NCBI RefSeq assembly: GCF_001458215.1
Contig: NZ_CYTW01000002.1
Coordinates: 434,001-498,000 of the forward strand
From: Shimia thalassica
GTDB taxonomy: Bacteria > Pseudomonadota > Alphaproteobacteria > Rhodobacterales > Rhodobacteraceae
Length of the DNA: 64,000 nt
Direction of reading: 5' to 3'
The notes beneath the pieces are model-generated. The model was given only the letters and a program-made list of their open reading frames with translations. It was not told the origin of the DNA and did no database searches. Within the stretch, counting starts at the first letter, position 1. Each line of letters starts with the position of its first letter. Shown one piece after another: positions 1 to 64,000 of this stretch. The position numbers were made by a program, and so were the translations under genes.

Positions 1-1
1 A

Positions 2-1009
2 AAGCTCGAGGCCTTGGCGCACGGCGATATTCAAATCCTTGTGGGAACACACGCGGTGTTTCAGCAGGATGTGAATTTCGAGGATCTGAGGCTGGCCATT
101 ATTGACGAACAGCATCGGTTTGGTGTGCGTCAGCGTCTCGAACTGGGTAAGAAGGGCGCTGGTGTAGACGTCTTGGTGATGACGGCGACGCCAATCCCGA
201 GATCGCTCGCTCTGGCGCAATACGGTGATATGGACGTCTCGATTCTGGACGAAAAACCACCGGGAAGGCAGCCTATCAAGACCGCCCTGATTTCGACCTC
301 GCGTATAGACGAAGTCATCGAGCATTTGCGCAAAGCGGTCTCGGAAGGCAAACAAGCCTACTGGGTGTGTCCCTTGGTGGATGAAAGCGAGATCGTTGAT
401 CTGACGGCAGCCGAAGAGCGTTTCAAACATCTGCGCGCGGCCCTTGGGGAAGGTGTGGTTGGCCTGGTACATGGGCAAATGCCTCCGGCCGACAAAGATG
501 CCGCCATGCGGGCCTTTCAAAATGCCGAGACCAAGGTTCTTGTTGCGACTACCGTGATCGAGGTCGGGGTTGATGTGCCCAATGCAACCATTATGGTGAT
601 TGAACGGGCCGAGTTCTTTGGCCTTGCACAGTTGCACCAGTTACGCGGCCGTGTCGGACGAGGGTCTCAGGCGTCGACCTGTCTGTTGATGTATCAGGCG
701 CCTCTTAGTCAGAACGGTGAAAAACGCCTGACCACCCTACGAGAGAGTGAAGACGGGTTCCGGATCGCGGAAACCGATCTTGAAATGCGTGGAACAGGTG
801 ACCTGATCGGGACAGCCCAATCCGGTGTGCCACGGTTCCGCGTGGCCGATATGGAAAACCAGACCGCCTTGATGTCGATTGCGCAAAGCGATGCCAGAAA
901 ACTGTTGAACGATGATCCGGCATTGGAATCCCCGCGTGGACAGGCGGCACGTGTTCTTTTGTGGCTCATGGAACAGGATCAAGCCATTCGTTTGATTTCA
1001 GTGGGTTAG
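2..1009 (+). CDS. recG: ATP-dependent DNA helicase RecG, C-terminal part (5' end outside window)
   Basis: The reading frame is open from the first bases of the window, so this is the 3' portion of a longer gene (about 335 codons of a family usually near 690). RecG is a superfamily 2 helicase that remodels stalled forks and branches Holliday junctions. The helicase motifs are visible in order: Walker B DEQHRFG, motif III TATPIPRSLAL, motif V VATTVIEVGVDVPNA and motif VI QLRGRVGRG, followed by the usual C-terminal helicase region ending around MRGTGDLIGTAQSG. No in-frame disruption is seen. A LexA box and a small gene follow immediately downstream. Confidence 0.95.
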   Translation, partial: KLEALAHGDIQILVGTHAVFQQDVNFEDLRLAIIDEQHRFGVRQRLELGKKGAGVDVLVMTATPIPRSLALAQYGDMDVSILDEKPPGRQPIKTALISTSRIDEVIEHLRKAVSEGKQAYWVCPLVDESEIVDLTAAEERFKHLRAALGEGVVGLVHGQMPPADKDAAMRAFQNAETKVLVATTVIEVGVDVPNATIMVIERAEFFGLAQLHQLRGRVGRGSQASTCLLMYQAPLSQNGEKRLTTLRESEDGFRIAETDLEMRGTGDLIGTAQSGVPRFRVADMENQTALMSIAQSDARKLLNDDPALESPRGQAARVLLWLMEQDQAIRLISVG

Positions 1010-1037
1010 CCCGTTTCGTTCTATTTTGTTCGCTAAT

Positions 1038-1052
1038 GTTCTCATAAAGTTC
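1038..1052. promoter_or_regulatory. LexA (SOS) box, GTTC-N7-GTTC
   Basis: The sequence GTTCTCATAAAGTTC is an exact match to the alphaproteobacterial LexA operator GTTC-N7-GTTC. A third GTTC lies just upstream at 1028-1031. The box is 67 bp before the ATG of a 40-codon gene and 29 bp after the recG stop, so it probably overlaps the promoter of that small gene. The match is seen directly; LexA control is inferred. Confidence 0.75.
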
Positions 1053-1118
1053 TTTACAGAATCTGAATCATGTGAGAACAAAGGGGCAACAAAGAAGAGA
1101 TTGAGCAGGAGACACCCC

Positions 1119-1241
1119 ATGATGAACCAAATCAAATCCGTTCTTCGCAATTCCGGCGACACGCTGGTGCAAGATGCGATTGGCGCTGTTGCGCTTGTGG
1201 TTATGATGGTTGTTGTTCTGCACGTGCCCGTCTTTGCCTGA
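1119..1241 (+). CDS. 40-residue single-pass membrane protein, putative SOS-induced
   Basis: A very small gene encoding about 40 residues: a short polar, basic N-terminal segment (MMNQIKSVLRNSGDTLVQD) followed by one hydrophobic helix rich in Val, Ala and Met that runs almost to the C terminus. The ATG at 1119 is chosen over upstream in-frame starts because AGGAGA sits about 7 bases before it; the longer frame would begin before the LexA box. The gene stands alone between recG and a terminator. The small inner-membrane protein SidA of Caulobacter is an SOS-induced division inhibitor of similar size and topology. Sequence homology cannot be claimed from reading alone, so function is an inference from operator and topology. 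Confidence 0.7.
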   Translation: MMNQIKSVLRNSGDTLVQDAIGAVALVVMMVVVLHVPVFA

Positions 1242-1396
1242 TTTTCTGCCTGTATGATGGTGCCGGAAAGTTTCCAGCATCCTGTCCCCACTTTGATGCG
1301 AAGCGACTGACACTGCCTGTCTTATGGTCTTTTGAAGGGACTGCCTCATCCCCCTTCACCGAAGCTTACCGGGTCCCACATCGTCATACACAACTT
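1242..1396 (+). other. Untranslated stretch before a terminator
   Basis: About 155 bases between the small membrane-protein gene and the hairpin at 1397 hold no credible reading frame. Several local inverted repeats occur, for example GAAGGG at 1334-1339 with CCCTTC at 1352-1357. It is either a long 3' untranslated region or a separate small RNA. No known RNA family could be recognised. Confidence 0.35.
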
Positions 1397-1433
1397 AACC
1401 GCCGCCTTCCTGCCAGAAGCGCGGCGGTTTTTT
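1397..1433 (+). terminator. Rho-independent terminator
   Basis: AACCGCCGC (1397-1405) pairs with GCGGCGGTT (1421-1429) around a 15-base loop and runs into six T. It ends the small-gene transcript and faces the convergent IscU-like gene. Confidence 0.8.
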
Positions 1434-1469
1434 CTTGTAAAACCAGATGATTGTAAGGCCGAAAGCGGT

Positions 1470-1919
1470 CTAGGCGCAGTTGGCCTGCTCTGCTTGGTCC
1501 ACGGCCTCTACTGCGGCATCCAAAGCGAGCATGATCGACGCGTGGCGGTTTTTGTAGTCCCGCGCGGGGCGCAGCACTTCGAGCCCATCAAACGGTGCAG
1601 GCGGGGTAGGTCCGTCCTGTTTCAGCATCCCCTTCAGACCCTCACGCGCCGCTTCGAGTTCAGCACGGTTGCGTCCGATGATATTGGCCCCCACAACAGA
1701 TGCGGCGGCCTGTCCAAGAGCGCAGGCTTTCACGTCCTGTCCGTACGCCACAATACGCCCGTCTTCGACGGCCACATCAACCGTGACAGTTGAGCCGCAA
1801 AGCGGCGAACGCTTTTTTACCGTCGCCTGCGGAGAGCTCAGGCGTGTTGTATTCGGAATCTCAGCGGCCAGCGCCAAAATGCGCCCGGAATACAGCTTGA
1901 TAAGATCGTTTTCGGACAT
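1470..1919 (-). CDS. IscU/NifU-type iron-sulfur cluster assembly scaffold protein
   Basis: A 149-residue protein of the IscU/SufU scaffold fold, on which nascent Fe-S clusters are built before transfer to apoproteins. The three ligand cysteines expected of the family are at Cys41 (SPLCGST), Cys66 (VKACALGQ) and Cys148 near the C terminus. The start at 1919 is preceded by AAGGGAAC. It belongs to the stand-alone alphaproteobacterial branch; no isc or suf operon surrounds it. It diverges from hisI across 67 bp, so the two promoters probably overlap. The client proteins cannot be told from the sequence. Confidence 0.85.
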   Translation of the reverse strand: MSENDLIKLYSGRILALAAEIPNTTRLSSPQATVKKRSPLCGSTVTVDVAVEDGRIVAYGQDVKACALGQAAASVVGANIIGRNRAELEAAREGLKGMLKQDGPTPPAPFDGLEVLRPARDYKNRHASIMLALDAAVEAVDQAEQANCA

Positions 1920-1986
1920 CCGATGTTCCCTTTGACGTGTCTTTACTAGATAGAGGGCAAGATCGCAGATGCAAAGGAATTCTGTT

Positions 1987-2346
1987 ATGCAATTTGATCC
2001 CAAAACCTTGAAGTTCAACGAAGCGGGTCTCATTCCGGCGATTGCACAGGATGCAGAAAACGGTGACGTCCTGATGATGGCCTGGATGAATGAAGAGGCG
2101 GTTCAACGTACATTGGACACCGGGCGGGTGACCTATTGGTCGCGCTCGCGTCAATCTTTCTGGATCAAGGGCGAAAGCTCGGGCCACGTGCAGGAACTGG
2201 TTGATTTTCGGGTCGATTGTGACCGCGACTGCCTGCTTGTGACCGTGAACCAAACCGGTCCGGCCTGCCATACCAACCGCCGCAGCTGTTTCTATTCGGC
2301 GGTACGGGACGGTGAAGAAGTTGAACTCATGAAACCGATGGTTTGA
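1987..2346 (+). CDS. hisI: Phosphoribosyl-AMP cyclohydrolase
   Basis: This 119-residue enzyme opens the adenine ring of phosphoribosyl-AMP in histidine biosynthesis (third step). The zinc and magnesium site is intact: Cys78, Cys82 and Asp79/Asp81 in DCDRDC, then Cys94 and Cys101 in [10 protein letters not shown]. It is a stand-alone HisI without the HisE pyrophosphohydrolase domain, as usual in alphaproteobacteria. The ATG at 1987 has AAAGGAA upstream; the frame could extend 6 codons further but that would use up the ribosome binding site. Other his genes are not in the window. Confidence 0.97.
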
Positions 2347-2358
2347 TAGAGAATAATG

Positions 2359-2778
2359 TCAACCAGCCTTGGACTGGTTGGCCTTCATCAAACGATCCGC
2401 TTTTTTGCGGACAAGAACGGTGCGCAAATCATGCATCGCCAGAAGAAGCGCATCGGTCACTTCTTCAAGCTGTTCTTCGGTCGCCCGCGATTGTGCCCAT
2501 TGCGCCGTCAGGTTCATGTGATCAACCGACCGCAAAATATCGTCGATATCACGATAGGCCAGAACCTCTTGGCGTTCTGCCATCCAGTCGCGGATCACGT
2601 CGAGGTCTCTTTCCGAAAGCACCCGGTCGCCATGGGGTTTGATTTCGCCGTTACGAATATTCACAACGGCGATCTGGTCCATGTCGATCCGGCGTTGACG
2701 GTTTTCGGTGTCTACGCGATACGCCAGGGCGCCGTTTTCGCGCACGCGAAAATAGTATTCGGGTAGATCAGCCGACAT
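2359..2778 (-). CDS. Conserved hypothetical protein, soluble, helical
   Basis: A 139-residue cytosolic protein with no signal peptide or membrane segment. The N-terminal third (EYYFRVRENGALAYRVDTEN) looks beta-rich, and the rest is strongly helical and charged. It lies convergent with hisI, only 12 bp apart, and 9 bp downstream of the aminotransferase gene on the same strand, so it is probably its operon partner. I recognise the type as a Rhodobacterales conserved protein but know of no assigned function. Confidence 0.7.
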   Translation of the reverse strand: MSADLPEYYFRVRENGALAYRVDTENRQRRIDMDQIAVVNIRNGEIKPHGDRVLSERDLDVIRDWMAERQEVLAYRDIDDILRSVDHMNLTAQWAQSRATEEQLEEVTDALLLAMHDLRTVLVRKKADRLMKANQSKAG

Positions 2779-2787
2779 TTAAACCTC

Positions 2788-4008
<1,221 letters not shown>

Positions 4009-4075
4009 TCAATGCAGCCATGTCTTAGGGTGCCGACAACTCCCGATCAAGCGGGAAGCTCAAGAAGGAAGCAGC

Positions 4076-4501
4076 ATGGCCGATAATTTTACCGATGAGG
4101 ACTATCAGGACTACTGGTATGGTGAAGATGTTGCAACTTTCGGTGATCGACTTGCCGCGGCGCGCCGTTACGCACAGATGTCTCAAGGCCAGTTTGCCAA
4201 GCGCCTTGGCGTGAAGCTTTCGACGGTGCGCAGCTGGGAAGATGACTTTAGCGAGCCCCGCGCAAACAAACTGCAGATGATGGCAGGTTTGCTGAATGTA
4301 TCTGTTGTGTGGTTGCTGATGGGCGAGGGCGAAGGGGTGTCCACGGCGCCCGGAGACGAAGAGGCCGAGTTGTCGGATCTTTCCGGTCTCTTGCTAGAGG
4401 TTCGTGATATCCGCACGCAAATGAAAAACAATCTGGATCAGCTTGCGCGTCTTGAAAAACGCCTGCGCCAAAAAGTGTATGAGGCCACTCCGAATGAATG
4501 A
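4076..4501 (+). CDS. XRE-family transcriptional regulator
   Basis: A 141-residue protein with an N-terminal acidic stretch rich in Asp, Glu and Tyr (residues 1-20), a Cro/C1-type helix-turn-helix at about residues 22-75 (AKRLGVKLSTVRSWE, then LNVSVVWLLMGEG) and a C-terminal helix likely to form a coiled coil. AGAAGGAAGC precedes the ATG at 4076. The longer frame running back into the aminotransferase gene is a shadow. Its stop overlaps the start of sdhE by 8 bp, so the two are translationally coupled. The regulated target is unknown. Confidence 0.88.
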   Translation: MADNFTDEDYQDYWYGEDVATFGDRLAAARRYAQMSQGQFAKRLGVKLSTVRSWEDDFSEPRANKLQMMAGLLNVSVVWLLMGEGEGVSTAPGDEEAELSDLSGLLLEVRDIRTQMKNNLDQLARLEKRLRQKVYEATPNE

Positions 4502-4754
4502 GACCCACGAAAACCGTCTCAAGAGAATCTGGATGCGTTCAAAGTATCGGGGAATCCGTGAAATGGACCTGATCCTGCAGCAATTTTGCAAGGACCATCT
4601 CGAAGACATGGATGATGCCGCGCTCACACTCTATGACGCGCTGCTCTATGAAAACGATCAGGACCTCTATCAATGGGTCACCGGACAGGTCGAAACGCCC
4701 GAGAAGTTTCGCGCGCTGGTGCATGACATCTCTCTGACTTTTAATCGCACTTAA
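4494..4754 (+). CDS. sdhE: FAD assembly factor SdhE (succinate dehydrogenase flavinylation)
   Basis: An 86-residue all-helical protein of the SdhE/Sdh5 (DUF339) family that promotes covalent attachment of FAD to the succinate dehydrogenase flavoprotein. The signature RGxxE motif is present as RGIRE at residues 19-23, and the length is typical. The ATG at 4494 lies inside the last codons of the XRE regulator gene. The sdh genes are not in the window. Confidence 0.92.
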   Translation: MNETHENRLKRIWMRSKYRGIREMDLILQQFCKDHLEDMDDAALTLYDALLYENDQDLYQWVTGQVETPEKFRALVHDISLTFNRT

Positions 4755-4847
4755 TCGTTCGCATTTTAGCGGTCTTCGCCCCACTTAACCGATTCTTGGT
4801 TTTTTGCCGTCAGTTTCCGATGAAACGAATGAATGTCGGAGACTAAG

Positions 4848-5345
4848 ATGAGTATTCACGCGTCAGTGGGATCGACCTCGGAAAAGGGGTTTATGATCGG
4901 TTATCTGGATTCGCTGGCGTTGGTCGAGCGATTGCACCGTTTGTTATTGGACGTCATCAAGGACGAATTCGAACGGGTCGGTATTCTGGATATTAATGCC
5001 GTGCAGGCGTTGTTGCTGTTTAATATCGGCGACAACGAAGTGACCGCGGGCGAACTTAAATCGCGCGGGTATTATCAGGGCAGCAATGTCAGCTATAACC
5101 TGAAAAAGCTGGTTGATATGGGCTATATGCATCATCAACGCTGCGAAATTGACCGAAGGTCCGTGCGTGTGCGCCTGACGCAGAAAGGCCGCGAAATCCG
5201 CGATATCGTGAATGGCCTGTTCGAGCGCCACGCAGAAGGCTTGCAATCCAAAGGCGTTCTCAATCCGGAAGGGATTGAAAGCATCACCTTTGCCCTGAAA
5301 CGGGTCGAGCGGTATTGGACGGATCAAATCCGCTATATTTACTAG
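4848..5345 (+). CDS. MarR-type winged-helix regulator, LdtR-like
   Basis: A 165-residue winged-helix protein. The central region (VQALLLFNIGDNEVTAGEL, then YYQGSNVSYNLKKLVDMGY) is the DNA-binding domain, followed by the basic wing DRRSVRVRLT. It resembles the alphaproteobacterial regulator named LdtR in Liberibacter and Sinorhizobium, which controls L,D-transpeptidase and stress genes. The start at 4848 is chosen over the ATG at 4833 because CGGAGAC stands at the right distance only for 4848. It is monocistronic and followed by a terminator hairpin. Confidence 0.85.
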   Translation: MSIHASVGSTSEKGFMIGYLDSLALVERLHRLLLDVIKDEFERVGILDINAVQALLLFNIGDNEVTAGELKSRGYYQGSNVSYNLKKLVDMGYMHHQRCEIDRRSVRVRLTQKGREIRDIVNGLFERHAEGLQSKGVLNPEGIESITFALKRVERYWTDQIRYIY

Positions 5346-5352
5346 GGCGCTA

Positions 5353-5412
5353 GGGCACCCGAAGTCATGGCGCACAAGTCTGTTTGGTGAGTGCGGGTGC
5401 CCGCTTTTATTC
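5353..5412. terminator. Hairpin terminator between convergent genes
   Basis: GGGCACCCG (5353-5361) pairs with CGGGTGCCC (5394-5402), a perfect 9-bp stem with a 32-base loop, followed by GCTTTTATT. It probably serves the LdtR-like gene; the T-run overlaps the last codons of the convergent DUF1194 gene. Confidence 0.65.
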
Positions 5413-6105
5413 TTGTAGGGACGAGATCGACATGCCCTGCAACTCTCGCAGGAGTTTACGTTTCATGGCGCGTTCATAGTCGGCGAAACCCGCTGCCGTT
5501 TCCAGAAATGCGCTCGGTCCATGCAATACGTTTGCCATGTAATACGCCGTCAGTTCCGCAGTGGATGTCGTGCCACCCTGCTCAGGGCCTGACACGACCA
5601 ACCCGTTGATCGTAACCCAGTCCGGCAAAACAATATCTTTGGGTCGTGGGCCCGTGTTGGATTTTCCGTCTCCGGAAATATCCAGTGTACGTTTGGGGCA
5701 ATCCCGTTGTTGCGACAAATGCCCAACGCCAAATTCAATTGCGGCCCCGAGCGCGGTAGACGGATCAGCGGGACGGCGTTTTGTTGAACGCAGTTGGTTC
5801 GTTAATTGTGCCAAGTCCTCTGGATTACGAATTTCCAGCCAGTCGACAACAACCCTGCGGTTAAAAGCACGTGGGCCGCTCCATTCATAAACCGTGATCC
5901 GAACGGGCCAGTCGGGCGGACCAATCAGAATGTTTGAAACTTCGCTCGACTCTAACGCGCTCGCAAGCCCGTCCAGCTGAAGACGATATTCGCTCGCATT
6001 AACGGACCCCGAGACATCCAATCCAAGGGCCAGCGCCTGACGGCAGTGGGGTGCGGCCTCGGCTGAAGCCGCACCCAGAATTATGAAACACGCAAGATGG
6101 CGCAT
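5407..6105 (-). CDS. DUF1194-type secreted protein (von Willebrand factor A-like)
   Basis: About 232 residues with a short signal peptide (MRHLACFIILGAASAEA). The mature protein opens with the VWA-like metal-site motif LGLDVSGSVNASEY, and the second half carries DISGDGKSNTG, as in DUF1194 proteins. The exported domain probably binds a divalent metal; its role is not established. The ATG at 6105 is preferred over in-frame GTG and TTG codons at 6111 and 6114 because it gives the cleanest signal peptide. It lies immediately behind gloA, whose stop is 3 bp upstream, so reinitiation is likely. Confidence 0.82.
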   Translation of the reverse strand: MRHLACFIILGAASAEAAPHCRQALALGLDVSGSVNASEYRLQLDGLASALESSEVSNILIGPPDWPVRITVYEWSGPRAFNRRVVVDWLEIRNPEDLAQLTNQLRSTKRRPADPSTALGAAIEFGVGHLSQQRDCPKRTLDISGDGKSNTGPRPKDIVLPDWVTINGLVVSGPEQGGTTSTAELTAYYMANVLHGPSAFLETAAGFADYERAMKRKLLRELQGMSISSLQE

Positions 6106-6107
6106 GT

Positions 6108-6536
6108 TCACCAATGGCCAGTGTTCTCCATGCTGGCCCAGGGCTCTTGCGGCGCAAGAGAGTCGCCCTTTTGCAAAAGCTCGATCGATATATTGTCGGG
6201 AGAGCGCACAAAGGCCATGTGACCGTCGCGAGGCGGGCGGTTGATGGTTACACCGTTGTCCATAAGGTGCTGGCAGGCCTCGTAAATATTGTCGACTTCA
6301 TAGGCGAGGTGCCCGAAATGGCGCGAGTCGCTGGGCAGACCTTCGTCCCCGTCCCAATTGTAAGTCAGTTCGACAGGGCAGTCTTCTTGTCCTTCGGGGG
6401 CCATGAAAACAAGGGTGAAACGCCCCTGTTCGTGATCCCAGCGGCGGGTTTCTTTCAGGCCCAAAAGTGCATAAAAGGCCATGGATTTTTCAAGATCCGC
6501 AACACGGACCATGGTGTGAAGATATTTCAATTGCAT
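6108..6536 (-). CDS. gloA: Lactoylglutathione lyase (glyoxalase I)
   Basis: A 142-residue VOC-fold protein that isomerises the hemithioacetal of methylglyoxal and glutathione to lactoylglutathione. All four expected metal ligands are visible: His7 (LHTMVRV), Glu56 (PVELTYN), His76 (HFGHLAYEVD) and Glu119 (NISIELLQ). The spacing fits the standard single-domain bacterial enzyme. It is the first gene of a two-gene unit with the DUF1194 protein. Confidence in glyoxalase I rather than another VOC enzyme is high because of the RRWDHEQGRFTLVFM segment. Confidence 0.93.
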   Translation of the reverse strand: MQLKYLHTMVRVADLEKSMAFYALLGLKETRRWDHEQGRFTLVFMAPEGQEDCPVELTYNWDGDEGLPSDSRHFGHLAYEVDNIYEACQHLMDNGVTINRPPRDGHMAFVRSPDNISIELLQKGDSLAPQEPWASMENTGHW

Positions 6537-6606
6537 CGGTTGCTCCCTCGATGGCTTGTTCGTCGAAGTATGAGAACCCTGCGACGGATTGTCGAGCCGT
6601 CACCCT

Positions 6607-7986
6607 CTAAAACGAGGAACGAATGCCGAAGGTTAAAGACAATTGTTCCGTTTCAAAGCGGCTGACATTTGAATCCGTGCGCAACGCGCGAAAGGTCATC
6701 GTGGGGGCGAAGCCGGCATAGTGCATTTTGTGGAACATCAGTTCGAATTCACCTGCAACCGAGGTATCCTTGCGTCCCCCCGGAACGGTGATGAAGCCGA
6801 CCCGATAATCCGGATAGTCGCTCACACCCACCTTGAACGATGTGCTTAATTTGACAGGACCAAAGGCACGTCCAAAACTGTACCCAATCTGGGCAACCGC
6901 CCCCTGTGAGGAAAACACGGGGTTGGCGTCGTCTGTTTGGCTGAGGCTGAGCGCCGTGGTCAGCCGGTTTCCGCTTTGAAGCGTGTGTGAATAGCTGGCC
7001 CCGAGGCTGGAATAGATATCGCGCGTGTCCGGTGCATTGTCCGGGCGGCGCCATTCATTGATCGCCTTGAACGACAGGCGGCGTCCCTTTGCAGGGCTCC
7101 AGCCCCAACCGCCTTCGAGACGAAACAGGTCATGCAGCGGATCGCCGCCATACCACGTTTTGCCAACCACGCCGCCCAAAGACCAGATGGCCCCTTTGGG
7201 TTTCAAACGAAAGGCATGGCGCACGCCGCCTTCCAGAACGGTGAAGGCGTAATCGGATCCGGAGGCCGCGGGTGCCAGATTTTTGGCATCGTCCGACAGG
7301 GTGACATGCCGTGTGAAGACCCGTCCGACAAGACGCGTTTCACTGCTTTCGTTTTCAGATATGCGATAGCTGACCGCAGCGTTCAGCATGGCTTCGATGC
7401 CGGACAGGGCCATTGCATCCCCGACGTTCACCCCGATCGCGGGCACGCCGTCAATGATCATGTTGCGGGACAAAGACCCGTTGTTGACGTTTGAGGACGG
7501 GCTGATTGATCCGGAAAGTTTGAACTTCAAAGGGTTTCTGGCGCGCACCTGCCTAAAGGATTGAACGGCGGCATTGCGCTGGACCTGACCGGGGGCGTTG
7601 GTGTGCGCACGTCGCAACCAGTATTGTGCTTGTGTAAAGCGTTCGTCTTTTACCGCAAGACGCGCGCTAAGATTGGCGGAGGAATAGCTTTGTAAATCGG
7701 TACGCGAAAACCGAAAGGCCGCCCGCGATGCCTTGCGCGCCGCCTTTGTGTCGCCTGCGCCCGTAAAGATCAGAGCAAGGGCATAATGCGCGGCAGGGTC
7801 TGTCGGGTCATGGTTCAAAAGGCCCAACGCCAATCGATAGGCCGCGTCCGCCTGATTTGTTTTCAAAGCGTAAGAGAGGGCCTGATGCGCTTGGGATTTG
7901 GTTAGCGTTGGACTGGGTGTCCCTTGTGCGCTGGCCACACCAGCGCACAGGCTAAAGACCAGTCCGAGAAGCCTACGGCGCAGCAT
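6607..7986 (-). CDS. Surface lipoprotein assembly modifier (Slam), TPR plus DUF560 beta-barrel
   Basis: About 459 residues: signal peptide (MLRRRLLGLVFSLCAGVASA), a periplasmic TPR-like helical domain at about residues 25-145, then a C-terminal outer-membrane beta-barrel with alternating hydrophobic strands ending in a terminal Phe. The barrel opens with FKLSGSISPSSNVNNGS, matching the DUF560 signature of P-x-SN-hydrophobic-N. Slam proteins move lipoproteins across the outer membrane to the cell surface. The start at 7986 lies inside the last codons of the upstream lipoprotein gene (14-bp overlap), which makes a dedicated pair. The in-frame extension upstream is the lipoprotein gene in another frame. 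Confidence 0.85.
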   Translation of the reverse strand: MLRRRLLGLVFSLCAGVASAQGTPSPTLTKSQAHQALSYALKTNQADAAYRLALGLLNHDPTDPAAHYALALIFTGAGDTKAARKASRAAFRFSRTDLQSYSSANLSARLAVKDERFTQAQYWLRRAHTNAPGQVQRNAAVQSFRQVRARNPLKFKLSGSISPSSNVNNGSLSRNMIIDGVPAIGVNVGDAMALSGIEAMLNAAVSYRISENESSETRLVGRVFTRHVTLSDDAKNLAPAASGSDYAFTVLEGGVRHAFRLKPKGAIWSLGGVVGKTWYGGDPLHDLFRLEGGWGWSPAKGRRLSFKAINEWRRPDNAPDTRDIYSSLGASYSHTLQSGNRLTTALSLSQTDDANPVFSSQGAVAQIGYSFGRAFGPVKLSTSFKVGVSDYPDYRVGFITVPGGRKDTSVAGEFELMFHKMHYAGFAPTMTFRALRTDSNVSRFETEQLSLTFGIRSSF

Positions 7987-8875
7987 TGTCGCAAATTGCG
8001 GCATCACCATCGAGACCACATTGCGTGAGAACGAAGAAACCATACTCGGTCTCGTCATCCAGATTATCTGTAAAGTCGGACATGCTTATGATGCCGGCAA
8101 CGGCCGCCGCGTCTGAGCCACCGAAGACACCACCATAGTCGCCTTTGTCACTTTCGATGATGCCATGTACTTCGACGTCCCCGAAAAAGCTGCCATCAGC
8201 GGCAATATCGGTCACGATCAAAGAGATATCTTCAAGTTCAAATGGCGTGGACAGCACGATTTGGCGATCATAGACGCCACCGTTGACGGCCATATCTGCA
8301 AAGTTCGCATTCAGAAATACCTGACCGCTCACCAAATAGGGTTCGCCCGGAAGAATGGACGAATCCACATTGGGGGCGTCCGCGGAATTGGGGCCGCCAT
8401 TCAAGATGCCGGCATAATCGCCCGCATAAGAAACCTGACCGGCTGCGGGGCCGGTGCCAATAGGCGGTGCATCGAAAGTGCCGTTGCGTTCATAGTAGGC
8501 GCCTTGAAGAACCCGGTTGAACTGGCCGCCGTCGCCGACGAATCCGGCCTGAACCGATCCATCCTGACTTTCCCCAACCATGGCGACAAAAAAGCGATCA
8601 AGGCTGTCTTCCTGAACGCTGTAGGCCTCGTAAGTGCCAATATCGCGTGCAGAATCCCGTGCGTACACAACGGTGACCGGCGTGGAATCCAGCGCATAAA
8701 TCTCGGCGGACAGGGTCTGGTCAGTTGCATTATACGAAACAGACTTCAGATTTCCGGCCAGTTCTTCGGGCACGGTAATTTCTGTGTCATCATCGGTTTC
8801 CTCCGCGAACGGATTCGAGCCACCACAGGCAGTCAGGCTGGCCATTGCGGCCATGCACACAAAAGAACGGATCAT
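7973..8875 (-). CDS. Surface lipoprotein, TbpB-like barrel, Slam substrate
   Basis: A 300-residue lipoprotein with a lipobox (SLTAC, lipidated Cys17) and a low-complexity acidic linker. A beta-rich body ends in a C-terminal barrel containing GDYGGVFGGSDAAAVAGII, the pattern of the transferrin-binding-protein-B barrel domain seen in Slam-exported lipoproteins. Two cysteines close to the C terminus could form a disulfide. It is first in a two-gene unit with the Slam gene. The ligand is unknown; nothing nearby (no TonB receptor) points to transferrin or haem. Confidence 0.8.
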   Translation of the reverse strand: MIRSFVCMAAMASLTACGGSNPFAEETDDDTEITVPEELAGNLKSVSYNATDQTLSAEIYALDSTPVTVVYARDSARDIGTYEAYSVQEDSLDRFFVAMVGESQDGSVQAGFVGDGGQFNRVLQGAYYERNGTFDAPPIGTGPAAGQVSYAGDYAGILNGGPNSADAPNVDSSILPGEPYLVSGQVFLNANFADMAVNGGVYDRQIVLSTPFELEDISLIVTDIAADGSFFGDVEVHGIIESDKGDYGGVFGGSDAAAVAGIISMSDFTDNLDDETEYGFFVLTQCGLDGDAAICDNAAP

Positions 8876-9075
8876 CGTATTGCCTCAATACTGCTAAGCC
8901 CGGTTTTCCGGGTTATTTCATGCAGAATCGATCACAGGGGGGCAAAAGTCAACGTTGTGCATGCAGGTGAAAAACAGGTGTTGCGACAAGAACGCCAAAT
9001 TCGTGTGTTCCATTGCAGCCGCATCACAAGATATAGTGTCGCGAAAGTACCAAAAATCCCGAAGGAATCGCTTAG

Positions 9076-9978
9076 ATGTCGCTCACCCCGGAACAACAGG
9101 CCGAAATTGACGAACTCCGCTCATCTCCGACCCCAACTCTGCGGGTTGTGAGCGATGGCATCGAAAAGCACCTTTACAAGGCGATACCTGTTCTGGACCA
9201 CGGTTTTGTACGTGTTATCGACTATATGGGCGACGATGCAGCGATCTGTCAGGCGGCTCGGGTCAGCTATGGCAAGGGGACGAAATCGGTTCAAAACGAT
9301 GAGGGGCTGATCCGCTATCTCATGCGTCATTGGCATTCCACGCCTTTTGAAATGTGTGAAATCAAACTGCACGTGAAACTGCCGGTTTTTGTGGCGCGCC
9401 AGTGGATTCGTCACCGGACCGCCAATGTGAACGAGTATTCGGCACGCTATTCCATTCTTGATCGCGAGTTTTATATCCCCGCGCCGGAACACATCAACGC
9501 ACAGTCTGTGGTGAACAATCAAGGCCGCGGCGAAGTTCTTAGCCCCGAGCAAACGGCGCAGGTTCTTGAGGTGCTCAAGGCCGATTCCGCACGGTGCTAT
9601 GACAACTATCAGAACATGATCGACGAAGACGGGATTGGTCTTGCACGTGAATTGGCGCGCATGAACCTGCCTGCCAACATCTATACCCAGTGGTACTGGA
9701 AAGTGGATCTGCACAACTTGTTGCACTTCTTGCGCCTGCGCGCGGATGCCCACGCCCAGTATGAAATCCGTGTCTATGCCGACGCCATTTGTCAGGTCGT
9801 GGCGGATTGGGCTCCGGCGGCCTACAAGGCGTTTGAAGACTATCGCATGGGGGCCGTCACGATGTCGGCCCAGATGATGGTTGCCTTGCGCCTGATGCTC
9901 AAAGGGGAAGAGGTCACCGCTGAAAGCACAGGCATGAGCGCACGCGAATGGCGCGAGTTCCAAGACATGATCAGCTAA
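9076..9978 (+). CDS. thyX: FAD-dependent thymidylate synthase
   Basis: A 300-residue ThyX that makes dTMP from dUMP using methylenetetrahydrofolate and NADPH through FAD. The signature [15 protein letters not shown] is at residues 112-126, with the catalytic serine position in the usual place. The family is often about 230 residues; the roseobacter type is longer at the N terminus, as here. AAGGAATCG precedes the ATG. The presence of thyX suggests that the organism lacks or does not depend on ThyA. It is monocistronic, followed by a strong hairpin. Confidence 0.96.
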
Positions 9979-9981
9979 CTG

Positions 9982-10018
9982 TTTCCATTTCGGGAACGAT
10001 GCGTTCTCGTTATGGAAA
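9982..10018 (+). other. Strong nested hairpin after thyX
   Basis: TTTCCAT (9982-9988) pairs with ATGGAAA (10012-10018), and inside it CGGGAAC (9991-9997) pairs with GTTCTCG (10003-10009), one pair being G-T. That gives about 14 pairs with a 2x2 internal loop. There is no T-run, so it is an atypical terminator or an RNA-stabilising element at the 3' end of thyX. Confidence 0.5.
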
Positions 10019-10048
10019 TTGACAGATCTGGGACAAAATTCGTAGCTT
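10019..10048 (+). promoter_or_regulatory. Candidate sigma-70 promoter
   Basis: TTGACA (10019-10024) and TAGCTT (10043-10048) are 18 bp apart and point to the small secreted-protein gene starting at 10096. The -35 is perfect and the -10 is weak. Confidence 0.35.
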
Positions 10049-10095
10049 CAGGGCATTAACCAAGGTTTTTGTCCTGAAAATGGGAAGGATTCCCA

Positions 10096-10383
10096 ATGTC
10101 CAAGTTTCTAAAGTTTGCCGCGATACTCTCTCTTGCTGCTGCGCCTGCCATGTCCCAGACATGGAGCAGCAACGCACCTAAGATCGGCCCGGTCAACCAG
10201 CCCGAAGGTGTGTTGTTCCAAGCCTATCCAGCCTCTGCCAACTATTGCCCCCAAGGGCTTCAGCCGGTCACTCTTGGTGGTGTGATCTGTTGTGGAACAC
10301 CCAATGCAACCTACAGCCAAGCGCCTGCGCGCAGCTATTCGCCGGCACCGTCGTGCCCTGCGGGCACCAAAGGATGTAGCTGA
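10096..10383 (+). CDS. Small secreted Cys-containing protein, unknown
   Basis: A 95-residue protein with a clean signal peptide (MSKFLKFAAILSLAAAPAMS, cleavage near residue 20). The mature part of about 75 residues is rich in Pro, Ser, Ala and Tyr and carries five cysteines, including an adjacent pair (GGVICCGTPN). A Ser/Ala/Pro-rich linker leads to a CPAGTKGCS tail, suggesting a disulfide-bonded periplasmic or secreted peptide. GGGAAGGA precedes the ATG. I do not recognise a family. It is transcribed alone and convergent with cspA, with a shared hairpin. Confidence 0.7.
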   Translation: MSKFLKFAAILSLAAAPAMSQTWSSNAPKIGPVNQPEGVLFQAYPASANYCPQGLQPVTLGGVICCGTPNATYSQAPARSYSPAPSCPAGTKGCS

Positions 10384-10392
10384 TAAGAGGAT

Positions 10393-10411
10393 GGGGCGCG
10401 TTTTGCGCCCC
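10393..10411. terminator. Hairpin between convergent genes
   Basis: GGGGCGC (10393-10399) pairs with GCGCCCC (10405-10411) across a GTTTT loop. It lies between the secreted-protein gene and cspA. T-runs are poor on both sides, so it is a modest terminator candidate. Confidence 0.5.
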
Positions 10412-10419
10412 GCCTGCCT

Positions 10420-10626
10420 TTATACGGCTTTGAGATCGCTCGCCATTTGGCGTCCGTCTCGCCCTTCAGACAGTTCAAATTCAACTTTTTGGTTGTCTGC
10501 CAGTCCGGTCATGCCGGAACGTTCGACCGCAGAAATATGGACAAATACGTCCTTGCCGCCGTCATCAGGTGCGATAAAGCCGTAGCCTTTTGTTGTGTTA
10601 AACCATTTTACGGTGCCGTTGGGCAT
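10420..10626 (-). CDS. Cold-shock protein, CspA family
   Basis: A 68-residue single cold-shock domain that binds single-stranded RNA and DNA. RNP1 (KGYGFI, residues 13-18) and RNP2 (VFVHIS) are intact, and the length is standard. GAAGGAGA lies 6 bases before the ATG. The leader upstream (10627-10833) is long, as in many csp genes, and contains a direct repeat of CTGCATGT (10656-10663 and 10668-10675). Whether it is cold-induced cannot be read from the sequence. Confidence 0.95.
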   Translation of the reverse strand: MPNGTVKWFNTTKGYGFIAPDDGGKDVFVHISAVERSGMTGLADNQKVEFELSEGRDGRQMASDLKAV

Positions 10627-10833
10627 ACCGTGTCTCCTTCTAATGTCTTCATCTTCTGCATGTTAAACTGCATGTCAGGGCGCAGGTGATCCGGTGGCCC
10701 GCCGAACTTTTGCGGTACAAAAAATCAAATGCTGCATCGAAGGTTTGCACGGTTTATGTAAAAAGCAAGCAAAACCCTTGTGAAAAAGTGTGACTCCTGT
10801 TTGTGGAGTTGGGGCAAACCGGAAAGGAAACCG

Positions 10834-11145
10834 ATGCGACTTTATGGGCTAAAGAACTGTGATACGTGCCGCAAAGCATTGAAAACATTTAATGACGTCG
10901 AGTTCGTGGATGTCCGCGCGGATGGGGTTCCAGTTGAAGTCCTTGAAAAGGCGTTTGCCGCATTTGGCAGCGCATTGGTCAATACACGGTCAACCACGTG
11001 GCGCGGTTTGACCGAGGAAGAGCGCGCAAAACCGGCGCTGGACCTGTTGGCAGAGCACCCGACATTGATGAAGCGTCCCCTAATCGAGCGTAACGGGGAA
11101 TTTTTCCTCGGCTGGACCACGGACGTACAGTCAACTCTTGGATAA
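10834..11145 (+). CDS. ArsC/Spx-family thioredoxin-fold protein (YffB-like)
   Basis: A 103-residue protein of the arsenate reductase ArsC/Spx family. It starts MRLYGLKNCDTCRKAL with Cys9 and Cys12 in a CxxC pair, and has the family motif LMKRPLIERNGEF later on. Short members with this CDTC motif are usually annotated only as ArsC family; true arsenate reduction is doubtful and no ars operon is near. GGAAAGGAAACC precedes the ATG at 10834. The extension to 10780 is rejected because the ribosome site sits inside it. Confidence 0.85.
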   Translation: MRLYGLKNCDTCRKALKTFNDVEFVDVRADGVPVEVLEKAFAAFGSALVNTRSTTWRGLTEEERAKPALDLLAEHPTLMKRPLIERNGEFFLGWTTDVQSTLG

Positions 11146-11192
11146 GACTGTTGGCTCACCTATGTGCTGAACACGTCATTTTAGGAGTTTGA

Positions 11193-11561
11193 ATGAGAAA
11201 CGCTGCGCTTGTCTTGGGAATTATTGCCGGAATGATCGGCATGCTGGTCGGCTTTTTCAGCTGGGGCTACACGGCTGCAGTCGAACATTGGGGCGAGGTC
11301 CCTGATCTGTTCGAGCAGGTGAACAACGTAAGCCTTGTCCGGGCAGGGGCGCTTTTCGCACCGATGCTGGCAATCGCCGGTGGCGCCATGGCGCGATCAC
11401 GTGCTCTTTGGGGCGGTATTCTGATGGTGCTGTCAGCAGGCGGCATGTACGCCGCCTTTGACTTTAACGTCTTTACGATGTTCCCGATCAGTTTTGCGCT
11501 TTTGGGCGGTATCCTTGCCATCGCAGCAGGGAAACCCGATGAGGAAAAAGCGCATTTCTGA
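11193..11561 (+). CDS. Small integral membrane protein, four helices
   Basis: A 122-residue protein with four predicted membrane helices (about residues 3-28, 48-66, 70-90 and 93-112) and a short charged tail (KPDEEKAHF). TTAGGAGTTTGA gives a good ribosome site before the ATG. It follows the ArsC-like gene by 47 bp on the same strand and is convergent with doxX, with 2 bp between stop codons. I do not recognise a characterised family. It could be a membrane partner of the ArsC-like protein, but nothing besides proximity supports that. Confidence 0.75.
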   Translation: MRNAALVLGIIAGMIGMLVGFFSWGYTAAVEHWGEVPDLFEQVNNVSLVRAGALFAPMLAIAGGAMARSRALWGGILMVLSAGGMYAAFDFNVFTMFPISFALLGGILAIAAGKPDEEKAHF

Positions 11562-11563
11562 TC

Positions 11564-12079
11564 CTAGCTCAGGCGCAGCAGGCGATCCAAAGACAGGGGG
11601 CCTGCGCCCTTGAGCGCGATAATCGCAAACAGGAACACCCACAATGTGCGCTCGTCAATCAAAGTTTGGGTATTGTCGAACAGCACACCCAGCTTGACGC
11701 CGTGTCCGGTTACATCGACCAGAGTTTGCACCATAACAAATCCGATCATGGCCAGAGCGGAAAGTCGTGTGAGCAAACCGACGAGCAGCAACAAGGGCAG
11801 CACAAATTCGGCGACGGTTCCCAGAAAAATGACCAGACGTTGCAAGATGTTCATCTGTGACACGTCATAGAGCGCGGCTTCAGCAGCCTTTGGGAAGATC
11901 TGGCCAAACGCACCTGCAGAGGGCGTGAAGATGGACCCGTCAATCTTGAGCGTTGCCGAGTTCCAATAGTACATCAACAAGACCGCAACAAATACCAGCC
12001 TCGCCAAAGTCGGCACAATCCATTCGGCATTGGCCACTTTTGAAAAGGTTTGGTTGTGTAGTGATATCAGGGACTTCAT
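11564..12079 (-). CDS. DoxX-family membrane protein of the bufferin operon
   Basis: A 171-residue protein with four hydrophobic helices and the DoxX pattern (ARLVFVAVLLMYYWNSA near residue 27, then LLLLVGLLTRLSALAM). DoxX proteins often accompany DUF692/DUF2063 RiPP operons, where they may serve a redox or membrane role in maturation or copper handling. It is the last gene of the five-gene unit, 9 bp behind the DUF2063 gene. The role in this operon is inferred from context. Confidence 0.85.
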   Translation of the reverse strand: MKSLISLHNQTFSKVANAEWIVPTLARLVFVAVLLMYYWNSATLKIDGSIFTPSAGAFGQIFPKAAEAALYDVSQMNILQRLVIFLGTVAEFVLPLLLLVGLLTRLSALAMIGFVMVQTLVDVTGHGVKLGVLFDNTQTLIDERTLWVFLFAIIALKGAGPLSLDRLLRLS

Positions 12080-12088
12080 GGTGCTTCC

Positions 12089-12838
12089 TTAAAGTGTTGC
12101 TGTGGTGAGTGCTTGGGTCGAGAGCAACAATGTCAGGCATGCCCCAAGGTCGAAATTTTCGTCGCTGTTCGCCGCGGTTTCTGCGGCTTCGCCAAGTGTT
12201 TTGTGTGACCGAAGTGCCGAGACAAACACCGCACCACCCGGCGGCAGGAGATGAGGTTCGGGGTCAAAGTCGATGCGTGTCACCAGAACATCCTGCGACT
12301 CTGCCCGAGGTTTTGGAGCGCCATCAATCATGTTGAAAGCCCAGATGTCATAGATCGGCCAGCTCGAGCTCAGCACCTCGGAAGAGGGGGCAAATTCGAA
12401 CTTTATGTTTTCGATCTGGTCAGCAGGCATATGGGCCAGCACATCTGCTTCAAGCGGTGAGCTGTCCGCCGCATGATACGACCGACGCATGGCTTGCTCG
12501 ACCTCGGCGACATCCCCAAGATAGGGCAGGTGCGCCAAGGGTGCGAAGCTGCGCAGGAAGTCCGGAAAGGCAGCCCCGTAGTGCATCATCATCGGATTTT
12601 CCGGTGGGCTTTGACGCAAGAATAATCCCGAAATACCTTTTAAATTCTCTTCACCCAATAGTTTTGCAATCACGGGAAAGGCGGTTTCCAAAGCTTCTGA
12701 CAGCGAAACAGCGACGTTGTTGCGATAGACATCAAAGCGCTTTCCGGCAACCTGACCGCTACCGTCGGTTAAACCGGACGGCGCCGGAAGATCGCTGTTC
12801 AGAACTGCGTTGCGAAAGTCGGATTGTGTGACGGTCAT
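12089..12838 (-). CDS. DUF2063 protein, MNIO partner (MbnC/BufC-like)
   Basis: A 249-residue soluble protein. The N-terminal third (about residues 5-95, including FDVYRNNVAVSLSEALETAF and FPDFLRSF) matches the putative DNA-binding DUF2063 domain that pairs with DUF692 enzymes. In methanobactin and bufferin pathways such a partner recruits the precursor leader to the oxidase. The gene starts 4 bp inside the DUF692 gene (ATGA overlap), a sign of tight coupling and probably an equimolar complex. Despite the domain name it is not expected to act on DNA. Confidence 0.85.
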   Translation of the reverse strand: MTVTQSDFRNAVLNSDLPAPSGLTDGSGQVAGKRFDVYRNNVAVSLSEALETAFPVIAKLLGEENLKGISGLFLRQSPPENPMMMHYGAAFPDFLRSFAPLAHLPYLGDVAEVEQAMRRSYHAADSSPLEADVLAHMPADQIENIKFEFAPSSEVLSSSWPIYDIWAFNMIDGAPKPRAESQDVLVTRIDFDPEPHLLPPGGAVFVSALRSHKTLGEAAETAANSDENFDLGACLTLLLSTQALTTATL

Positions 12839-13692
12839 GCCGGCACCTGGCTCAGCGCATTCGCGGCGCGTGCGGCCTCGGACTCCAGTTCCGCCCAGTC
12901 GGGCACATCATTATCCCACTCGATCAGGATTGCGCGCGGTCCGGACAGGGCAAGCGTATGATCCAGCAAGGCCCAAACCGGATCAACAACAGGTTTTCCA
13001 TGGCTGTCGATCAACAGGGTCGCACCGTGTTCATCCTCGTCTTCATCATGCCCGCCAAGGTGGATTTCCCCAACTTTATCAAGCGGGTAGGCCGCGATGT
13101 AGTCTCGAGGATCGTATCCGAGGTTCGTCGCCGAGACAAAAACGTTGTTCACATCAAGCAACAGCCCGCACCCCGAGCGATTGGCAACCTCACGCAGGAA
13201 ATCCGGTTCGGACCATGTGCTTTCTTCAAAGGCCAGATAGCTGGACGGGTTTTCCAGCATCATCTGTCGCCCGATTGTGTTCTGCAATTGGTCGATATGA
13301 TCTGCAACGCGGGTCAATGTGTCTTTGGTATAGGGCAGGGGCAATAGGTCATTCAGAAAGGCGTTTTCATGCGATGACCATGCAAGATGCTCGGAAAATA
13401 CCGTGGGCTGAAGCCATTCACACAGGTGTTTCAGTCGCCCCAGGTGTTCAGGATCTAGAGGGCCTTCTCCGCCAATGGACAGGCCCACACCATGCACCGA
13501 AATCGGAAACTTTTCCGACAGCATCCGCATTTGAGCATGGGGCCGTCCGCCGGCCCCCATATAGTTTTCTGCGTGTACTTCGAACCACTCAACCGATCCC
13601 GCATCTTCCATAATATTTTGAAAATGTTGCGGTTTATAGCCGACACCGGGCGCATTCGGTAGTTCAGGAAAGCGGGGATGGGCGTCAAACAT
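12835..13692 (-). CDS. DUF692 multinuclear non-haem iron oxidative enzyme (BufB/MbnB-like)
   Basis: A 285-residue TIM-barrel enzyme of the DUF692/MNIO family, which installs oxazolone or thiooxazole-type changes on cysteines of RiPP precursors. Conserved iron-ligand segments are visible: FEVHAENYM, SVHGVGLSI, FSEHLAWS, MLENPSSY, LLLDVNNVFV, EIHLGGH and IEWDNDVP. The operon context (two Cys-rich precursors upstream, DUF2063 and DoxX downstream) points to a bufferin pathway, whose products bind copper. The chemistry is inferred from the family. It begins 30 bp after the second precursor gene. Confidence 0.9.
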   Translation of the reverse strand: MFDAHPRFPELPNAPGVGYKPQHFQNIMEDAGSVEWFEVHAENYMGAGGRPHAQMRMLSEKFPISVHGVGLSIGGEGPLDPEHLGRLKHLCEWLQPTVFSEHLAWSSHENAFLNDLLPLPYTKDTLTRVADHIDQLQNTIGRQMMLENPSSYLAFEESTWSEPDFLREVANRSGCGLLLDVNNVFVSATNLGYDPRDYIAAYPLDKVGEIHLGGHDEDEDEHGATLLIDSHGKPVVDPVWALLDHTLALSGPRAILIEWDNDVPDWAELESEAARAANALSQVPA

Positions 13693-13722
13693 GGGATCAG
13701 GCTTTCGTGGGTGTAGATCGTC

Positions 13723-14025
13723 TTAGGAGGGCAGGTCGCGTTCCAGCGGTTTCAAGGAAGGCGTGCGTTCTGACCCGTCTGCAGTTTCGGGCAAATCGAT
13801 TTCAAGACAGGTGCCTTTGTCGACAAGCGTCCAGGCGTTTCCTTGGTAATCAACGGTTGATGACCCTGCGCATGTGGTACCGGGACCAGCCGCGCAATGG
13901 TTTTCCCCAGCCATCGAAACGCCATAGCATTTTTCTTGTTGTGCAGCGTCGGCTTCAGAAGTTTGAGAGGCCACGGCAGCGAGCACAGCGCCCGCGATTG
14001 TGAAGGATTTAGCGGTGTTTGGCAT
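13723..14025 (-). CDS. Bufferin-type RiPP precursor (DUF2282), second copy
   Basis: A 100-residue exported precursor: signal-peptide-like leader (residues 1-28), then a core with four cysteines at 33, 44, 52 and 73 in the pattern [21 protein letters not shown] and DKGTCLE, and a charged tail. It matches the DUF2282 group of MNIO substrates. It is a clear paralogue of the gene just upstream, with identical cysteine spacing and a near-identical core. The ATG at 14025 has AGAGGAT before it. The longer frame through the intergenic region is not real. Confidence 0.85.
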
Positions 14026-14123
14026 GTGAGATCCTCTGATAGAATGGAATGTCTGAATGGCCCGGAATTGATCGGGTTTTCCCATCGTTATCACATCACA
14101 CAAAGAAGGTGTTTGGCAAATTC

Positions 14124-14149
14124 CGTCTCGATGGGGATCCACCGAGACG
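14124..14149 (-). other. Hairpin between the two precursor genes
   Basis: CGTCTCG (14124-14130) pairs perfectly with CGAGACG (14143-14149) in the 137-bp spacer between precursor genes. No T-run follows on the minus strand. It may be a processing or stabilising stem that gives the first precursor more transcript than downstream genes. Confidence 0.45.
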
Positions 14150-14162
14150 AAACTGGGATCGC

Positions 14163-14468
14163 TTATGCGGGCAGGTCGCGCTCTTGAGCTTCCAGGGAAC
14201 CTTTGCGCATCGAGCCGTCTGCCTGTGCGGGCAGTTCGATGTCCATGCATGTGCCTTTGTCTACGAGCGACCATGCGTTGCCTTGATAATCGATGGTCGA
14301 GGTACCTGCACATGTTGTGCCCGGGCCGGCGGCGCAGTCATTCTTGCCTGCCATGGATACGCCGTAGCATTTTTCTTTTTCAGCGGCGTTTGCAGCAGTG
14401 TGAGTGGTGGCTGTCAGGGCTGCTGCTACTGCGCTGGCTACGGCGAGAGTTTTTACGGTCTTCGACAT
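14163..14468 (-). CDS. Bufferin-type RiPP precursor (DUF2282), first copy
   Basis: A 101-residue precursor with a signal peptide ([20 protein letters not shown]) and a four-cysteine core, Cys34, Cys45, Cys53 and Cys74, in [20 protein letters not shown] and DKGTCMD. This is the DUF2282 pattern of bufferins, periplasmic copper-sequestering RiPPs whose cysteines are modified by the MNIO enzyme before export. AAGGGAAG precedes the ATG. It leads the operon of five genes down to doxX. No known copper- or stress-responsive operator could be recognised upstream. Confidence 0.88.
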
Positions 14469-14640
14469 GGTGTTTCTTCCCTTTGGTCGGTTTTGTTCAG
14501 GCTACCCTTTGTGGGTGGCATGGATAAAACTTAAGCCGTTCGGGACATAACGATCCAATCACGGGGGCGTGTATCACGGGCCCGTCAGGCGCCGTGACGT
14601 TTTCGTGAAGATTCCAGCACGGGAACCCCTTGTTTGTTTC

Positions 14641-14681
14641 GAAAATGAAACGGGCGCGCCCGGTTTCCCGTGGCGCGCCCG
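14641..14681 (-). terminator. Rho-independent terminator of thrS
   Basis: CGGGCGCGCC (14651-14660) pairs with GGCGCGCCCG (14672-14681), a 10-bp GC stem. On the minus strand it runs into TTTCATTTTC. It separates thrS from the bufferin operon. Confidence 0.8.
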
Positions 14682-14701
14682 CTCAATTGTTGCAAAGTTT
14701 G

Positions 14702-16651
14702 TTACGCAAGGTCAGGTGCAAGCGCTTCTTGTGACAAGATGCTCACGATTTCGTCCAAACTCTGGACTTTGCTTTGTTTTTGACCAAGTCGACGGGTCGA
14801 AACGGTGCGTTCCTCGATTTCCTTCTTACCAATGGCAAGAATAACGGGAACTTTGCCAACCGAATGTTCGCGGACCTTATAGTTGATCTTTTCATTGCGA
14901 ATATCGGCTTCGGCGCGCACGCCGTTGGCTTTCAACGTCGAAACGATTTCATGCACATAGTCATCTGCCTCTGAAACGATCGAGGCCACGACAACCTGAC
15001 GCGGCGCGATCCAGAAGGGCAGCTTGCCTGCGTGCTCTTCAATCAGGATACCAATGAAACGTTCAAAAGACCCCAGCGTGGCACGGTGCAACATCACCGG
15101 ACGATGCTTTGCCCCATCTTCGGCAATGTATGTGGCGTCGAGACGTTCGGGCAGAACAAAGTCCACCTGAAGCGTGCCACATTGCCAGTCGCGCCCGATG
15201 GCATCGGTCAGAACGAATTCCAGCTTCGGACCATAAAAGGCGCCTTCGCCGGGGTTTAGTACAAAGTCACACCCTGCCGCGATGGTTGCCGCCTTGAGGG
15301 CGGCTTCGGATTTGTCCCAGACTTCATCAGAACCGGAGCGTTTCTCGGGGCGGTCGGAAAACTTGACCGAGAAGTTTTCAAAGCCGAGGTCTTTGTAGAT
15401 CTTCGAGAGGAAGTCGATGAACTTTTGAGTCTCTTCTTCGATCTGCGCTTCAGTACAGAAAATATGCGCGTCATCCTGTGTGAAGCCACGCACACGCATA
15501 ATACCATGCAGCGCGCCCGAGGGCTCATACCGGTTGCACGATCCAAATTCGGCCATGCGCAGGGGCAGGTCGCGATAGGATTTGAGACCTTGATTGTAGA
15601 CCTGCACGTGACACGGACAGTTCATGGGCTTCAGGGCGTTCACGGCTTTTTCGCGTGCGTGCTCTTCGTCAACTTCGACGATGAACATGTTTTCCTGATA
15701 TTTGTCCCAGTGCCCCGAGGCTTCCCACAGGCGACGATCCACAACCTGAGGCGTGTTGACCTCGACATAGCCACCTTCTGTCTGACGGCGGCGCATGTAG
15801 TCCTGAAGTTGCGTGTAGATGGTCCAGCCGTTTGGATGCCAGAAAATCTGACCGGGTGCTTCTTCCTGCATGTGGAACAGGTTCATTTCCCGTCCCAGCT
15901 TGCGGTGGTCGCGTTTTGCGGCCTCTTCCAGCATATGAAGGTGCTTTTTGAGGTCTTCTTTGTTCTTGAAGGCCACACCATAGATACGTTGAAGCATCGC
16001 GCGATCACTGTCGCCACGCCAATAGGCACCGGCCACGCTCATCAGTTTGAAACCGTCAGCCGGAATTTGACCGGTGTGTTGCAAGTGCGGACCACGGCAC
16101 AAATCCTGCCAGTGACCGTGCCAATACATGCGCAGCGGCTCGTCACCGGGGATCGAGTCGATCAGTTCGACCTTATAAGGTTCGTTGTTCGCTTTATAGA
16201 ATGCGACCGCGCGATCACGATCCCACACTTCGGTGGTGACAGGGTCGCGGCGGTTGATGATCTCTTTCATCTTCTTTTCGATCTCACCGAGATCTTCAGG
16301 AGTGAAAGGGTCCTGCCGGTCAAAGTCATAGTACCAGCCGTTGTCGATCACAGGGCCGATGGTCACTTTGACATCAGGCCACAGCTCTTGCACGGCGCGC
16401 GCCATGATGTGCGCACAGTCGTGACGGATCAACTCGAGCGCTTCGGCGTCATTGTCCTTGAGTGTGTTGATCGCGATTTGTGAATCACTGTCGATTGGCC
16501 ACTGCAAATCCCAGTGTTGACGGTCTACGGTCGCTGAGATCGCTTTTTTGCCAAGCGAGTTGGAAATGGATGCGGCGACTTCGGCAGGGGTGACACCTGC
16601 AGCGTAAGAACGCGCGTTACCATCAGGAAAAGTAAGAGAAATATCGGCCAT
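14702..16651 (-). CDS. thrS: Threonyl-tRNA synthetase
   Basis: A 649-residue class II synthetase of normal length. In order: N-terminal TGS domain ([15 protein letters not shown]), editing domain with the HxxxH-type motif [11 protein letters not shown], catalytic core with the zinc-binding segment [12 protein letters not shown] and motif 2 around [15 protein letters not shown], and the C-terminal anticodon-binding domain ([16 protein letters not shown]). The start at 16651 has GAGGAGCTTGAGG upstream; the frame could run 32 codons further but that sequence has no family character. No T-box is expected in this group and none is seen. Confidence 0.97.
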
Positions 16652-16807
16652 TAGCCTCAAGCTCCTCGTCAGTTTGGCGCCCACGGAACGCCCGGTTGCG
16701 GGTATTTGGTTCGCGCGGTTTTTGCGCCTTTGAAGGCGACAAGTCAAGCGGCCTTTCCCATGGTGGCATCGGGCGTTAGTGTCGGGTCAAAGACAGATGA
16801 GGACACC

Positions 16808-17557
16808 ATGAGCACCACCCAATTCTTTGACAGCCCCCAAGGCCGCCGCATCGCATATCACAAAAGCGGAACAACCCAGCCAACCATCGTGTTTCTGGGT
16901 GGGCTGAAGTCTGACATGGAGGGCACCAAGGCCATCCATCTTGAAGAGTGGGCGCAGGCACGTGGTCAGGCCTTTTTGAGGTTCGACTATTCCGGTCACG
17001 GCGAAAGTTCGGGCACCTTTGAAGAGGGATGTATCGGGGACTGGCATGAAGACACGCTTGCCGCAGTCGAGGCGCTGACCACGGGGCCATTGATTGTTGT
17101 GGGGTCCTCGATGGGGGGCTGGCAGGCCCTGTTGCTGGCGCGTGCTATTCCCGAGCGGATTGCGGGTATGGTCACAATCGCCGCGGCGCCGGATTTCACC
17201 GAAGACAGCTATTGGGCATCTTTCACAGAGGCTCAGAAAGAAGCGTTGGACACGGTTGGCCACGTGGAATTGCCCAGCGATTATATGGACCCGTTTGTCA
17301 TAACCAAGCGCATGATCGAAGACGGGCGCACAAGGCTGGTCTTGCGTGCACCGCTTGTTTTCGATTTCCCGGTACGTTTCCTGCAAGGAACAGAAGACAC
17401 AGCCGTGTCGACCGAAACGGCCATTCGTTTGCTGAACCACGCCGAGGGGCCGGACATGCGCCTGACCTTGGTCAAAGGCGCGGACCACAGGTTCTCGGAT
17501 GCCGATTGTCTTAGCCTGATCGAGAAGTCTATCGAAAAAGTCATGGCAAGGCGGTAG
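16808..17557 (+). CDS. Alpha/beta hydrolase
   Basis: A 249-residue single-domain alpha/beta hydrolase. The nucleophile elbow is GSSMGG with Ser101, the oxyanion loop FLGGLKSDMEGTK lies near residue 29, RFDYSGHGESSG is near residue 58, and the catalytic histidine is in KGADHRFSD. The type resembles the ABHD10-like serine esterases. The start at 16808 gives a standard N terminus; in-frame codons upstream are not preceded by a better ribosome site. A second hydrolase follows by 9 bp, so the two probably form an operon. Confidence 0.88.
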   Translation: MSTTQFFDSPQGRRIAYHKSGTTQPTIVFLGGLKSDMEGTKAIHLEEWAQARGQAFLRFDYSGHGESSGTFEEGCIGDWHEDTLAAVEALTTGPLIVVGSSMGGWQALLLARAIPERIAGMVTIAAAPDFTEDSYWASFTEAQKEALDTVGHVELPSDYMDPFVITKRMIEDGRTRLVLRAPLVFDFPVRFLQGTEDTAVSTETAIRLLNHAEGPDMRLTLVKGADHRFSDADCLSLIEKSIEKVMARR

Positions 17558-17566
17558 GGGCATCCA

Positions 17567-18550
17567 ATGCGAGGATTTGGCAAGTTTCTTGGAAGACTGT
17601 TTTTGCTTTTGATCCTCGCGGTTGTGGGGCTTTGGCTTTGGGGGCCTTATGAAAAGGTCTCTGTTGTGCCCACCTTTGACGAAACCTCCGTGGGTGCGGA
17701 TGTCACCGCCTATTTCGCAGGGCGCGAAGCCCGTTTTGAGGACATAACGCCGGGTGTCGAAAAACGGGTTGTCTGGGCGCAGGGTGAAGGGGAACACACC
17801 GAAAAAGTGATTGTTTATTTGCACGGGTTCTCTGCAACTTCAGAGGAAATCAGGCCTGTCCCTGACAATGTGGCCAAAGACCTGAGGGCCAATCTTGTTT
17901 TTACCCGCCTGCGCGGGCATGGCCGCGGCGGTGCCGCGATGCTGGAAGGACAGGCACAGGCATGGATGACGGATTTGGCCGAGGCACTGGCCGTCGCGCG
18001 TCAGGTTGGGGATGAGATCGTCATTATCGCAACGTCGACCGGTGCGACGGTGGCGGCAGAGGCCGCATTGCAGCCGGACATGATGCGCAATGTTTCGGGC
18101 CTGATCCTCGTTTCGCCGAACTTTGCCTTGGCTGATCCTGCCTCTGCTGCCCTGACACTGCCGGCGGCGCGCTTCTGGTTGCCGATGGTGGCGGGCGAAA
18201 CGCGCAATTGGTCGCCAAGAAGCGAACGGCACGGCGTTTACTGGACAACCTCCTATCCCACGGCTGCCCTGTTGCAGATGGCGGCTTTGGTAAAACATGC
18301 GGCCAGTGCGGATTTCAGCCAGGCCACCGTGCCGGCTTTGTTTTGGTATGCCCCCACCGACAAGGTGGTGGATCACACCGCGACAGCACGTATTGCAAAA
18401 GAATGGGGTGGTCCGACCACAATTCACAAAGTAGCTGTAGCCAAAGGCGATGATCCGTATCATCACGTTATTGCGGGCGATATTCTTTCGCCATCTGCCA
18501 CACCGGGCACGATTGACGCATTTACAGGTTGGATCAACGGATTGCGGTAA
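17567..18550 (+). CDS. Membrane-anchored alpha/beta hydrolase
   Basis: A 327-residue protein with an N-terminal membrane helix (residues 9-26, LGRLFLLLILAVVGLWLW) that places the hydrolase domain in the periplasm. The domain has the oxyanion motif YLHGFSATSEE, RLRGHGRGGA, a nucleophile elbow ATSTGA (Ser157, with Ala in place of the first Gly of GxSxG), a late acidic residue in PTDKVVD, and the histidine pair PYHHV. Substrate is unknown; carboxylesterase or lipase-like activity is likely. It sits between another hydrolase and a VOC protein. Confidence 0.87.
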   Translation: MRGFGKFLGRLFLLLILAVVGLWLWGPYEKVSVVPTFDETSVGADVTAYFAGREARFEDITPGVEKRVVWAQGEGEHTEKVIVYLHGFSATSEEIRPVPDNVAKDLRANLVFTRLRGHGRGGAAMLEGQAQAWMTDLAEALAVARQVGDEIVIIATSTGATVAAEAALQPDMMRNVSGLILVSPNFALADPASAALTLPAARFWLPMVAGETRNWSPRSERHGVYWTTSYPTAALLQMAALVKHAASADFSQATVPALFWYAPTDKVVDHTATARIAKEWGGPTTIHKVAVAKGDDPYHHVIAGDILSPSATPGTIDAFTGWINGLR

Positions 18551-18563
18551 GAGGTTGGATGTT

Positions 18564-18998
18564 ATGGATCAAAGAGTAAGTCTCATCACATTGGGTGTTG
18601 AAGACCTCGAAAGGGCCGCGGTCTTTTACGAATGTTTGGGATGGAAGCGAGTCGACAGCCCGGATGGTGTTGTTGTCTATGACCTGATTGGTCAGGCGTT
18701 GGGCCTTTATCCCAAGGCAGCGCTTGCCGAAGAATTGGGGATGACCAAAGACGATATCGGTGGGTTTTCCGGCATCACTCTGGCGCATAACCTGAGTGCC
18801 AAAGAAGATGTCGCCCCTTTGCTCGAGCGGGCCGAGAAGGCCGGTGGGCGCATTCTGAAACCGGCCCAAGAGGTGTTCTGGGGCGGGTATCACGGATATT
18901 TCGCGGATCTGGACGGCCATGTCTGGGAGATCGCCTATAACCCTTTTGCGCCTCTTTCTGCGGCGGGGGCGTTTTGTTGGAACGGTTACAGCGAATAA
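18564..18998 (+). CDS. VOC-superfamily protein
   Basis: A 144-residue vicinal-oxygen-chelate fold: an N-terminal beta-alpha-beta module (VSLITLGVEDLERAAVFYE) and a C-terminal one ending DLDGHVWEIAYNPF. The C-terminal Glu ligand is visible, but the N-terminal metal ligand position is not a histidine, so metal binding and glyoxalase or dioxygenase function are doubtful. It resembles glyoxalase-like proteins annotated as bleomycin-resistance-like. AAGAGGTTGG precedes the ATG, 13 bp after the membrane hydrolase gene. Confidence 0.82.
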   Translation: MDQRVSLITLGVEDLERAAVFYECLGWKRVDSPDGVVVYDLIGQALGLYPKAALAEELGMTKDDIGGFSGITLAHNLSAKEDVAPLLERAEKAGGRILKPAQEVFWGGYHGYFADLDGHVWEIAYNPFAPLSAAGAFCWNGYSE

Positions 18999-19086
18999 TG
19001 GCCAAGTGACGCACAGGCGCAGTTGACCTCAGGTGCGGCTATGCGAAACTGCGGAAAAACGGGTGGTTATACGAGGCAAGAAAACG

Positions 19087-19797
19087 ATGCGCGAACCTTT
19101 GGTTCTGCTACCGGGCATGATGTGCGATGCACGGCTATTTGGTCCTCAGATTGCAGAATTGTCTGCCGAGTTTGCGGTGACGGTTGCTCCGATCACGCAA
19201 GGAGAGCGAGTCGAGGAAATTGCCTCGGGGCTTTTGGATCTGCTGCCAAACAAATTTGCTCTGGCAGGTCTGAGCATGGGCGGCATTGTCGCCATGGAAC
19301 TGATGCGGCGCGCGCCCGATCGGGTGACCCGTATTGCGTTGATGGATACAAACCCCTTGGCGGAAACGCCCCAGTCCGCCGCCACTTATGAGCCGATGAT
19401 CGTCGGCGCGCGGGCAGGGCGACTGGGTGATATTCTCGAAGGATTCATGAAACCGGAATACCTTGCGCCGTCTGAGATGCGAGGCGAAATTCTGGCTTTG
19501 ACAAAAGACATGGGACTGTTTCTGGGGCCAGAGGTCTTTGTGCGGCAGGCGCGTGCCCTGCAACGGCGCGGCGACCAACAAGGCACATTGCGCAAATGCA
19601 AAGTGCCAGCTCTTGTTCTGTGCGGTGAACATGACGCGCTGACGCCTGTGAAGCGCCATACCTTCATGGCCGAACTTATTCCATACGCCAAACTCCAGAT
19701 CATTGAAGGTGCGGGGCACCTGCCCACATTGGAGCAGCCCGCCGCCACGACCGCCGCTCTCAGGGAATGGATGACCCAGCCTTATGTGCTGAAGTAA
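19087..19797 (+). CDS. Alpha/beta hydrolase
   Basis: A 236-residue hydrolase with LLPGMMCDARLFGPQ at the N terminus (HG motif replaced by PG), nucleophile elbow GLSMGG with Ser63, acidic residue in CGEHDALTPVK and histidine in IEGAGHLPTLEQP. This is the MenH/pimeloyl-ester-type layout seen in many annotated alpha/beta fold hydrolases; the substrate is unknown. The ATG at 19087 gives the standard start for this type. It is convergent with phaZ, with a two-way hairpin between. Confidence 0.87.
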   Translation: MREPLVLLPGMMCDARLFGPQIAELSAEFAVTVAPITQGERVEEIASGLLDLLPNKFALAGLSMGGIVAMELMRRAPDRVTRIALMDTNPLAETPQSAATYEPMIVGARAGRLGDILEGFMKPEYLAPSEMRGEILALTKDMGLFLGPEVFVRQARALQRRGDQQGTLRKCKVPALVLCGEHDALTPVKRHTFMAELIPYAKLQIIEGAGHLPTLEQPAATTAALREWMTQPYVLK

Positions 19798-19865
19798 GAG
19801 CGCAGAGTAACCTTTGCGGTTTCTTCTAAGAAAGCGCGGTTCCAAATAAACGAGACGACAAAAAG

Positions 19866-19893
19866 AAAGCGGGGCCCGAAAGGACCCCGCTTT
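19866..19893. terminator. Bidirectional terminator between a hydrolase gene and phaZ
   Basis: AAAGCGGGG (19866-19874) pairs with CCCCGCTTT (19885-19893) around a 10-base loop. On the minus strand, CTTTCTTTTG follows the stem, a good signal for phaZ; on the plus strand TTTAATCG is weaker. Confidence 0.75.
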
Positions 19894-19914
19894 AATCGTT
19901 CTAGGCGACGCTGG

Positions 19915-21192
19915 TTAAGCGGCGTTGTTCTTGTTGGCCGGTTTGCGCGCAGCTTTTGGTGCGTCCGAGTTCGCATCGATAAAGTCGAGAACCAGTGGAC
20001 GAATGTTGTTCCGCCAGCTTTTGCCCGCGAAGATACCATAGTGACCGGCACCGGGTTCGACGTGGCTTGCCTTTTTGCTGTCTGGAAGGCCCGTGCAAAG
20101 TTCCAGCGCAAAAACACATTGGCCGGGGGCCGTGATGTCGTCTTTGTCGCCTTCAACTGTTTTGATCGCAACGGTAGTGATTTTGCTCATGTCGACCTTG
20201 CGGCCTGCGACGACAAATTCGTTCTTGGCGATTTCACATTTTTTGAAAATGCGGTCGACTGTCGACAAGTAGAATTCGGCGGGCATGTCCATAACGGCAA
20301 GGTATTCGTCATAGAAGCGGTTGTGCGCATCGTGGTCCGAGGCTTCGTCGCGTACAACACGGGCAATCTGGTCCTGGAATGCTTTCGAGTGGCGATCCGC
20401 ATTCATCGACATAAACGATGCCAGCTGAAGCAGGCCGGGATACACTTTGCGTCCGACGCCGGGGTATTTGAAGCCGACACGCTGGATCATGGTTTCTTCC
20501 AGCTGGCCCATGGTGACGCGGTTGCCAAAGTCTGTCACTTCGGTCGCGTTCGCATCCGGGTTGATCGGTCCACCGATCAGCGTGAGAGAGCGCGGCTGTG
20601 CCTTGGGATCTTCTTCGGCCAGATATGCAGTCGCAGCCAAAGTCAGCGGGGCGGGCTGACACACGGCAATCACGTGCGTGTCCGGACCCAACTCTTTCAT
20701 AAAGTCGACAAGGTAGAGAGTGTAATCTTCGATATCGAACTTGCCGTCCGACACGGGAATGTCACGGGCATTGTGCCAATCCGTGATGTAAACTTCACAA
20801 TTCACGATCAGGCTTTTCACTGTTGAACGCAGCAAAGTTGCGTAGTGGCCTGACATGGGCGCAACAAGAAGGACCTTGCGCTTTTGCTCTTCGCGGCCAG
20901 CAACATTGAAGTGGATCAGGTCACCAAAGGGACGCTCGACAACTGTTTCAATGTTCACAAGGTGGTCTTTGCCATCTTCACACGTGAAGGTGCGGATACC
21001 CCAATCGGGTTTCACCACCATACGCTGGAAAGTCCGTTCGGTCACTTCTCCCCATGCACGCATCCATTGCAACATTGGATTAGGCGTCATCGCAAAAACG
21101 GGATACGATGCCATTGCAAGAGCAGAGGCGCCAAGCCACTGGTTCGTGTTCCGGACGGTGTCCATCAGGTCGTACGTGGCCATGTACCGCAT
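19915..21192 (-). CDS. phaZ: Intracellular polyhydroxyalkanoate depolymerase
   Basis: A 425-residue PhaZ that breaks down stored PHA granules to hydroxyacyl units. The active-site cysteine is Cys178 in AVCQPAPLTL, the lipase-box-like motif in which Cys replaces Ser, as in intracellular PhaZ1 of Ralstonia. Other family blocks include VLLVAPMSGHYATLLR, YITDWHNARD and the late histidine in EPGAGHYGIFAG. The C terminus is Ala/Lys rich. TAAGGAGACG precedes the ATG at 21192. It diverges from phaC across about 100 bp. Confidence 0.95.
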   Translation of the reverse strand: MRYMATYDLMDTVRNTNQWLGASALAMASYPVFAMTPNPMLQWMRAWGEVTERTFQRMVVKPDWGIRTFTCEDGKDHLVNIETVVERPFGDLIHFNVAGREEQKRKVLLVAPMSGHYATLLRSTVKSLIVNCEVYITDWHNARDIPVSDGKFDIEDYTLYLVDFMKELGPDTHVIAVCQPAPLTLAATAYLAEEDPKAQPRSLTLIGGPINPDANATEVTDFGNRVTMGQLEETMIQRVGFKYPGVGRKVYPGLLQLASFMSMNADRHSKAFQDQIARVVRDEASDHDAHNRFYDEYLAVMDMPAEFYLSTVDRIFKKCEIAKNEFVVAGRKVDMSKITTVAIKTVEGDKDDITAPGQCVFALELCTGLPDSKKASHVEPGAGHYGIFAGKSWRNNIRPLVLDFIDANSDAPKAARKPANKNNAA

Positions 21193-21260
21193 AGGCGTCT
21201 CCTTAATTGTCCGGCTAATACCGGTATTACCGTGCCCACGAGGAGAGGGCTTTTAATATG

Positions 21261-21271
21261 CTGCGTAGCAG
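21261..21271 (+). promoter_or_regulatory. PhaR operator before phaC, CTGC-N3-GCAG
   Basis: CTGCGTAGCAG is a perfect inverted repeat with the CTGC-N3-GCAG architecture reported for PhaR in Paracoccus and Rhodobacter. It lies 24 bp before the phaC ATG, downstream of a likely promoter, where bound repressor would block elongation or RBS access. Confidence 0.7.
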
Positions 21272-21295
21272 CGAGGATAGGGTGGAAAATTGATT

Positions 21296-23089
21296 ATGAC
21301 AACAAACGACAATGCCGCAGGTGAAAATTTAGAGCGGCTAAACGAGAATTTGGCGCAAGTAGAACGTCTTTCTCAGCGTTTGGTTGAGGTCATGGGGCGG
21401 CATAAACCGCTTCGCAAAGACCTTAACGCCCCGAATCAAGAAGTGTTCGCGAACGCTGCGACCGCCTATTGGACCGAGATGATGAACAATCCCGGCAAAG
21501 TTCTTGAGCAACAGCTCGATTTCTGGGCAAAGTCGGTGAAACATTTCGTTGATGCACAACATCTTATCGCACAGGGACGTATTGAAGCCCCTGAAGATCC
21601 CACTCCTCAGGATCGTCGTTTTAAGAACCCGCTCTGGCAATCCAATCCCTATTTCAACTTTATCAAGCAGCAATACCTTTTGAACTCAAAGGCGATCGCG
21701 GACGCCGTTGACGGCCTAGAGGGTCTCGATGATCTCGAAAAACACCGCATCGAATATTTCTCGCAGCAGATCATCGACATGATGTCCCCGACCAACTTTC
21801 TGGGCACAAATCCGGATGCGTTGGAAAAGGCGGTCGAAACCGAAGGTCTGTCCCTGATCAAGGGGCTCGAGAACATGATTGCCGATCTGGAATCCAACAA
21901 TGGCGAACTGATTGTGACGCTGGCGGATGAGAATGCATTCGAGATTGGTCGCAACATTGCGACAACACCGGGCAAGGTGGTGTTCCGCAACCACATGTTC
22001 GAATTGCTGCAGTACTCTCCGACAACGGAAACCGTGCACGAGGTTCCACTGATCATTTTCCCGCCGTGGATCAACAAATACTATATTCTGGACCTCAAGG
22101 AACAGAACAGCATGATCAAATGGGCGGTCGACCAAGGCTATACCGTCTTTATCGTCAGCTGGATCAATCCGGATCGCTCTTATGCCAACATCGGTATGGA
22201 AGAGTATATCAACGATGGCTTTATGGTCGCGTTTGATGAGGTCAAGAAACTGACCAAACAGAAACAGGTGAACGCCGTTGGCTATTGCATCGCGGGCACC
22301 ACGCTTCACCTGACCCTGTCATTGATGAAAAAACGCAAAGACAAGTCGGTCAAATCCGCGACCTTCTTTACCTGTCTCACGGATTTCGCCGATCAGGGCG
22401 AATTCACGCCATTCCTGCAGAATGATTTCATCGATGGCATTGATGACGAGATTAACGAAGAAGGCATTCTGCGGTCGTTTATCATGCAGCGCACGTTCAG
22501 CTTCCTGCGTTCGAATGATCTGATTTATGGGCCCGCCATCAAAAGCTATATGATGGGAGAGGCCCCGCCCGCATTTGACCTGCTGTACTGGAATGGGGAC
22601 GGGTCCGGTCTTCCTGGCAAGATGGCACACCAGTATTTGCGTCGCCTGTGTCAGGACAACCAGTTCGTGAATGAAGGGGTCGAGCTTTGCGGTGAAACCC
22701 TGCATATCTCGGATGTGGATGTTCCGGTGATCTCGATCACCTGCGAGACCGATCACATTGCGCGCTGGAAAGACTGCTATCGCGGCTTCCAGCAAACGAA
22801 AAGCAAGAACAAAACCTTTGTGGTTTCTGAATCGGGTCATATCGCCGGGATCGTGAATCCGCCCTCAAAGAAGAAGTACGGCCATTACACCAACAGCGAT
22901 CTGACCGTAGACAGCGACACGTGGATGAAGGAGGCCGACTATAACGAAGGCTCTTGGTGGCCGCTGTGGGATACATGGTTGTCATCTCGGTCGGGTAAGC
23001 AGATTGCAGCGCGTGAACCGGGCGATTCGGAACACCCTGTGCTGTGCGATGCGCCCGGAACCTATGTAGCGGTCAAGGCAACACGCTGA
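21296..23089 (+). CDS. phaC: Class I poly(R)-hydroxyalkanoate synthase
   Basis: A 597-residue PHA synthase that polymerises (R)-3-hydroxyacyl-CoA on the granule surface. The catalytic Cys331 is in the PhaC box GYCIAGTT; the aspartate is in CETDHIARW and the histidine in SESGHIAGIVNPP. The N-terminal PhaC_N domain covers about residues 60-230. The length is typical of class I, which acts without PhaE or PhaR subunits. The ATG at 21296 follows GAGGATAGGGTGG; a TTG two codons earlier is not needed. Expression is probably under PhaR control. Confidence 0.96.
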   Translation: MTTNDNAAGENLERLNENLAQVERLSQRLVEVMGRHKPLRKDLNAPNQEVFANAATAYWTEMMNNPGKVLEQQLDFWAKSVKHFVDAQHLIAQGRIEAPEDPTPQDRRFKNPLWQSNPYFNFIKQQYLLNSKAIADAVDGLEGLDDLEKHRIEYFSQQIIDMMSPTNFLGTNPDALEKAVETEGLSLIKGLENMIADLESNNGELIVTLADENAFEIGRNIATTPGKVVFRNHMFELLQYSPTTETVHEVPLIIFPPWINKYYILDLKEQNSMIKWAVDQGYTVFIVSWINPDRSYANIGMEEYINDGFMVAFDEVKKLTKQKQVNAVGYCIAGTTLHLTLSLMKKRKDKSVKSATFFTCLTDFADQGEFTPFLQNDFIDGIDDEINEEGILRSFIMQRTFSFLRSNDLIYGPAIKSYMMGEAPPAFDLLYWNGDGSGLPGKMAHQYLRRLCQDNQFVNEGVELCGETLHISDVDVPVISITCETDHIARWKDCYRGFQQTKSKNKTFVVSESGHIAGIVNPPSKKKYGHYTNSDLTVDSDTWMKEADYNEGSWWPLWDTWLSSRSGKQIAAREPGDSEHPVLCDAPGTYVAVKATR

Positions 23090-23113
23090 ATTTACTCATA
23101 AATCCAATTTATT

Positions 23114-23124
23114 CTGCAGCGCAG
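23114..23124 (+). promoter_or_regulatory. PhaR operator 1 before phaP
   Basis: CTGCAGCGCAG has the CTGC-N3-GCAG architecture. It is exactly 30 bp (three helical turns) upstream of an identical-architecture site, allowing cooperative binding on one face of the DNA. Confidence 0.72.
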
Positions 23125-23135
23125 CAATTTTTTTC

Positions 23136-23164
23136 TTGAAATGCTGCGCTGCAGAAAGCATATT
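23136..23164 (+). promoter_or_regulatory. Sigma-70 promoter of phaP
   Basis: TTGAAA (23136-23141), a 17-bp spacer and CATATT (23159-23164) make a good sigma-70 promoter. The second PhaR operator fills the spacer. Confidence 0.65.
23144..23154 (+). promoter_or_regulatory. PhaR operator 2, inside the phaP promoter spacer
   Basis: CTGCGCTGCAG, again CTGC-N3-GCAG, sits between the -35 and -10 hexamers of phaP, a classic repressor position. PhaR is expected to leave it when it binds nascent PHA. Confidence 0.75.
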
Positions 23165-23220
23165 GTTTCCAGAAGACGAACCGCGGGACGGCCCGCAACA
23201 AACGTTAAGGGAACTATGAC

Positions 23221-23664
23221 ATGACTAATACACCTGACATGACCGCGATGCTGAAAGACATGATGGGCGCATTCCCCGTCGATACTTCGGCAATGGAAGA
23301 CGCATTCAAAAACACAGCTGCTTTGAACGAAAAGCTGAGCGGTGTTGCTCTGGAAGCTGCTGAGAAATCTTCGGAAATCTCTTCGAAATGGACAAAAGAC
23401 ACATTGGCTAAACTGGCTGACATGTCGAAAGTTAAAGACGAGCCAGCTGACTACGCAAAAGCAATGACCGATTTCGCTTCGGCTCAAGCTGAAGTTGCTG
23501 CTGAAAACATGGCTGCTTTCGCTGAAGTTGCTAAAAAAGTTCAAATGGAAACTGTTGAACTGATGATGGCTGCCGGCAAAGACGTCACCGAAGAGGCGAC
23601 TGCTGCTGTTAAGAAAGCCACTGACGAAGTGACTTCGGCTGCTAAAAAAGCAACCACCAAGTAA
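23221..23664 (+). CDS. phaP: Phasin, PHA-granule coat protein
   Basis: A 147-residue, entirely helical, Ala/Lys/Glu-rich protein without cysteine or signal peptide, the profile of phasins that coat PHA granules and set their size and number. The C terminus has Ala/Lys repeats (AAVKKATDEV, SAAKKATTK). Codon use shifts to GCT/GAA/AAA-type codons compared with neighbouring genes, as expected of a very highly expressed protein. AAGGGAAC precedes the ATG. It is flanked by PhaR operators upstream and a strong terminator downstream. Confidence 0.92.
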   Translation: MTNTPDMTAMLKDMMGAFPVDTSAMEDAFKNTAALNEKLSGVALEAAEKSSEISSKWTKDTLAKLADMSKVKDEPADYAKAMTDFASAQAEVAAENMAAFAEVAKKVQMETVELMMAAGKDVTEEATAAVKKATDEVTSAAKKATTK

Positions 23665-23716
23665 GAACGCGGAACTAACTGGCACCCATCTCCTCCCTAA
23701 ATGGTGCCAATCGCGT

Positions 23717-23746
23717 GGGCGGGCCTCTGGCTCGCCCTTTCTTTTT
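23717..23746 (+). terminator. Rho-independent terminator of phaP
   Basis: GGGCGGGCC (23717-23725) pairs with GGCTCGCCC (23729-23737), with one G-T pair and a tight TCT loop, followed by TTTCTTTTTG. Confidence 0.82.
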
Positions 23747-23815
23747 GTTTCCTTTTCTGCTGCACTCGCATAAGCTTTGCTGCAGCGCGATAAAAAACGA
23801 TTTGGGGAGAAACTC

Positions 23816-24367
23816 GTGGGTGAAGATAGCAAGCCGCTACTGATCAAGCGTTATGCGAGCCGTCGGCTCTATAACACCGAGACCAGCGACTATGTCACAC
23901 TTGATGATATCGCAGGTTTTATTCGTGACGGGCGCGAAGTTCAGATTATTGATCTCAAGACCGGAGATGATCTGACCCGCCAGTATCTGCTTCAGATTAT
24001 TGCAGAGCACGAAAGCCGTGGCGAAAACATGCTTCCGGTGAATGTCCTGAACGATCTGGTGCGTAGTTATACAAATCAGGCGGGCAGCGTCGTACCACAG
24101 TTCCTGCAAGCTTCCTTTGAAATGTTCCGTGATGGACAAGAGAAGGTGATGGAAAGCATGGGCGGCGGTATGAAAGTCCCTGGCCTTGAAGCCATGCAAG
24201 CGCAACAAGAAGCGTTTCTGAAAGCGATGACCGGCGGAATGGGCCCTTGGGCTGCCGGAACAACCTCACCTCAAGGATCTGATGACACCTCTGAGGAGGG
24301 TGAAAACCTTGATGATATCAAGAAGCAACTCGCCGAGCTTCAAAGCAAGCTGAACAAATTGAGCTAA
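23816..24367 (+). CDS. phaR: PHA synthesis repressor PhaR
   Basis: A 183-residue PhaR. The N-terminal PHB/PHA accumulation regulator DNA-binding domain is at about residues 6-66 (LLIKRYASRRLYNTETSDYV), followed by the PHB-binding domain (LPVNVLNDLVRSYTNQAG) and a variable Met/Gln-rich tail that ends in a coiled coil. PhaR represses phaP, phaC and itself and is released by PHA polymer. The GTG at 23816 is chosen because GGGGAGA lies 5 bases before it; the frame could begin at 23777 without a ribosome site. A degenerate operator (CTGCAGCGCG) lies upstream at about 23780, consistent with autoregulation. Confidence 0.94.
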   Translation: MGEDSKPLLIKRYASRRLYNTETSDYVTLDDIAGFIRDGREVQIIDLKTGDDLTRQYLLQIIAEHESRGENMLPVNVLNDLVRSYTNQAGSVVPQFLQASFEMFRDGQEKVMESMGGGMKVPGLEAMQAQQEAFLKAMTGGMGPWAAGTTSPQGSDDTSEEGENLDDIKKQLAELQSKLNKLS

Positions 24368-24370
24368 GCT

Positions 24371-24404
24371 AAAAAGCCCCGGACTGGTTCCGGGGCTTTT
24401 TGCA
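24371..24404. terminator. Bidirectional terminator after phaR
   Basis: AAAAAGCCCCGGA pairs with TCCGGGGCTTTTT around a short CTGGT loop. A-tract and T-tract flank the stem, so it can serve both phaR and the convergent aminotransferase gene. Confidence 0.88.
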
Positions 24405-24424
24405 TTCAAAGGGCAGGGCGCGTT

Positions 24425-25639
24425 TTAGGTGCCATAGGCGCGAAGCGGTCCCATGACATCTTCGGCAGCACCGGTCAGAGCCCCCGCAATCACATCCAAC
24501 TCATCGCGCTTCAATCGCGCAGGCAGCCGCACATCGCAGGCTGACATCAGCATGGCACGGGTGCGTGGCAACTCGGGAAGATCTTCGATAAACTGCCAGT
24601 TCCAGAAGGCACGCGCATTGTCGGAGGATTGGCCGAACACCTGAACCTTAATCCCGCGCGCATTGGCTGCGGCCTGAAATGCGAGGATCTGGTCGTTGTC
24701 CATCCCTTCCAGATTGAACTGGATGGAATCCGGTGCGCGGTCTTCCGGCCCCAGCTTTTCGGGCACCTGAAGCCATGGTGAGCGGTTGAGAAGACCCGCA
24801 ACATAGTCGTGGTTTGCCCGGCCATCGCGCACGCGGCGGGGCACTTCGGCCAGCTGAGGTCGAATGATCGCCGCCGACAGGTTGCTGAGACGCAGGTTGT
24901 AAAGCGGCAGCTTGTTTTGCCAGCGTTCAAACGCCAGCGCCAAAGCGCCGGTGTTATCACCTTCGGGCGCTTTGTGTTTTTGCCAGTTGTGTTCATAGGC
25001 GCCGGACATGATCACGGCGCGCGCCACCAGATCGGCATCATCTGTAATCAGGATGCCGCCTTCGCCCGCATTGACAAGTTTGTAGGACTGGAACGAGAAA
25101 CATCCCACGCGGCCCACGGTGCCGATCTTTTTGCCATGCCATGTGGTTCCAAGGGAATGTGCGGCATCTTCAATCACGGGGATATTGCGCGCGTCGCATA
25201 AGTCCATGATCGCATCCATATCCGAGGTATGCCCGCGCATGTGGCTGATGATAACGGCCTGGACACTGTCGAGTTTGGCAGTGAAATCCGCGATGTCGAT
25301 CCGGTAGTTTTCGCCGACCTCGCACAATACCGGCACACAATCGGCATGCACCAAAGACGATGGCACGGCGGCAAATGTGAAACCGGGGATCAGGACACGC
25401 GCGTCGCGGGGCAGGCCCAAGGCCTTGAGCGACAGGAACAGCGCAGCGGAACAGGATGAAACCGCCAGTGCGTATTTGGTACCCATCATCGCCGCGAATT
25501 CGGATTCAAGCAAGGAAACCGGCGCATCCTCTGGGGCAGTATATCGGAACAGATCACCTGATTGCAGAAGGCGCTCAACCTCGGCGCGGGCGCTTTCAGG
25601 GATTGGTTCAGCGTCATACACATTCGGAGGCAAGGTCAT
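24425..25639 (-). CDS. DegT/DnrJ/EryC1/StrS-family aminotransferase
   Basis: A 404-residue PLP enzyme of the sugar-aminotransferase type. The internal aldimine lysine is Lys187 in FSFQSYKLVNAGEGG; VIEDAAHSLGTTW and the N-terminal YALAVSSCSAALFLSLKA block are typical. Family members aminate nucleotide-linked keto-sugars or act in cyclitol pathways, but no sugar-biosynthesis genes surround this one. The start at 25639 removes 33 residues with no family resemblance. A terminator at 25738 separates it from the polyamine genes, so it probably has its own promoter. Confidence 0.88.
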   Translation of the reverse strand: MTLPPNVYDAEPIPESARAEVERLLQSGDLFRYTAPEDAPVSLLESEFAAMMGTKYALAVSSCSAALFLSLKALGLPRDARVLIPGFTFAAVPSSLVHADCVPVLCEVGENYRIDIADFTAKLDSVQAVIISHMRGHTSDMDAIMDLCDARNIPVIEDAAHSLGTTWHGKKIGTVGRVGCFSFQSYKLVNAGEGGILITDDADLVARAVIMSGAYEHNWQKHKAPEGDNTGALALAFERWQNKLPLYNLRLSNLSAAIIRPQLAEVPRRVRDGRANHDYVAGLLNRSPWLQVPEKLGPEDRAPDSIQFNLEGMDNDQILAFQAAANARGIKVQVFGQSSDNARAFWNWQFIEDLPELPRTRAMLMSACDVRLPARLKRDELDVIAGALTGAAEDVMGPLRAYGT

Positions 25640-25737
25640 AGTTTTCACTTTTCTTAATTCCAACTGTGGAAAATATAAAACAAGGGAATGTGCATTTCCA
25701 CCCCAAAGCGACCGGAAGAGGTGAAACTTCCATGACA

Positions 25738-25770
25738 AACAGGCCCGCGCACATTCGTGGCGGGCCTGTT
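25738..25770 (-). terminator. Terminator after the gamma-glutamylputrescine oxidase gene
   Basis: AACAGGCCCGC (25738-25748) pairs perfectly with GCGGGCCTGTT (25760-25770), an 11-bp stem. On the minus strand it is followed by GTTTGTCATG. Confidence 0.7.
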
Positions 25771-25793
25771 GTTTATTTGAGTGTATTTGAAAC

Positions 25794-27101
25794 CTAGACG
25801 CCGAGGCGGTCGCGCAGGGCGTACCACGTCATCGCCATCACAAGCAAAGGCGTGCGAAGCGCCCCGCCACCGGGAAAGGCCGGTGTTGGCAGGCGCGCAA
25901 TCGTGTCGAACCCTTCGCTTTGTCCGGCGATGGCCATCGCAACAAGTTGGCCCGCGTGCGTGGCCGTGCCAACACCGTGCCCGGAATAGCCAGACGCGCT
26001 GATGATGTTGGGCGCAAGGCGGGCAAAGTACGGCATGCGTTTCATTGTAATGCCAAGGGTGCCCCCCCACGCATAGTCGATCTCGACATCCGCCAGTTGC
26101 GGATAGATCTCGGTCATGGGTTTGCGCACCAGCGCGGCAATGTCGTCGGGAAACTTGTAGCCATAGCTTTCTCCACCGCCAAACAAGAGGCGCTTGTCAT
26201 GGCTCAGCCGGAAATAGTTGATGACGAATTTGCTGTCCGCGATGGCCACATCACGGCGCAAAACGCCATCAAGTTCCGTATCTGACAAGGGACGCGTCGC
26301 CGCGATATAGTTGTTGATCGGCATGACACGTGCCGCAACCTTGCGATCCAGACCGCCAAGGTATCCGTTACAGGCCAGCACGACATGGTCCGCTTCGATG
26401 CGGCCTTTGTCGGTCTGCACGGTGTTGCGCAGACCTTTCTGGATGTTGTGCACATGGGTGTTTTCAAAAATGCGCACGCCCGCAGCAACCGCCGCTCGGG
26501 CCAGGCCCAGAGCATACGCCAGCGGATGCAAATGTCCCGCGCTCATATCCAGAGATCCCCCGACATACTTGGGAGAGGGGCAAATCGCCTGCAGCTGATC
26601 GTGATCAAGTGGTTCGATCTGATCATAGCCGTATTCTGATTGCAGGTGCGCGACATAGTCGTGTTCGGCGCGGACTTCGCGCTCGTTGAAACAGGCATGT
26701 GCAATGCCCGGTTTCAGGTGGCAATTGATATTATGCTTTTCAATCAGACCTTTGGTGACCTGTTTGGCTTCTTCCGCCAAGAGCCAGAGCTTGTGCGCAT
26801 CTTCACGCCCGACAAGCGCCTCGAGACCGTCCTGTTCCATCCGTTGACCGGACCCCAGTTGACCGCCGTTTCGCCCGGAGGCCCCGAACCCGACGCGGTG
26901 TGCCTCGACCAGAATGACGTTATAGCCACGTTCGGCCAGATGCAGCGCGCTCGACAATCCGGTATAGCCGGCGCCGATGACACAGACGTCTGCCTGTTCG
27001 CTGCCGCGCAGTTCCGGAAATGGGTCGAGGTGTTCCGCCGTTGCGGCATACCAGCTTTCGGGATAGTGACCCTGCCGGTCATTTGCATAGAGTAAGTCCA
27101 T
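25794..27101 (-). CDS. puuB: FAD-dependent oxidoreductase, gamma-glutamylputrescine oxidase-like
   Basis: A 435-residue flavoprotein of the DAO family. The dinucleotide-binding motif VIGAGYTGLSSALHL begins at residue 41, followed by the second-glycine motif GFGASGRNGGQLGSGQR and the C-terminal FAD motif ISASGYSGHGVG. Length and motifs match PuuB, which oxidises gamma-glutamylputrescine to the aldehyde, releasing ammonia and peroxide. The next gene upstream is a PuuA-like ligase. No PuuC-type aldehyde dehydrogenase is in the window. Substrate assignment rests on motif and context. Confidence 0.87.
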   Translation of the reverse strand: MDLLYANDRQGHYPESWYAATAEHLDPFPELRGSEQADVCVIGAGYTGLSSALHLAERGYNVILVEAHRVGFGASGRNGGQLGSGQRMEQDGLEALVGREDAHKLWLLAEEAKQVTKGLIEKHNINCHLKPGIAHACFNEREVRAEHDYVAHLQSEYGYDQIEPLDHDQLQAICPSPKYVGGSLDMSAGHLHPLAYALGLARAAVAAGVRIFENTHVHNIQKGLRNTVQTDKGRIEADHVVLACNGYLGGLDRKVAARVMPINNYIAATRPLSDTELDGVLRRDVAIADSKFVINYFRLSHDKRLLFGGGESYGYKFPDDIAALVRKPMTEIYPQLADVEIDYAWGGTLGITMKRMPYFARLAPNIISASGYSGHGVGTATHAGQLVAMAIAGQSEGFDTIARLPTPAFPGGGALRTPLLVMAMTWYALRDRLGV

Positions 27102-27187
27102 GGTGATCCCCCATGTCAGTCACTTGCGAAATTCCCCATCACAGGCCCCGGACCTGTACCGGCAAGGGCCTGTGGCGGGTATTCGGG

Positions 27188-28564
27188 TTAAACGTTCAGC
27201 AGCAAATGCTCGCGTTCCCAAGGGCTGATCACGCCAAGGAATTCTTCGTATTCCGTGCGTTTCACGATGGAATACACGCGCGCGAACTCTGGTCCCAGAA
27301 CCTCGTGAAGCGCTTCGCTTTCGTCGAACAGATCCAAGGCACCGCCCAGAATGCGCGGGATGTCCTCTTCGCCTTCGTAGGCATCGCCTTTGAACTGTGC
27401 GTCGGGGCGTTCTTTTTCCAACAACCCGAGGTATCCACAGGCCAGTGAAGCCGCGATGCCAAGGTAGGGGTTACAATCCATACCCGCGAGGCGGTTTTCA
27501 ACACGGCGTGCCTTGGGCGAAGAAATGGGAATGCGGATGCCTGTGGTGCGGTTGTCGCGCGCCCATTCAAGGTTAATCGGCGCCGCGTGGTCGCGCACAT
27601 ATCGGCGATAGCTGTTCACATACGGGGCCAGAACCGCGATGGCCGAGGGCAGGTGGTTCTGCAGGCCCGCGATAAAGTGGTAAAATGCGTCGGTATCTCC
27701 GCCCTGTGGTCCCGAGAAGATATTCTCACCGGTTTCGATATCCAGAATCGAATGGTGAATATGCATCGCACTTCCGGGCTCATCGCCAATTGGTTTGGCC
27801 ATGAAGGTCGCATAGCAATTGTGACGCAGGGCTGCCTCGCGGATGAGGCGCTTGAAATAGAACACCTGATCGGCAAGTTCGACCGGATCACCGTGCAGCA
27901 GGTTGATTTCCAACTGGCCGGCGCCGCCCTCTTGGGTGATGCCGTCGATTTCAAACCCTTGTGCTTCGGCAAAATCATAGATGTCGTCGATCACGGGGCC
28001 AAATTCGTCAACCGCTGTCATCGAATACGCCTGACGCGCGGCGGCGGGGCGGCCGGACCGACCCATCATCGGTTCGATTGCCTTGGCCGGATCGATGTTG
28101 CGCGCAACGAGATAGAATTCCATTTCCGGCGCGACGACAGGTTCCCAACCTTTGGCACGATACAGGTCAACCACCCGTTTCAGCACGTTTCGCGGGCTGT
28201 AAGGAATGGGGTCGCCGTTTGTATCATAGGCATCATGGATCACTTGCAGCGTCCAGTCGCCGGTCCATGGCGCAGCTGTTGTTGTGCTCCAGTCCGGTTT
28301 GAGAACCATATCCTTTTCAATAAAGCCGCCATCCCCGGCTGCTTCGCCCCAGCCGCCAGTAATCGTTTGATAGAAGATAGAGTCTGGCAGGTGGAAAAAG
28401 CTTTGGCGTGCGAATTTTTTCGCAGGAACGGCCTTGCCACGGGCAATGCCAGGCAGGTCGCTGATGATGCATTCGACTTCGTCCAGACGTCGGCCTTCGA
28501 TATAGTCTTTTGCCGAATCCGGCGTTCCTTCAAGCCATTCAGCTTGGATCTTTGGCGTGTCCAT
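27188..28564 (-). CDS. puuA: Glutamine-synthetase-family ligase, gamma-glutamylputrescine synthetase-like
   Basis: A 458-residue member of the glutamine synthetase fold. Metal and glutamate-binding blocks are visible: APEMEFYLV, QLEINLLHGDP, AMHIHHSI and the late RVENRLAGMDCNPYLGIAAS. It lacks the tyrosine adenylylation site of true GlnA. The neighbours (oxidase downstream, amidotransferase upstream by a 1-base overlap) fit the PuuA role, joining glutamate to putrescine. A second, divergent paralogue is encoded at 29376-30692. Confidence 0.86.
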   Translation of the reverse strand: MDTPKIQAEWLEGTPDSAKDYIEGRRLDEVECIISDLPGIARGKAVPAKKFARQSFFHLPDSIFYQTITGGWGEAAGDGGFIEKDMVLKPDWSTTTAAPWTGDWTLQVIHDAYDTNGDPIPYSPRNVLKRVVDLYRAKGWEPVVAPEMEFYLVARNIDPAKAIEPMMGRSGRPAAARQAYSMTAVDEFGPVIDDIYDFAEAQGFEIDGITQEGGAGQLEINLLHGDPVELADQVFYFKRLIREAALRHNCYATFMAKPIGDEPGSAMHIHHSILDIETGENIFSGPQGGDTDAFYHFIAGLQNHLPSAIAVLAPYVNSYRRYVRDHAAPINLEWARDNRTTGIRIPISSPKARRVENRLAGMDCNPYLGIAASLACGYLGLLEKERPDAQFKGDAYEGEEDIPRILGGALDLFDESEALHEVLGPEFARVYSIVKRTEYEEFLGVISPWEREHLLLNV

Positions 28565-29244
28565 TACGAGCGCTCCCTGCGGAAGAAATCCGCCATTTGG
28601 TCGGCAAAAGTTTCGTTGTCGACATCTTCCAGAAGGTGTTCGGTCGCTGTCTGCAACAAATCGTCGGGCACTACACCCTTGCCGCGGGTATTGATCAGAC
28701 CGTCAATCATGGGGGCGTCAAATTCCGGATGGGGCTGAATTGTCAGAACCCGATCACCGTACAACAGCACGGCATTTTCGCAGAAATCGTTTGATGCCAG
28801 AACAATGGTGCCTTCGGGGCGTTCGACAACCTGATCCTGATGCCAGGCGTTAAACGCCATTTCAACACCGCCAAAGTCGTATGTCTGACGGCCAACAGCC
28901 CAGCCACCTTTGTACTTTTCGACTTTGCCACCCAAAGCCTGCGCAATGATCTGGTGGCCAAAGCACACCCCAATCAGCGGACGGCCGGATTCAACGATCG
29001 CGCGGATCAGGTCTTCCAGCGGGGGAATCCAGTCGTGGTCTTCATAAGCGCCGTGTTTGGACCCCGTTATGAGCCAGCCATCCGCATCCACTGCGCTGGC
29101 GGGAAACTCGTTGTCGACCACGTTGTGGACCTCATATTCGAAACCCTGTTCGTGCAAGAGGTCTTGGAACATGTCCGCATAATCCCCGAGGAGCGGCTTC
29201 AGCTCGTCAGGGGCATGTCCGGTTTGTAGAATACCGATTTTCAT
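28564..29244 (-). CDS. Class I glutamine amidotransferase domain protein
   Basis: A 226-residue stand-alone GATase1 domain with nucleophile Cys94 in GVCFGHQ and the His-x-Glu pair in QPHPEF. In the polyamine pathway PuuD hydrolyses gamma-glutamyl-GABA, but PuuD belongs to the C26 peptidase type with a different nucleophile elbow; this protein looks more like GuaA-type GATase proteins found in roseobacter polyamine clusters. It overlaps the PuuA-like gene by one base. A 17-bp operator-like motif lies just upstream of the start. Confidence 0.83.
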   Translation of the reverse strand: MKIGILQTGHAPDELKPLLGDYADMFQDLLHEQGFEYEVHNVVDNEFPASAVDADGWLITGSKHGAYEDHDWIPPLEDLIRAIVESGRPLIGVCFGHQIIAQALGGKVEKYKGGWAVGRQTYDFGGVEMAFNAWHQDQVVERPEGTIVLASNDFCENAVLLYGDRVLTIQPHPEFDAPMIDGLINTRGKGVVPDDLLQTATEHLLEDVDNETFADQMADFFRRERS

Positions 29245-29252
29245 GTATCACC

Positions 29253-29269
29253 GATTTTTTGATCAAATT
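29253..29269 (+). promoter_or_regulatory. Putative operator, GATTTTTTGATCAAATT, copy 1
   Basis: A 17-base motif centred on the palindrome TTGATCAA, 9 bp upstream of the amidotransferase ATG. The identical 17-mer occurs in opposite orientation at 30750-30766 before the second glutamine-synthetase-like gene. The regulator is unidentified. Confidence 0.6.
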
Positions 29270-29375
29270 TAGCGTAGCGCAGGAAATCCTGTCCGGCAAG
29301 AGGGGGACAAAGTCTCTGCAATTCAGGGCGGCCTTCCGCGCGTGGCTGTATCAGCCGGTCGTCGCGCGAAAGGGC

Positions 29376-30692
29376 TTACACTCTTTCGAGGTATAGCTTC
29401 CAGTGATCTTTTGAAGGCATCTCGGCCAGTTTTTTGAGTTCCTGCCGTTTGGTCATAACCAGATTGTCGATCAGCATCTTGGGCAGGCAGCGGGCAATAA
29501 ACGGGTCAGACTCAAACCGGCTGATTGCGGTTTCCCAGTCGGGCGCCAGCTGTGGCAGATCGTGTTCGTAAGCATTGCCCGAGATCGGATCTGGTGGCGT
29601 CAGGCCTTCATCGACGCCTTCGATGGCTGCTCCCAAAACGCACGCCAACATCAGGTAGGGGTTGATATCGCCACCGGCGACGCGGTGTTCGATCCGGCGT
29701 GCCACATGAGGCCCGCCGGGAATACGAATGGCGGCGGTGCGGTTTTCATAAGCCCAGCAGGCCCCTGTTGGTGCATGTGCGCCGGGTACAAGCCGGGCAT
29801 AGCTTGGGCCGTGCGGTGCAAAAATCAATGTCGATGCGGGCATCGCCTGAACACACCCTGCAACAGCCTGCATCAATGTGTCGGTCCCTTCGGGGCCACC
29901 ATTGTCAAAGACATTCTTGCCATCCTGATCCAGAACGGAAAAATGCACATGCATGCCGTTTCCAGCGTCATCGGAATAGGGCTTGGCCATAAACGTCGCG
30001 GCCATGCCATGCCGTCTGGCGATCCCGCGCACGAGCATTTTAAAGAGCACAGCATCATCTGCGGCCCGCAAGGCGGCCTGATGCGTGAGGGTCACTTCGA
30101 ATTGCCCCAGACCTGCTTCGTTGATGATGGTCTGCGCTGGCAAACCCATTGCAACGCATCCGTTGTAGAGTTCCGTAAAAAAGTCATCAAACGCGTCGAG
30201 TTCATCAATCGACAGAATATCAGGACCAAACAGACGTCGCTGTGATCGTGGATCGTGCGGAGGGCGCAGTTTCTTGCCGGTGTCATCCACCAGCGAAAAT
30301 TCCATCTCGGTTGCCGCCATGACAGACCACCCACGCGTCGTGTACCGCTCGAGTACACTCGTCAGCGCCTGACGCGGGTCACCCAGAAACGGCGTGCCAT
30401 CCTCGTTACACATGGTCATCGGGACAAGCGCCGAAGGCGTGTCGAGCCAAGGCATCGGGACGGGGCCACGGTCTGTTGGGAACAGAATACCGTCAGCGTC
30501 ACCCGTTTCAAACACCAGTGGAGAATTCTCGATATCCGCGCCCCAGATATCCAGATTGAGCGCAGATAGGGGCATCCGAACGGCGCCTTTGTCCAGCTTG
30601 GCAGCATAAGCCGCCGGAACACGTTTGCCACGCATTTGGCCGTTCAGGTCGGTAGCGGCGACACGAAGGGTGGAAAATTGCGACAAGTTCAT
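29376..30692 (-). CDS. Second glutamine-synthetase-family ligase (PuuA/GlnT-like)
   Basis: A 438-residue glutamine synthetase fold protein with ATEMEFSLVD, GLGQFEVTLTHQ, GMHVHFSVLD and the late RIEHRVAGGDINPYLMLA blocks intact, but clearly diverged from the neighbouring PuuA-like enzyme. It probably ligates glutamate to another amine or polyamine. The ATG at 30692 is chosen because GGAG lies 6 bases before it; upstream in-frame starts would read through the putative operator at 30750. It is transcribed alone, about 130 bp before the amidotransferase gene. Confidence 0.84.
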   Translation of the reverse strand: MNLSQFSTLRVAATDLNGQMRGKRVPAAYAAKLDKGAVRMPLSALNLDIWGADIENSPLVFETGDADGILFPTDRGPVPMPWLDTPSALVPMTMCNEDGTPFLGDPRQALTSVLERYTTRGWSVMAATEMEFSLVDDTGKKLRPPHDPRSQRRLFGPDILSIDELDAFDDFFTELYNGCVAMGLPAQTIINEAGLGQFEVTLTHQAALRAADDAVLFKMLVRGIARRHGMAATFMAKPYSDDAGNGMHVHFSVLDQDGKNVFDNGGPEGTDTLMQAVAGCVQAMPASTLIFAPHGPSYARLVPGAHAPTGACWAYENRTAAIRIPGGPHVARRIEHRVAGGDINPYLMLACVLGAAIEGVDEGLTPPDPISGNAYEHDLPQLAPDWETAISRFESDPFIARCLPKMLIDNLVMTKRQELKKLAEMPSKDHWKLYLERV

Positions 30693-30749
30693 CGGTGGCT
30701 CCATTGCTTTGAAGATGTTGTAGCGCAAGGCACGGGCCGCTGTCATCAT

Positions 30750-30766
30750 AATTTGATCAAAAAATC
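30750..30766 (-). promoter_or_regulatory. Putative operator, GATTTTTTGATCAAATT, copy 2
   Basis: The reverse complement of copy 1, 57 bp upstream of the ATG of the second glutamine-synthetase-like gene. It also lies in the divergent interval shared with the secreted-protein gene at 30933. The two copies share 17 of 17 bases. Confidence 0.6.
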
Positions 30767-30932
30767 TCACCGCGCTGGATGACGGCTGAAATCAAGGCAT
30801 TTTCGCATTGTCGGCGGCGATGTTGGGGCGAAACTGTCGGTCTGTCTGGTCCTGCTACACAAAATTTTGACTTGTAAGACTTCGAATACATATCCACGGT
30901 TATCTCGAAGTTTTAATGATGAGGGGTTTTCT

Positions 30933-31340
30933 ATGACCAAATTCACACGACGCGGTCTTCTGGCAGTTTCTGCGGCAGCTGCCATTCTTCCTGCAACAGC
31001 CTTTGCGGCAAGTGTTCCGGCACCCGCAGCGGGCAAGGGTCTTATCGTCTTCTACCGCGGCGGAAGCGCTGCGGGGAATGCTGCGCGGTTTGATATCGCG
31101 GATGCTAACGGCAATGTCGTTGCACACATGCAGCGCGGCGCGGTTCAGCCTGTTTCCGTGTCTCCGGGCGCACACGAGTTTTCTGTGCCGGACGCCAACA
31201 ACACATCTGGCGTGATCGAAGTCGCCGCAGGTCAAACCGTTTTTGTTGAATGCTATCTTGATGCCGCGACATTCGCGGGCAAGCTACAGTTCCGCATTCA
31301 GCCGGAAGCCAAAGCGATGAAGACGATCTCTAAGTACTAA
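30933..31340 (+). CDS. Exported protein with Tat-like signal, DUF2846-like
   Basis: A 135-residue protein with a twin-arginine-like signal (FTRRGLLAVSAAAAILPATA, cleavage near residue 25). The mature beta-rich domain of about 100 residues reads GLIVFYRGGSAAG, then VSVSPGAHEFSV and AAGQTVFVECYLD, resembling DUF2846-type small beta domains. There is no lipobox. GAGGGG precedes the ATG. It is monocistronic with a terminator that overlaps the end of the convergent permease gene. Function unknown. Confidence 0.75.
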   Translation: MTKFTRRGLLAVSAAAAILPATAFAASVPAPAAGKGLIVFYRGGSAAGNAARFDIADANGNVVAHMQRGAVQPVSVSPGAHEFSVPDANNTSGVIEVAAGQTVFVECYLDAATFAGKLQFRIQPEAKAMKTISKY

Positions 31341-31347
31341 GAACAAG

Positions 31348-31390
31348 GTTCCGCCTTAACGAATGATGTTGGGGCGGAACTTTATTTTTG
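31348..31390 (+). terminator. Rho-independent terminator
   Basis: GTTCCGCC (31348-31355) pairs with GGCGGAAC (31373-31380), followed by TTTATTTTTG. Its right half lies in the last codons of the convergent permease gene. Confidence 0.75.
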
Positions 31391-32162
31391 ACCGGCGTTC
31401 TGTCGGCAAGTGCCGGTTCAGGCGTCTGTTAATCATCCCGAAAATGCTCACGATAATCAGAGTCAGGATAATGAAATATCCTGCAAGGATCGGGTATGGG
31501 ATGAAGGGGTTAAAAGTTTTGTCCGCAAAGTAGCTTGCGTAGTACAAAGCATCCCCTTTCTGTTTCCACGCCGGAAAACCGGTAAAATACACAAGCGTTG
31601 TTGCGTGAAACAGGAAGATCGCCTCGTTGGTATAGGCGGGCCAAGCAAGGCGCATCATTGTCGGGAACACAACACGCCGGAACCTGTGCCACCCCGACAG
31701 CCCATAGGCATCTGCGGCTTCCGTATCGCCCTTGGGGATCGAAAGCAAAGCGCCATAGAAAATCTCACCCGAATAGGCGGCGGTGTTGAAAAACAGCACA
31801 ACCAGCGCCCCCAACCAGGCGGCGGTGAAGGGCGCAAAAATCGGTGCGACCTGTTTCAGAGACAGAAACAGGAAATAGGCAAAGAAAAACTGGATAAACA
31901 GGGGCGAGCCGCGGAACAGGAAGATGAACCACTCGGCAGGCTTGCGAAACAGCGGGTTCTTGGCGGCTTTGCCGACGGCCAAAGCAGTCGCAAAGAAAAA
32001 GCCGGAAATCAGCGCCAGAACACCAAAGTAGATGTTCCACAACATACCTGACCCGATCAGCGTGAACTGTTGGCACAGGGTAAAGTCTTCTTTGGGCAGA
32101 AGGCGTGCGCCAATGCCGATCGAACGCAGGCTATAGTCCGCGATGGTTTCCCAGCAACTCAT
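31356..32162 (-). CDS. Amino-acid-type ABC transporter permease (second subunit)
   Basis: A 268-residue inner-membrane protein of the HisM/ArtM type. Several helices are evident, with the EAA loop EAADAYGLSGWHRFRRVVFP that contacts the ATPase and the paired motif EWFIFLFRGSPLFIQFFFAY. The start at 32162 overlaps the stop of the first permease gene (ATGA). It forms the membrane channel with its upstream partner. The four-gene set (ATPase, binding protein, two permeases) is a polar amino acid or opine/polyamine-type importer; context favours a nitrogen compound. Confidence 0.9.
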   Translation of the reverse strand: MSCWETIADYSLRSIGIGARLLPKEDFTLCQQFTLIGSGMLWNIYFGVLALISGFFFATALAVGKAAKNPLFRKPAEWFIFLFRGSPLFIQFFFAYFLFLSLKQVAPIFAPFTAAWLGALVVLFFNTAAYSGEIFYGALLSIPKGDTEAADAYGLSGWHRFRRVVFPTMMRLAWPAYTNEAIFLFHATTLVYFTGFPAWKQKGDALYYASYFADKTFNPFIPYPILAGYFIILTLIIVSIFGMINRRLNRHLPTERRSKIKFRPNIIR

Positions 32163-33043
32163 ACGTTTGCCCTCCGCTGGGCTTCGCCACCGGCGGTGGC
32201 TTGTCCATGTGTCAGGCGTTTCATGATGCGGTCCAGAACGACTTCGGACAGCTTCGTGAAGGAAAGATAGAACACCAGCAGGGCAAAAAAGTACCACATG
32301 CGCCAGTCAGGGTGGGGGTAATCGGTAAAGCGGGCGGTTTTGGAGCCGCCAAGTTCACGCGCCCAATATACGATGTCTTCGACCCCCAACAGGAACAACA
32401 AGGGCGTTGCTTTGATCAAAACCATCCAGAGGTTTGACAGACCGGGCAGGGCGTAGACCCACATTTGCGGGACAAGGATGCGCCAAAAGGCCTGGCGGTG
32501 GCTCATGCCATAAGCTTCGGCGGTTTCCATCTGGGCCCGTGGTACGGCGCGCATGGCCCCGAACAGCACATTGGCCGCAAAAGCACCAAACACGATGGCA
32601 AAGGTGATCACGGCGAGGCTAAAGCCATAGACCTCGTGAATCCATTGTGCCGAACTCGACAACGGCATTTTGGCATCAGGGCAGACAAGGAAATCATTTC
32701 CCTGTCGGATCGCATCGGTCCATTCGGGGCACAGCGTTTTATGGCGCAGCCACTCGATACCCTGGTCCAGAGCGATCACAAAAAACAGAAAGAAAGCAAT
32801 GTCAGGCACACCGCGGACAACCGCGATATACGCTTTTCCGATCCATGACAGCGGCGCAAACCGGGCCCGTGCCGCCATCGCGCCGGCAAAACCGAACATC
32901 AGCGAAACAGGTGCCGTTATGGCAAGCAACAGAAGGACCGTGCCAAACGAGACATAGAACAACATGTGCTTGCCCGTCGTCAGGTAGCACGAGAGCCATG
33001 TCAGCCCTTCAAGTGTGGATGGATCAGAACAGTATGAAAACAT
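32159..33043 (-). CDS. Amino-acid-type ABC transporter permease (first subunit)
   Basis: A 294-residue permease with helices through the length, EAA loop ETAEAYGMSHRQAFWRILVP, and a periplasmic loop of about 50 residues containing two cysteines (KTLCPEWTD, FLVCPDAK) that could be disulfide-bonded. The ATG at 33043 follows directly on the T-run of the attenuator hairpin and has no visible Shine-Dalgarno sequence; a TTG two codons earlier is an alternative. The N terminus around CYLTTGKHM fits the family, so a much later start is unlikely. Confidence 0.88.
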   Translation of the reverse strand: MFSYCSDPSTLEGLTWLSCYLTTGKHMLFYVSFGTVLLLLAITAPVSLMFGFAGAMAARARFAPLSWIGKAYIAVVRGVPDIAFFLFFVIALDQGIEWLRHKTLCPEWTDAIRQGNDFLVCPDAKMPLSSSAQWIHEVYGFSLAVITFAIVFGAFAANVLFGAMRAVPRAQMETAEAYGMSHRQAFWRILVPQMWVYALPGLSNLWMVLIKATPLLFLLGVEDIVYWARELGGSKTARFTDYPHPDWRMWYFFALLVFYLSFTKLSEVVLDRIMKRLTHGQATAGGEAQRRANV

Positions 33044-33046
33044 GTG

Positions 33047-33080
33047 CAAAAAGGCGGGGCCGGTGTTTCGCCGGCCCCGC
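33047..33080 (-). terminator. Intra-operon attenuator between binding-protein and permease genes
   Basis: GCGGGGCCGG (33054-33063) pairs with CCGGCCCCGC (33071-33080), a 10-bp stem. On the minus strand it is followed by CTTTTTG. It probably leaves the binding protein in excess over the permeases. Confidence 0.75.
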
Positions 33081-33099
33081 TCATCTCATGCCGCGTGGC

Positions 33100-33819
33100 T
33101 TAGAAGCCAGGGCCGATTTCCCATTTCATGATAAGCTTGTTCAGCGAACCATCAGCTTTCATCGACGCGATTGCAGCGTCGAACTTGGCGCGAAGATCTC
33201 TGTCGCTTTCACGCAGGCCCATGCCTACGCCACCGCCGAGAAGTTCGGTCTTTTTGAGCATTTCCAGATCGTCGTTCTCTTCAGCGATCGGACGCAGGTA
33301 AGCGTCGTCAGCCAGAACCGCGTCTGCTTCGCCGTTGCGAACAGCAGCGATGGTTTCGTCTGGTGTTGCGAACTCAACCAGAGTTGCACCCGAAGACGCG
33401 ATGTGTGCCGCTTGGATTGTGCCGGTCTGGGCTGCGATAATGCCGCCTTTGAGGTCCGGGTCAGACCCTGTCAGAGCCAGATAGCCCGATGGATCAGGTT
33501 GGGTGTAGTTCTGGGTAAAGTCGATGACTTCGTCACGCTCTTTGGTGATCGACATGCCAGCGATGATGGTGTCGTAGTTTGCAGACACGAGGTTCGGGAT
33601 GATCGAATCCCACTCGTTTGTGACCCACTCGCATGTCAGACGTGCGCGTTTGCAAAGCTCGTCGCCCAGCTCACGCTCAAATCCGTCAACTTCGCCAGCG
33701 TCGTTGATGAAGTTGTATGGAGGGTAGGCGCCTTCGGTGCCCATACGGACAACTTCCGAAGCAGACGCAATGCCTGCACTCAGTGCCAGAATGGCAGTGC
33801 CAAGGATCAGTTTTTTCAT
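33100..33819 (-). CDS. Periplasmic amino-acid-type substrate-binding protein
   Basis: A 239-residue family 3 solute-binding protein. The signal peptide (MKKLILGTAILALSAGIASA) is followed by the ligand-pocket start VVRMGTEGAYPPYNF and GFERELGDELCKRA, then DSIIPNLVSANYDTIIAGMSIT with the conserved Arg/Asp region. GGGAGTG precedes the ATG. It lies in the order ATPase, binding protein, permease, permease. The pocket resembles histidine/lysine/arginine/ornithine-type proteins, but the ligand is not certain. Confidence 0.92.
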   Translation of the reverse strand: MKKLILGTAILALSAGIASASEVVRMGTEGAYPPYNFINDAGEVDGFERELGDELCKRARLTCEWVTNEWDSIIPNLVSANYDTIIAGMSITKERDEVIDFTQNYTQPDPSGYLALTGSDPDLKGGIIAAQTGTIQAAHIASSGATLVEFATPDETIAAVRNGEADAVLADDAYLRPIAEENDDLEMLKKTELLGGGVGMGLRESDRDLRAKFDAAIASMKADGSLNKLIMKWEIGPGF

Positions 33820-33844
33820 AGATTCACTCCCGTTAGGTTGGTTT

Positions 33845-34621
33845 TTAATGCGCTGCGGTGGCAGACAGGAAGCCCCGCAAACGTTCTGTTTTTGGCGACC
33901 CGAACAACGTTGCGGGATCGCCTTCTTCTTCAATCTTTCCCTGATGTAGGAAGACAACGTGGTCAGACACATCATGGGCCATTTTCATATCATGCGTCAC
34001 GATAAGCATTGTACGGCCTTCTTCGGCCAGTGCTTTGATCACGCGCACAACTTCCTGTTCAAGCTCGGGGTCGAGTGCCGATGTCGGCTCGTCAAACAGC
34101 AAGGCTTCGGGTTCCATGCACAAGGCACGGGCAATCGCCGCACGTTGTTGCTGGCCGCCGGAAAGCTGGGCAGGGAACACATCGCATTTGTCGCCAATAC
34201 CAACCTTGTCCAGATATTTGCGGGCAGAGTCTTCGACCTCGGCACGATCACGACCCAGAACCGTCAGGGGCGCTTCCATGACGTTTTGCAAGATGGTCAT
34301 GTGGGACCACAGGTTAAACTGCTGGAACACCATCGACAGGTTCGTGCGGATGCGCAGCACCTGTTTAGGGTCGGCGGGGCGTCGGTTGTGCCCTTCGCCC
34401 TTCCACAGGACAGGTTCGCCCTTGAACAGCATATCGCCCTGTTGACTGTCTTCCAAAAGGTTGAGGCAGCGCAAAATGGTGGATTTGCCTGATCCGGAGG
34501 ATCCGATCAGCGATACCACATCTCCACGATGGGCCGTGATATCAACACCTTTAATAACCTCAAGCTCGCCATAGGCTTTGTGAAGGTCGCGAATTTCGAT
34601 TACGGGCGTTGTGTCGGACAA
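33845..34621 (-). CDS. Amino-acid-type ABC transporter ATPase
   Basis: A 258-residue HisP/ArtP-type ATPase. Walker A is GSSGSGKST (about residue 41), the Q-loop is in MVFQQFNLWSHMT, the signature LSGGQQQR, Walker B ALLFDEPTSALDPE and the switch histidine IVTHDMKMA. It is the first gene of the four-gene importer operon, so the promoter should lie in the 280 bp upstream. The insertion KGEGHNRRPADPKQ before the Q-loop is typical of the polar amino acid subfamily. Confidence 0.95.
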   Translation of the reverse strand: MSDTTPVIEIRDLHKAYGELEVIKGVDITAHRGDVVSLIGSSGSGKSTILRCLNLLEDSQQGDMLFKGEPVLWKGEGHNRRPADPKQVLRIRTNLSMVFQQFNLWSHMTILQNVMEAPLTVLGRDRAEVEDSARKYLDKVGIGDKCDVFPAQLSGGQQQRAAIARALCMEPEALLFDEPTSALDPELEQEVVRVIKALAEEGRTMLIVTHDMKMAHDVSDHVVFLHQGKIEEEGDPATLFGSPKTERLRGFLSATAAH

Positions 34622-34901
34622 GGGCAGCAGTCACGTTGTTGTTTGCGTTATCAAAGAGCTTCCACAGCATGAGCGGGTACAAACCGTTCTTGAAACAAAC
34701 CTGCCGAAAGACCGGCCAGAGGTTTCGTGTCGGTGTTGCAGCCCGACCAAAAGTCGAAACGCTTCAGGCACCTAATAGGGATGAAAAAAAGACCGAATGC
34801 AACTTGCAAAACGGGTGTCGTGTCGGGAATTGTGCCGTTTTGTCGGTTTCGTTGGTCAAAAAGGAAGCACGCCTCTCGGGGTGACGTTGGGGAAGGCGGC
34901 G
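34622..34901. other. Intergenic region, promoter of the importer operon
   Basis: 280 bp between the ATPase gene and a PhnD-like gene. It has no credible gene; short open frames show no coding character or ribosome site. It must hold the importer promoter on the minus strand, but I could not pick clear hexamers, and neither copy of the TTGATCAA motif occurs here. Confidence 0.4.
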
Positions 34902-35639
34902 TTAAACAGGGGGCGGTGGAGAGGGAACAGCCAGATATGCACTGGCGGGAATCTCGACCAGCTGTTGCAGACCAAGAATGGCCCGATCCTTGAGAGACAG
35001 ATCGGCAATGGCTTTTGCCACTGCTGTGCGGATCTCGGTCGCGTTTTGGCGGGGGCCTGTGATGTAGGGCAGGGTCGGCGTCGGGGTGGTACGGGCCACC
35101 ACATGCAGTGATTTTGCAAAATCATCGTAACGCTGGATCAATTCCCACGTCAGGGCATCCAAAGATGCAAAGTCTGCCTGCTTTTCCGCAACGGCCCGTG
35201 CCGAAAGGTAATGCGCGCCGGATTGGATTTTCTTGCCGGGGGCAAGACCCATTTTGGCAAGATGATATTGGGGCGCGGCCCAGCCGGATTGCGATACCGG
35301 TTCGTTATAGGCAAACGTTCCCTCGCACAGATCTGCAAGGGTGGCCTGAGACACATCCACATGGGTTACAAAAACGCTGTAGTAATGTCCCGCAGGACAG
35401 TCGGGCAGACCATAGTCCGGCGTGCCCACCAGTTGGACCTGACGGTGCAGGCGTGTGCGATAGGGCATGCCACAGGTTTGGGCAAACAACAGATCAGGTG
35501 ATTCCCAGATTTCCCAGAAATCGCAATCCCGGGTGAGTTTTGATGGGCCATATCCCAAATGATCCCGGATTGCTTGCCAAAGCCTGTCATTCGATGCCGC
35601 CGTTTCGGGACGGTCATACATGCCCAGCATTGCAATCAT
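34902..35639 (-). CDS. PhnD-like periplasmic-binding-fold protein without signal peptide
   Basis: A 245-residue protein that resembles phosphate/phosphonate-type binding proteins (MIAMLGMYDRPETAASN, then CDFWEIWESPDLLFAQTCGM and the AGHYYSVFVTH block). It lacks a signal peptide, so it is cytosolic or exported unconventionally. The C terminus ends in a proline run. Its ATG overlaps the stop of the TerB-like gene (ATGA). No ABC permease or ATPase accompanies it. The ligand is unknown. Confidence 0.72.
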   Translation of the reverse strand: MIAMLGMYDRPETAASNDRLWQAIRDHLGYGPSKLTRDCDFWEIWESPDLLFAQTCGMPYRTRLHRQVQLVGTPDYGLPDCPAGHYYSVFVTHVDVSQATLADLCEGTFAYNEPVSQSGWAAPQYHLAKMGLAPGKKIQSGAHYLSARAVAEKQADFASLDALTWELIQRYDDFAKSLHVVARTTPTPTLPYITGPRQNATEIRTAVAKAIADLSLKDRAILGLQQLVEIPASAYLAVPSPPPPV

Positions 35640-36085
35640 GAGCGGGCCGTAACCCGCTGGCGGGCCAGTGCGCTGTCACGATCATTGATCCCCAACAGGT
35701 TCGACGCAAGGCGCACAATCGAGTCCTCTTCGGCATCGCGGGCACCATCGGCCAAAACGATTTGCCACAAGGCCTCAATCACGCCGATGCGTTCGTCGTG
35801 GGGAACGGCATCCTTGATGGCGCGGGTAAAGCGCACCGTATCGGGGGCGGTTTCTTCGACCTCTTCGCCTTCGCGGCGAAGTGCAGTGGCCTCAAAAGGC
35901 GACAAACCATAGCGTCCAACCAGCACACGATCGATCTGCGCCGCTTCTGCGTCGCTGTAATGCGCGTCGGCGCGGGCGATACGCACCAACAGGGCACACA
36001 AGGCAAGACGAGCGTCTTCGCCTTGAAGACTGTCTTTGGGCGCTTCGGTGAGACGTTTGAAAAAATTAGCAATCATAGACTTCAT
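35636..36085 (-). CDS. TerB-like tellurite-resistance-fold protein, copy 2
   Basis: A 149-residue all-helical protein with the TerB-type pattern ALCALLVRIARADAHYSDAE (acidic, metal-binding helix pair), then LWQIVLADGARDAEEDSIVR and LLGINDRD. TerB-like domains are calcium- or metal-responsive modules, often membrane-associated through partners. It is a paralogue of the gene 57 bp upstream on the same strand, and overlaps the PhnD-like gene by 4 bp. Tellurite resistance itself is not implied. A second Met at residue 4 is an equally good start. Confidence 0.78.
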   Translation of the reverse strand: MKSMIANFFKRLTEAPKDSLQGEDARLALCALLVRIARADAHYSDAEAAQIDRVLVGRYGLSPFEATALRREGEEVEETAPDTVRFTRAIKDAVPHDERIGVIEALWQIVLADGARDAEEDSIVRLASNLLGINDRDSALARQRVTARS

Positions 36086-36142
36086 CTAGGGCTGGTGCCG
36101 GTGTCTCTCAACCCGCAAGCCCAACTTCCTTACATCGTGGGG

Positions 36143-36565
36143 TCAAAGTTCAATTCGATCAGACGCGCTGATACCAAGCATGTTTTCGATTTCAAGCAGG
36201 GTTTCGGATTCCGCTTCTTCCGTGGTCCCGTCCGCATCAATCACGCGCCTCAGCGCTTGAAGCATCTCAAGGCGATGGGGGTAATCCACGTTTTGACGGA
36301 TCAAGAGAGCAAAGTCCGGTGTTCCTGGCGCCTGTGCTTCTAGCTTTTCGCAGGTGGCCCGCATTTTGGCGGCTTCAACCGGGTTCAGCCCGTATGTCTT
36401 TGACAGGATACGATCAATTTCACCGATCTCGACCGCATCATAATGCGCATCGGATTTGGCGACACGGACAAGCAACGCGCCCAAGGCAAGCCGCTCATCC
36501 GGTTCAGGCAGCTCTTTGGGAGCCGCGCTCTGTCCTTTGAGGCGATTGATAAGGGATTCGAACAT
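36143..36565 (-). CDS. TerB-like tellurite-resistance-fold protein, copy 1
   Basis: A 140-residue helical protein, paralogous to the downstream copy: ALGALLVRVAKSDAHYDAVE matches ALCALLVRIARADAHYSDAE position by position, and both end in a LLxIxNMLGI- or LASNLLGI-type helix. It shares a 1-base overlap with the DUF1330 gene. The pair is the product of an old duplication. The biological role is unknown. Confidence 0.8.
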   Translation of the reverse strand: MFESLINRLKGQSAAPKELPEPDERLALGALLVRVAKSDAHYDAVEIGEIDRILSKTYGLNPVEAAKMRATCEKLEAQAPGTPDFALLIRQNVDYPHRLEMLQALRRVIDADGTTEEAESETLLEIENMLGISASDRIEL

Positions 36566-36858
36566 TATCCGTCGTAACCCTCGATAATCACCATGTTGTT
36601 GACGCTGACCGTTTCACGAATGGCTTTTGCTTTTTGGTAGTCTTCGCATTCATAACAAGCCACGGCCGCTTCATAGCTTGGGAACTCGATCACAACATTG
36701 CGGTCACGTGCCGTGCCTTCGGGATTTATGAATCGTCCGCTGCGGATGAGAAACTTTGCGCCGTATTCGGCAAGCGGTGCGGCATTTGCCTCGATGTATT
36801 TTTTGTATGTTTCCATGTCGTCGATTTCGACGCTTCCGATCCAGTACCCTTTAGGCAT
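36565..36858 (-). CDS. DUF1330 protein
   Basis: A 97-residue dimeric alpha-beta (ferredoxin-like) domain protein of the DUF1330 family: GYWIGSVEIDDMETYKKYIE at the start, FLIRSGRF and VVIEFPSYEAAVACYE later. Such proteins are small cytosolic stress- or monooxygenase-like proteins with no settled function. AAAAAAC sits before the ATG, a weak ribosome site. It is the first gene of a run that continues with two TerB-like proteins and a PhnD-like protein. Confidence 0.88.
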   Translation of the reverse strand: MPKGYWIGSVEIDDMETYKKYIEANAAPLAEYGAKFLIRSGRFINPEGTARDRNVVIEFPSYEAAVACYECEDYQKAKAIRETVSVNNMVIIEGYDG

Positions 36859-36875
36859 GTTTTTTCTCCCGCCCG

Positions 36876-37574
36876 TTAAAACAGCATCATTTCAATCTGG
36901 AAGAGGATGTCATCAATGGCAATCCCCCCCGGATCAGTATTGGTTATCAAAATACCCGCAATCCGCGCCCTTTGGTCCGAGGTTTCAAAACCGAATTCCG
37001 AAATCCCCAAATCGGGCGACAAGACCCGCGTTTCCAAAAGATGCCCCATGCGGGTCATAAAATACACGGTGATTTGCCCGCGATCCGGCTTTTGCCCCAA
37101 AGGCGCGGCATAGTCTGTATGCACGCGAAAACCGACAGAACGCTGGTCCGTGTCAAACAGAACGGCCAATGCGCCTTCCCCGCGTCCCGACAGGTTCGAA
37201 AACCCCTCTGGCCCCAAAGGCAAAACGGCATTTGATCCAAATCCACGGTGATAGGCGATCGACAGGTTGCGATTCTTCGGGCCCGCCTGAATGGAAAGCG
37301 GACGATAGGCGTTCTCTTGTCCCAAGGCATCATGCGGAATTTTCGAAACGCTCATCCTTTGAGTTAATGACTGCCCTTTGAACCGCTCTCCCATCCATGC
37401 GCCGGTACTGCGCAAAGGATGATCGAGGTTGAAGCCAGGTTCCGGTCTTTGGGGCAGAGTTTCAAACGTGATCCGATTGTCCAACCTTTCGGACAGCACG
37501 TGGTAGGGCACATCACGGATTTCGGCCTGTGCGGTTGTGGAAAGGATCAACAGAAAGCTTGCAAGAAGGCGCAT
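36876..37574 (-). CDS. Secreted beta-rich protein, paralogue A
   Basis: A 232-residue protein with a signal peptide (MRLLASFLLILSTTAQA). The second half shares an ordered set of motifs with the neighbouring gene: GEGALAVLFDTDQRSVGFRV, VYFMTRMGHLLETR, and ILITNTDPGGIAIDDILFQ. The tail motif TNxDPxGIAxD suggests a calcium-binding or carbohydrate-binding beta-sandwich of the type seen in PEP-CTERM-like exported proteins. No sorting tail is present. Function is unknown. Confidence 0.72.
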   Translation of the reverse strand: MRLLASFLLILSTTAQAEIRDVPYHVLSERLDNRITFETLPQRPEPGFNLDHPLRSTGAWMGERFKGQSLTQRMSVSKIPHDALGQENAYRPLSIQAGPKNRNLSIAYHRGFGSNAVLPLGPEGFSNLSGRGEGALAVLFDTDQRSVGFRVHTDYAAPLGQKPDRGQITVYFMTRMGHLLETRVLSPDLGISEFGFETSDQRARIAGILITNTDPGGIAIDDILFQIEMMLF

Positions 37575-37599
37575 AAAGAGAGGCTAGCAGCGCGGCCTT

Positions 37600-38262
37600 T
37601 TATTGCAACAGCCCAAGAATCTGGATCTGGTCAAACCGCAGGTTATCCAAGGCAATCCCTTCGGGGTCGTCGTTGGTCAGAACCAGCCCTGCGATGTCTT
37701 GCATGTCCGGATTACGCTGGAACGCGTAGCTTGCTTCGCCCAGAGGCCCGATCCGGTGCGTGTCAATCGTGCTGCCGTCCCGTCGCAAAAACGAAAGCGT
37801 GGCGTATCCCATTTCACCGCCACGGATATCAAGGGCGATTGCACTTTGGTCGGTGTCGAAAGCCACGGCAATTGCGCCTTCTCCAACGGCATCGGCGCGG
37901 GGGTATTGCGTGGGGCCATGCCCCTGAAGAACCGAGGTGCGCATCAGGCGCAAAATACCCAGTGTTTCATTCGGTGCACCGGGCAATAACGTCAAAGGGG
38001 CGCGGGCCGCGCCGGTCACCCGATCAAATCCTGCTTCGTTTGAAAAAGATTGACCGACAAACCGTTCCCCAAAGCGTACGCCGTCCTGTTCCAGAATACC
38101 GTCGATCTTGCGCCCGATCCCGAAAGAGCTTGGGATGTTGTCAAACGTCACAACCCGCGCAAGCTGCAGGTCTTCGGGCGCCACGGCGCACACCGGCCGG
38201 TCACATGCCAAACCGGCAGAGGCCCAGACCATGGCCAGAAGAAACGAAAACAGGCTGCGCAT
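37600..38262 (-). CDS. Secreted beta-rich protein, paralogue B
   Basis: A 220-residue protein with a signal peptide (MRSLFSFLLAMVWASAGLA) and two early cysteines (ACDRPVC). It shares the ordered motifs of paralogue A: VTFDNIPSS, GVRFGERFVGQSF, GEGAIAVAFDTDQSAIAL, LSFLRRDGS, and LVLTNDDPEGIALDNLRFD. The two genes are adjacent with 25 bp between, so they are likely co-transcribed. The shared C-terminal block gives a plausible metal-binding site. Function is unknown. Confidence 0.72.
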   Translation of the reverse strand: MRSLFSFLLAMVWASAGLACDRPVCAVAPEDLQLARVVTFDNIPSSFGIGRKIDGILEQDGVRFGERFVGQSFSNEAGFDRVTGAARAPLTLLPGAPNETLGILRLMRTSVLQGHGPTQYPRADAVGEGAIAVAFDTDQSAIALDIRGGEMGYATLSFLRRDGSTIDTHRIGPLGEASYAFQRNPDMQDIAGLVLTNDDPEGIALDNLRFDQIQILGLLQ

Positions 38263-38337
38263 CCCTCAAGGATAACGCAGCCTGCAAAAATCACCAAACG
38301 AACAAAAGGCCGTGCTTTTGTTGCGTCTTGAGCGTGC

Positions 38338-39981
38338 TTAGACCAGTCGTGAATTTTCGACCGCAGCGCGCACGAAATCCTTGAACAACGGGTGGGGATC
38401 AAAGGGTTTGGATTTCAGCTCGGGGTGGAACTGAACGCCGATGAACCAAGGGTGGTCTTTCCATTCGACGATTTCGGGAAGACGTCCATCCGGTGACATG
38501 CCCGAAAAGGTCATGCCGCATTCTTCCAGCTTCGTGCGATAGGTCGTGTCGACCTCATACCGATGGCGGTGACGCTCTTCGATGTTGGTCGTGCCATAGA
38601 TGTCGGCCACTTTTGACCCGTCGCCCAGCACCGCGTCATAAGACCCAAGACGCATCGTGCCGCCTTTGTCGTCGTCTTGCTTGCGGGTTACTTTCGCGTT
38701 GCCCTGCACCCACTCTTTCAAGTGATAAACAACGGGTTCAAAACGCTTTTCGCCAAATTCGTGATCGAATTCCTCGGAACCGGCGGTCTTGATGCCAGCC
38801 ACGTTGCGTGCCGCTTCGATGACAGCCATCTGCATACCCAGACAAATGCCCAGATAGGGGATGTTGTGTTCGCGTGCGAACTGTGCGGCCTTGATTTTGC
38901 CTTCTGTGCCACGCTCTCCGAAACCGCCGGGGACGAGGATCGCGTCATACCCTTCAAGGTAGGGGGCGGCATCATCATTGTCGAAAACTTCGGCATCGAC
39001 CCAGTTCACGTTGACCTTGACGCGGTTGTGCATGCCACCATGCACCAGTGCCTCTTTGATCGACTTATAGGCGTCTTCCAATTGGGTGTATTTGCCGACA
39101 ATCGCGATCTTCACATCACCATCTGTTTTGTGAATGCGGTCGTTGACGTCCTCCCAGACCCGCAAGTCGGGTTTCGGCGCGGGCGCGATGCCAAAGGCAT
39201 CCAGAACCGCCTGATCCAGACCCTGACGGTGATACGCCAGCGGGGCCTCATAGATCGACTTGAGGTCATAGGCCGCCACAACGGCCTCTTTGCGGACGTT
39301 ACAGAACAAGGCGATCTTGCTCCGCTCTTTTTCTGGGATGGGCTGTTCGGACCGGCAGACGAGGATATCGGGGGCAATACCGATCGACTGCAATTCCTTG
39401 ACCGAGTGCTGGGTGGGTTTGGTTTTCAATTCACCCGACGCCGCAAGATAGGGAAGCAGGGTCAGATGCATAAAGATGCACTGGCCACGTGGTTTGTCAT
39501 GGCTGAACTGGCGAATGGCTTCAAAGAACGGCAGACCTTCGATGTCGCCAACGGTGCCGCCAATCTCGCAGAGCATGAAATCAACTTCGTCGTCACCAAT
39601 GTTGATGAAATCTTTGATTTCGTTGGTGACGTGGGGCACCACCTGAATGGTTTTCCCGAGGTAATCGCCACGACGTTCCTTTTCGAGAACGTTTGAATAG
39701 ATCCGGCCAGAGGACACAGAGTCTGTCATACGGGCGGGGACCCCTGTAAAACGCTCGTAGTGACCAAGATCGAGGTCTGTCTCTGCGCCATCATCGGTGA
39801 CAAAAACTTCGCCGTGTTCAAACGGGGACATGGTGCCGGGATCAACGTTCAGATACGGATCAAGCTTTCGCAGACGCACAGTGTAGCCGCGTGCTTGAAG
39901 CAGCGCACCAAGAGCAGCAGACGCAAGACCTTTGCCCAGCGACGAAACAACTCCACCTGTAATGAAAATATACCGTGCCAT
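38338..39981 (-). CDS. pyrG: CTP synthase
   Basis: A 547-residue enzyme that makes CTP from UTP with ammonia from glutamine. The amidoligase half begins [19 protein letters not shown] with the P-loop, and the GATase half has GICLGMQM (nucleophile Cys) and the histidine/glutamate pair in VQFHPEL. The start at 39981 is the conserved MARY-type start; the 10-codon extension upstream is not used. It lies downstream of secG on the same strand, in the same orientation, about 200 bp away. Confidence 0.97.
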
Positions 39982-40145
39982 GTGTTTGGCGACCCCCGTG
40001 AATTCAGTCATTTTCTGGTGCCCGGACAGAGAGAATCTGCCGCTGCATCACGGGACTTAAGTATAACAGGATTCGCACTAACATTGCAACCAGACCGCAA
40101 GATGCTGTTGCGGCCCATTAGGCGATCTCAAATTGTGGTGTGTTT

Positions 40146-40166
40146 CGGGGCAGCTAGGCCGCCCCG
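40146..40166 (-). terminator. Weak terminator after secG
   Basis: CGGGGCAGC (40146-40154) pairs with GCCGCCCCG (40158-40166) with one G-T pair and a TAG loop. There is no T-run on the minus strand, so termination efficiency is uncertain. Confidence 0.4.
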
Positions 40167-40185
40167 TTAAACCGGCAGTGCGGTT

Positions 40186-40542
40186 TTAGTCTGCGCGTGG
40201 AACCAGAGGTGCCGAGTCGTCTGTCGACGGTGGCAGCAAATCTGAACCGGCAGGATCCGACGTTTCTGTCGCGGCCGCTGGGGCGTTGCCCAGACGATCA
40301 AGAACCGAGCTTGAGGCCGAGTTGCGTGCAGAAATAATGGTCAGAGCGATGGATGTGCAGATAAAGGCAATCGCCAGAATCCAGGTCACTTTGCCAAGGG
40401 CAGTCGCCGCAGCGCGGCCAGACACGGCGCCGCCGCCGCCGCCACCCATACCAAGTCCGCCCCCTTCAGAGCGTTGAAGCAGCACAACGCCAATCAGGCC
40501 AAGTGCGAGAAGAAGGTGGATGATAAGGACAACGTTTTCCAT
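40186..40542 (-). CDS. secG: Preprotein translocase subunit SecG
   Basis: A 118-residue inner-membrane protein with two hydrophobic helices (about 3-22 and 53-72) joined by the cytosolic loop LLQRSEGGGLGMGGGGGG, the SecG signature. The C-terminal tail of about 45 residues is Ser/Ala/Pro rich and acidic, as in alphaproteobacterial SecG. It assists SecYE in protein export. Upstream, TTGCCC and CTACAT form a reasonable promoter. Confidence 0.94.
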   Translation of the reverse strand: MENVVLIIHLLLALGLIGVVLLQRSEGGGLGMGGGGGGAVSGRAAATALGKVTWILAIAFICTSIALTIISARNSASSSVLDRLGNAPAAATETSDPAGSDLLPPSTDDSAPLVPRAD

Positions 40543-40579
40543 GAGGACCTGTCAAAGCGTTCGGTTGGTTCAGCGCGCT

Positions 40580-40607
40580 ATGTAGGCAAGTTTCGCACGC
40601 GGGGCAA
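40580..40607 (-). promoter_or_regulatory. Candidate secG promoter
   Basis: On the minus strand TTGCCC, a 16-bp spacer and CTACAT precede secG by about 40 bp, an alphaproteobacterial-looking housekeeping promoter. Confidence 0.4.
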
Positions 40608-40739
40608 GCGGGTTTCCGAAGGAGATCACCTCAAAAAACCATAACATGTCGGGCGAAGCCGTGTTTGACGCGCGAGACTTGCCGGAATGGCAATTTATTG
40701 CGAGGCTGTTTTATACAATAAAGAAGAGAGAACCAGATC

Positions 40740-41159
40740 ATGCCCGACGTGGTTACAACGGCCCAAGATATGATTGCAGGCATGTCCCCCGAGCTGCGGG
40801 CGGGGCGGTTTGTGTTTGCCAGTGTGACAGACACCGCCCAAGCGGCAGAACTGGCGTCACACGCCATTTCGGTTTTTCGCGAAGACGAAGGGGTGTCTCT
40901 GCTTTTGCCGCTGGAAACAACAGAGCAGGCAGGCCTGCCAGTAGATCTGGTGATGCAGTGCATCACCCTCAATGTGTATTCGTCACTTGAGGGCACGGGG
41001 CTCACCGCGGCTGTGTCCACGGCTTTGGCAGAGCAGGGCATTCCCTGTAATATGGTTGCAGCCTTTCATCATGATCATGTTTTTGTGCCAGAAGATCAAA
41101 GCGACGCCGCGCTTGATGTGTTGAGGGCGCTACAAAGTTCCGCTGCGCCAGACACCTGA
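40740..41159 (+). CDS. ACT-domain-type protein
   Basis: A 139-residue cytosolic protein. The C-terminal half carries [20 protein letters not shown] and [22 protein letters not shown], the arrangement of ACT-type (CASTOR-like) ligand-binding domains. It may bind an amino acid or amide. It precedes the nitrile hydratase genes by 57 bp on the same strand and could be transcribed with them. AGAGAGAACCAGATC precedes the ATG, a modest ribosome site. Confidence 0.78.
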
Positions 41160-41215
41160 CACAAGGGGTGTTTCTGCGCTGGACATTGCGCCGTGGCTTC
41201 TGCCAAGGTTCGGCC

Positions 41216-41839
41216 ATGCCACATGATCATCACGACCACGACCATCCACACGCCCTTTTGCCGCCGGACCCCGCGCTGCGAGTGAAGGCGCTTGAAACGA
41301 TTCTGACCGACAAGGGATTGATCGATCCGGCCGCGCTGGACGAAATCATCGATACCTATCAGAACAAGATCGGCCCCCAGAACGGCGCCAAAGTTGTTGC
41401 CAAGATGTGGAGCGATCCAGAGTTTCGTGCCGCGATGCTGTCTGATCCCATGCCTTTGCTGGAAGAGATGGGGTTCTATGGCCGGCAGGGCGAACACATG
41501 GTGATCGTGGAAAACACAGACGACGTGCATAACGTCGTCGTTTGCACATTGTGCAGCTGTTATCCTTGGCCACTTTTGGGCATTCCGCCCGGTTGGTACA
41601 AATCGGACGCCTACCGTTCGCGCGTGGTGCGCGAGCCACGCAAGGTACTGCAAGAGTTTGGCGTGAACATTCCGGAAGAGACTTCGGTCAGAGTATGGGA
41701 CTCGACGGCGGAAATCCGGTATCTGGTTGTGCCCAAGCGTCCCGCAGGGACCGAAGGGTTGGACGAAGCCGCCCTGGAAGCACTGGTCACACGCGATTCC
41801 ATGGTTGGCACGGGGCTTGCGTTGGAGCCCGCGCAATGA
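41216..41839 (+). CDS. Nitrile hydratase alpha subunit, cobalt type
   Basis: A 207-residue alpha subunit. The metal-binding motif is VCTLCSC (Cys110, Thr111, Cys113, Ser114, Cys115); Thr at the second position marks the cobalt-type enzyme, as against Ser in iron types. Cys113 and Cys115 are the expected sulfinate/sulfenate sites. The N terminus is histidine- and aspartate-rich ([10 protein letters not shown]), which may help metal acquisition. It hydrates nitriles to amides. Its stop overlaps the beta-subunit start (ATGA). Confidence 0.95.
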
Positions 41840-42507
41840 CGCGGGTGCACGATATGGGCGGGCGCTTTGGTGACGGCGCTGTCGACCCTTCTGACAATGC
41901 GGTCTTTGCCAAGGACTGGCATGCACGCGCCCTTGCGGTCACACTCGCCGCCGGAGCGTTGGGCCAGTGGAACATCGATGCTTCGCGCCATTCACGCGAA
42001 CTGTTGTCGCCCAAAGACTATGGGCGGTTCTCGTATTACGAAAAGTGGCTGTCGGCCTTGGCGGATATGCTCGTCTCGCAGGGCGTCATCACCGAGGAAG
42101 AGCTGCGCAGCGGTACAGGGCAGGGCGAGTCGCCGATTTCAGCCAAGGCGCTGAAAGCCGCGTCTGTGGCCGCAACCCTCAGCAAAGGCAGCCCCTATGC
42201 GCGCACAGAGGCACCCGATCCAGCGTTTCAGGCTGGTGATCGCGTGCGCACGCGTCGACCGTCGCGCAATACACTGGTTGATGGTGGCCATACACGTCTG
42301 CCTGCATACGCCGCCGGCGCGACAGGGACGGTAAAGCTGTTGCATGGCGCGCATGTTTTCCCCGATGCGAATGCACACGGCTTCGGCGAGGCCGCAGAGC
42401 CCCTTTATGCAGTTGCGTTTTCGGCGCGCGATCTTTGGGGGCAAGAAGCCTCGGCGCAGGATGAGGTTATTCTTGACCTGTGGCAAAGCTATCTGGAGCC
42501 CGCATGA
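41836..42507 (+). CDS. Nitrile hydratase beta subunit
   Basis: A 223-residue beta subunit starting [14 protein letters not shown], the characteristic start of the family, with the C-terminal SH3-like barrel ([14 protein letters not shown], then [17 protein letters not shown] and the LWGQEA segment). It forms the alpha-beta heterodimer. The ATG overlaps the alpha-subunit stop and its own stop overlaps the accessory gene start, so all three are coupled. Confidence 0.94.
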
Positions 42508-42824
42508 CACGCCCCGATCCCGCATTTGAAGCCCCTTGGCATGCGCAGGTGTTTGCCTTGACCGTTCACCTGAATGAAACCGGTTTGTTTGACTGGTCCG
42601 ACTGGGCCAGCGCCTTTGGGGCGACGCTGAAACAGCATGGTCTGGCAAGGGAACTGAACGGGGGCGAAGATTATTTCACCGCGTGGCTGGCGACCCTCGA
42701 ACAGGTGCTTTCAGAACGCGAGATCGCGTCGCCTGCCCAAACCGCAGTGATAAAAAACGCTTGGGAACAGGCATATCTGTCGACACCACATGGTGCACCG
42801 GTTGTTTTGAAAACGGCGAGCTAA
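42504..42824 (+). CDS. Nitrile hydratase accessory protein (cobalt-loading type)
   Basis: A 106-residue protein resembling the N-terminal part of the beta subunit (FEAPWHAQVFALTVHLNETG, FDWSDWASAFG), the mark of the small activators (P14K/NhlE type) that help insert cobalt and oxidise the cysteine ligands. It overlaps the beta gene by 4 bp. There is no amidase, aldoxime dehydratase or cobalt transporter gene nearby. Confidence 0.88.
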   Translation: MTRPDPAFEAPWHAQVFALTVHLNETGLFDWSDWASAFGATLKQHGLARELNGGEDYFTAWLATLEQVLSEREIASPAQTAVIKNAWEQAYLSTPHGAPVVLKTAS

Positions 42825-42828
42825 TCCG

Positions 42829-43224
42829 CTAACCGTCCACGTCGTCCATGTCGTATTGACCCGACAGCATCCGGCGCACGATGGACCATCCCAGCCCGAT
42901 ACCCAAAACAGCCGAAAGCGCAAAAATGCCGATCCACGTGTTCAGATCGGGGTTTTCCAGATCCAGCATGTTCCAGTCATAAAGCACCCAAATCAGGGCT
43001 GCGACGACAGAAAGCACAAGGAACATGCCAAACCCGCCAATCGAACGCAGGGTGGCACGCAGGTAAATAATATACCCGATAACAAGCAAAAGCCCCAGCA
43101 GAACGGTCACCGGAGTCTCGTCTACATAGTGCTTCATAGCCCAGCGGACATAATTCCACTCGGTAGGATTATAGGTCAGCGCCAGCAGGATAAAGGCAAA
43201 CAGCCAGCGTAAGAACAGCCCCAT
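42829..43224 (-). CDS. Small membrane protein, DUF6524-like
   Basis: A 131-residue protein with four hydrophobic helices (about 4-19, 40-56, 65-85 and 96-115), an Asn/Pro-containing first loop ([12 protein letters not shown]) and a short acidic tail (YDMDDVDG). It resembles the DUF6524-type membrane proteins of proteobacteria, but I hold that label loosely. It is convergent with the nitrile hydratase accessory gene and divergent from purA. Confidence 0.7.
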
Positions 43225-43364
43225 TATGTCTCCAATCGACTTTTTTTATGCACTGGTTTGCGAAAATTCGGGCCTCCTGTCCAGCCCTGCGGCACATTTG
43301 CGGTTTCGCGTCGCACGCAACGCAGCTAAAAGGGCGCGGGTTTGATCTCTTAAAAGGACCGGAT

Positions 43365-44660
43365 ATGGCAAACGTCGTCGTCGTAGGCGCCCAATGGGGC
43401 GATGAAGGCAAAGGCAAGATCGTTGACTGGCTAAGCGAGCGTGCAGACGTTATCGCGCGCTTTCAAGGCGGGCATAATGCCGGCCACACATTGGTCATCG
43501 ATGGAAAGGTCTATAAACTGCATGCACTGCCGTCTGGCGTTGTGCGTGGCGGTAAGCTTTCCGTAATCGGGAACGGCGTTGTGCTGGACCCTTGGCACCT
43601 TATGAAAGAAATCGAGACCGTTCGCGCGCAGGGTGTCGAAATCACCCCAGAAACGTTGATGATTGCAGAGAACACGCCGTTGATCCTGCCTATTCACGGT
43701 GAACTGGACCGCGCTCGCGAAGAAGCGGCGTCCAAAGGGACCAAAATTGGCACCACCGGACGCGGTATCGGCCCATGTTACGAAGACAAGGTTGGCCGTC
43801 GCGCCATCCGTGTTGCCGACCTCGCGGATGAGGCAACGCTGGAAGCCCGCGTTGACCGTGCCCTGCAGCACCACGATCCGCTGCGCAAAGGTCTGGGCAT
43901 CGAAGCCGTTGACCGCGATGCCTTGATTGCACAGTTGAAAGAGATTGCCCCTGCGATCCTTCCTTTTGCCGCACCAGTTTGGAAAGAACTGAATGAAAAG
44001 CGCAAATCCGGTAAGCGAATCCTGTTCGAAGGCGCCCAGGGTGCTTTGCTGGATATCGACTTTGGCACCTATCCGTTTGTGACATCGTCCAACGTGATCG
44101 CAGGTCAGGCCGCAACCGGTGTTGGCATTGGTCCAAACTCGATCGATTTCGTTCTGGGAATCGTCAAAGCCTATACCACCCGCGTGGGTGAGGGGCCTTT
44201 CCCGACCGAGCTGGACGATGCAGATGGACAGCGTCTGGGTGAACGCGGACATGAATTCGGAACCACGACCGGCCGCAAGCGTCGGTGCGGGTGGTTTGAC
44301 GCGGCCTTGCTGCGCCAGACCTGCGCCACTTCCGGTGTCAGCGGGATCGCCCTGACCAAGCTGGACGTGCTGGACGGTTTTGAAACGCTGAAAATCTGTG
44401 TTGGGTATGATCTGGACGGAACACGTCTTGATTATCTGCCGACCGCTGCGGATCAGCAGGCGCGTTGCGTGCCGATCTATGAAGAGATGCCGGGGTGGAG
44501 CGAATCTACCGAAGGCGCACGCAGCTGGGCAGAACTGCCAGCCAACGCCATCAAATACGTGCGTCGGGTCGAAGAGTTGATCGATTGTCCCGTTGCGCTA
44601 TTGTCTACGTCTCCAGAGCGCGACGACACCATTCTGGTGACGGACCCGTTCGCTGACTGA
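43365..44660 (+). CDS. purA: Adenylosuccinate synthetase
   Basis: A 431-residue enzyme that forms adenylosuccinate from IMP and aspartate with GTP, the first committed step to AMP. The N terminus [16 protein letters not shown] with P-loop Asp and Lys, the GHNAGHTLV motif, [16 protein letters not shown] and the late [11 protein letters not shown] block are all present. AAAAGGACCG precedes the ATG at 43365; the 39-codon extension upstream is rejected. Confidence 0.97.
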
Positions 44661-44673
44661 TCGGAGAAACGGT

Positions 44674-44910
44674 ATGGCTTTGTCCTATAAGGCAAGACGG
44701 CGCTGGGCGCTTGTTGTGCTGCTGATCGGAATGCCGATCTACATCGTTGTTGCGGTGTCTGTTGTTTCGATGCTGGACAGGCCGTCGATCTGGTTGGAAT
44801 TTCTGGTCTATGTGGTGCTTGGCATCATCTGGATTGTCCCGTTCAAAGGGCTTTTCAAGGGCATAGGCCAAGCAGATCCGGATGCGCCGCAAGACGAATA
44901 CGACTACTAA
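44674..44910 (+). CDS. DUF2842 membrane protein
   Basis: A 78-residue protein with two hydrophobic helices (about 12-33 and 40-60) and an acidic C-terminal tail (QADPDAPQDEYDY). This is the alphaproteobacterial DUF2842 layout (basic N terminus KARRRWALVVLL, then WIVPFKGLFKGIG). CGGAGAAACGGT precedes the ATG. It is 13 bp behind purA and shares its transcript. Function unknown. Confidence 0.85.
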   Translation: MALSYKARRRWALVVLLIGMPIYIVVAVSVVSMLDRPSIWLEFLVYVVLGIIWIVPFKGLFKGIGQADPDAPQDEYDY

Positions 44911-44915
44911 ATTGA

Positions 44916-44950
44916 AAAAAAACGCGCTGGGCCTCCAGCGCGCTTTTTTG
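44916..44950. terminator. Bidirectional terminator after purA-DUF2842
   Basis: CGCGCTGG (44923-44930) pairs with CCAGCGCG (44935-44942) across a GCCT loop. A-run on the left and CTTTTTTG on the right give strong signals both ways. Confidence 0.85.
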
Positions 44951-44966
44951 TGGATTGTGGGGGTCG

Positions 44967-45021
44967 AAAAAAAGCCCGCGAACCATTGCTTTGCTTTGTT
45001 CACAAAACAACAGCCCGCGGG
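44967..45021 (-). terminator. Candidate terminator for the acidic-protein gene
   Basis: CCCGCG (44975-44980) pairs with CGCGGG (45016-45021) around a long loop. On the minus strand, seven T follow. The stem is short, so confidence is limited. Confidence 0.4.
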
Positions 45022-45033
45022 ACAAATCTCCCG

Positions 45034-47283
45034 TTAACCGACAGCGCGGTCTTCGGGTTTGTAGCGGATGAGATCGGACGCGGTGAAACGTCCACCCTCC
45101 AGTTTTTCGATCTTGTTGTCCCGCAGCAGCTGACCAAATCCACGCAGACCGTCTTCGCGGCTGAAGTTGTCTTCGTCCAGATCGCGGGCCAAACGCATCA
45201 CCATCGGACGCGAGAACCGTGGGTGGCCCTCTACGAAGGTCAGATAAGCCGCTGCAGCTTCCAGAATATCCGGCAATGACCGTGCGCCTGTTTGGGCCAC
45301 AAAATCATTGAAGCTGTCAGCTTCGGCAACAGAGGTGCCGACCGGGGCAGCAGGAACGGCGGGCCGCTCCATCCGGTCGGCTGCCGAGACGCGGCGCGGA
45401 CGAACAGGATCGCGCTGCGGTGTTTCGGCTTTTTGCGGGGCTTCTGGTGCGGTGTCGATACGCTGTTCCGCGACCAGTTTGAGAGGTGTTGCTTCTCTGG
45501 CGGCAGCTTTGGCTGCGGAGGCAGCAATGCTTGGGCGCACAGGTTTCGCAGGAGGCTGCGGCGCACGTTGCAACGGCTGGACCACGCTGGCCAGATCGTC
45601 ACGATAGACAGCTGCGTCATCCACAGAGTCTTTTTCGTGGCCTTTTTCCGCCTTGGTTGCTGCAACTGCGGCACGTAGATGGGCAATCGCATTCCGGCGG
45701 CGGCTTCCTTCGGGCTCTTCGAACTGTTGATCCGCTTCGGCCAACAGACGGGCGACCCCTTCTTCGGTTGTAGGTGAAACGTCAGACAGGTTCTGTGCAC
45801 GTACCATACGCTCGGTCTCGGCCGGATTTTCATCCTCGAGGTCTGCGATATAGGTGTCTTCGAGCACAGGCTCGACGTCTGCAGGGCGGTCGCCTTTCAG
45901 TTCGGCCTCAACCTGAGCCAACTCGGCCAGAAGTTCGGCTTCTGCCTCGGGTGACAGGCTCGACTCGGCAGGGGCAGTTTTGACTTCGGCTTCGGCAACT
46001 GGCGTTTCGGGAAGATCATCGTCGTCTTCATCGTCGAAAGGTTCCGCTTCCAGAAGCTGACCGCTGGCCTTGGCCTGTTCGAAATCCGATTTTTTCATGC
46101 GCAGGATACGGGCACGCACCGGTTTCGGTGTCTCTGCGACAGGGGCGTCCTCGACTGGCAGCATTTCAATTGGATCGCTCAGCGTCAGAAGGTCGTCGCT
46201 TTCTTCTTCTTCATCCACATCGCCCATGACATTGCCGGCATGTTCGTCTTCCGAAAAATCGTCGTCTTCGGGCAGGGCTTCTACACGCGAGACAACGGCC
46301 CGGATGCGACGCAATTTGGCAGCGATGCTGTCTTCGTCAAACTGGGGATCTTCTTCGGCAGAGGTCGGCGTGAGAATTTCAGCGGCTGATTCGCCATCTG
46401 TGTCCGCGTCGCCCAGCGTGTCTTGAAGCTCGTCCAGAACGATGGGTTCTTCGATTGTGGCCTCTGCAACATCTTCAACAACGCTCTCAACACGTTCGAC
46501 AACAGGTGTGTCGTCCATTTCCAGAGCGGCAGTGATGCGCGACAGGTCGAGTTCGGTTTCTGCTTCGGCGTCGTCCGCAACGTCTTCGACCGCAACTTCG
46601 GCGTCGATTTCGTCAGCTTCGACCAAAACCTCGGAAACCTCTTCGGCTTCGCTCACGTCGTCCAGATCATCTTCTTCAAGGATGCCTTCCAGCAAAACCT
46701 CTTCAGAAGCCGCGTCTTCCAAAATGGGCGCGTCAACTTCGGGCTCAGTGCTTTCTGGCTCAACAATCGCTTCATCCGCTGTAGCCACGTCTTCGGCGAC
46801 TTCAGGTGCAGTGACGGCGTCAAGAATGGCATCTGTGACGTCTTCGACTTCAACTTCTTCCGCTTCCGGGGCTTCGGACTCAACCAGAGCGTATTGCGCG
46901 GTATCGCTGATTTCGCTGTCTTCCGAAACCGTTTCGGCTGGCGCTTCGGCAGGGATGGGGGCCGCGACAGTCTCTGCTGCGTTTTCGGCCTTCTCCGTTA
47001 CCTCTGCGGGCGCCTCGGCGGCATCCTGCGTTGCGGCACTCAAGTAGATCGCGCCCTGATCGGTTCGGACCTGTACCCGCCGTTCGATCTCGCGCTCTGC
47101 GATTCTGGCCAGCATTTCTGCGTCCGGAGTCGGAGGCTCGGCGCCGAAGTATCGATCATCGGCGGCAAGATCGCGGAAGTACTCTGCGATTGATTTCATT
47201 GTATCGAACGATTCGTCGAACCCTTCCAGGGTGCACGAAAACGTACCATATGAGACTGTTAAAACTTTACTGTTTGTAACCAT
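45034..47283 (-). CDS. Large, highly acidic protein of unknown function (749 aa)
   Basis: A 749-residue soluble protein with three parts. Residues about 1-75 form a conserved-looking domain (YGTFSCTLEGFDESFDTMK, EYFRDLAADDRYFG, IAEREIERRVQVR). Residues about 80-440 are a low-complexity, Glu/Asp/Ala/Val-rich region with almost no hydrophobic core. The C-terminal part has a helical, Arg/Ala-rich stretch and then a compact domain of about 100 residues (FNDFVAQTGARSLPDILEAA, GHPRFSRPMVMRLARDLD, then a winged-helix-like end GGRFTASDLIRYKPEDR). I know no characterised member. The ATG at 47283 is chosen over 47334 because the earlier extension has no family character. It diverges from thiamine pyrophosphokinase. 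Confidence 0.85.
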   Translation of the reverse strand: MVTNSKVLTVSYGTFSCTLEGFDESFDTMKSIAEYFRDLAADDRYFGAEPPTPDAEMLARIAEREIERRVQVRTDQGAIYLSAATQDAAEAPAEVTEKAENAAETVAAPIPAEAPAETVSEDSEISDTAQYALVESEAPEAEEVEVEDVTDAILDAVTAPEVAEDVATADEAIVEPESTEPEVDAPILEDAASEEVLLEGILEEDDLDDVSEAEEVSEVLVEADEIDAEVAVEDVADDAEAETELDLSRITAALEMDDTPVVERVESVVEDVAEATIEEPIVLDELQDTLGDADTDGESAAEILTPTSAEEDPQFDEDSIAAKLRRIRAVVSRVEALPEDDDFSEDEHAGNVMGDVDEEEESDDLLTLSDPIEMLPVEDAPVAETPKPVRARILRMKKSDFEQAKASGQLLEAEPFDDEDDDDLPETPVAEAEVKTAPAESSLSPEAEAELLAELAQVEAELKGDRPADVEPVLEDTYIADLEDENPAETERMVRAQNLSDVSPTTEEGVARLLAEADQQFEEPEGSRRRNAIAHLRAAVAATKAEKGHEKDSVDDAAVYRDDLASVVQPLQRAPQPPAKPVRPSIAASAAKAAAREATPLKLVAEQRIDTAPEAPQKAETPQRDPVRPRRVSAADRMERPAVPAAPVGTSVAEADSFNDFVAQTGARSLPDILEAAAAYLTFVEGHPRFSRPMVMRLARDLDEDNFSREDGLRGFGQLLRDNKIEKLEGGRFTASDLIRYKPEDRAVG

Positions 47284-47421
47284 CAGACGAGGGTCCTTTG
47301 CACTACTCGAGCTTCTGTTTACTACAATAGGCAAGACGAAAGCTGACCGATTCTGTGGAAGTCAGCGTATCATTTCGTGTCGTAAATGTGGCAAGTTTCC
47401 AAAATCGGGGTCAAACCGCGT

Positions 47422-48105
47422 ATGTCAGCAGGGATTGTTTACAGTGAGGAACCAGTAACCTTAGTTGGTGCTGGCATTTTGGGCGAAAACGATCTTGACC
47501 TGTGTTTGGGGCGCGCGCCGACGCTTGTTGCTGCGGATGGGGGCGTCCTTCATTGTTTACCAAAAGGCATACTTCCGTTTCGCATCATTGGTGACTTTGA
47601 TTCCCTTCCGGCGGATATCCTTGCCAGCCTTCCCGATGAAAACCTGCTCCGTGTCACCGAACAGGACAGTACGGATTTTGACAAGGCGCTGCGCCATATC
47701 GAGGCACCGCTTGTATTGGGGGTCGGGTTTTCAGGGGCACGCATCGACCATCAGTTGGCCTGTTATAATGCCCTGTTGCGCCACCCAAACCGAAGATGTG
47801 TGCTGATCAGCGATACCGACATTGTTTTCCTGTGCCCACCAGAGTTGCAACTTGATCTGGACGACGGACAACGGTTTTCGATCTTTCCGATGGGGCCGGT
47901 GCAAGGCACCTCCAAGGGGCTTCGCTGGCCAATCGACGGGCTGCACTTTGCGCCGGACGGGCAGATCGGGACTTCAAATGAAGTGGTCGGCCCTGTGACA
48001 ATCACGGCAGACAGCGCCAAGATGCTTTTGATCCTTCCACGGACATGCCTTGATCAGGCGGTTACGGCACTGGCGGCGCAACCCGGCTCATGGTCCGCTC
48101 TCTGA
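47422..48105 (+). CDS. Thiamine diphosphokinase
   Basis: A 227-residue thiamine pyrophosphokinase that converts thiamine to the cofactor thiamine diphosphate with ATP. The catalytic acidic motifs are visible in order: VAADGGVLHCL, IGDFDSLP and EQDSTDFDKAL, then the beta-rich C-terminal thiamine-binding half with TSNEVVGPVTI. The ATG at 47422 is chosen as the conserved start; no strong ribosome site is present. Its 3' end overlaps the convergent EamA gene by 44 bp. Confidence 0.92.
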   Translation: MSAGIVYSEEPVTLVGAGILGENDLDLCLGRAPTLVAADGGVLHCLPKGILPFRIIGDFDSLPADILASLPDENLLRVTEQDSTDFDKALRHIEAPLVLGVGFSGARIDHQLACYNALLRHPNRRCVLISDTDIVFLCPPELQLDLDDGQRFSIFPMGPVQGTSKGLRWPIDGLHFAPDGQIGTSNEVVGPVTITADSAKMLLILPRTCLDQAVTALAAQPGSWSAL

Positions 48106-48970
48106 ACAGGATATAAAGTCCCGAACTCATCGTGATCATGATGCCAAGGCTGGCAAGCGAGTTGGGCAGGTCGCCAAAAATGGCCCAGCCCATGAGTGTT
48201 GCAAAGGGGATCTCGAGGTATTGCATCGGTGCCAAGGTGGCAGAAGGCGCATAGCGCAAGGACCATGTCATCAACAGGTGGGCGAGGGTCCCGAGGATAC
48301 CCGTAGACAAAAGAAGCCAGGTTTCCTTTTGCGGGATCTGCACCAAGGACAGCTCAGGCAAATCCCATATCGCGCCGAGAAACAGGAATGGTGTCAGGAT
48401 GAGCATTGCCACGGCACCGCTGACCGCCTGAAGGCTGATCGGGTCGGTTTCTTTGGCAATCTGTCGCGTGACCAGCATGAACAAGGCAAAGACCACTGCC
48501 ACGACCAAAGGCAGCAACGCCGGCGCGCCCACTTCGGAAAAGCTGGGCTGGATCACGAGAAGCGTGCCAATAAACCCGACGACACAAGCCATCAACCGAC
48601 GAGACCCCACTTCTTCGCCAAGCACATACTTGCCAAGCAGCAGCATGAGAAACGGCATGACAAAGGCAATGGCAACCGCATCGGCAAGTGGCAGAAACCG
48701 CAGCGCGCTGACCATCGCAGCAATCCCGATGATATGTAGCAGGGTTCTAATCACGGTAAGCCGGAACACCCGGGCGTTCATGCGACACGTCCGACCTGAC
48801 ATCCAGATGATGGGAAACAGGATCGCCGCCTGAATGGCAAACCGCGCAAAAACAAGCTGTCCCAAGGGTACAGTTTGCCCGATGATTTTGACGACCGCGT
48901 CCCCGAGAGGCGCCAGTACGCAGAAACAAAGCATCAAGCCGATACCGAGGAGAGGGCGATCATGTGTCAT
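48062..48970 (-). CDS. EamA/DMT-family transporter
   Basis: A 302-residue integral membrane protein with ten hydrophobic helices in two EamA repeats (first repeat about residues 10-140, second 150-290). Motifs include ALRFLPLADAVAIAFVMPF in repeat one and ATLAPMQYLEIPFATLMGW in repeat two, the drug/metabolite transporter pattern. Substrate is unknown, often an amino acid or metabolite exporter. The overlap with the convergent kinase gene is seen directly. The stop at 48062 leaves a short basic tail. Confidence 0.88.
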   Translation of the reverse strand: MTHDRPLLGIGLMLCFCVLAPLGDAVVKIIGQTVPLGQLVFARFAIQAAILFPIIWMSGRTCRMNARVFRLTVIRTLLHIIGIAAMVSALRFLPLADAVAIAFVMPFLMLLLGKYVLGEEVGSRRLMACVVGFIGTLLVIQPSFSEVGAPALLPLVVAVVFALFMLVTRQIAKETDPISLQAVSGAVAMLILTPFLFLGAIWDLPELSLVQIPQKETWLLLSTGILGTLAHLLMTWSLRYAPSATLAPMQYLEIPFATLMGWAIFGDLPNSLASLGIMITMSSGLYILFRERTMSRVAPPVP

Positions 48971-49030
48971 GCCCCGAGGTTAGGCGCGATCTTCGTATTG
49001 TTCAATCATCTTATGCGTGTGCGTGTTGTG

Positions 49031-49063
49031 GAAAAAAAACGGGCCGGTACGAAGACCGGCCCG
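49031..49063 (-). terminator. Rho-independent terminator of acs
   Basis: CGGGCCGGT (49040-49048) pairs with ACCGGCCCG (49055-49063) around a 6-base loop; on the minus strand eight T follow. Confidence 0.9.
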
Positions 49064-49113
49064 ACAGGGAGTGAGTCCGGCTTTTGGATAAGAACCGGAC
49101 ATCGGGGAAGGGA

Positions 49114-51069
49114 TTAGGCGTCGTCTTTATTCATTCTGTTTTCGATGAGGTCATCGACGACTGCTGGTTCTGCGAGTGTTGAAGTGTCTCCGAGTGCGCC
49201 GAAGTCGTTTTCTGCGATTTTGCGCAGGATGCGGCGCATGATTTTGCCCGAGCGTGTTTTCGGCAGGCCGGGGGCCCACTGGATCAGGTCAGGCGATGCG
49301 ATCGGACCGATTTCGGTGCGAACCCATGTGCGCAGTTCCTTGTAGAGCTCGTCTGTGGGCTCGACGCCGTTCATCAGGGTGACATAGCAGTAGATGCCCT
49401 GGCCCTTGATGTCGTGGGGATAGCCAACCACGGCGGCTTCGGCGACGGCAGCATGGGCCACCAGTGCGCTTTCGACCTCGGCTGTGCCCATACGGTGACC
49501 GGAGACGTTGATCACGTCATCGACGCGGCCCGTGATCCAGAAGTCGCCATCTTCGTCGCGACGGCAGCCGTCACCGGCAAAGTAGTAGCCTTTGTAATCC
49601 GAGAAGTAGGTTTTCTCGAACCGCCCGTGATCGCCCCAGACGGTGCGCATCTGGCTGGGCCAGCTGTCTGCGATACACAGAACGCCTTCGGTGGGATAGG
49701 TGTCGATTTCTTCGCCGGAATGCGGGTCCAGAACAACGGCCTTGACGCCAAAGAAGGGCTTCATGGCCGAGCCGGGCTTGGTCGCGTGGGCGCCGGGCAG
49801 GGGGGTCATCATGTGACCACCGGTCTCGGTCTGCCACCAGGTGTCAACGATCGGGCAGCGTCCGCCACCCACAACATCATTGTACCAGTTCCAGGCTTCG
49901 GGGTTGATCGGCTCGCCCACGGTGCCCAGCACGCGCAGATCGGAGAGATCACATTTCTCGACATACTCGTTGCCCTGACCCATCAGCGCGCGCAGCGCGG
50001 TGGGGGCGGTGTAGAACTGGTTCACCTTGTGCTTTTCGCACACCTGCCAGAACCGCGAGGCATCCGGATAGGTCGGCGTGCCTTCGAACATCAGCGTGGT
50101 GGCGCCATTGGCCAGCGGGCCATAGACGATATAGCTGTGACCGGTGACCCAGCCCACGTCAGCGGTACACCAGTAGATGTCGCCTTCGTGGTAATCAAAG
50201 GTGTATTCCTGCGTCATCGCGGCATAGACCAGATACCCGCCCGAGCAATGCACAACGCCTTTGGGCTGACCGGTCGAACCGGAGGTGTACAGAATGAACA
50301 GCGGATCTTCGGCGTTCATTTCCGCCGGCTTGGAATAATCATCCGCTTCCATCGCCAGTTCGTTGTAATCGTAATCGCGGTCCTGAACCCATGTGGTCTG
50401 GCCACCGGTGCGCTTGACCACCAGACATTTGACACTGTCTTTGGTGTGCAGCAGCGCGGCATCGGCGTTGGATTTCAGCGGGGTGTTGCGGCCGCCACGG
50501 GGCGCATAGTCGGCCGTGATGACAACCTTGGCGTCACATCCGTTGATACGGGCCGCCAGCGCGTCAGGCGAGAAGCCGGCAAACACGATCGAGTGGATCG
50601 CACCGATGCGGGCACAGGCCAGCATGGCATAGGCGGCTTCGGGGATCATCGGCAGGTAGATGACAACGCGGTCACCTTTGCGCACACCGAGATCTTCGAG
50701 AATGTTGGCCATCTTGCAGACCGAGCGGTGCAGATCTTTATAGGTGATGTGCAGGGCTTTGTCTTCGGGGCTGTCTGGCTCCCAGATGATCGCGGTCTGG
50801 TCACCGCGGGTCTCGAGGTGACGGTCAATACAGTTGGCCGCAACGTTCAGCGTGCCATCTTCAAACCATTTGATGTCAACCTTGCCCGGCTCGAAAGACG
50901 TGCTCTTGACCTTGGTAAACGGCTTGATCCAGTCAATGCGCTTGCCGTGCTCGCCCCAGAACCCATCCGGATCCGCGATCGACGCAGCATACATCTCATC
51001 ATATTTCGCAGCACTAATATGCGCGCGCGACACCATCTCGGCACTAGGGGCATACGTGGGGGATGTCAT
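49114..51069 (-). CDS. acsA: Acetyl-CoA synthetase
   Basis: A 651-residue AMP-forming ligase, the normal length for Acs. The P-loop [12 protein letters not shown], the acyl-pocket region [12 protein letters not shown], the hinge [20 protein letters not shown] and the C-terminal acetylation-site lysine in [10 protein letters not shown] are present. It activates acetate to acetyl-CoA via acetyl-AMP. It follows the livF-type gene by 81 bp with a 13-bp-stem hairpin between, so it can be expressed both with and apart from the importer. A regulator of short-chain acyl metabolism is encoded upstream. Confidence 0.96.
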
Positions 51070-51102
51070 GGCAATACTCCGTCCAGGGGGGCAAAATGTG
51101 GG

Positions 51103-51141
51103 CCCACCCCCGTTTGGGCAAGCAGCAGAAACGGGGGTGGG
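51103..51141 (-). terminator. Strong hairpin between livF-type gene and acs
   Basis: CCCACCCCCGTTT (51103-51115) pairs perfectly with AAACGGGGGTGGG (51129-51141), a 13-bp stem. The T-run after it is weak, so it is likely a partial terminator or an mRNA-stabilising stem. Confidence 0.6.
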
Positions 51142-51150
51142 ATATCCGGC

Positions 51151-51906
51151 TTAGATCGCCAGATATTCCGCGCGAAGTTCTTCGTTGGCAAGAACTTCTT
51201 CGGCTGATCCGTCAAAGACGATTCCGCCAGTATCAAGGATCACCGCGCGGTCAGCGAGCTCAAGCGCGCGAACGGCGTTCTGTTCCACGATGACAGTCGT
51301 GATGCCTTGTTCTTTGATGATACGCAGCGTCTTTTCGATCTCGTCAACGATCACCGGTGCAAGACCTTCGTAAGGCTCGTCCAGCAACAGCACCTTGATG
51401 TCGCGGGCAAGAGCGCGCGCAATCGAAAGCATCTGTTGCTCCCCACCCGACAGGGTGACGCCTTCCTGTTTGCGACGTTCACCAAGGCGCGGGAACAGAT
51501 CATAGAGGCGCTCAATCGACCAGCCGATCGGCGGAGCGATCTGGGCCAGTTGCAGGTTCTCTTCCACAGTCAGACCGGGAATGATGCACCGATCCTCGGG
51601 GACGAGACCAATACCGACGGCTGCGGCCTCATGGCTTTTCATCAGGTGCAATGGTTTGTGATCCAGCCAGATTTCGCCGTGCGTGACCTGTGGGCTGTCC
51701 ATGCGCGCGATAGAGCGTAGGGTCGATGTTTTGCCCGCACCGTTCCGACCGAGAAGGGCCAGAATTTCGCCTTCGTGCACATTGAACGATATGTTCTGCA
51801 CAATGTAGCTCTCGCCGTAGTAGGACTCCATGTTCCAGACGGACAGGAAGGCCGGGGCGGTTTCGGCGTGATTGTGACCTTTTGAAAAGTCGGGTTTGAC
51901 GTTCAT
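51151..51906 (-). CDS. Branched-chain-amino-acid-type ABC ATPase (LivF-like)
   Basis: A 251-residue ATPase of the LivF type. Walker A is GRNGAGKTST (about residue 53), the signature LSGGEQQML and Walker B VLLLDEPYEGLAP are present, and IVEQNAVRALELAD carries the switch region without the usual His, as is common in LivF. It has an N-terminal extension of about 20 residues (PDFSKGHNHAETAP) compared with LivF. It is last of the five-gene importer and lies 12 bp behind the LivG-like gene. Confidence 0.92.
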   Translation of the reverse strand: MNVKPDFSKGHNHAETAPAFLSVWNMESYYGESYIVQNISFNVHEGEILALLGRNGAGKTSTLRSIARMDSPQVTHGEIWLDHKPLHLMKSHEAAAVGIGLVPEDRCIIPGLTVEENLQLAQIAPPIGWSIERLYDLFPRLGERRKQEGVTLSGGEQQMLSIARALARDIKVLLLDEPYEGLAPVIVDEIEKTLRIIKEQGITTVIVEQNAVRALELADRAVILDTGGIVFDGSAEEVLANEELRAEYLAI

Positions 51907-51918
51907 GTGATCTCTCCC

Positions 51919-52674
51919 TTACGCCGTTTCGCCCAGATACGCTTCGCGTACCTTGGGGTTGCCACGGATGTTTTCCGGATCGTCTTCGACCAAAGGTGTC
52001 CCTTGCGCCAGAACCGTGATGCGATTGGCCAGCGAGAACACAACATGCATGTCGTGCTCAATAATGGCGATGGTGATGTCGCGTTCGTCGCTGATCTGCT
52101 TGAGCAGGTCGATCGTGTTGTTGGTATCGGCACGCGCCATACCCGCAGTCGGTTCGTCCAGAAGCAACAGGCGAGGTTCCTGCGCCAGACACATGGCGAT
52201 CTCGAGACGACGTTTGTCACCCCGAGACATCGAAGCAGAGTGCATGCCGGCTTTGTCGGCCATGTTCATCTCTTCGAGCATGTGCTCGGCTTTGTCGACG
52301 ATCTCTGCTTCTGACATCATGTTTTCGATGGCATGCATGCGGAAGGCTCCGTCACGCTTGGCAAAGCAGGGGATCATCATGTTTTCCAGAACCGTCAGAT
52401 CACTGAAGATCTCGGGGGTCTGGAACACGCGGGAAATGCCCATCTGGTTGATCTCGTAGGGGGTCCGTCCCAGAACCGACTGGCCGTCAAACATGACAGA
52501 GCCGGTATCGGGGATCAGTTTACCAACAAGACAGTTCAGCAGGGTGGATTTACCGGCCCCGTTCGGGCCGATAATTGCGTGAACGCTGTTTTCTTTGACA
52601 CTTAGGTTGACGTCGCCCAGGGCTTGCAGGCCGCCGAACCGTTTGCCAACGTCTTTGACTTCAAGAATTCCCAT
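51919..52674 (-). CDS. Branched-chain-amino-acid-type ABC ATPase (LivG-like)
   Basis: A 251-residue LivG-type ATPase: Walker A GPNGAGKST, Q-loop in RVFQTPEIFSDLT, a signature degraded to MSRGDKRRLEIAM, Walker B LLLLDEPTAGMA and switch IIEHDMHVVFSLA. The signature LSGGE-type is replaced by SRGD, which is seen in a LivG subgroup and may be worth checking. It is 12 bp from its neighbours on both sides, consistent with one transcript. Confidence 0.92.
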   Translation of the reverse strand: MGILEVKDVGKRFGGLQALGDVNLSVKENSVHAIIGPNGAGKSTLLNCLVGKLIPDTGSVMFDGQSVLGRTPYEINQMGISRVFQTPEIFSDLTVLENMMIPCFAKRDGAFRMHAIENMMSEAEIVDKAEHMLEEMNMADKAGMHSASMSRGDKRRLEIAMCLAQEPRLLLLDEPTAGMARADTNNTIDLLKQISDERDITIAIIEHDMHVVFSLANRITVLAQGTPLVEDDPENIRGNPKVREAYLGETA

Positions 52675-52686
52675 CTTTCGGTCTCC

Positions 52687-53880
52687 TTATTCTGCGGGTT
52701 CGGTGGTTGCGCCAGAGTCGGAGTCTTCCGATTTGCCGCGGCTTTTGATCCATTTGCCAATGCGTTGGCCACCTTCGACCAGACCACCTGGCAAGAAGAT
52801 AACAACCAGCATGAACAGGATACCCAGGGTGAGGTGCCAGCCTTTGCCGATGAAGGGATGGATGATGAAGACAACTGCGTCCTCAAGGCCATCGGGCAGG
52901 AAGCTGAACCACTGGTGCAGGATCGTGTCGTTGATCTTCGAGAAGATGTTCTCGAAATACTTGATGAAGCCTGCGCCAAGTACCGGACCAATCAGGGTGC
53001 CGGTGCCGCCAAGGATGGTCATCAGAACAACTTCACCCGATGCAGTCCACTGCATACGTTCGGCGCCTGCAAGAGGGTCCATCGAGGCCATCAGACCACC
53101 AGCCAGACCTGCATACATGCCCGAGATCACAAACGCGGCCAGTGTATAGGGACGTGGGTTCAGACCGGTATAGGACAGACGGTTCTGGTTCGATTTCACC
53201 GCGCGCAGCATCAGGCCGAACGGAGACCGGAAGATGCGGATCGAGAGATAGAAGACCAACAGCATTACAAGGGCACAGAAGTAGTAGCCGTTGTTAAAGG
53301 TAAACTGCCATGCTCCTACATCGAGTTTGAACGAGTTGTTCATAACGATGCCGAAAAGGTGCGGGCTGGTTGCCTCATTGGCGCCCAACAGAACCTGTGG
53401 GTCATTGTTATAGACCTGCAGGCCGGTTTCACCATTCGTGATGGGTGTCAGAACCGAATAGGCCAGGTTGAACGACATCTGGGCAAAGGCCAGCGTCAGG
53501 ATCGAGAAGTAAATCCCCGAGCGACGCAGGCTGACATAGCCGATTGCGACAGCAAAGATACCAGCGGTCAGGACGGCAAGAGGCAGGCCATAGATGACGT
53601 TATAGTCCAAGAGCTTGTACATCCAGACAACCGAGTACGAGCCTATGCCAAGGAAGGCCGCGTGGCCGAATGACAGGTACCCGGTCAGGCCGAACAGGAT
53701 GTTAAAGCCGATTGCGAAGATCCCGAAGATCACGAAGCGCTGCATCAGATCCGGATATCCGGCGTTGAACTGTGCCATGGCGCTGTCAACGGGGAAGGGG
53801 TTCAGGATGAAGGGGGCGAACATGGTCAGGATAATGACCACGATCATCAGGGATGTGTCTTTTTTATTGAGTCCGAGCAT
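52687..53880 (-). CDS. Branched-chain-amino-acid-type ABC permease (LivM-like)
   Basis: A 397-residue permease with about ten helices and the LivM blocks [20 protein letters not shown] and [18 protein letters not shown], then [17 protein letters not shown]. It carries a long periplasmic/cytosolic insert ([16 protein letters not shown]) and a C-terminal charged tail ([19 protein letters not shown]). It is directly followed by the LivG-like gene and preceded by the LivH-like gene by 3 bp. Confidence 0.93.
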
Positions 53881-53883
53881 ATC

Positions 53884-54906
53884 TTATTCCTCCATCACAC
53901 CTTTGCGGCCCATCAAGCCCCGCGGACGGGTGAGCAGAATGATGATGGCGACGACGTAAATGATGATTTGGTCGATGCCGGGGATGAGCGATTTAATGGC
54001 GTTCATCGAAGCAAAGCTTTCCAGAATACCAAGCATGAAGCCGGCAAGAACCGCGCCAGGAAGCGAGCCCATACCACCGACAACCACAACAACAAAGGAC
54101 AGCACAAGGAAGTCCATGCCCATATGGTAGTTCGGCGAGTTGATCGGCGTGTACATTACCCCGGCAAGTCCCGCGACGGCGGCTGCGATGCCGAACATGA
54201 TGGTAAAGCGACGGTCGATGTCGATGCCCAGAAGGCCCACGGTTTCACGGTCTGCCATACCGGCGCGGACAACCATGCCGAAGGTGGTGAACTGCAGGAA
54301 GCTGAACACGGCAGCGATAATCACGGCTGCAAAGCAGAAGTATACAATCCGCCAGACAGGATAGACGATATCCATACCGAACACGGCACCCACGTTTGCC
54401 ACACCGCTCAGCGCATCAGGGCTGGGGGTCTGGATCGGGTTCGCGCCATAGAAATACTTGATGATTTCCTGAAGAACGATTGCCAGACCAAAGGTCACGA
54501 GGATCTGGTCCGCATGTTCGCGCTTGTAGAAGTGTTTGATAAGGCCGCGTTCCATAATGTAGCCGACCGCGAGCATAATCGGGATCGAAAAAATGATGGC
54601 CAGTGGCACAGCCCAGTCGATCAGCGAGGCACCGATTTCGGGGCCAAACCAGCTTTCGACATAGGGGGTTTTTACCTTCAGCGGGTTACCAAGAAAGTCG
54701 GTCTGGTTGGGATCGATTGTCTCGTAGCTGAGGTTCAGAATTTTGCTGAGTGTCACGGCACAAAATGCACCGATCATGAAGATCGCGCCGTGGGCGAAGT
54801 TCACCACGCCCAGCGTACCGAAGATAAGTGTAAGCCCCAGCGCGATCAGCGCATAGGCAGAGCCCTTATCAAGCCCGTTTAGAATTTGAAGGATTAGTGC
54901 GTCCAT
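53884..54906 (-). CDS. Branched-chain-amino-acid-type ABC permease (LivH-like)
   Basis: A 340-residue permease with LivH motifs: ALGLTLIFGTLGVVNFAHGA (residues ~21-41) and FVVVVVGGMGSLPGAVLAGF near the C terminus. An extra periplasmic loop of about 40 residues (ETIDPNQTDFLGNPLKVKTP) follows helix two, larger than in amino-acid LivH. The start at 54906 drops 22 residues lacking family character. It stands after an attenuator hairpin that follows the binding-protein gene. Confidence 0.93.
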   Translation of the reverse strand: MDALILQILNGLDKGSAYALIALGLTLIFGTLGVVNFAHGAIFMIGAFCAVTLSKILNLSYETIDPNQTDFLGNPLKVKTPYVESWFGPEIGASLIDWAVPLAIIFSIPIMLAVGYIMERGLIKHFYKREHADQILVTFGLAIVLQEIIKYFYGANPIQTPSPDALSGVANVGAVFGMDIVYPVWRIVYFCFAAVIIAAVFSFLQFTTFGMVVRAGMADRETVGLLGIDIDRRFTIMFGIAAAVAGLAGVMYTPINSPNYHMGMDFLVLSFVVVVVGGMGSLPGAVLAGFMLGILESFASMNAIKSLIPGIDQIIIYVVAIIILLTRPRGLMGRKGVMEE

Positions 54907-54992
54907 TGTCCCGACCTTTAGTGTCTCTTTGGGTGCTTCCCTCGGACGGACGCGCGCGTTTAACGGGGTCACTCGGCCGGGAAAGGGAGAGA

Positions 54993-55018
54993 CCGGCCGC
55001 GCGGTAAAGCGCGGCCGG
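54993..55018 (-). terminator. Attenuator hairpin between binding-protein and livH-type genes
   Basis: CCGGCCGCG (54993-55001) pairs with CGCGGCCGG (55010-55018) around CGGTAAAG. No long T-run follows, so it more likely stabilises the upstream mRNA than ends transcription. Confidence 0.5.
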
Positions 55019-55032
55019 AAGGTTAGCAGTGT

Positions 55033-56379
55033 TTATGCGCCTGGGTTACATGAGCCCAGTTCACCACCCGCAAACATTGGGTGATCGGGGGCGTAAGTAA
55101 CCTGAGCAGCCGGAGTAACTTCGACAACTTCGAGAAGGTCGAATTCCGATGTCGGGTTCTCTTTACCGCGCACAACCAGAACGTCTTTGAAGCACTGGTG
55201 GTCTTCTGCACGATACAGGGTCTTGCCGTTGCCGAGACCGTCGAACTCATAGCCTTCGAGAGCTTCTGCAACACCACATGGGTTGAAGGTGCCCGCGCGC
55301 TGACATGCGTCAGCATACAGCAGAGTCTGACAGTAAACGGTGTGCGCCGCCTGCGAGGGTGGGAAGCCGTACTTGGTGCCGAACGATTTGACGAAGGCTT
55401 TCGAAGCATCGTCTTGCAGCGACCAGTGCCAGTTTGTCGAACCGTGAATACCTTTCACGTTTTCGCCAGCACCTTTCGCCATCAGGCGCGAGTACAGTGG
55501 AACAACGATTTCGAACTGCTTGCCGTTCACGATTTTCTCGCGCAGGCCGAACTGAACCGCGTTGGTCAGCGAGTTCACCATGTTACCGCCGTAGTGGTTC
55601 AGAACCAGAACGTCAGCACCCGAGTTCAGAACCGGTGCGATGTAGGACGAGAAGTCGGTCGCAGCCAGTGGCGTACGAACCTTGTTCACAGTGTTCCAGC
55701 CCAGAGCTTCGGTCGCAGCTGCGATCGACTCTTCCTGAGTCCAGCCCCATGTATAGTCGGCTGTCAGGTGATAGGCGTTACGGTCGGTGCCGTAGAGGTT
55801 CTTGAGAACCGGTGCCAGAGCGGCGCCCGACATGTAACCGTTAAAGAAGTGACGGAAGCCGTTGGCTTTCTTGTCTTTACCGGTTGTGTCGTTCGAGTGG
55901 GTCAGACCGGCCATAAAGATGACGCCTGCTTCTTGGCAGAGGCCCTGAACAGCAATCGCAACACCCGAAGATGAACCACCGGTGATCATAACAGCGCCGT
56001 CTTTTTCGATCATCGACTTGGCCGATGCACGTGCAGCGTCTGATTTGGTTTGCGTGTCGCCTGTGACGAACTCAACCTTCTTGCCCAGGATGCCGTTACC
56101 TTGCAGCTCTTTGGACGAGAATGTGTTCATCATGCCGCCATCGCCGCCACCGTTCAGGTGCTCGACAGCGAGTTCATAGGCGCGCAGTTCGTCTGCACCT
56201 TCGTCAGCGTATGGACCTGTCTGTGGTACGTTAAAACCCAGAGTAACCGAACCGCCAGTGGGTTCGTTGGTATAGGCTGCTGCCGATGATGCTGTGAAGA
56301 TGGTTGGCAGAGCAACGCCTGCGCCAGCGACGGCACCAGTCTTCAGAACGCCACGACGAGTCATGGTTGATTTGGACAT
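55033..56379 (-). CDS. Periplasmic binding protein, family 5/LivK-like, Tat-exported
   Basis: A 448-residue substrate-binding protein with a twin-arginine signal (TMTRRGVLKTGAVAGAG) and a hydrophobic core to about residue 34. The mature domain begins GSVTLGFNVPQTGPYADEG, the LivK/AmiC-like fold start, with a large insert around ELQGNGILGKKVEFVTGDT. At about 410 residues mature, it is longer than LivJ/LivK and closer to the urea/amide-type branch. The ligand is unknown. GGGAGGATTAC precedes the ATG at 56379. It leads the importer operon. Confidence 0.9.
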   Translation of the reverse strand: MSKSTMTRRGVLKTGAVAGAGVALPTIFTASSAAAYTNEPTGGSVTLGFNVPQTGPYADEGADELRAYELAVEHLNGGGDGGMMNTFSSKELQGNGILGKKVEFVTGDTQTKSDAARASAKSMIEKDGAVMITGGSSSGVAIAVQGLCQEAGVIFMAGLTHSNDTTGKDKKANGFRHFFNGYMSGAALAPVLKNLYGTDRNAYHLTADYTWGWTQEESIAAATEALGWNTVNKVRTPLAATDFSSYIAPVLNSGADVLVLNHYGGNMVNSLTNAVQFGLREKIVNGKQFEIVVPLYSRLMAKGAGENVKGIHGSTNWHWSLQDDASKAFVKSFGTKYGFPPSQAAHTVYCQTLLYADACQRAGTFNPCGVAEALEGYEFDGLGNGKTLYRAEDHQCFKDVLVVRGKENPTSEFDLLEVVEVTPAAQVTYAPDHPMFAGGELGSCNPGA

Positions 56380-56402
56380 GTAATCCTCCCGTTTTGTGAA
56401 TC

Positions 56403-56433
56403 GTGATACGGGGCTCCTCTTCCGCCGTATCAC
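56403..56433 (-). promoter_or_regulatory. Inverted repeat in the leader of the binding-protein gene
   Basis: GTGATACGG (56403-56411) pairs perfectly with CCGTATCAC (56425-56433) across 13 bases, 24 bp upstream of the ATG. It can be an operator or a leader hairpin. Confidence 0.5.
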
Positions 56434-56440
56434 AGGCACA

Positions 56441-56549
56441 TTTGTGCAAATTCATTATCGGGTGAGGATAGAAAATTTCGCAACAACTGCTTTCAAAGCA
56501 ACAATTTTTTTGTAAAGTAATCCACAATACCACGGTATGCATTGTAAAG
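56441..56549. promoter_or_regulatory. Candidate ScfR-type operators in the divergent interval
   Basis: TTTGTGCAAA (56441-56450) is a near-palindrome resembling the TTTGCAAA half sites I recall for ScfR/RamB-type regulators. Further in, TTGTAAAG occurs as a direct repeat at 56510-56517 and 56542-56549, 32 bp (three turns) apart, in the stretch before the regulator gene. Both are candidates for autoregulation and importer control. Confidence 0.4.
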
Positions 56550-56598
56550 AAATTATTCGGCAGTGCAGAAAGCCTTTGAAAAAGCCAAGGAAAACAGA

Positions 56599-57897
56599 AT
56601 GGCCCGCGACACATTGACAGGCAGTCGAATACGCGAAAGACGCACGGTTGCTGGCATACGGCAGGCCGAGCTTGCCCGTGATGTTGGAATATCCGCTTCC
56701 TACCTCAACCTGATCGAACATAACAGGCGCAGAATCGGCGGAAAACTGTTGGTCGATATCGCCCAGATTCTGGGGGTGGAACCGTCTTTATTAAGTGAAG
56801 GTGCAGAAGCCGCATTAATATCGACATTACGCGAGGCCGCAGCCGACAGTGCAGCGACCAAACCCGAGCTGGACCGCATTGATGAGTTTGCGGGCCGCTT
56901 TCCGGGATGGGCGGCTCTGATCTCGGAAAACCACCGGCGCATCGCGGCATTAGAGCGGACAGCGGCCACCCTGACAGACCGGCTGACGCATGACCCGCAT
57001 CTGGCCACCTCCATGCACGAAGTCCTGACCATGGTGACGGCGATTCGCTCGACCTCGGGCATTCTGGCGGAGACCGAAGAAATCGAACCCGAGTGGCGCA
57101 CAAGGTTTCACAGGAACCTGAACGAGGACAGCCAGCGCCTTGCTGAAAGTTCGCAGCGTCTTGTGTCCTATCTCGATGGAGCAGGGGATGCGGGGGCGTC
57201 CCTGACCTCGCCCATGGAAGAGGTGGAATTGATGTTGGCCGAACACAATTACAGCTTTCCGCAACTCGAGGAAGAACAGGACCAGATCGCGGAATTTGTC
57301 GAAGCCCAGACAACGCTGAAAACCAGTGCGGCCCGCGAAATGGCAGCGCAGGCGCTTCGTCAGCTTCGCGCAGACGCCCGCAATATGCCGCGCGAAGAGA
57401 TGAAAGCCGTGATTGAAACAAACGGCGCCGATCCCGCAGGTCTGGCGCGCAAATTCAATGTGTCCCTCGCGGGCGTGTTTCGCCGGCTTTCCGTTCTGTC
57501 CGATGACATTTTGCCAAGACCCATGGGATTGGTGATGTGCGACGGGTCCGGCACCTTGATGCTGCGCAAGCCGATAGAAGGGTTTCCGGTTCCACGCTTT
57601 AGCGCGGCCTGTCCCAAGTGGCCGTTGTTTCAGGCGCTCAATCGCCCGTTGCACCCCATCCGGCAAACCGTGACCGTCACCGGCCGGGATGCGCTTCAGT
57701 TTGAATGCTATGCCGTGACAGAGCCCGTGGGGCAGGTGACGTTCAACGAAGATCCCTTGTATCACTCTTATATGTTGGTGGTTCCGGTCGAAAGTGGCGA
57801 CACGCAAGGGCGCGAGGTTGGCTCGTCCTGTCGGGTCTGCCCCAGCGCGGAATGTCTCGGACGGCGCGAACCCTCTATCCTTGTTGACGGGATTTAG
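56599..57897 (+). CDS. ScfR/RamB-type XRE-family regulator
   Basis: A 432-residue regulator. The N-terminal helix-turn-helix is at about residues 8-65 (RQAELARDVGISASYLNLIE), followed by a long middle region and a C-terminal domain ending in a cysteine cluster SSCRVCPSAEC, typical of short-chain fatty acyl-CoA regulators such as PccR of Rhodobacter and RamB of Corynebacterium. These sense acyl-CoA levels and control acetate or propionate genes. The start at 56599 has AAGGAAAAC upstream. It diverges from the importer and lies close to acs, fitting a role in acetyl/propionyl metabolism. Confidence 0.88.
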   Translation: MARDTLTGSRIRERRTVAGIRQAELARDVGISASYLNLIEHNRRRIGGKLLVDIAQILGVEPSLLSEGAEAALISTLREAAADSAATKPELDRIDEFAGRFPGWAALISENHRRIAALERTAATLTDRLTHDPHLATSMHEVLTMVTAIRSTSGILAETEEIEPEWRTRFHRNLNEDSQRLAESSQRLVSYLDGAGDAGASLTSPMEEVELMLAEHNYSFPQLEEEQDQIAEFVEAQTTLKTSAAREMAAQALRQLRADARNMPREEMKAVIETNGADPAGLARKFNVSLAGVFRRLSVLSDDILPRPMGLVMCDGSGTLMLRKPIEGFPVPRFSAACPKWPLFQALNRPLHPIRQTVTVTGRDALQFECYAVTEPVGQVTFNEDPLYHSYMLVVPVESGDTQGREVGSSCRVCPSAECLGRREPSILVDGI

Positions 57898-57991
57898 CGG
57901 GGGGCACATGGTGGGATTTAGCTTGGAATTTTTCACGGCACAGCTAAGAATGTCTTCACGCGGCGCAAGACCGCATGGGAGGGACAAGTGA

Positions 57992-58360
57992 ATGGGGAAG
58001 CGCGTTCTTCTAATAGAAGATGAGCCAAATATCATCGAGGCGGTCAGCTTCATCCTGTCCAGAGATGGATGGGACGTGTCGACCCACTCGAATGGACATG
58101 ATGCGGTCGGGGTCGTTTTGGCGGCGCCTCCGGATCTGTTGATCCTTGATGTCATGCTGCCCGGCAAAAGCGGGTTCGATATCCTGCGTGAATTGCGCGA
58201 ACACCACGATGCAGAAGCCTTGCCGGTGTTGATGCTTACTGCGCGCGGTCAGCTCAAAGACCGCGAAATGGCCGAAAGGGCTGGCGCAAGCCGCTTTATG
58301 ACCAAACCGTTTTCGAACTCCGAAGTGCTTGAGGTCGTGCGGGAACTGGTCTCGGCGTGA
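57992..58360 (+). CDS. Single-domain response regulator
   Basis: A 122-residue CheY-like receiver without an output domain. Acidic pocket Glu9-Asp10, phosphoacceptor Asp53 (LLILDVMLPGKSG), Thr in MLTARG and Lys in FMTKPFS are present. It precedes a small membrane protein and a CrbS-like kinase in the same operon, so it is probably that kinase's partner. It may act through protein-protein contacts or as a phosphate sink. Its stop overlaps the GTG of the next gene. Confidence 0.93.
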   Translation: MGKRVLLIEDEPNIIEAVSFILSRDGWDVSTHSNGHDAVGVVLAAPPDLLILDVMLPGKSGFDILRELREHHDAEALPVLMLTARGQLKDREMAERAGASRFMTKPFSNSEVLEVVRELVSA

Positions 58361-58650
58361 ACGAAAAACGCACACCCGTCTTTCTGGAACGGCAAAGCTA
58401 TCGCCGCCGACGGTTGATCGACTCTATTCGAATGGTGCCAATCATCGGCGCCCTGCTTTGGGCAGTGCCAATGCTTTGGCCGACGTCCAAAGATGAGGCC
58501 GGTGCGGACGTCACGACCTCGGATGCGTTTATCTATTTGTTCGGGTGCTGGCTATTGCTGGTGATTTGCGGGTTTGCTTTTGCGCGTTTTCTCAAACGGT
58601 CAGGATTGGAAGATGTCGAACGCGAAGAGACATCCGACGAGGATCGTTAA
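58357..58650 (+). CDS. Small two-helix membrane protein in the kinase operon
   Basis: A 97-residue protein starting with GTG inside the stop of the response-regulator gene. Two hydrophobic helices (about 26-42 and 58-76) are flanked by a basic N-terminal segment (ERQSYRRRRLIDS) and an acidic tail (EDVEREETSDEDR). Its stop directly abuts the kinase ATG. It is likely a membrane accessory of the kinase; no family is recognised. Confidence 0.78.
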   Translation: MNEKRTPVFLERQSYRRRRLIDSIRMVPIIGALLWAVPMLWPTSKDEAGADVTTSDAFIYLFGCWLLLVICGFAFARFLKRSGLEDVEREETSDEDR

Positions 58651-61347
58651 ATGGCTACGCTGAATATCCTCGTCGCGGTCTGTCTGATATATGTCACCTT
58701 TTTGTTTGTGGTCGCCTTTGGCGCCGAACGGGCGGCCCGTCGCGGGCGTGGCGGGTGGATGCGATCCTCTGCCGTCTATACGCTGTCGCTGTCCATTTAT
58801 TGTACTGCCTGGACGTTTTACGGCGCTGTGGGGAATGCCGCCCGGTCCGGGCTTGAGTATCTCACAATCTATATAGGCCCGTCTTTGGTCATGCTGGGCT
58901 GGTGGTGGGTCCTGAGAAAGCTTGTCCGTATTGGGCGCAGCCAGCGTATTACCTCAATCGCCGATCTCATCTCGTCACGCTATGGTAAATCCAACCTCTT
59001 GGCGGTTGGGGTGACGGTTTTGGCCGTGATTGGCACAACGCCCTATATTGCCCTGCAATTGCAGTCGGTTACACTGAGTTTTCAAGTGTTTGCAGACACC
59101 CAGGCGGTGGCGGGCCAAACCGTTGATCGCGATTCCACGGCCCTTTTGGTCGCGGCTGGCCTGACCCTGTTTACCATTGTGTTCGGGACACGAAATCTGG
59201 ATGTGAACGAACGCCACCACGGTGTTGTCATCGCCATCGCGGTCGAGGCGATTGTGAAACTGTTTGCGCTTCTGGCGGTCGGGGCATTTGTTGTCTGGGG
59301 TCTGGCAGGGGGCGTGGCCGAAACGCTCCAGAAAATTGACAGTTCTGAGATTGGCCAATGGGAAATGCGCGGGGATCGTTGGGCGACGTTGATCTTCCTG
59401 TCGGGCGCCGCTTTCCTGTGTTTGCCACGTATGTTTCAGGTGATGGTGGTCGAAAACGATTCCGAAAGCCACCTGCGCACAGCCTCTTGGGCCTTTCCGG
59501 CCTATCTGATGGTCATGAGCCTGTTTGTGCTGCCTATCGCGGTGATGGGGCTCGATCTTTTGCCGGAAGGGTCAAACCCCGATCTGTTTGTGCTGACGCT
59601 GCCCTTGGCCAAGGGCAACGAGGGGCTTGCGATGCTGTCTTTCCTTGGCGGATTTTCCTCGGCTACGTCGATGGTGATTGTTGCGGCTTTGGCCCTGTCG
59701 ACCATGGTGTCGAACCACATTGTCATGCCCATCTGGTTGTCTCTGACAGGTGGCGGTGCACAGATTTCTGGGGACGTGAGAACCGTCGTGATCATGTCCA
59801 GACGGTTTTCAATCGCGGGCGTGGTTCTGCTGGGGTACCTCTATTTCCGCGTTTCGGGCGGAGGCTCTGCCCTGTCGTCGATCGGCCTCATCTCCTTTGC
59901 GGGGGTGGCACAGTTTTTGCCGGTGATGATCGGCGGCATTTTCTGGCGCGGGGCGACGCGGACCGGCGCCTTTGCCGGGTTGAGCGTGGGCTTCGTGATT
60001 TGGGCCTTCTCCTTGCTTTTGCCCAGCATTGGCTCAGAGGTGGTTCTGTTTCAGACCATTATCGAAAACGGTTTGTTTGGCCTGTCATGGCTGCGTCCCG
60101 AAGCCCTGTTCGGCATTGAGGGGCTCGATCCTCTGGTACATGCGATTTTGTGGTCTATCTCGCTGAATGCATTGACGTTTTATGTGGCGTCCCTTGTCGG
60201 GTTCCCATCCCCGCTCGAGCGGTTGCAAGGGGCACAGTTTGTTAATGTCTATGAACATTCGGCAACCCCCCAAGGGTGGAGCGGCACCGCGGCACAATCC
60301 GAAGATCTGATGATTATGGCACAGCGCATTTTGGGCGCGCGCGAGGCACAAACCCTGTTTGAACGCGAAGCCAAACGGCAGGGTGTGACCGGTTATCTGC
60401 CCGAGCCAAGCCCGGATTTCCTGCGCAAGCTTGAACGGGAGCTTTCCGGTTCGGTTGGGGGCGCGACCTCGCATGCGATGGTGGGGCAGATCGTCGGCGG
60501 GGCCTCGGTGTCTGTTGAAGACCTTATGGCCGTTGCCGACGAAACCGCGCAGATGATGGAATACTCCAACCAGTTGGAGGCAAAATCAGAAGAACTCGCC
60601 CGTACAGCCAGACAGCTTCGGCAGGCAAACGAGAAGCTTACCCAGATTTCGGTGCAAAAGGACGCCTTCCTCGGGCAGGTCAGCCATGAGTTGCGCACGC
60701 CCATGACGTCAATCCGGGCCTTTTCGGAAATCTTGCGGGACAGTGAACGCCTGAGCGAGGAAGAAAAGGTCAAGTATTCGTCCATTATCCATGACGAAGC
60801 GATCCGGCTGACGCGCCTGTTGGATGATCTTCTGGATCTGAGCGTCTTGGAAAACGGGCAGGTGAACCTGAACCTGCAACAAGGCGAGCTGCGCATGTTG
60901 CTTGATCACGCGATTGCGTCGGCTTTGACGGGCAATAGCGGTGAAACAATCAAGGTTTACCGCCGGCGTCATGAAGAAACGGCGGTGTTGAACACTGATC
61001 TGGATCGTCTGAGTCAGGTGTTCATCAACCTGATCAGCAACGCCCAGAAATATTGTGATTCTCCGTCACCGGAACTGTCTATTTCGGTCACCCATACGGG
61101 CCGTATGTTGCAAGTGGATTTTGTGGACAACGGCAAGGGAATTTCAAAAAACGATCAGGCGGTGATCTTCGAAAAGTTCGCGCGTGTCGGAGAAATGAAA
61201 GCAGGCGGCGCGGGGTTGGGTTTGGCCATTTGCCGCGAGATCATGGGGCGTCTTGGCGGGTCGGTCACCTATTTGCCGGGGCAGGGCGGTGCCGCTTTTC
61301 GCGTCGAATTGCCCTTAACCTTTCAACCGAACAGGGTGAATTCCTAA
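58651..61347 (+). CDS. SSS-family sensor histidine kinase (CrbS/CbrA-like)
   Basis: An 898-residue kinase. Residues about 1-500 form a sodium:solute-symporter-like domain of about 13 helices (SIYCTAWTFYGAVG, FLPVMIGGIFWRGATRTGAF). Residues about 520-600 form a STAC-like linker (MIMAQRILGAREAQTLFERE). A coiled coil leads to the HisKA domain with phospho-acceptor His679 in SHELRTPMTS. The ATPase domain follows (N box NLISNAQKY, G1 DNGKGIS, G2 AGGAGLGLAI). CrbS of Vibrio and Pseudomonas has this SSS-STAC-kinase layout and controls acetate use (acs). Its partner here is a receiver-only protein. Confidence 0.92.
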   Translation: MATLNILVAVCLIYVTFLFVVAFGAERAARRGRGGWMRSSAVYTLSLSIYCTAWTFYGAVGNAARSGLEYLTIYIGPSLVMLGWWWVLRKLVRIGRSQRITSIADLISSRYGKSNLLAVGVTVLAVIGTTPYIALQLQSVTLSFQVFADTQAVAGQTVDRDSTALLVAAGLTLFTIVFGTRNLDVNERHHGVVIAIAVEAIVKLFALLAVGAFVVWGLAGGVAETLQKIDSSEIGQWEMRGDRWATLIFLSGAAFLCLPRMFQVMVVENDSESHLRTASWAFPAYLMVMSLFVLPIAVMGLDLLPEGSNPDLFVLTLPLAKGNEGLAMLSFLGGFSSATSMVIVAALALSTMVSNHIVMPIWLSLTGGGAQISGDVRTVVIMSRRFSIAGVVLLGYLYFRVSGGGSALSSIGLISFAGVAQFLPVMIGGIFWRGATRTGAFAGLSVGFVIWAFSLLLPSIGSEVVLFQTIIENGLFGLSWLRPEALFGIEGLDPLVHAILWSISLNALTFYVASLVGFPSPLERLQGAQFVNVYEHSATPQGWSGTAAQSEDLMIMAQRILGAREAQTLFEREAKRQGVTGYLPEPSPDFLRKLERELSGSVGGATSHAMVGQIVGGASVSVEDLMAVADETAQMMEYSNQLEAKSEELARTARQLRQANEKLTQISVQKDAFLGQVSHELRTPMTSIRAFSEILRDSERLSEEEKVKYSSIIHDEAIRLTRLLDDLLDLSVLENGQVNLNLQQGELRMLLDHAIASALTGNSGETIKVYRRRHEETAVLNTDLDRLSQVFINLISNAQKYCDSPSPELSISVTHTGRMLQVDFVDNGKGISKNDQAVIFEKFARVGEMKAGGAGLGLAICREIMGRLGGSVTYLPGQGGAAFRVELPLTFQPNRVNS

Positions 61348-61425
61348 GAATTGCCACTTCCGTCAACCACTTGGTAACTATGGCGTAATAGGTCTGATCG
61401 TGACGATCATGATGTATCGAGTGCT

Positions 61426-62535
61426 ATGGAAAACGAAGGTTCCTCTCCTCCGGTTTTGCGACGCAAGGCAAACAAACCCACAAAACCGGATGCGTCCGAG
61501 GTTTCGATGGGCAAGGTGTTGTCGTTGTCCTTTGAGCGTGCCGCGCGCGATACCATGGGGCTTATGTTTCAGGTTGAAGAATGCCGCTATGCCCTGCAGG
61601 GCATTTCCGACCTGCCGACCACTTTGCCCGATACCGCGATGTGGTGTTTGCTGGACTGCGCCGCGGGCGATATCGCCGCGATGAGTGTTGATCTTCAGCT
61701 GCTGGCCGGATTGATCGAATTCCAAACGCTCGGCTGTGTTCTCAAGAACAAGGCGCCAGAACGCGCGCCAACGCGGGTAGATGGATCGTTGCTTATGGCG
61801 GTTGCTGATGATGCATTGGCGCGGTTGTCGGTCGACCTTGAAGGTGATCCGCATCACGCTTGGGCGCAGGATTATCGATACGGGGCCATGATCGAAAGCA
61901 AACGCGCCCTGGTGCTTTCTTTGCTGGCAGAGCAGTTCCACGTATTCAGTTTGCAGGTCTCTCTCGAGTCCGGTGCCAAATCTGGGTGCATTCAAATTGC
62001 CTTTCCTGTGTTGCCAGATGTGTCCGAGGCCCCTGTAGAAGCCGAGGAAGAAACCGCAGAAATCGAGGCGTTTCAAAGTGAAATCCGCCGTGCGCCCGCC
62101 GTTACAGAAGCGGTGCTGGCACGCGTCGCCGTTCCATATTCCAGATTGGCCAATCTTGCCGTTGGTGATGTTCTTGAATTGCCGATCGACTGTCTCAACA
62201 ATCTGACTTTGGAAGTGAGCGGTCAGGTCGTTTTGGCCAAGGCCACGCTTGGCAAGGTGAATGGTTTGCGCGCTGCAAAAATAAGGCTGCCTGCGTCACA
62301 AGAAGTAAAGGGGCATAAACCCTATGATCCGGTTGCAGAACGGCCCGACACACCGGATGAGGAAATCCTGAAAGAAACCGAGGCCTTCCTGCCGGAAGTC
62401 GAAGCAGTCGAGGATGTCGCGGTGTTGCAAACGCCGGAGGAAGAAACCGAACCGGTTCTGCCAGAAGAGGACATCGAGGATTTCTCGGATCTGGATGATC
62501 TGGACATCGCGGTTCCACAGGTCGCCGCCGGTTAA
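61426..62535 (+). CDS. FliM/FliN-family motor-switch-like protein, orphan
   Basis: A 369-residue protein. The C-terminal SpoA domain (about residues 225-295, VAVPYSRLANLAVGDVLELP, then KATLGKVNGLRAAKIRL) is that of flagellar C-ring proteins FliM/FliN. The N-terminal half does not contain an obvious CheY-binding or FliG-binding motif. The tail of about 70 residues is strongly acidic (EEETEPVLPEEDIEDF). No flagellar genes are near. It may be the motor-switch protein of a flagellum encoded elsewhere or a repurposed C-ring-like module. Confidence 0.82.
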   Translation: MENEGSSPPVLRRKANKPTKPDASEVSMGKVLSLSFERAARDTMGLMFQVEECRYALQGISDLPTTLPDTAMWCLLDCAAGDIAAMSVDLQLLAGLIEFQTLGCVLKNKAPERAPTRVDGSLLMAVADDALARLSVDLEGDPHHAWAQDYRYGAMIESKRALVLSLLAEQFHVFSLQVSLESGAKSGCIQIAFPVLPDVSEAPVEAEEETAEIEAFQSEIRRAPAVTEAVLARVAVPYSRLANLAVGDVLELPIDCLNNLTLEVSGQVVLAKATLGKVNGLRAAKIRLPASQEVKGHKPYDPVAERPDTPDEEILKETEAFLPEVEAVEDVAVLQTPEEETEPVLPEEDIEDFSDLDDLDIAVPQVAAG

Positions 62536-62604
62536 CGTCATACCGGTTCAAAAGCAAAAGGCGCACCTGTTTCCAGATGCGCCGTTGAATGTCTGCCTAT
62601 GGTA

Positions 62605-63033
62605 TTAGGCTGTGGTTGCGATCATCTCCAAGCGGGGACGAAGTTGTTCAAGCTCGTATCCCCCCTGACGCGCGGCATTCAGGATATCGTCAACCGGCAA
62701 CGAATTGGCATGTCCCAGAGACCACGCAATGGTCGAGCGTGTCCCAGAGGCACAATAGGCCAGAACCTTGCCTTTGCTTGCTTCCAATGCGGCGCGCTGT
62801 GCTGCAAGGTTTTTCGGCGTCATCGTGTCATGGGTGAGCGGAAGTTCGAAAAAATCGATCCCCGCCGCCGTGACGGCCGTGCCGATCGCCGCGGCCTGAT
62901 GGCTTGGCGGAATTTCGGCATCAGGACGGTTGCAGATAACAAGGGTGAAGCCGGCCTCTTTCAAGGCGGGCACATCCTCGGCCGCGATTTGCGGCGAGAC
63001 GAAATAGCGGGGGGTGATCTGACGCAGTTCCAT
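62605..63033 (-). CDS. TIGR01244-type sulfur transferase/phosphatase-fold protein
   Basis: A 142-residue protein with the nucleophile loop YCASGTRS (Cys94, Arg99), of the DUF442/Blh type found with sulfide-responsive operons. N-terminal ELRQITPRYFVSPQIAAEDV is typical. Related proteins act in sulfide oxidation or persulfide handling. It is the last gene of a three-gene set with two YeeE/YedE-type permeases (10 bp behind), supporting a role in sulfur transfer. The start at 63033 discards an upstream extension that overlaps the permease gene. Confidence 0.86.
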   Translation of the reverse strand: MELRQITPRYFVSPQIAAEDVPALKEAGFTLVICNRPDAEIPPSHQAAAIGTAVTAAGIDFFELPLTHDTMTPKNLAAQRAALEASKGKVLAYCASGTRSTIAWSLGHANSLPVDDILNAARQGGYELEQLRPRLEMIATTA

Positions 63034-63043
63034 AGGGTGAGCG

Positions 63044-63478
63044 TTACTCGGCGGGGACCGCTTTGTCCAGTTGGCTGCGCACCATTGGTGCCGCAAACAT
63101 GCCCGCAAGCATTGCCGCGAAGAACACCCAGTGTGGCCAACCACCATAGCTTAGCGATGCTACGGACGGTCCCGGGCACAAACCGGCAAGCCCCCAACCG
63201 GCGCCGAACAGTACGGAGCCCAGCACCAGATTACGCCCGATTTTGGGTTCTGGCGGTGTCGGAAATTCGCCGCCCACCAAAGGTTTACGACCACGAGTGA
63301 AGGCCCAGGCCACGGCCATGGGCAGGATTGCGCCCCCCATCACAAAGGCCAGTGTCGGATCCCAGCTGCCAAACACGTCCAGCCAGCCTTGGACCTTGGA
63401 GGTGTCCGTCATGCCCGAGATGAACAGGCCCGCGCCAAACAGGCCGCCCGCGATGAATGCAAAAACAAGACGGTTCAT
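63044..63478 (-). CDS. YeeE/YedE-type sulfur-transport membrane protein (C-terminal half type)
   Basis: A 144-residue membrane protein with hydrophobic helices and the conserved cysteine motif AGLCPGPSVASLSYGG, the second half of the YeeE/YedE thiosulfate-transport fold (DUF6691 type). Family members carry sulfur species through conserved cysteines across the membrane. It overlaps the stop of the N-terminal-half gene by one base, so the two halves work together. An upstream extension to 63607 is not used. Confidence 0.88.
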   Translation of the reverse strand: MNRLVFAFIAGGLFGAGLFISGMTDTSKVQGWLDVFGSWDPTLAFVMGGAILPMAVAWAFTRGRKPLVGGEFPTPPEPKIGRNLVLGSVLFGAGWGLAGLCPGPSVASLSYGGWPHWVFFAAMLAGMFAAPMVRSQLDKAVPAE

Positions 63479-63915
63479 CAGATCACCCCCAGAATATGAC
63501 GGAAAAGAACAACGGTAAGACCACCTGCCATGATGTAGAACACTGTCGCCACCATGCCGCGCAGGGACAGCCGCGAAATCCCGCAGACCCCGTGACCGGA
63601 CGTACATCCGTTTGCGATACGCGTGCCAATTCCAACCAAAAGGCCGGCCGCAATCAGAACCGCCAGATTTTCTGTCACATGCGTAGAGAACGGGCGGTAA
63701 ACAGGTTTCAAAACGATGGGCAGAAGAAACACACCGGCCAGAAATGCCAGACGTTCCGCCATGGTGTTGCGACCGGACCCATCAACCAGGCCGCCAATGA
63801 TACCGCTTGCGCCCATGACACGACCATTGGCCAACAGGTATACGGCGCCTCCACAGCCAATCAGCATTCCACCGATCAGCCCCCAGATCCAGTCTGCGGG
63901 AATACTCTCCAACAT
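63478..63915 (-). CDS. YeeE/YedE-type sulfur-transport membrane protein (N-terminal half type)
   Basis: A 145-residue membrane protein with the conserved cysteine motif NGCTSGHGVCGIS and helices around GGMLIGCGGAVYLLANGRVMG, the first half of the split YeeE/YedE fold. AAAGGAAACG lies before the ATG. It leads the sulfur cassette. A BigR-type regulator often accompanies such cassettes, but the window ends about 85 bp upstream. Confidence 0.88.
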   Translation of the reverse strand: MLESIPADWIWGLIGGMLIGCGGAVYLLANGRVMGASGIIGGLVDGSGRNTMAERLAFLAGVFLLPIVLKPVYRPFSTHVTENLAVLIAAGLLVGIGTRIANGCTSGHGVCGISRLSLRGMVATVFYIMAGGLTVVLFRHILGVI

Positions 63916-63954
63916 GCGCGTTTCCTTTATGTTTTTTTGGAGTTTGAGTGAAAA

Positions 63955-63986
63955 GAACGCCCATGGGTTCGCAACCAGGGGCGTTC
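63955..63986. terminator. Hairpin at the window end
   Basis: GAACGCCC (63955-63962) pairs with GGGCGTTC (63979-63986), with AAAA on both flanks, so T-runs occur on each strand. It probably ends a gene beyond the window on the minus strand. Confidence 0.65.
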
Positions 63987-64000
63987 AAAAATCTAAACAG

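Follow-up and report, generated by a model that had tools for sequence, protein, structure and literature searches.

A second precursor gene in a bufferin operon of Shimia thalassica appears to encode a distinct, conserved precursor type

Why should a bufferin operon carry two precursor genes ahead of a single maturation enzyme? Bufferin operons with tandem precursors before one MNIO have been published, as have genomes in which a single MNIO accompanies several precursors; that account does not settle whether all of the precursors are modified by one MNIO/partner pair or the extra ones serve another purpose (PMC12452194). The window considered here, which is the whole stretch of 64,000 nucleotides that was analysed (C2:434001-498000 in a 4.35 Mb genome), contains such an operon on its minus strand from 14468 to 11564, in the order bufA1-bufA2-bufB-bufC-doxX (Table 1). 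A preliminary description had proposed a five-gene bufferin-type operon on this strand, with one four-cysteine spacing common to both precursors; all five genes were found in place with Pfam matches above the curated cut-offs, and the spacing was confirmed (C34/45/53/74 in A1, C33/44/52/73 in A2). The start of bufA2 was set at 14025, since the mechanically called ORF start at 14313 lies too far upstream. The upstream neighbour of bufA1 is an ORF that by eye resembles threonyl-tRNA synthetase.

Table 1. Features of the operon and its control region, in window positions (cut-offs of the models in brackets)
Feature	Position	Strand	Evidence
doxX, DoxX-family membrane protein	11564..12079	-	PF07681 25.0 bits (23.6)
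bufC, DUF2063 partner, RRE-like C-terminal part	12089..12838	-	PF09836 81.0 bits (27.2); model matches 8hci_A, 8hi7_A, 3dee
bufB, MNIO bufferin maturase	12835..13692	-	PF05114 MbnB_TglH_ChrH 348.7 bits (25); NF050167 MNIO_BufB 372.8 bits (310)
bufA2, second DUF2282 precursor, type A2, 100 aa	13723..14025	-	PF10048 78.7 bits (22.4); clade support 100/99
Possible extended -10 (TGTGATAAC), internal promoter before bufA2	14087..14095	-	6/8 matches
Hairpin directly 3' of bufA1	14116..14162	-	local -24.3 kcal/mol; first 60 nt -25.1, z -5.2
bufA1, first DUF2282 precursor, 101 aa	14163..14468	-	PF10048 84.2 bits (22.4)
Putative promoter TTGGAT - 17 nt - CTTAAG, overlaps operator	14530..14558	-	by eye
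44-nt operator-like block, half-sites TnAC, TnAC, GTnA, GTnA	14555..14598	-	matrix match

Judged from its sequence the operon is a Buf1 bufferin operon, with a DUF2282 precursor bearing four conserved cysteines, a bufferin-type MNIO and the Buf1 gene order bufA-bufB-bufC, often found with doxX; the DoxX score barely exceeds its Pfam cut-off. The MNIO falls below the cut-offs for the HvfB type (PRK05409; 243.6 bits against 360) and for methanobactin MbnB (TIGR04159; 57.7 against 325), and it can be aligned with 3bww, TglH and MbnB, with which it has in common several His, Asp and Glu positions that we take to be metal ligands. No sequence relative of BufC was found in the PDB, and its match to NCBIfam HvfC (34.8 bits) is under the cut-off of 142. 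In a structure search with its AlphaFold model (mean pLDDT 93.5), TglI (E 1.7e-6) and NGO1945 (E 2.7e-4), both partners of MNIOs, were matched, as was 3dee over the whole length (TM 0.56/0.68), and the RRE protein TbiB1 was reached at E 1.3 only. The BufC reference set comprised 25 of 26 references (without L091) and the window's BufC. The bufferin-type assignment of the preliminary description is thus supported by both the MNIO_BufB score and the BufC model. Each precursor has a basic N-terminus followed by a hydrophobic stretch up to AxA-like sites (by eye), a putative Sec signal peptide. The EGKCG motif was absent from both on inspection, and the Buf2 model NF050166 (Cu_RiPP_BufA2, cut-off 60) gave 19.6 bits for the first and no match for the second.

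The closest described counterpart is the Buf1 operon CC3254-CC3257 of Caulobacter vibrioides, which has the same four families (DUF2282, DUF692, DUF2063, DoxX) in the same order (PMC3511200, PMC12452194), but one precursor where the Shimia operon has two. The captophorins fontiphorin, oxazolin and gonophorin likewise depend on an MNIO and a DUF2063/RRE partner, which install 5-thiooxazole on cysteine (PMC12668002); they bear EGKCG repeats, whereas the Shimia precursors have a DUF2282 core, and the Shimia MNIO is under the HvfB cut-off. Copper chelation by thiooxazoles is common to the characterised members (PMC12452194, PMC12668002), and by homology to these systems the Shimia operon would be expected to act on copper. 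MNIO/DUF2063 clusters are also mentioned in Ruegeria (PMC12538549).

A search of the genome returned two DUF2282 genes and one MNIO, and one MNIO was likewise present in each of 15/15 other multi-precursor genomes tested in the family and genus samples. The two precursors had been described as nearly identical, which is incorrect, as A1 and A2 are 65% identical. From the first to the last cysteine 36/41 residues agree (counted on the alignment), and the differences lie mostly in the signal peptide and the tail. Some differences are fixed by type across the sixteen A1-A2 pairs, seven of whose A2 members form one close group of near kin. At position 44, immediately preceding the first central cysteine, A1 has Asp in fifteen cases and Glu in one, and single-copy precursors have Asp in 58/62; A2 has Gly in fourteen, Asp in one and His in one, the last being the window's own. 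Position 75 is Leu in 16/16 A2, and position 90 is Pro in 16/16 A2 and Gly in 16/16 A1 and 61/62 single-copy precursors. Among 127 distinct cores that same position holds Asp in 105, Gly in 17, His in 3, Glu in 1 and Ser in 1, the three His cases being the window's A2 and two stand-alone copies.

The trees agree with this division. In a tree of 104 rows, which includes three regex artefacts on the minus strand (L037_1of2, L055_1of2, L110_2of2) that are absent from later sets, a single clade (100/99) unites the second precursors of the 16 operons with two stand-alone copies, and in a tree of 52 rows the A2 clade has support of 100/98 and is present in all 200 bootstrap trees. L139 (genome G007) appears in the larger tree as an independent duplication. 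Both the trees and the gene position weigh against a recent duplication of A1 within its own genome; an AU test in which the window's two precursors were made sisters did not reject that grouping (p 0.185), at low power. With 100 columns that test is weak, and the case for an A2 type is made in part by the common position and the common residues. Fourfold sites leave the matter undecided either way, 26/41 differing between the window's A1 and A2, and 25-36 of 52-61 when its A1 is compared with that of six other loci. Taken by its sequence, A2 looks like an old, distinct and conserved precursor type rather than a spare copy of A1.

Within the clade, the window's A2 groups with the two stand-alone copies (98/82 with 104 rows, 96/94 in another tree, 95/87 with 52 rows), and forcing it together with the operon copies of its nearest kin was not rejected (p 0.155 and 0.215). 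This gives a hint that the window's A2 was replaced by the stand-alone type; since the His-type A2 is closest to stand-alone copies in two Shimia-like genomes, the A2 slot may be exchangeable.

The two genes also differ in their surroundings. The first or only precursor is followed by a strong hairpin whose sequence varies among loci, the first 60 nt past the stop codon having an energy of -17.5 or below in 79/79 loci (median -25.2, median z -3.25) and beating all 60 shuffles in 53/79, in a count that left out L063 and L139. The 60 nt after A2, which extend into bufB (gap 10-42 nt), beat the shuffles in 0/16 (median z +1.09), and those 3' of the other genes did so in 1/79 (bufB), 0/79 (bufC) and 24/79 (doxX). 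Outside the near relatives the hairpin is weaker, with z < -2 in 13/22 loci of a phylum sample, three of them from the window's own family, and in 15/25 of a family sample; these samples counted only loci with a downstream MNIO motif, L020, L032 and L175 having no core and L010, L011, L030 and L168 being apparently mis-read. Transcription termination is not implied, because most of the hairpins have no T run; the structure suggests a means of setting the precursor-to-enzyme ratio. There may be a parallel in the Rhodobacter puf operon, an unrelated set of photosynthesis genes, where parts of one message differ in lifetime owing to cleavage sites and stabilising structures, and intergenic RNA structure sets unequal product amounts (PMC6238624).

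Codon use agrees with a higher expression of A1. The median fraction of C-ending NNY codons is 0.82 in A1, 0.62 in A2 and 0.56 in bufB, and A1 exceeds A2 in 14/16 pairs (p 0.0027); in the window alone the difference is small (0.78 vs 0.74), and GC3 did not differ significantly between A1 and A2 over the 16 pairs (p 0.10).

An operator-like block stands upstream of the first precursor in 78/81 cases among near relatives, the misses being L139, L091 and L080. The matrix was trained on those same sites, where accepted scores range over 19.5-58.7, whereas 80 control stretches, each at most 4 kb long, gave no score above 1.7. The block precedes A2 in 0/16 cases, and none was found around the stand-alone DUF2282 copies. 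It recurs in 18/30 loci of the wider family sample and in 0/25 sampled loci outside the family (best score -0.8), where three same-family loci of that sample did match. Across the genome the core is matched exactly at a single site; as to a wider regulon, the four other genomic matches carry two mismatches (control: two matches). In an upstream alignment TTGG and a downstream TA..T are conserved, and the terminal TTGG of the operator, placed by eye, is a possible -35 element. No regulator was found for the operator; UzcR is one conceivable candidate.

Before A2 there is a possible internal promoter. Over the 16 A1-A2 spacers the extended -10 matches sum to 96, against 80.3 +- 2.15 and a maximum of 86 in 300 shuffles, though the spacers are related, in three of the sixteen the best match lies elsewhere, and the window taken alone is unremarkable. 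By eye, the single-precursor loci L051 and L054 retain 280-nt spacers with TGnCATACT.

In Caulobacter vibrioides the corresponding operon is under sigma-F/NrsF control from a promoter GTAACC-N16-CGAA (PMC3511200), whereas the Shimia operon has the operator, and a search for NrsF gave 0 matches in its genome with a control search positive in Caulobacter. Sigma-F-like sites number 46 against 45.67 expected, with none at 14469-14800. As no sigma-F-like promoter stands out, regulation probably differs from that of the Caulobacter sigma-F system (PMC3511200, PMC8224329); the operator suggests control by a regulator that is not sigma-F, and may respond to copper.

These observations can be joined in one reading, to which we would give an even chance: A1 would serve as the main buffer, made in bulk under regulation, and A2 as a bufferin of altered chemistry that the same enzyme pair produces at a lower level. 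An operator-controlled promoter would yield one message for the operon, the hairpin 3' of bufA1 would protect or trim its upstream part and leave A1 in large excess over the enzyme, and A2, which lies past the hairpin in tight linkage with bufB, would be made near enzyme level. BufB and BufC would convert the two central cysteines of both precursors to thiooxazoles in the cytoplasm, Sec would export the peptides, a Cys1-Cys4 disulphide would close, and the product would hold excess copper in the periplasm. Since A2 has lost the carboxylate beside the first thiooxazole (Gly as a rule, His here), the strength or preference of its metal binding is probably altered. A bolder joint claim, that A2 is a second functional bufferin class, a low-abundance, separately expressed isoform of altered chemistry with a task different from that of A1, such as copper transfer, the binding of a different metal or the priming of BufBC, is tentative and on balance doubtful.

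What appears new is a second precursor of a separate conserved type, placed behind a hairpin and lacking the operator. For the published tandem-precursor operons the available portions of the source note the tandem genes without describing an A2 type, a hairpin or an operator (PMC12452194), and none of the three was met with in literature titles and abstracts on these systems, which does not prove their absence.

It might be supposed that A2 is an unmodified DUF2282 protein, whether a competitor, a scaffold, a regulator of BufBC or a periplasmic free-thiol protein. Unmodified precursors are raised as a possibility in PMC12452194, which also gives preliminary evidence for the signal peptide lying within the recognition sequence, and the A2 signal peptides diverge (dN 0.446 vs 0.139 in A1). 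Yet all four cysteines and most of the core are kept in 16/16 A2, and the gene remains closely linked to bufB, which makes this explanation unlikely.

The second alternative is dosage, a further gene for more of the same copper-binding peptide, which the preliminary description had set beside specialisation. Near-identity, from which that choice started, does not hold. The agreement between the outer cysteines and the single enzyme serving both genes fit a simple increase in amount, and the AU test is compatible with a recent duplication. Fixed differences and a supported clade are harder to reconcile with it, as is a weaker codon bias. Simple dosage is also at odds with a conserved type of its own that lacks the operator and sits between the hairpin and the enzyme genes, and we regard it as quite unlikely.

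Alternatively A2 might be a fading paralogue with no present role. It is missing from several close relatives, and on a tree of BufB and BufC (51 rows) its presence requires six changes, for which the simplest history is a single gain with five losses, in a count that does not separate gain from loss. A2 was probably lost about five times, so it may be dispensable, and its branches are longer than those of A1 in the 104-row tree. Relics of A2 in eight single-precursor spacers were sought by blastn, with none found, and by tblastn, which returned two 7-8-residue stretches only (E 0.25, 0.9). However, the A2 core is under purifying selection, with a median dN/dS of 0.069 (A1 0.040) although dS was often saturated and 64 and 99 of 120 pairs were usable, and this, together with the intact cysteines, leaves decay very improbable. 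A role for the operon with another metal or a stress in place of copper, as the responses of related operons to gold and copper (PMC5413113) or chromate and cadmium (PMC3511200) and a control region unlike the Caulobacter sigma-F promoter might suggest, has little to commend it against the thiooxazole chemistry of the characterised members cited above.

The lineage itself offers a natural test, with A2-less relatives, two or three DUF2282 copies in 14/25 genomes of the genus (25/25 have at least one) and one MNIO in each where tested. In the family sample DUF2282 occurs in 140/198 genomes, with two copies in three (G000, G007, G100). Among the best 80 of 442 loci by MNIO similarity, the window's two-precursor arrangement is found at 15, of which 11 are from Shimia, three from Rhodobacteraceae and one from Thiosulfatihalobacter marinus. 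In genomes G201 and G221 a third DUF2282 gene lies on a separate contig, and the surrounding 7.5-8 kb that were read contain no MNIO. At L063 a different extra precursor, ~500 nt upstream, has an operator and a hairpin (-13.5) of its own, both of them weaker. L101 has no precursor on its contig, and in the phylum sample G229 and G306 each carry two DUF2282 genes that lie far apart.

Two related loci (L051 and L054) in which the second precursor gene, bufA2, is missing have a 280-nt spacer between the precursor and the gene for the bufferin maturase (MNIO), and both spacers carry TGnCATACT, as does the A1–A2 spacer of their kin. These spacers are perhaps relics of a lost A2. In a further locus (L052; G100:C45:4536-5327) a single in-frame TAA lies inside the MNIO match, and the enzyme may be truncated or the codon an assembly error.

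Two Shimia-like genomes that have A1 and A2 each carry a further, stand-alone DUF2282 gene, which is of the His-Cys type (His before the first central Cys); neither an MNIO gene near these stand-alone genes nor the conserved 44-nt operator around them was found.

Elsewhere in the window, two genes look like a pair encoding a Slam-type outer-membrane protein and a surface lipoprotein, the latter matching slam_lipo (NCBIfam) at 17.5 bits (E 0.0039), below the cut-off of 80. A small ICCG protein, which matched nothing in Pfam and NCBIfam searches, looks secreted.

Candidate and stand-alone genes
Feature	Location	Strand	Basis
Slam-type outer-membrane protein candidate (TPR + barrel)	window 6607-8058	-	by eye
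Surface lipoprotein candidate, paired with the Slam-type candidate	window 7973-8875	-	NCBIfam slam_lipo
95-aa Cys-containing protein with ICCG motif	window 10096-10383	+	sequence
Stand-alone DUF2282 gene, His-Cys type	L135:4073-4381	-	
Stand-alone DUF2282 gene, His-Cys type	L137:3607-3909	-	

With the first precursor as query, 244 records in the plasmid collection match, with Escherichia (60) and Klebsiella (17) among the hosts; 106 of the 244 are predicted to be conjugative.
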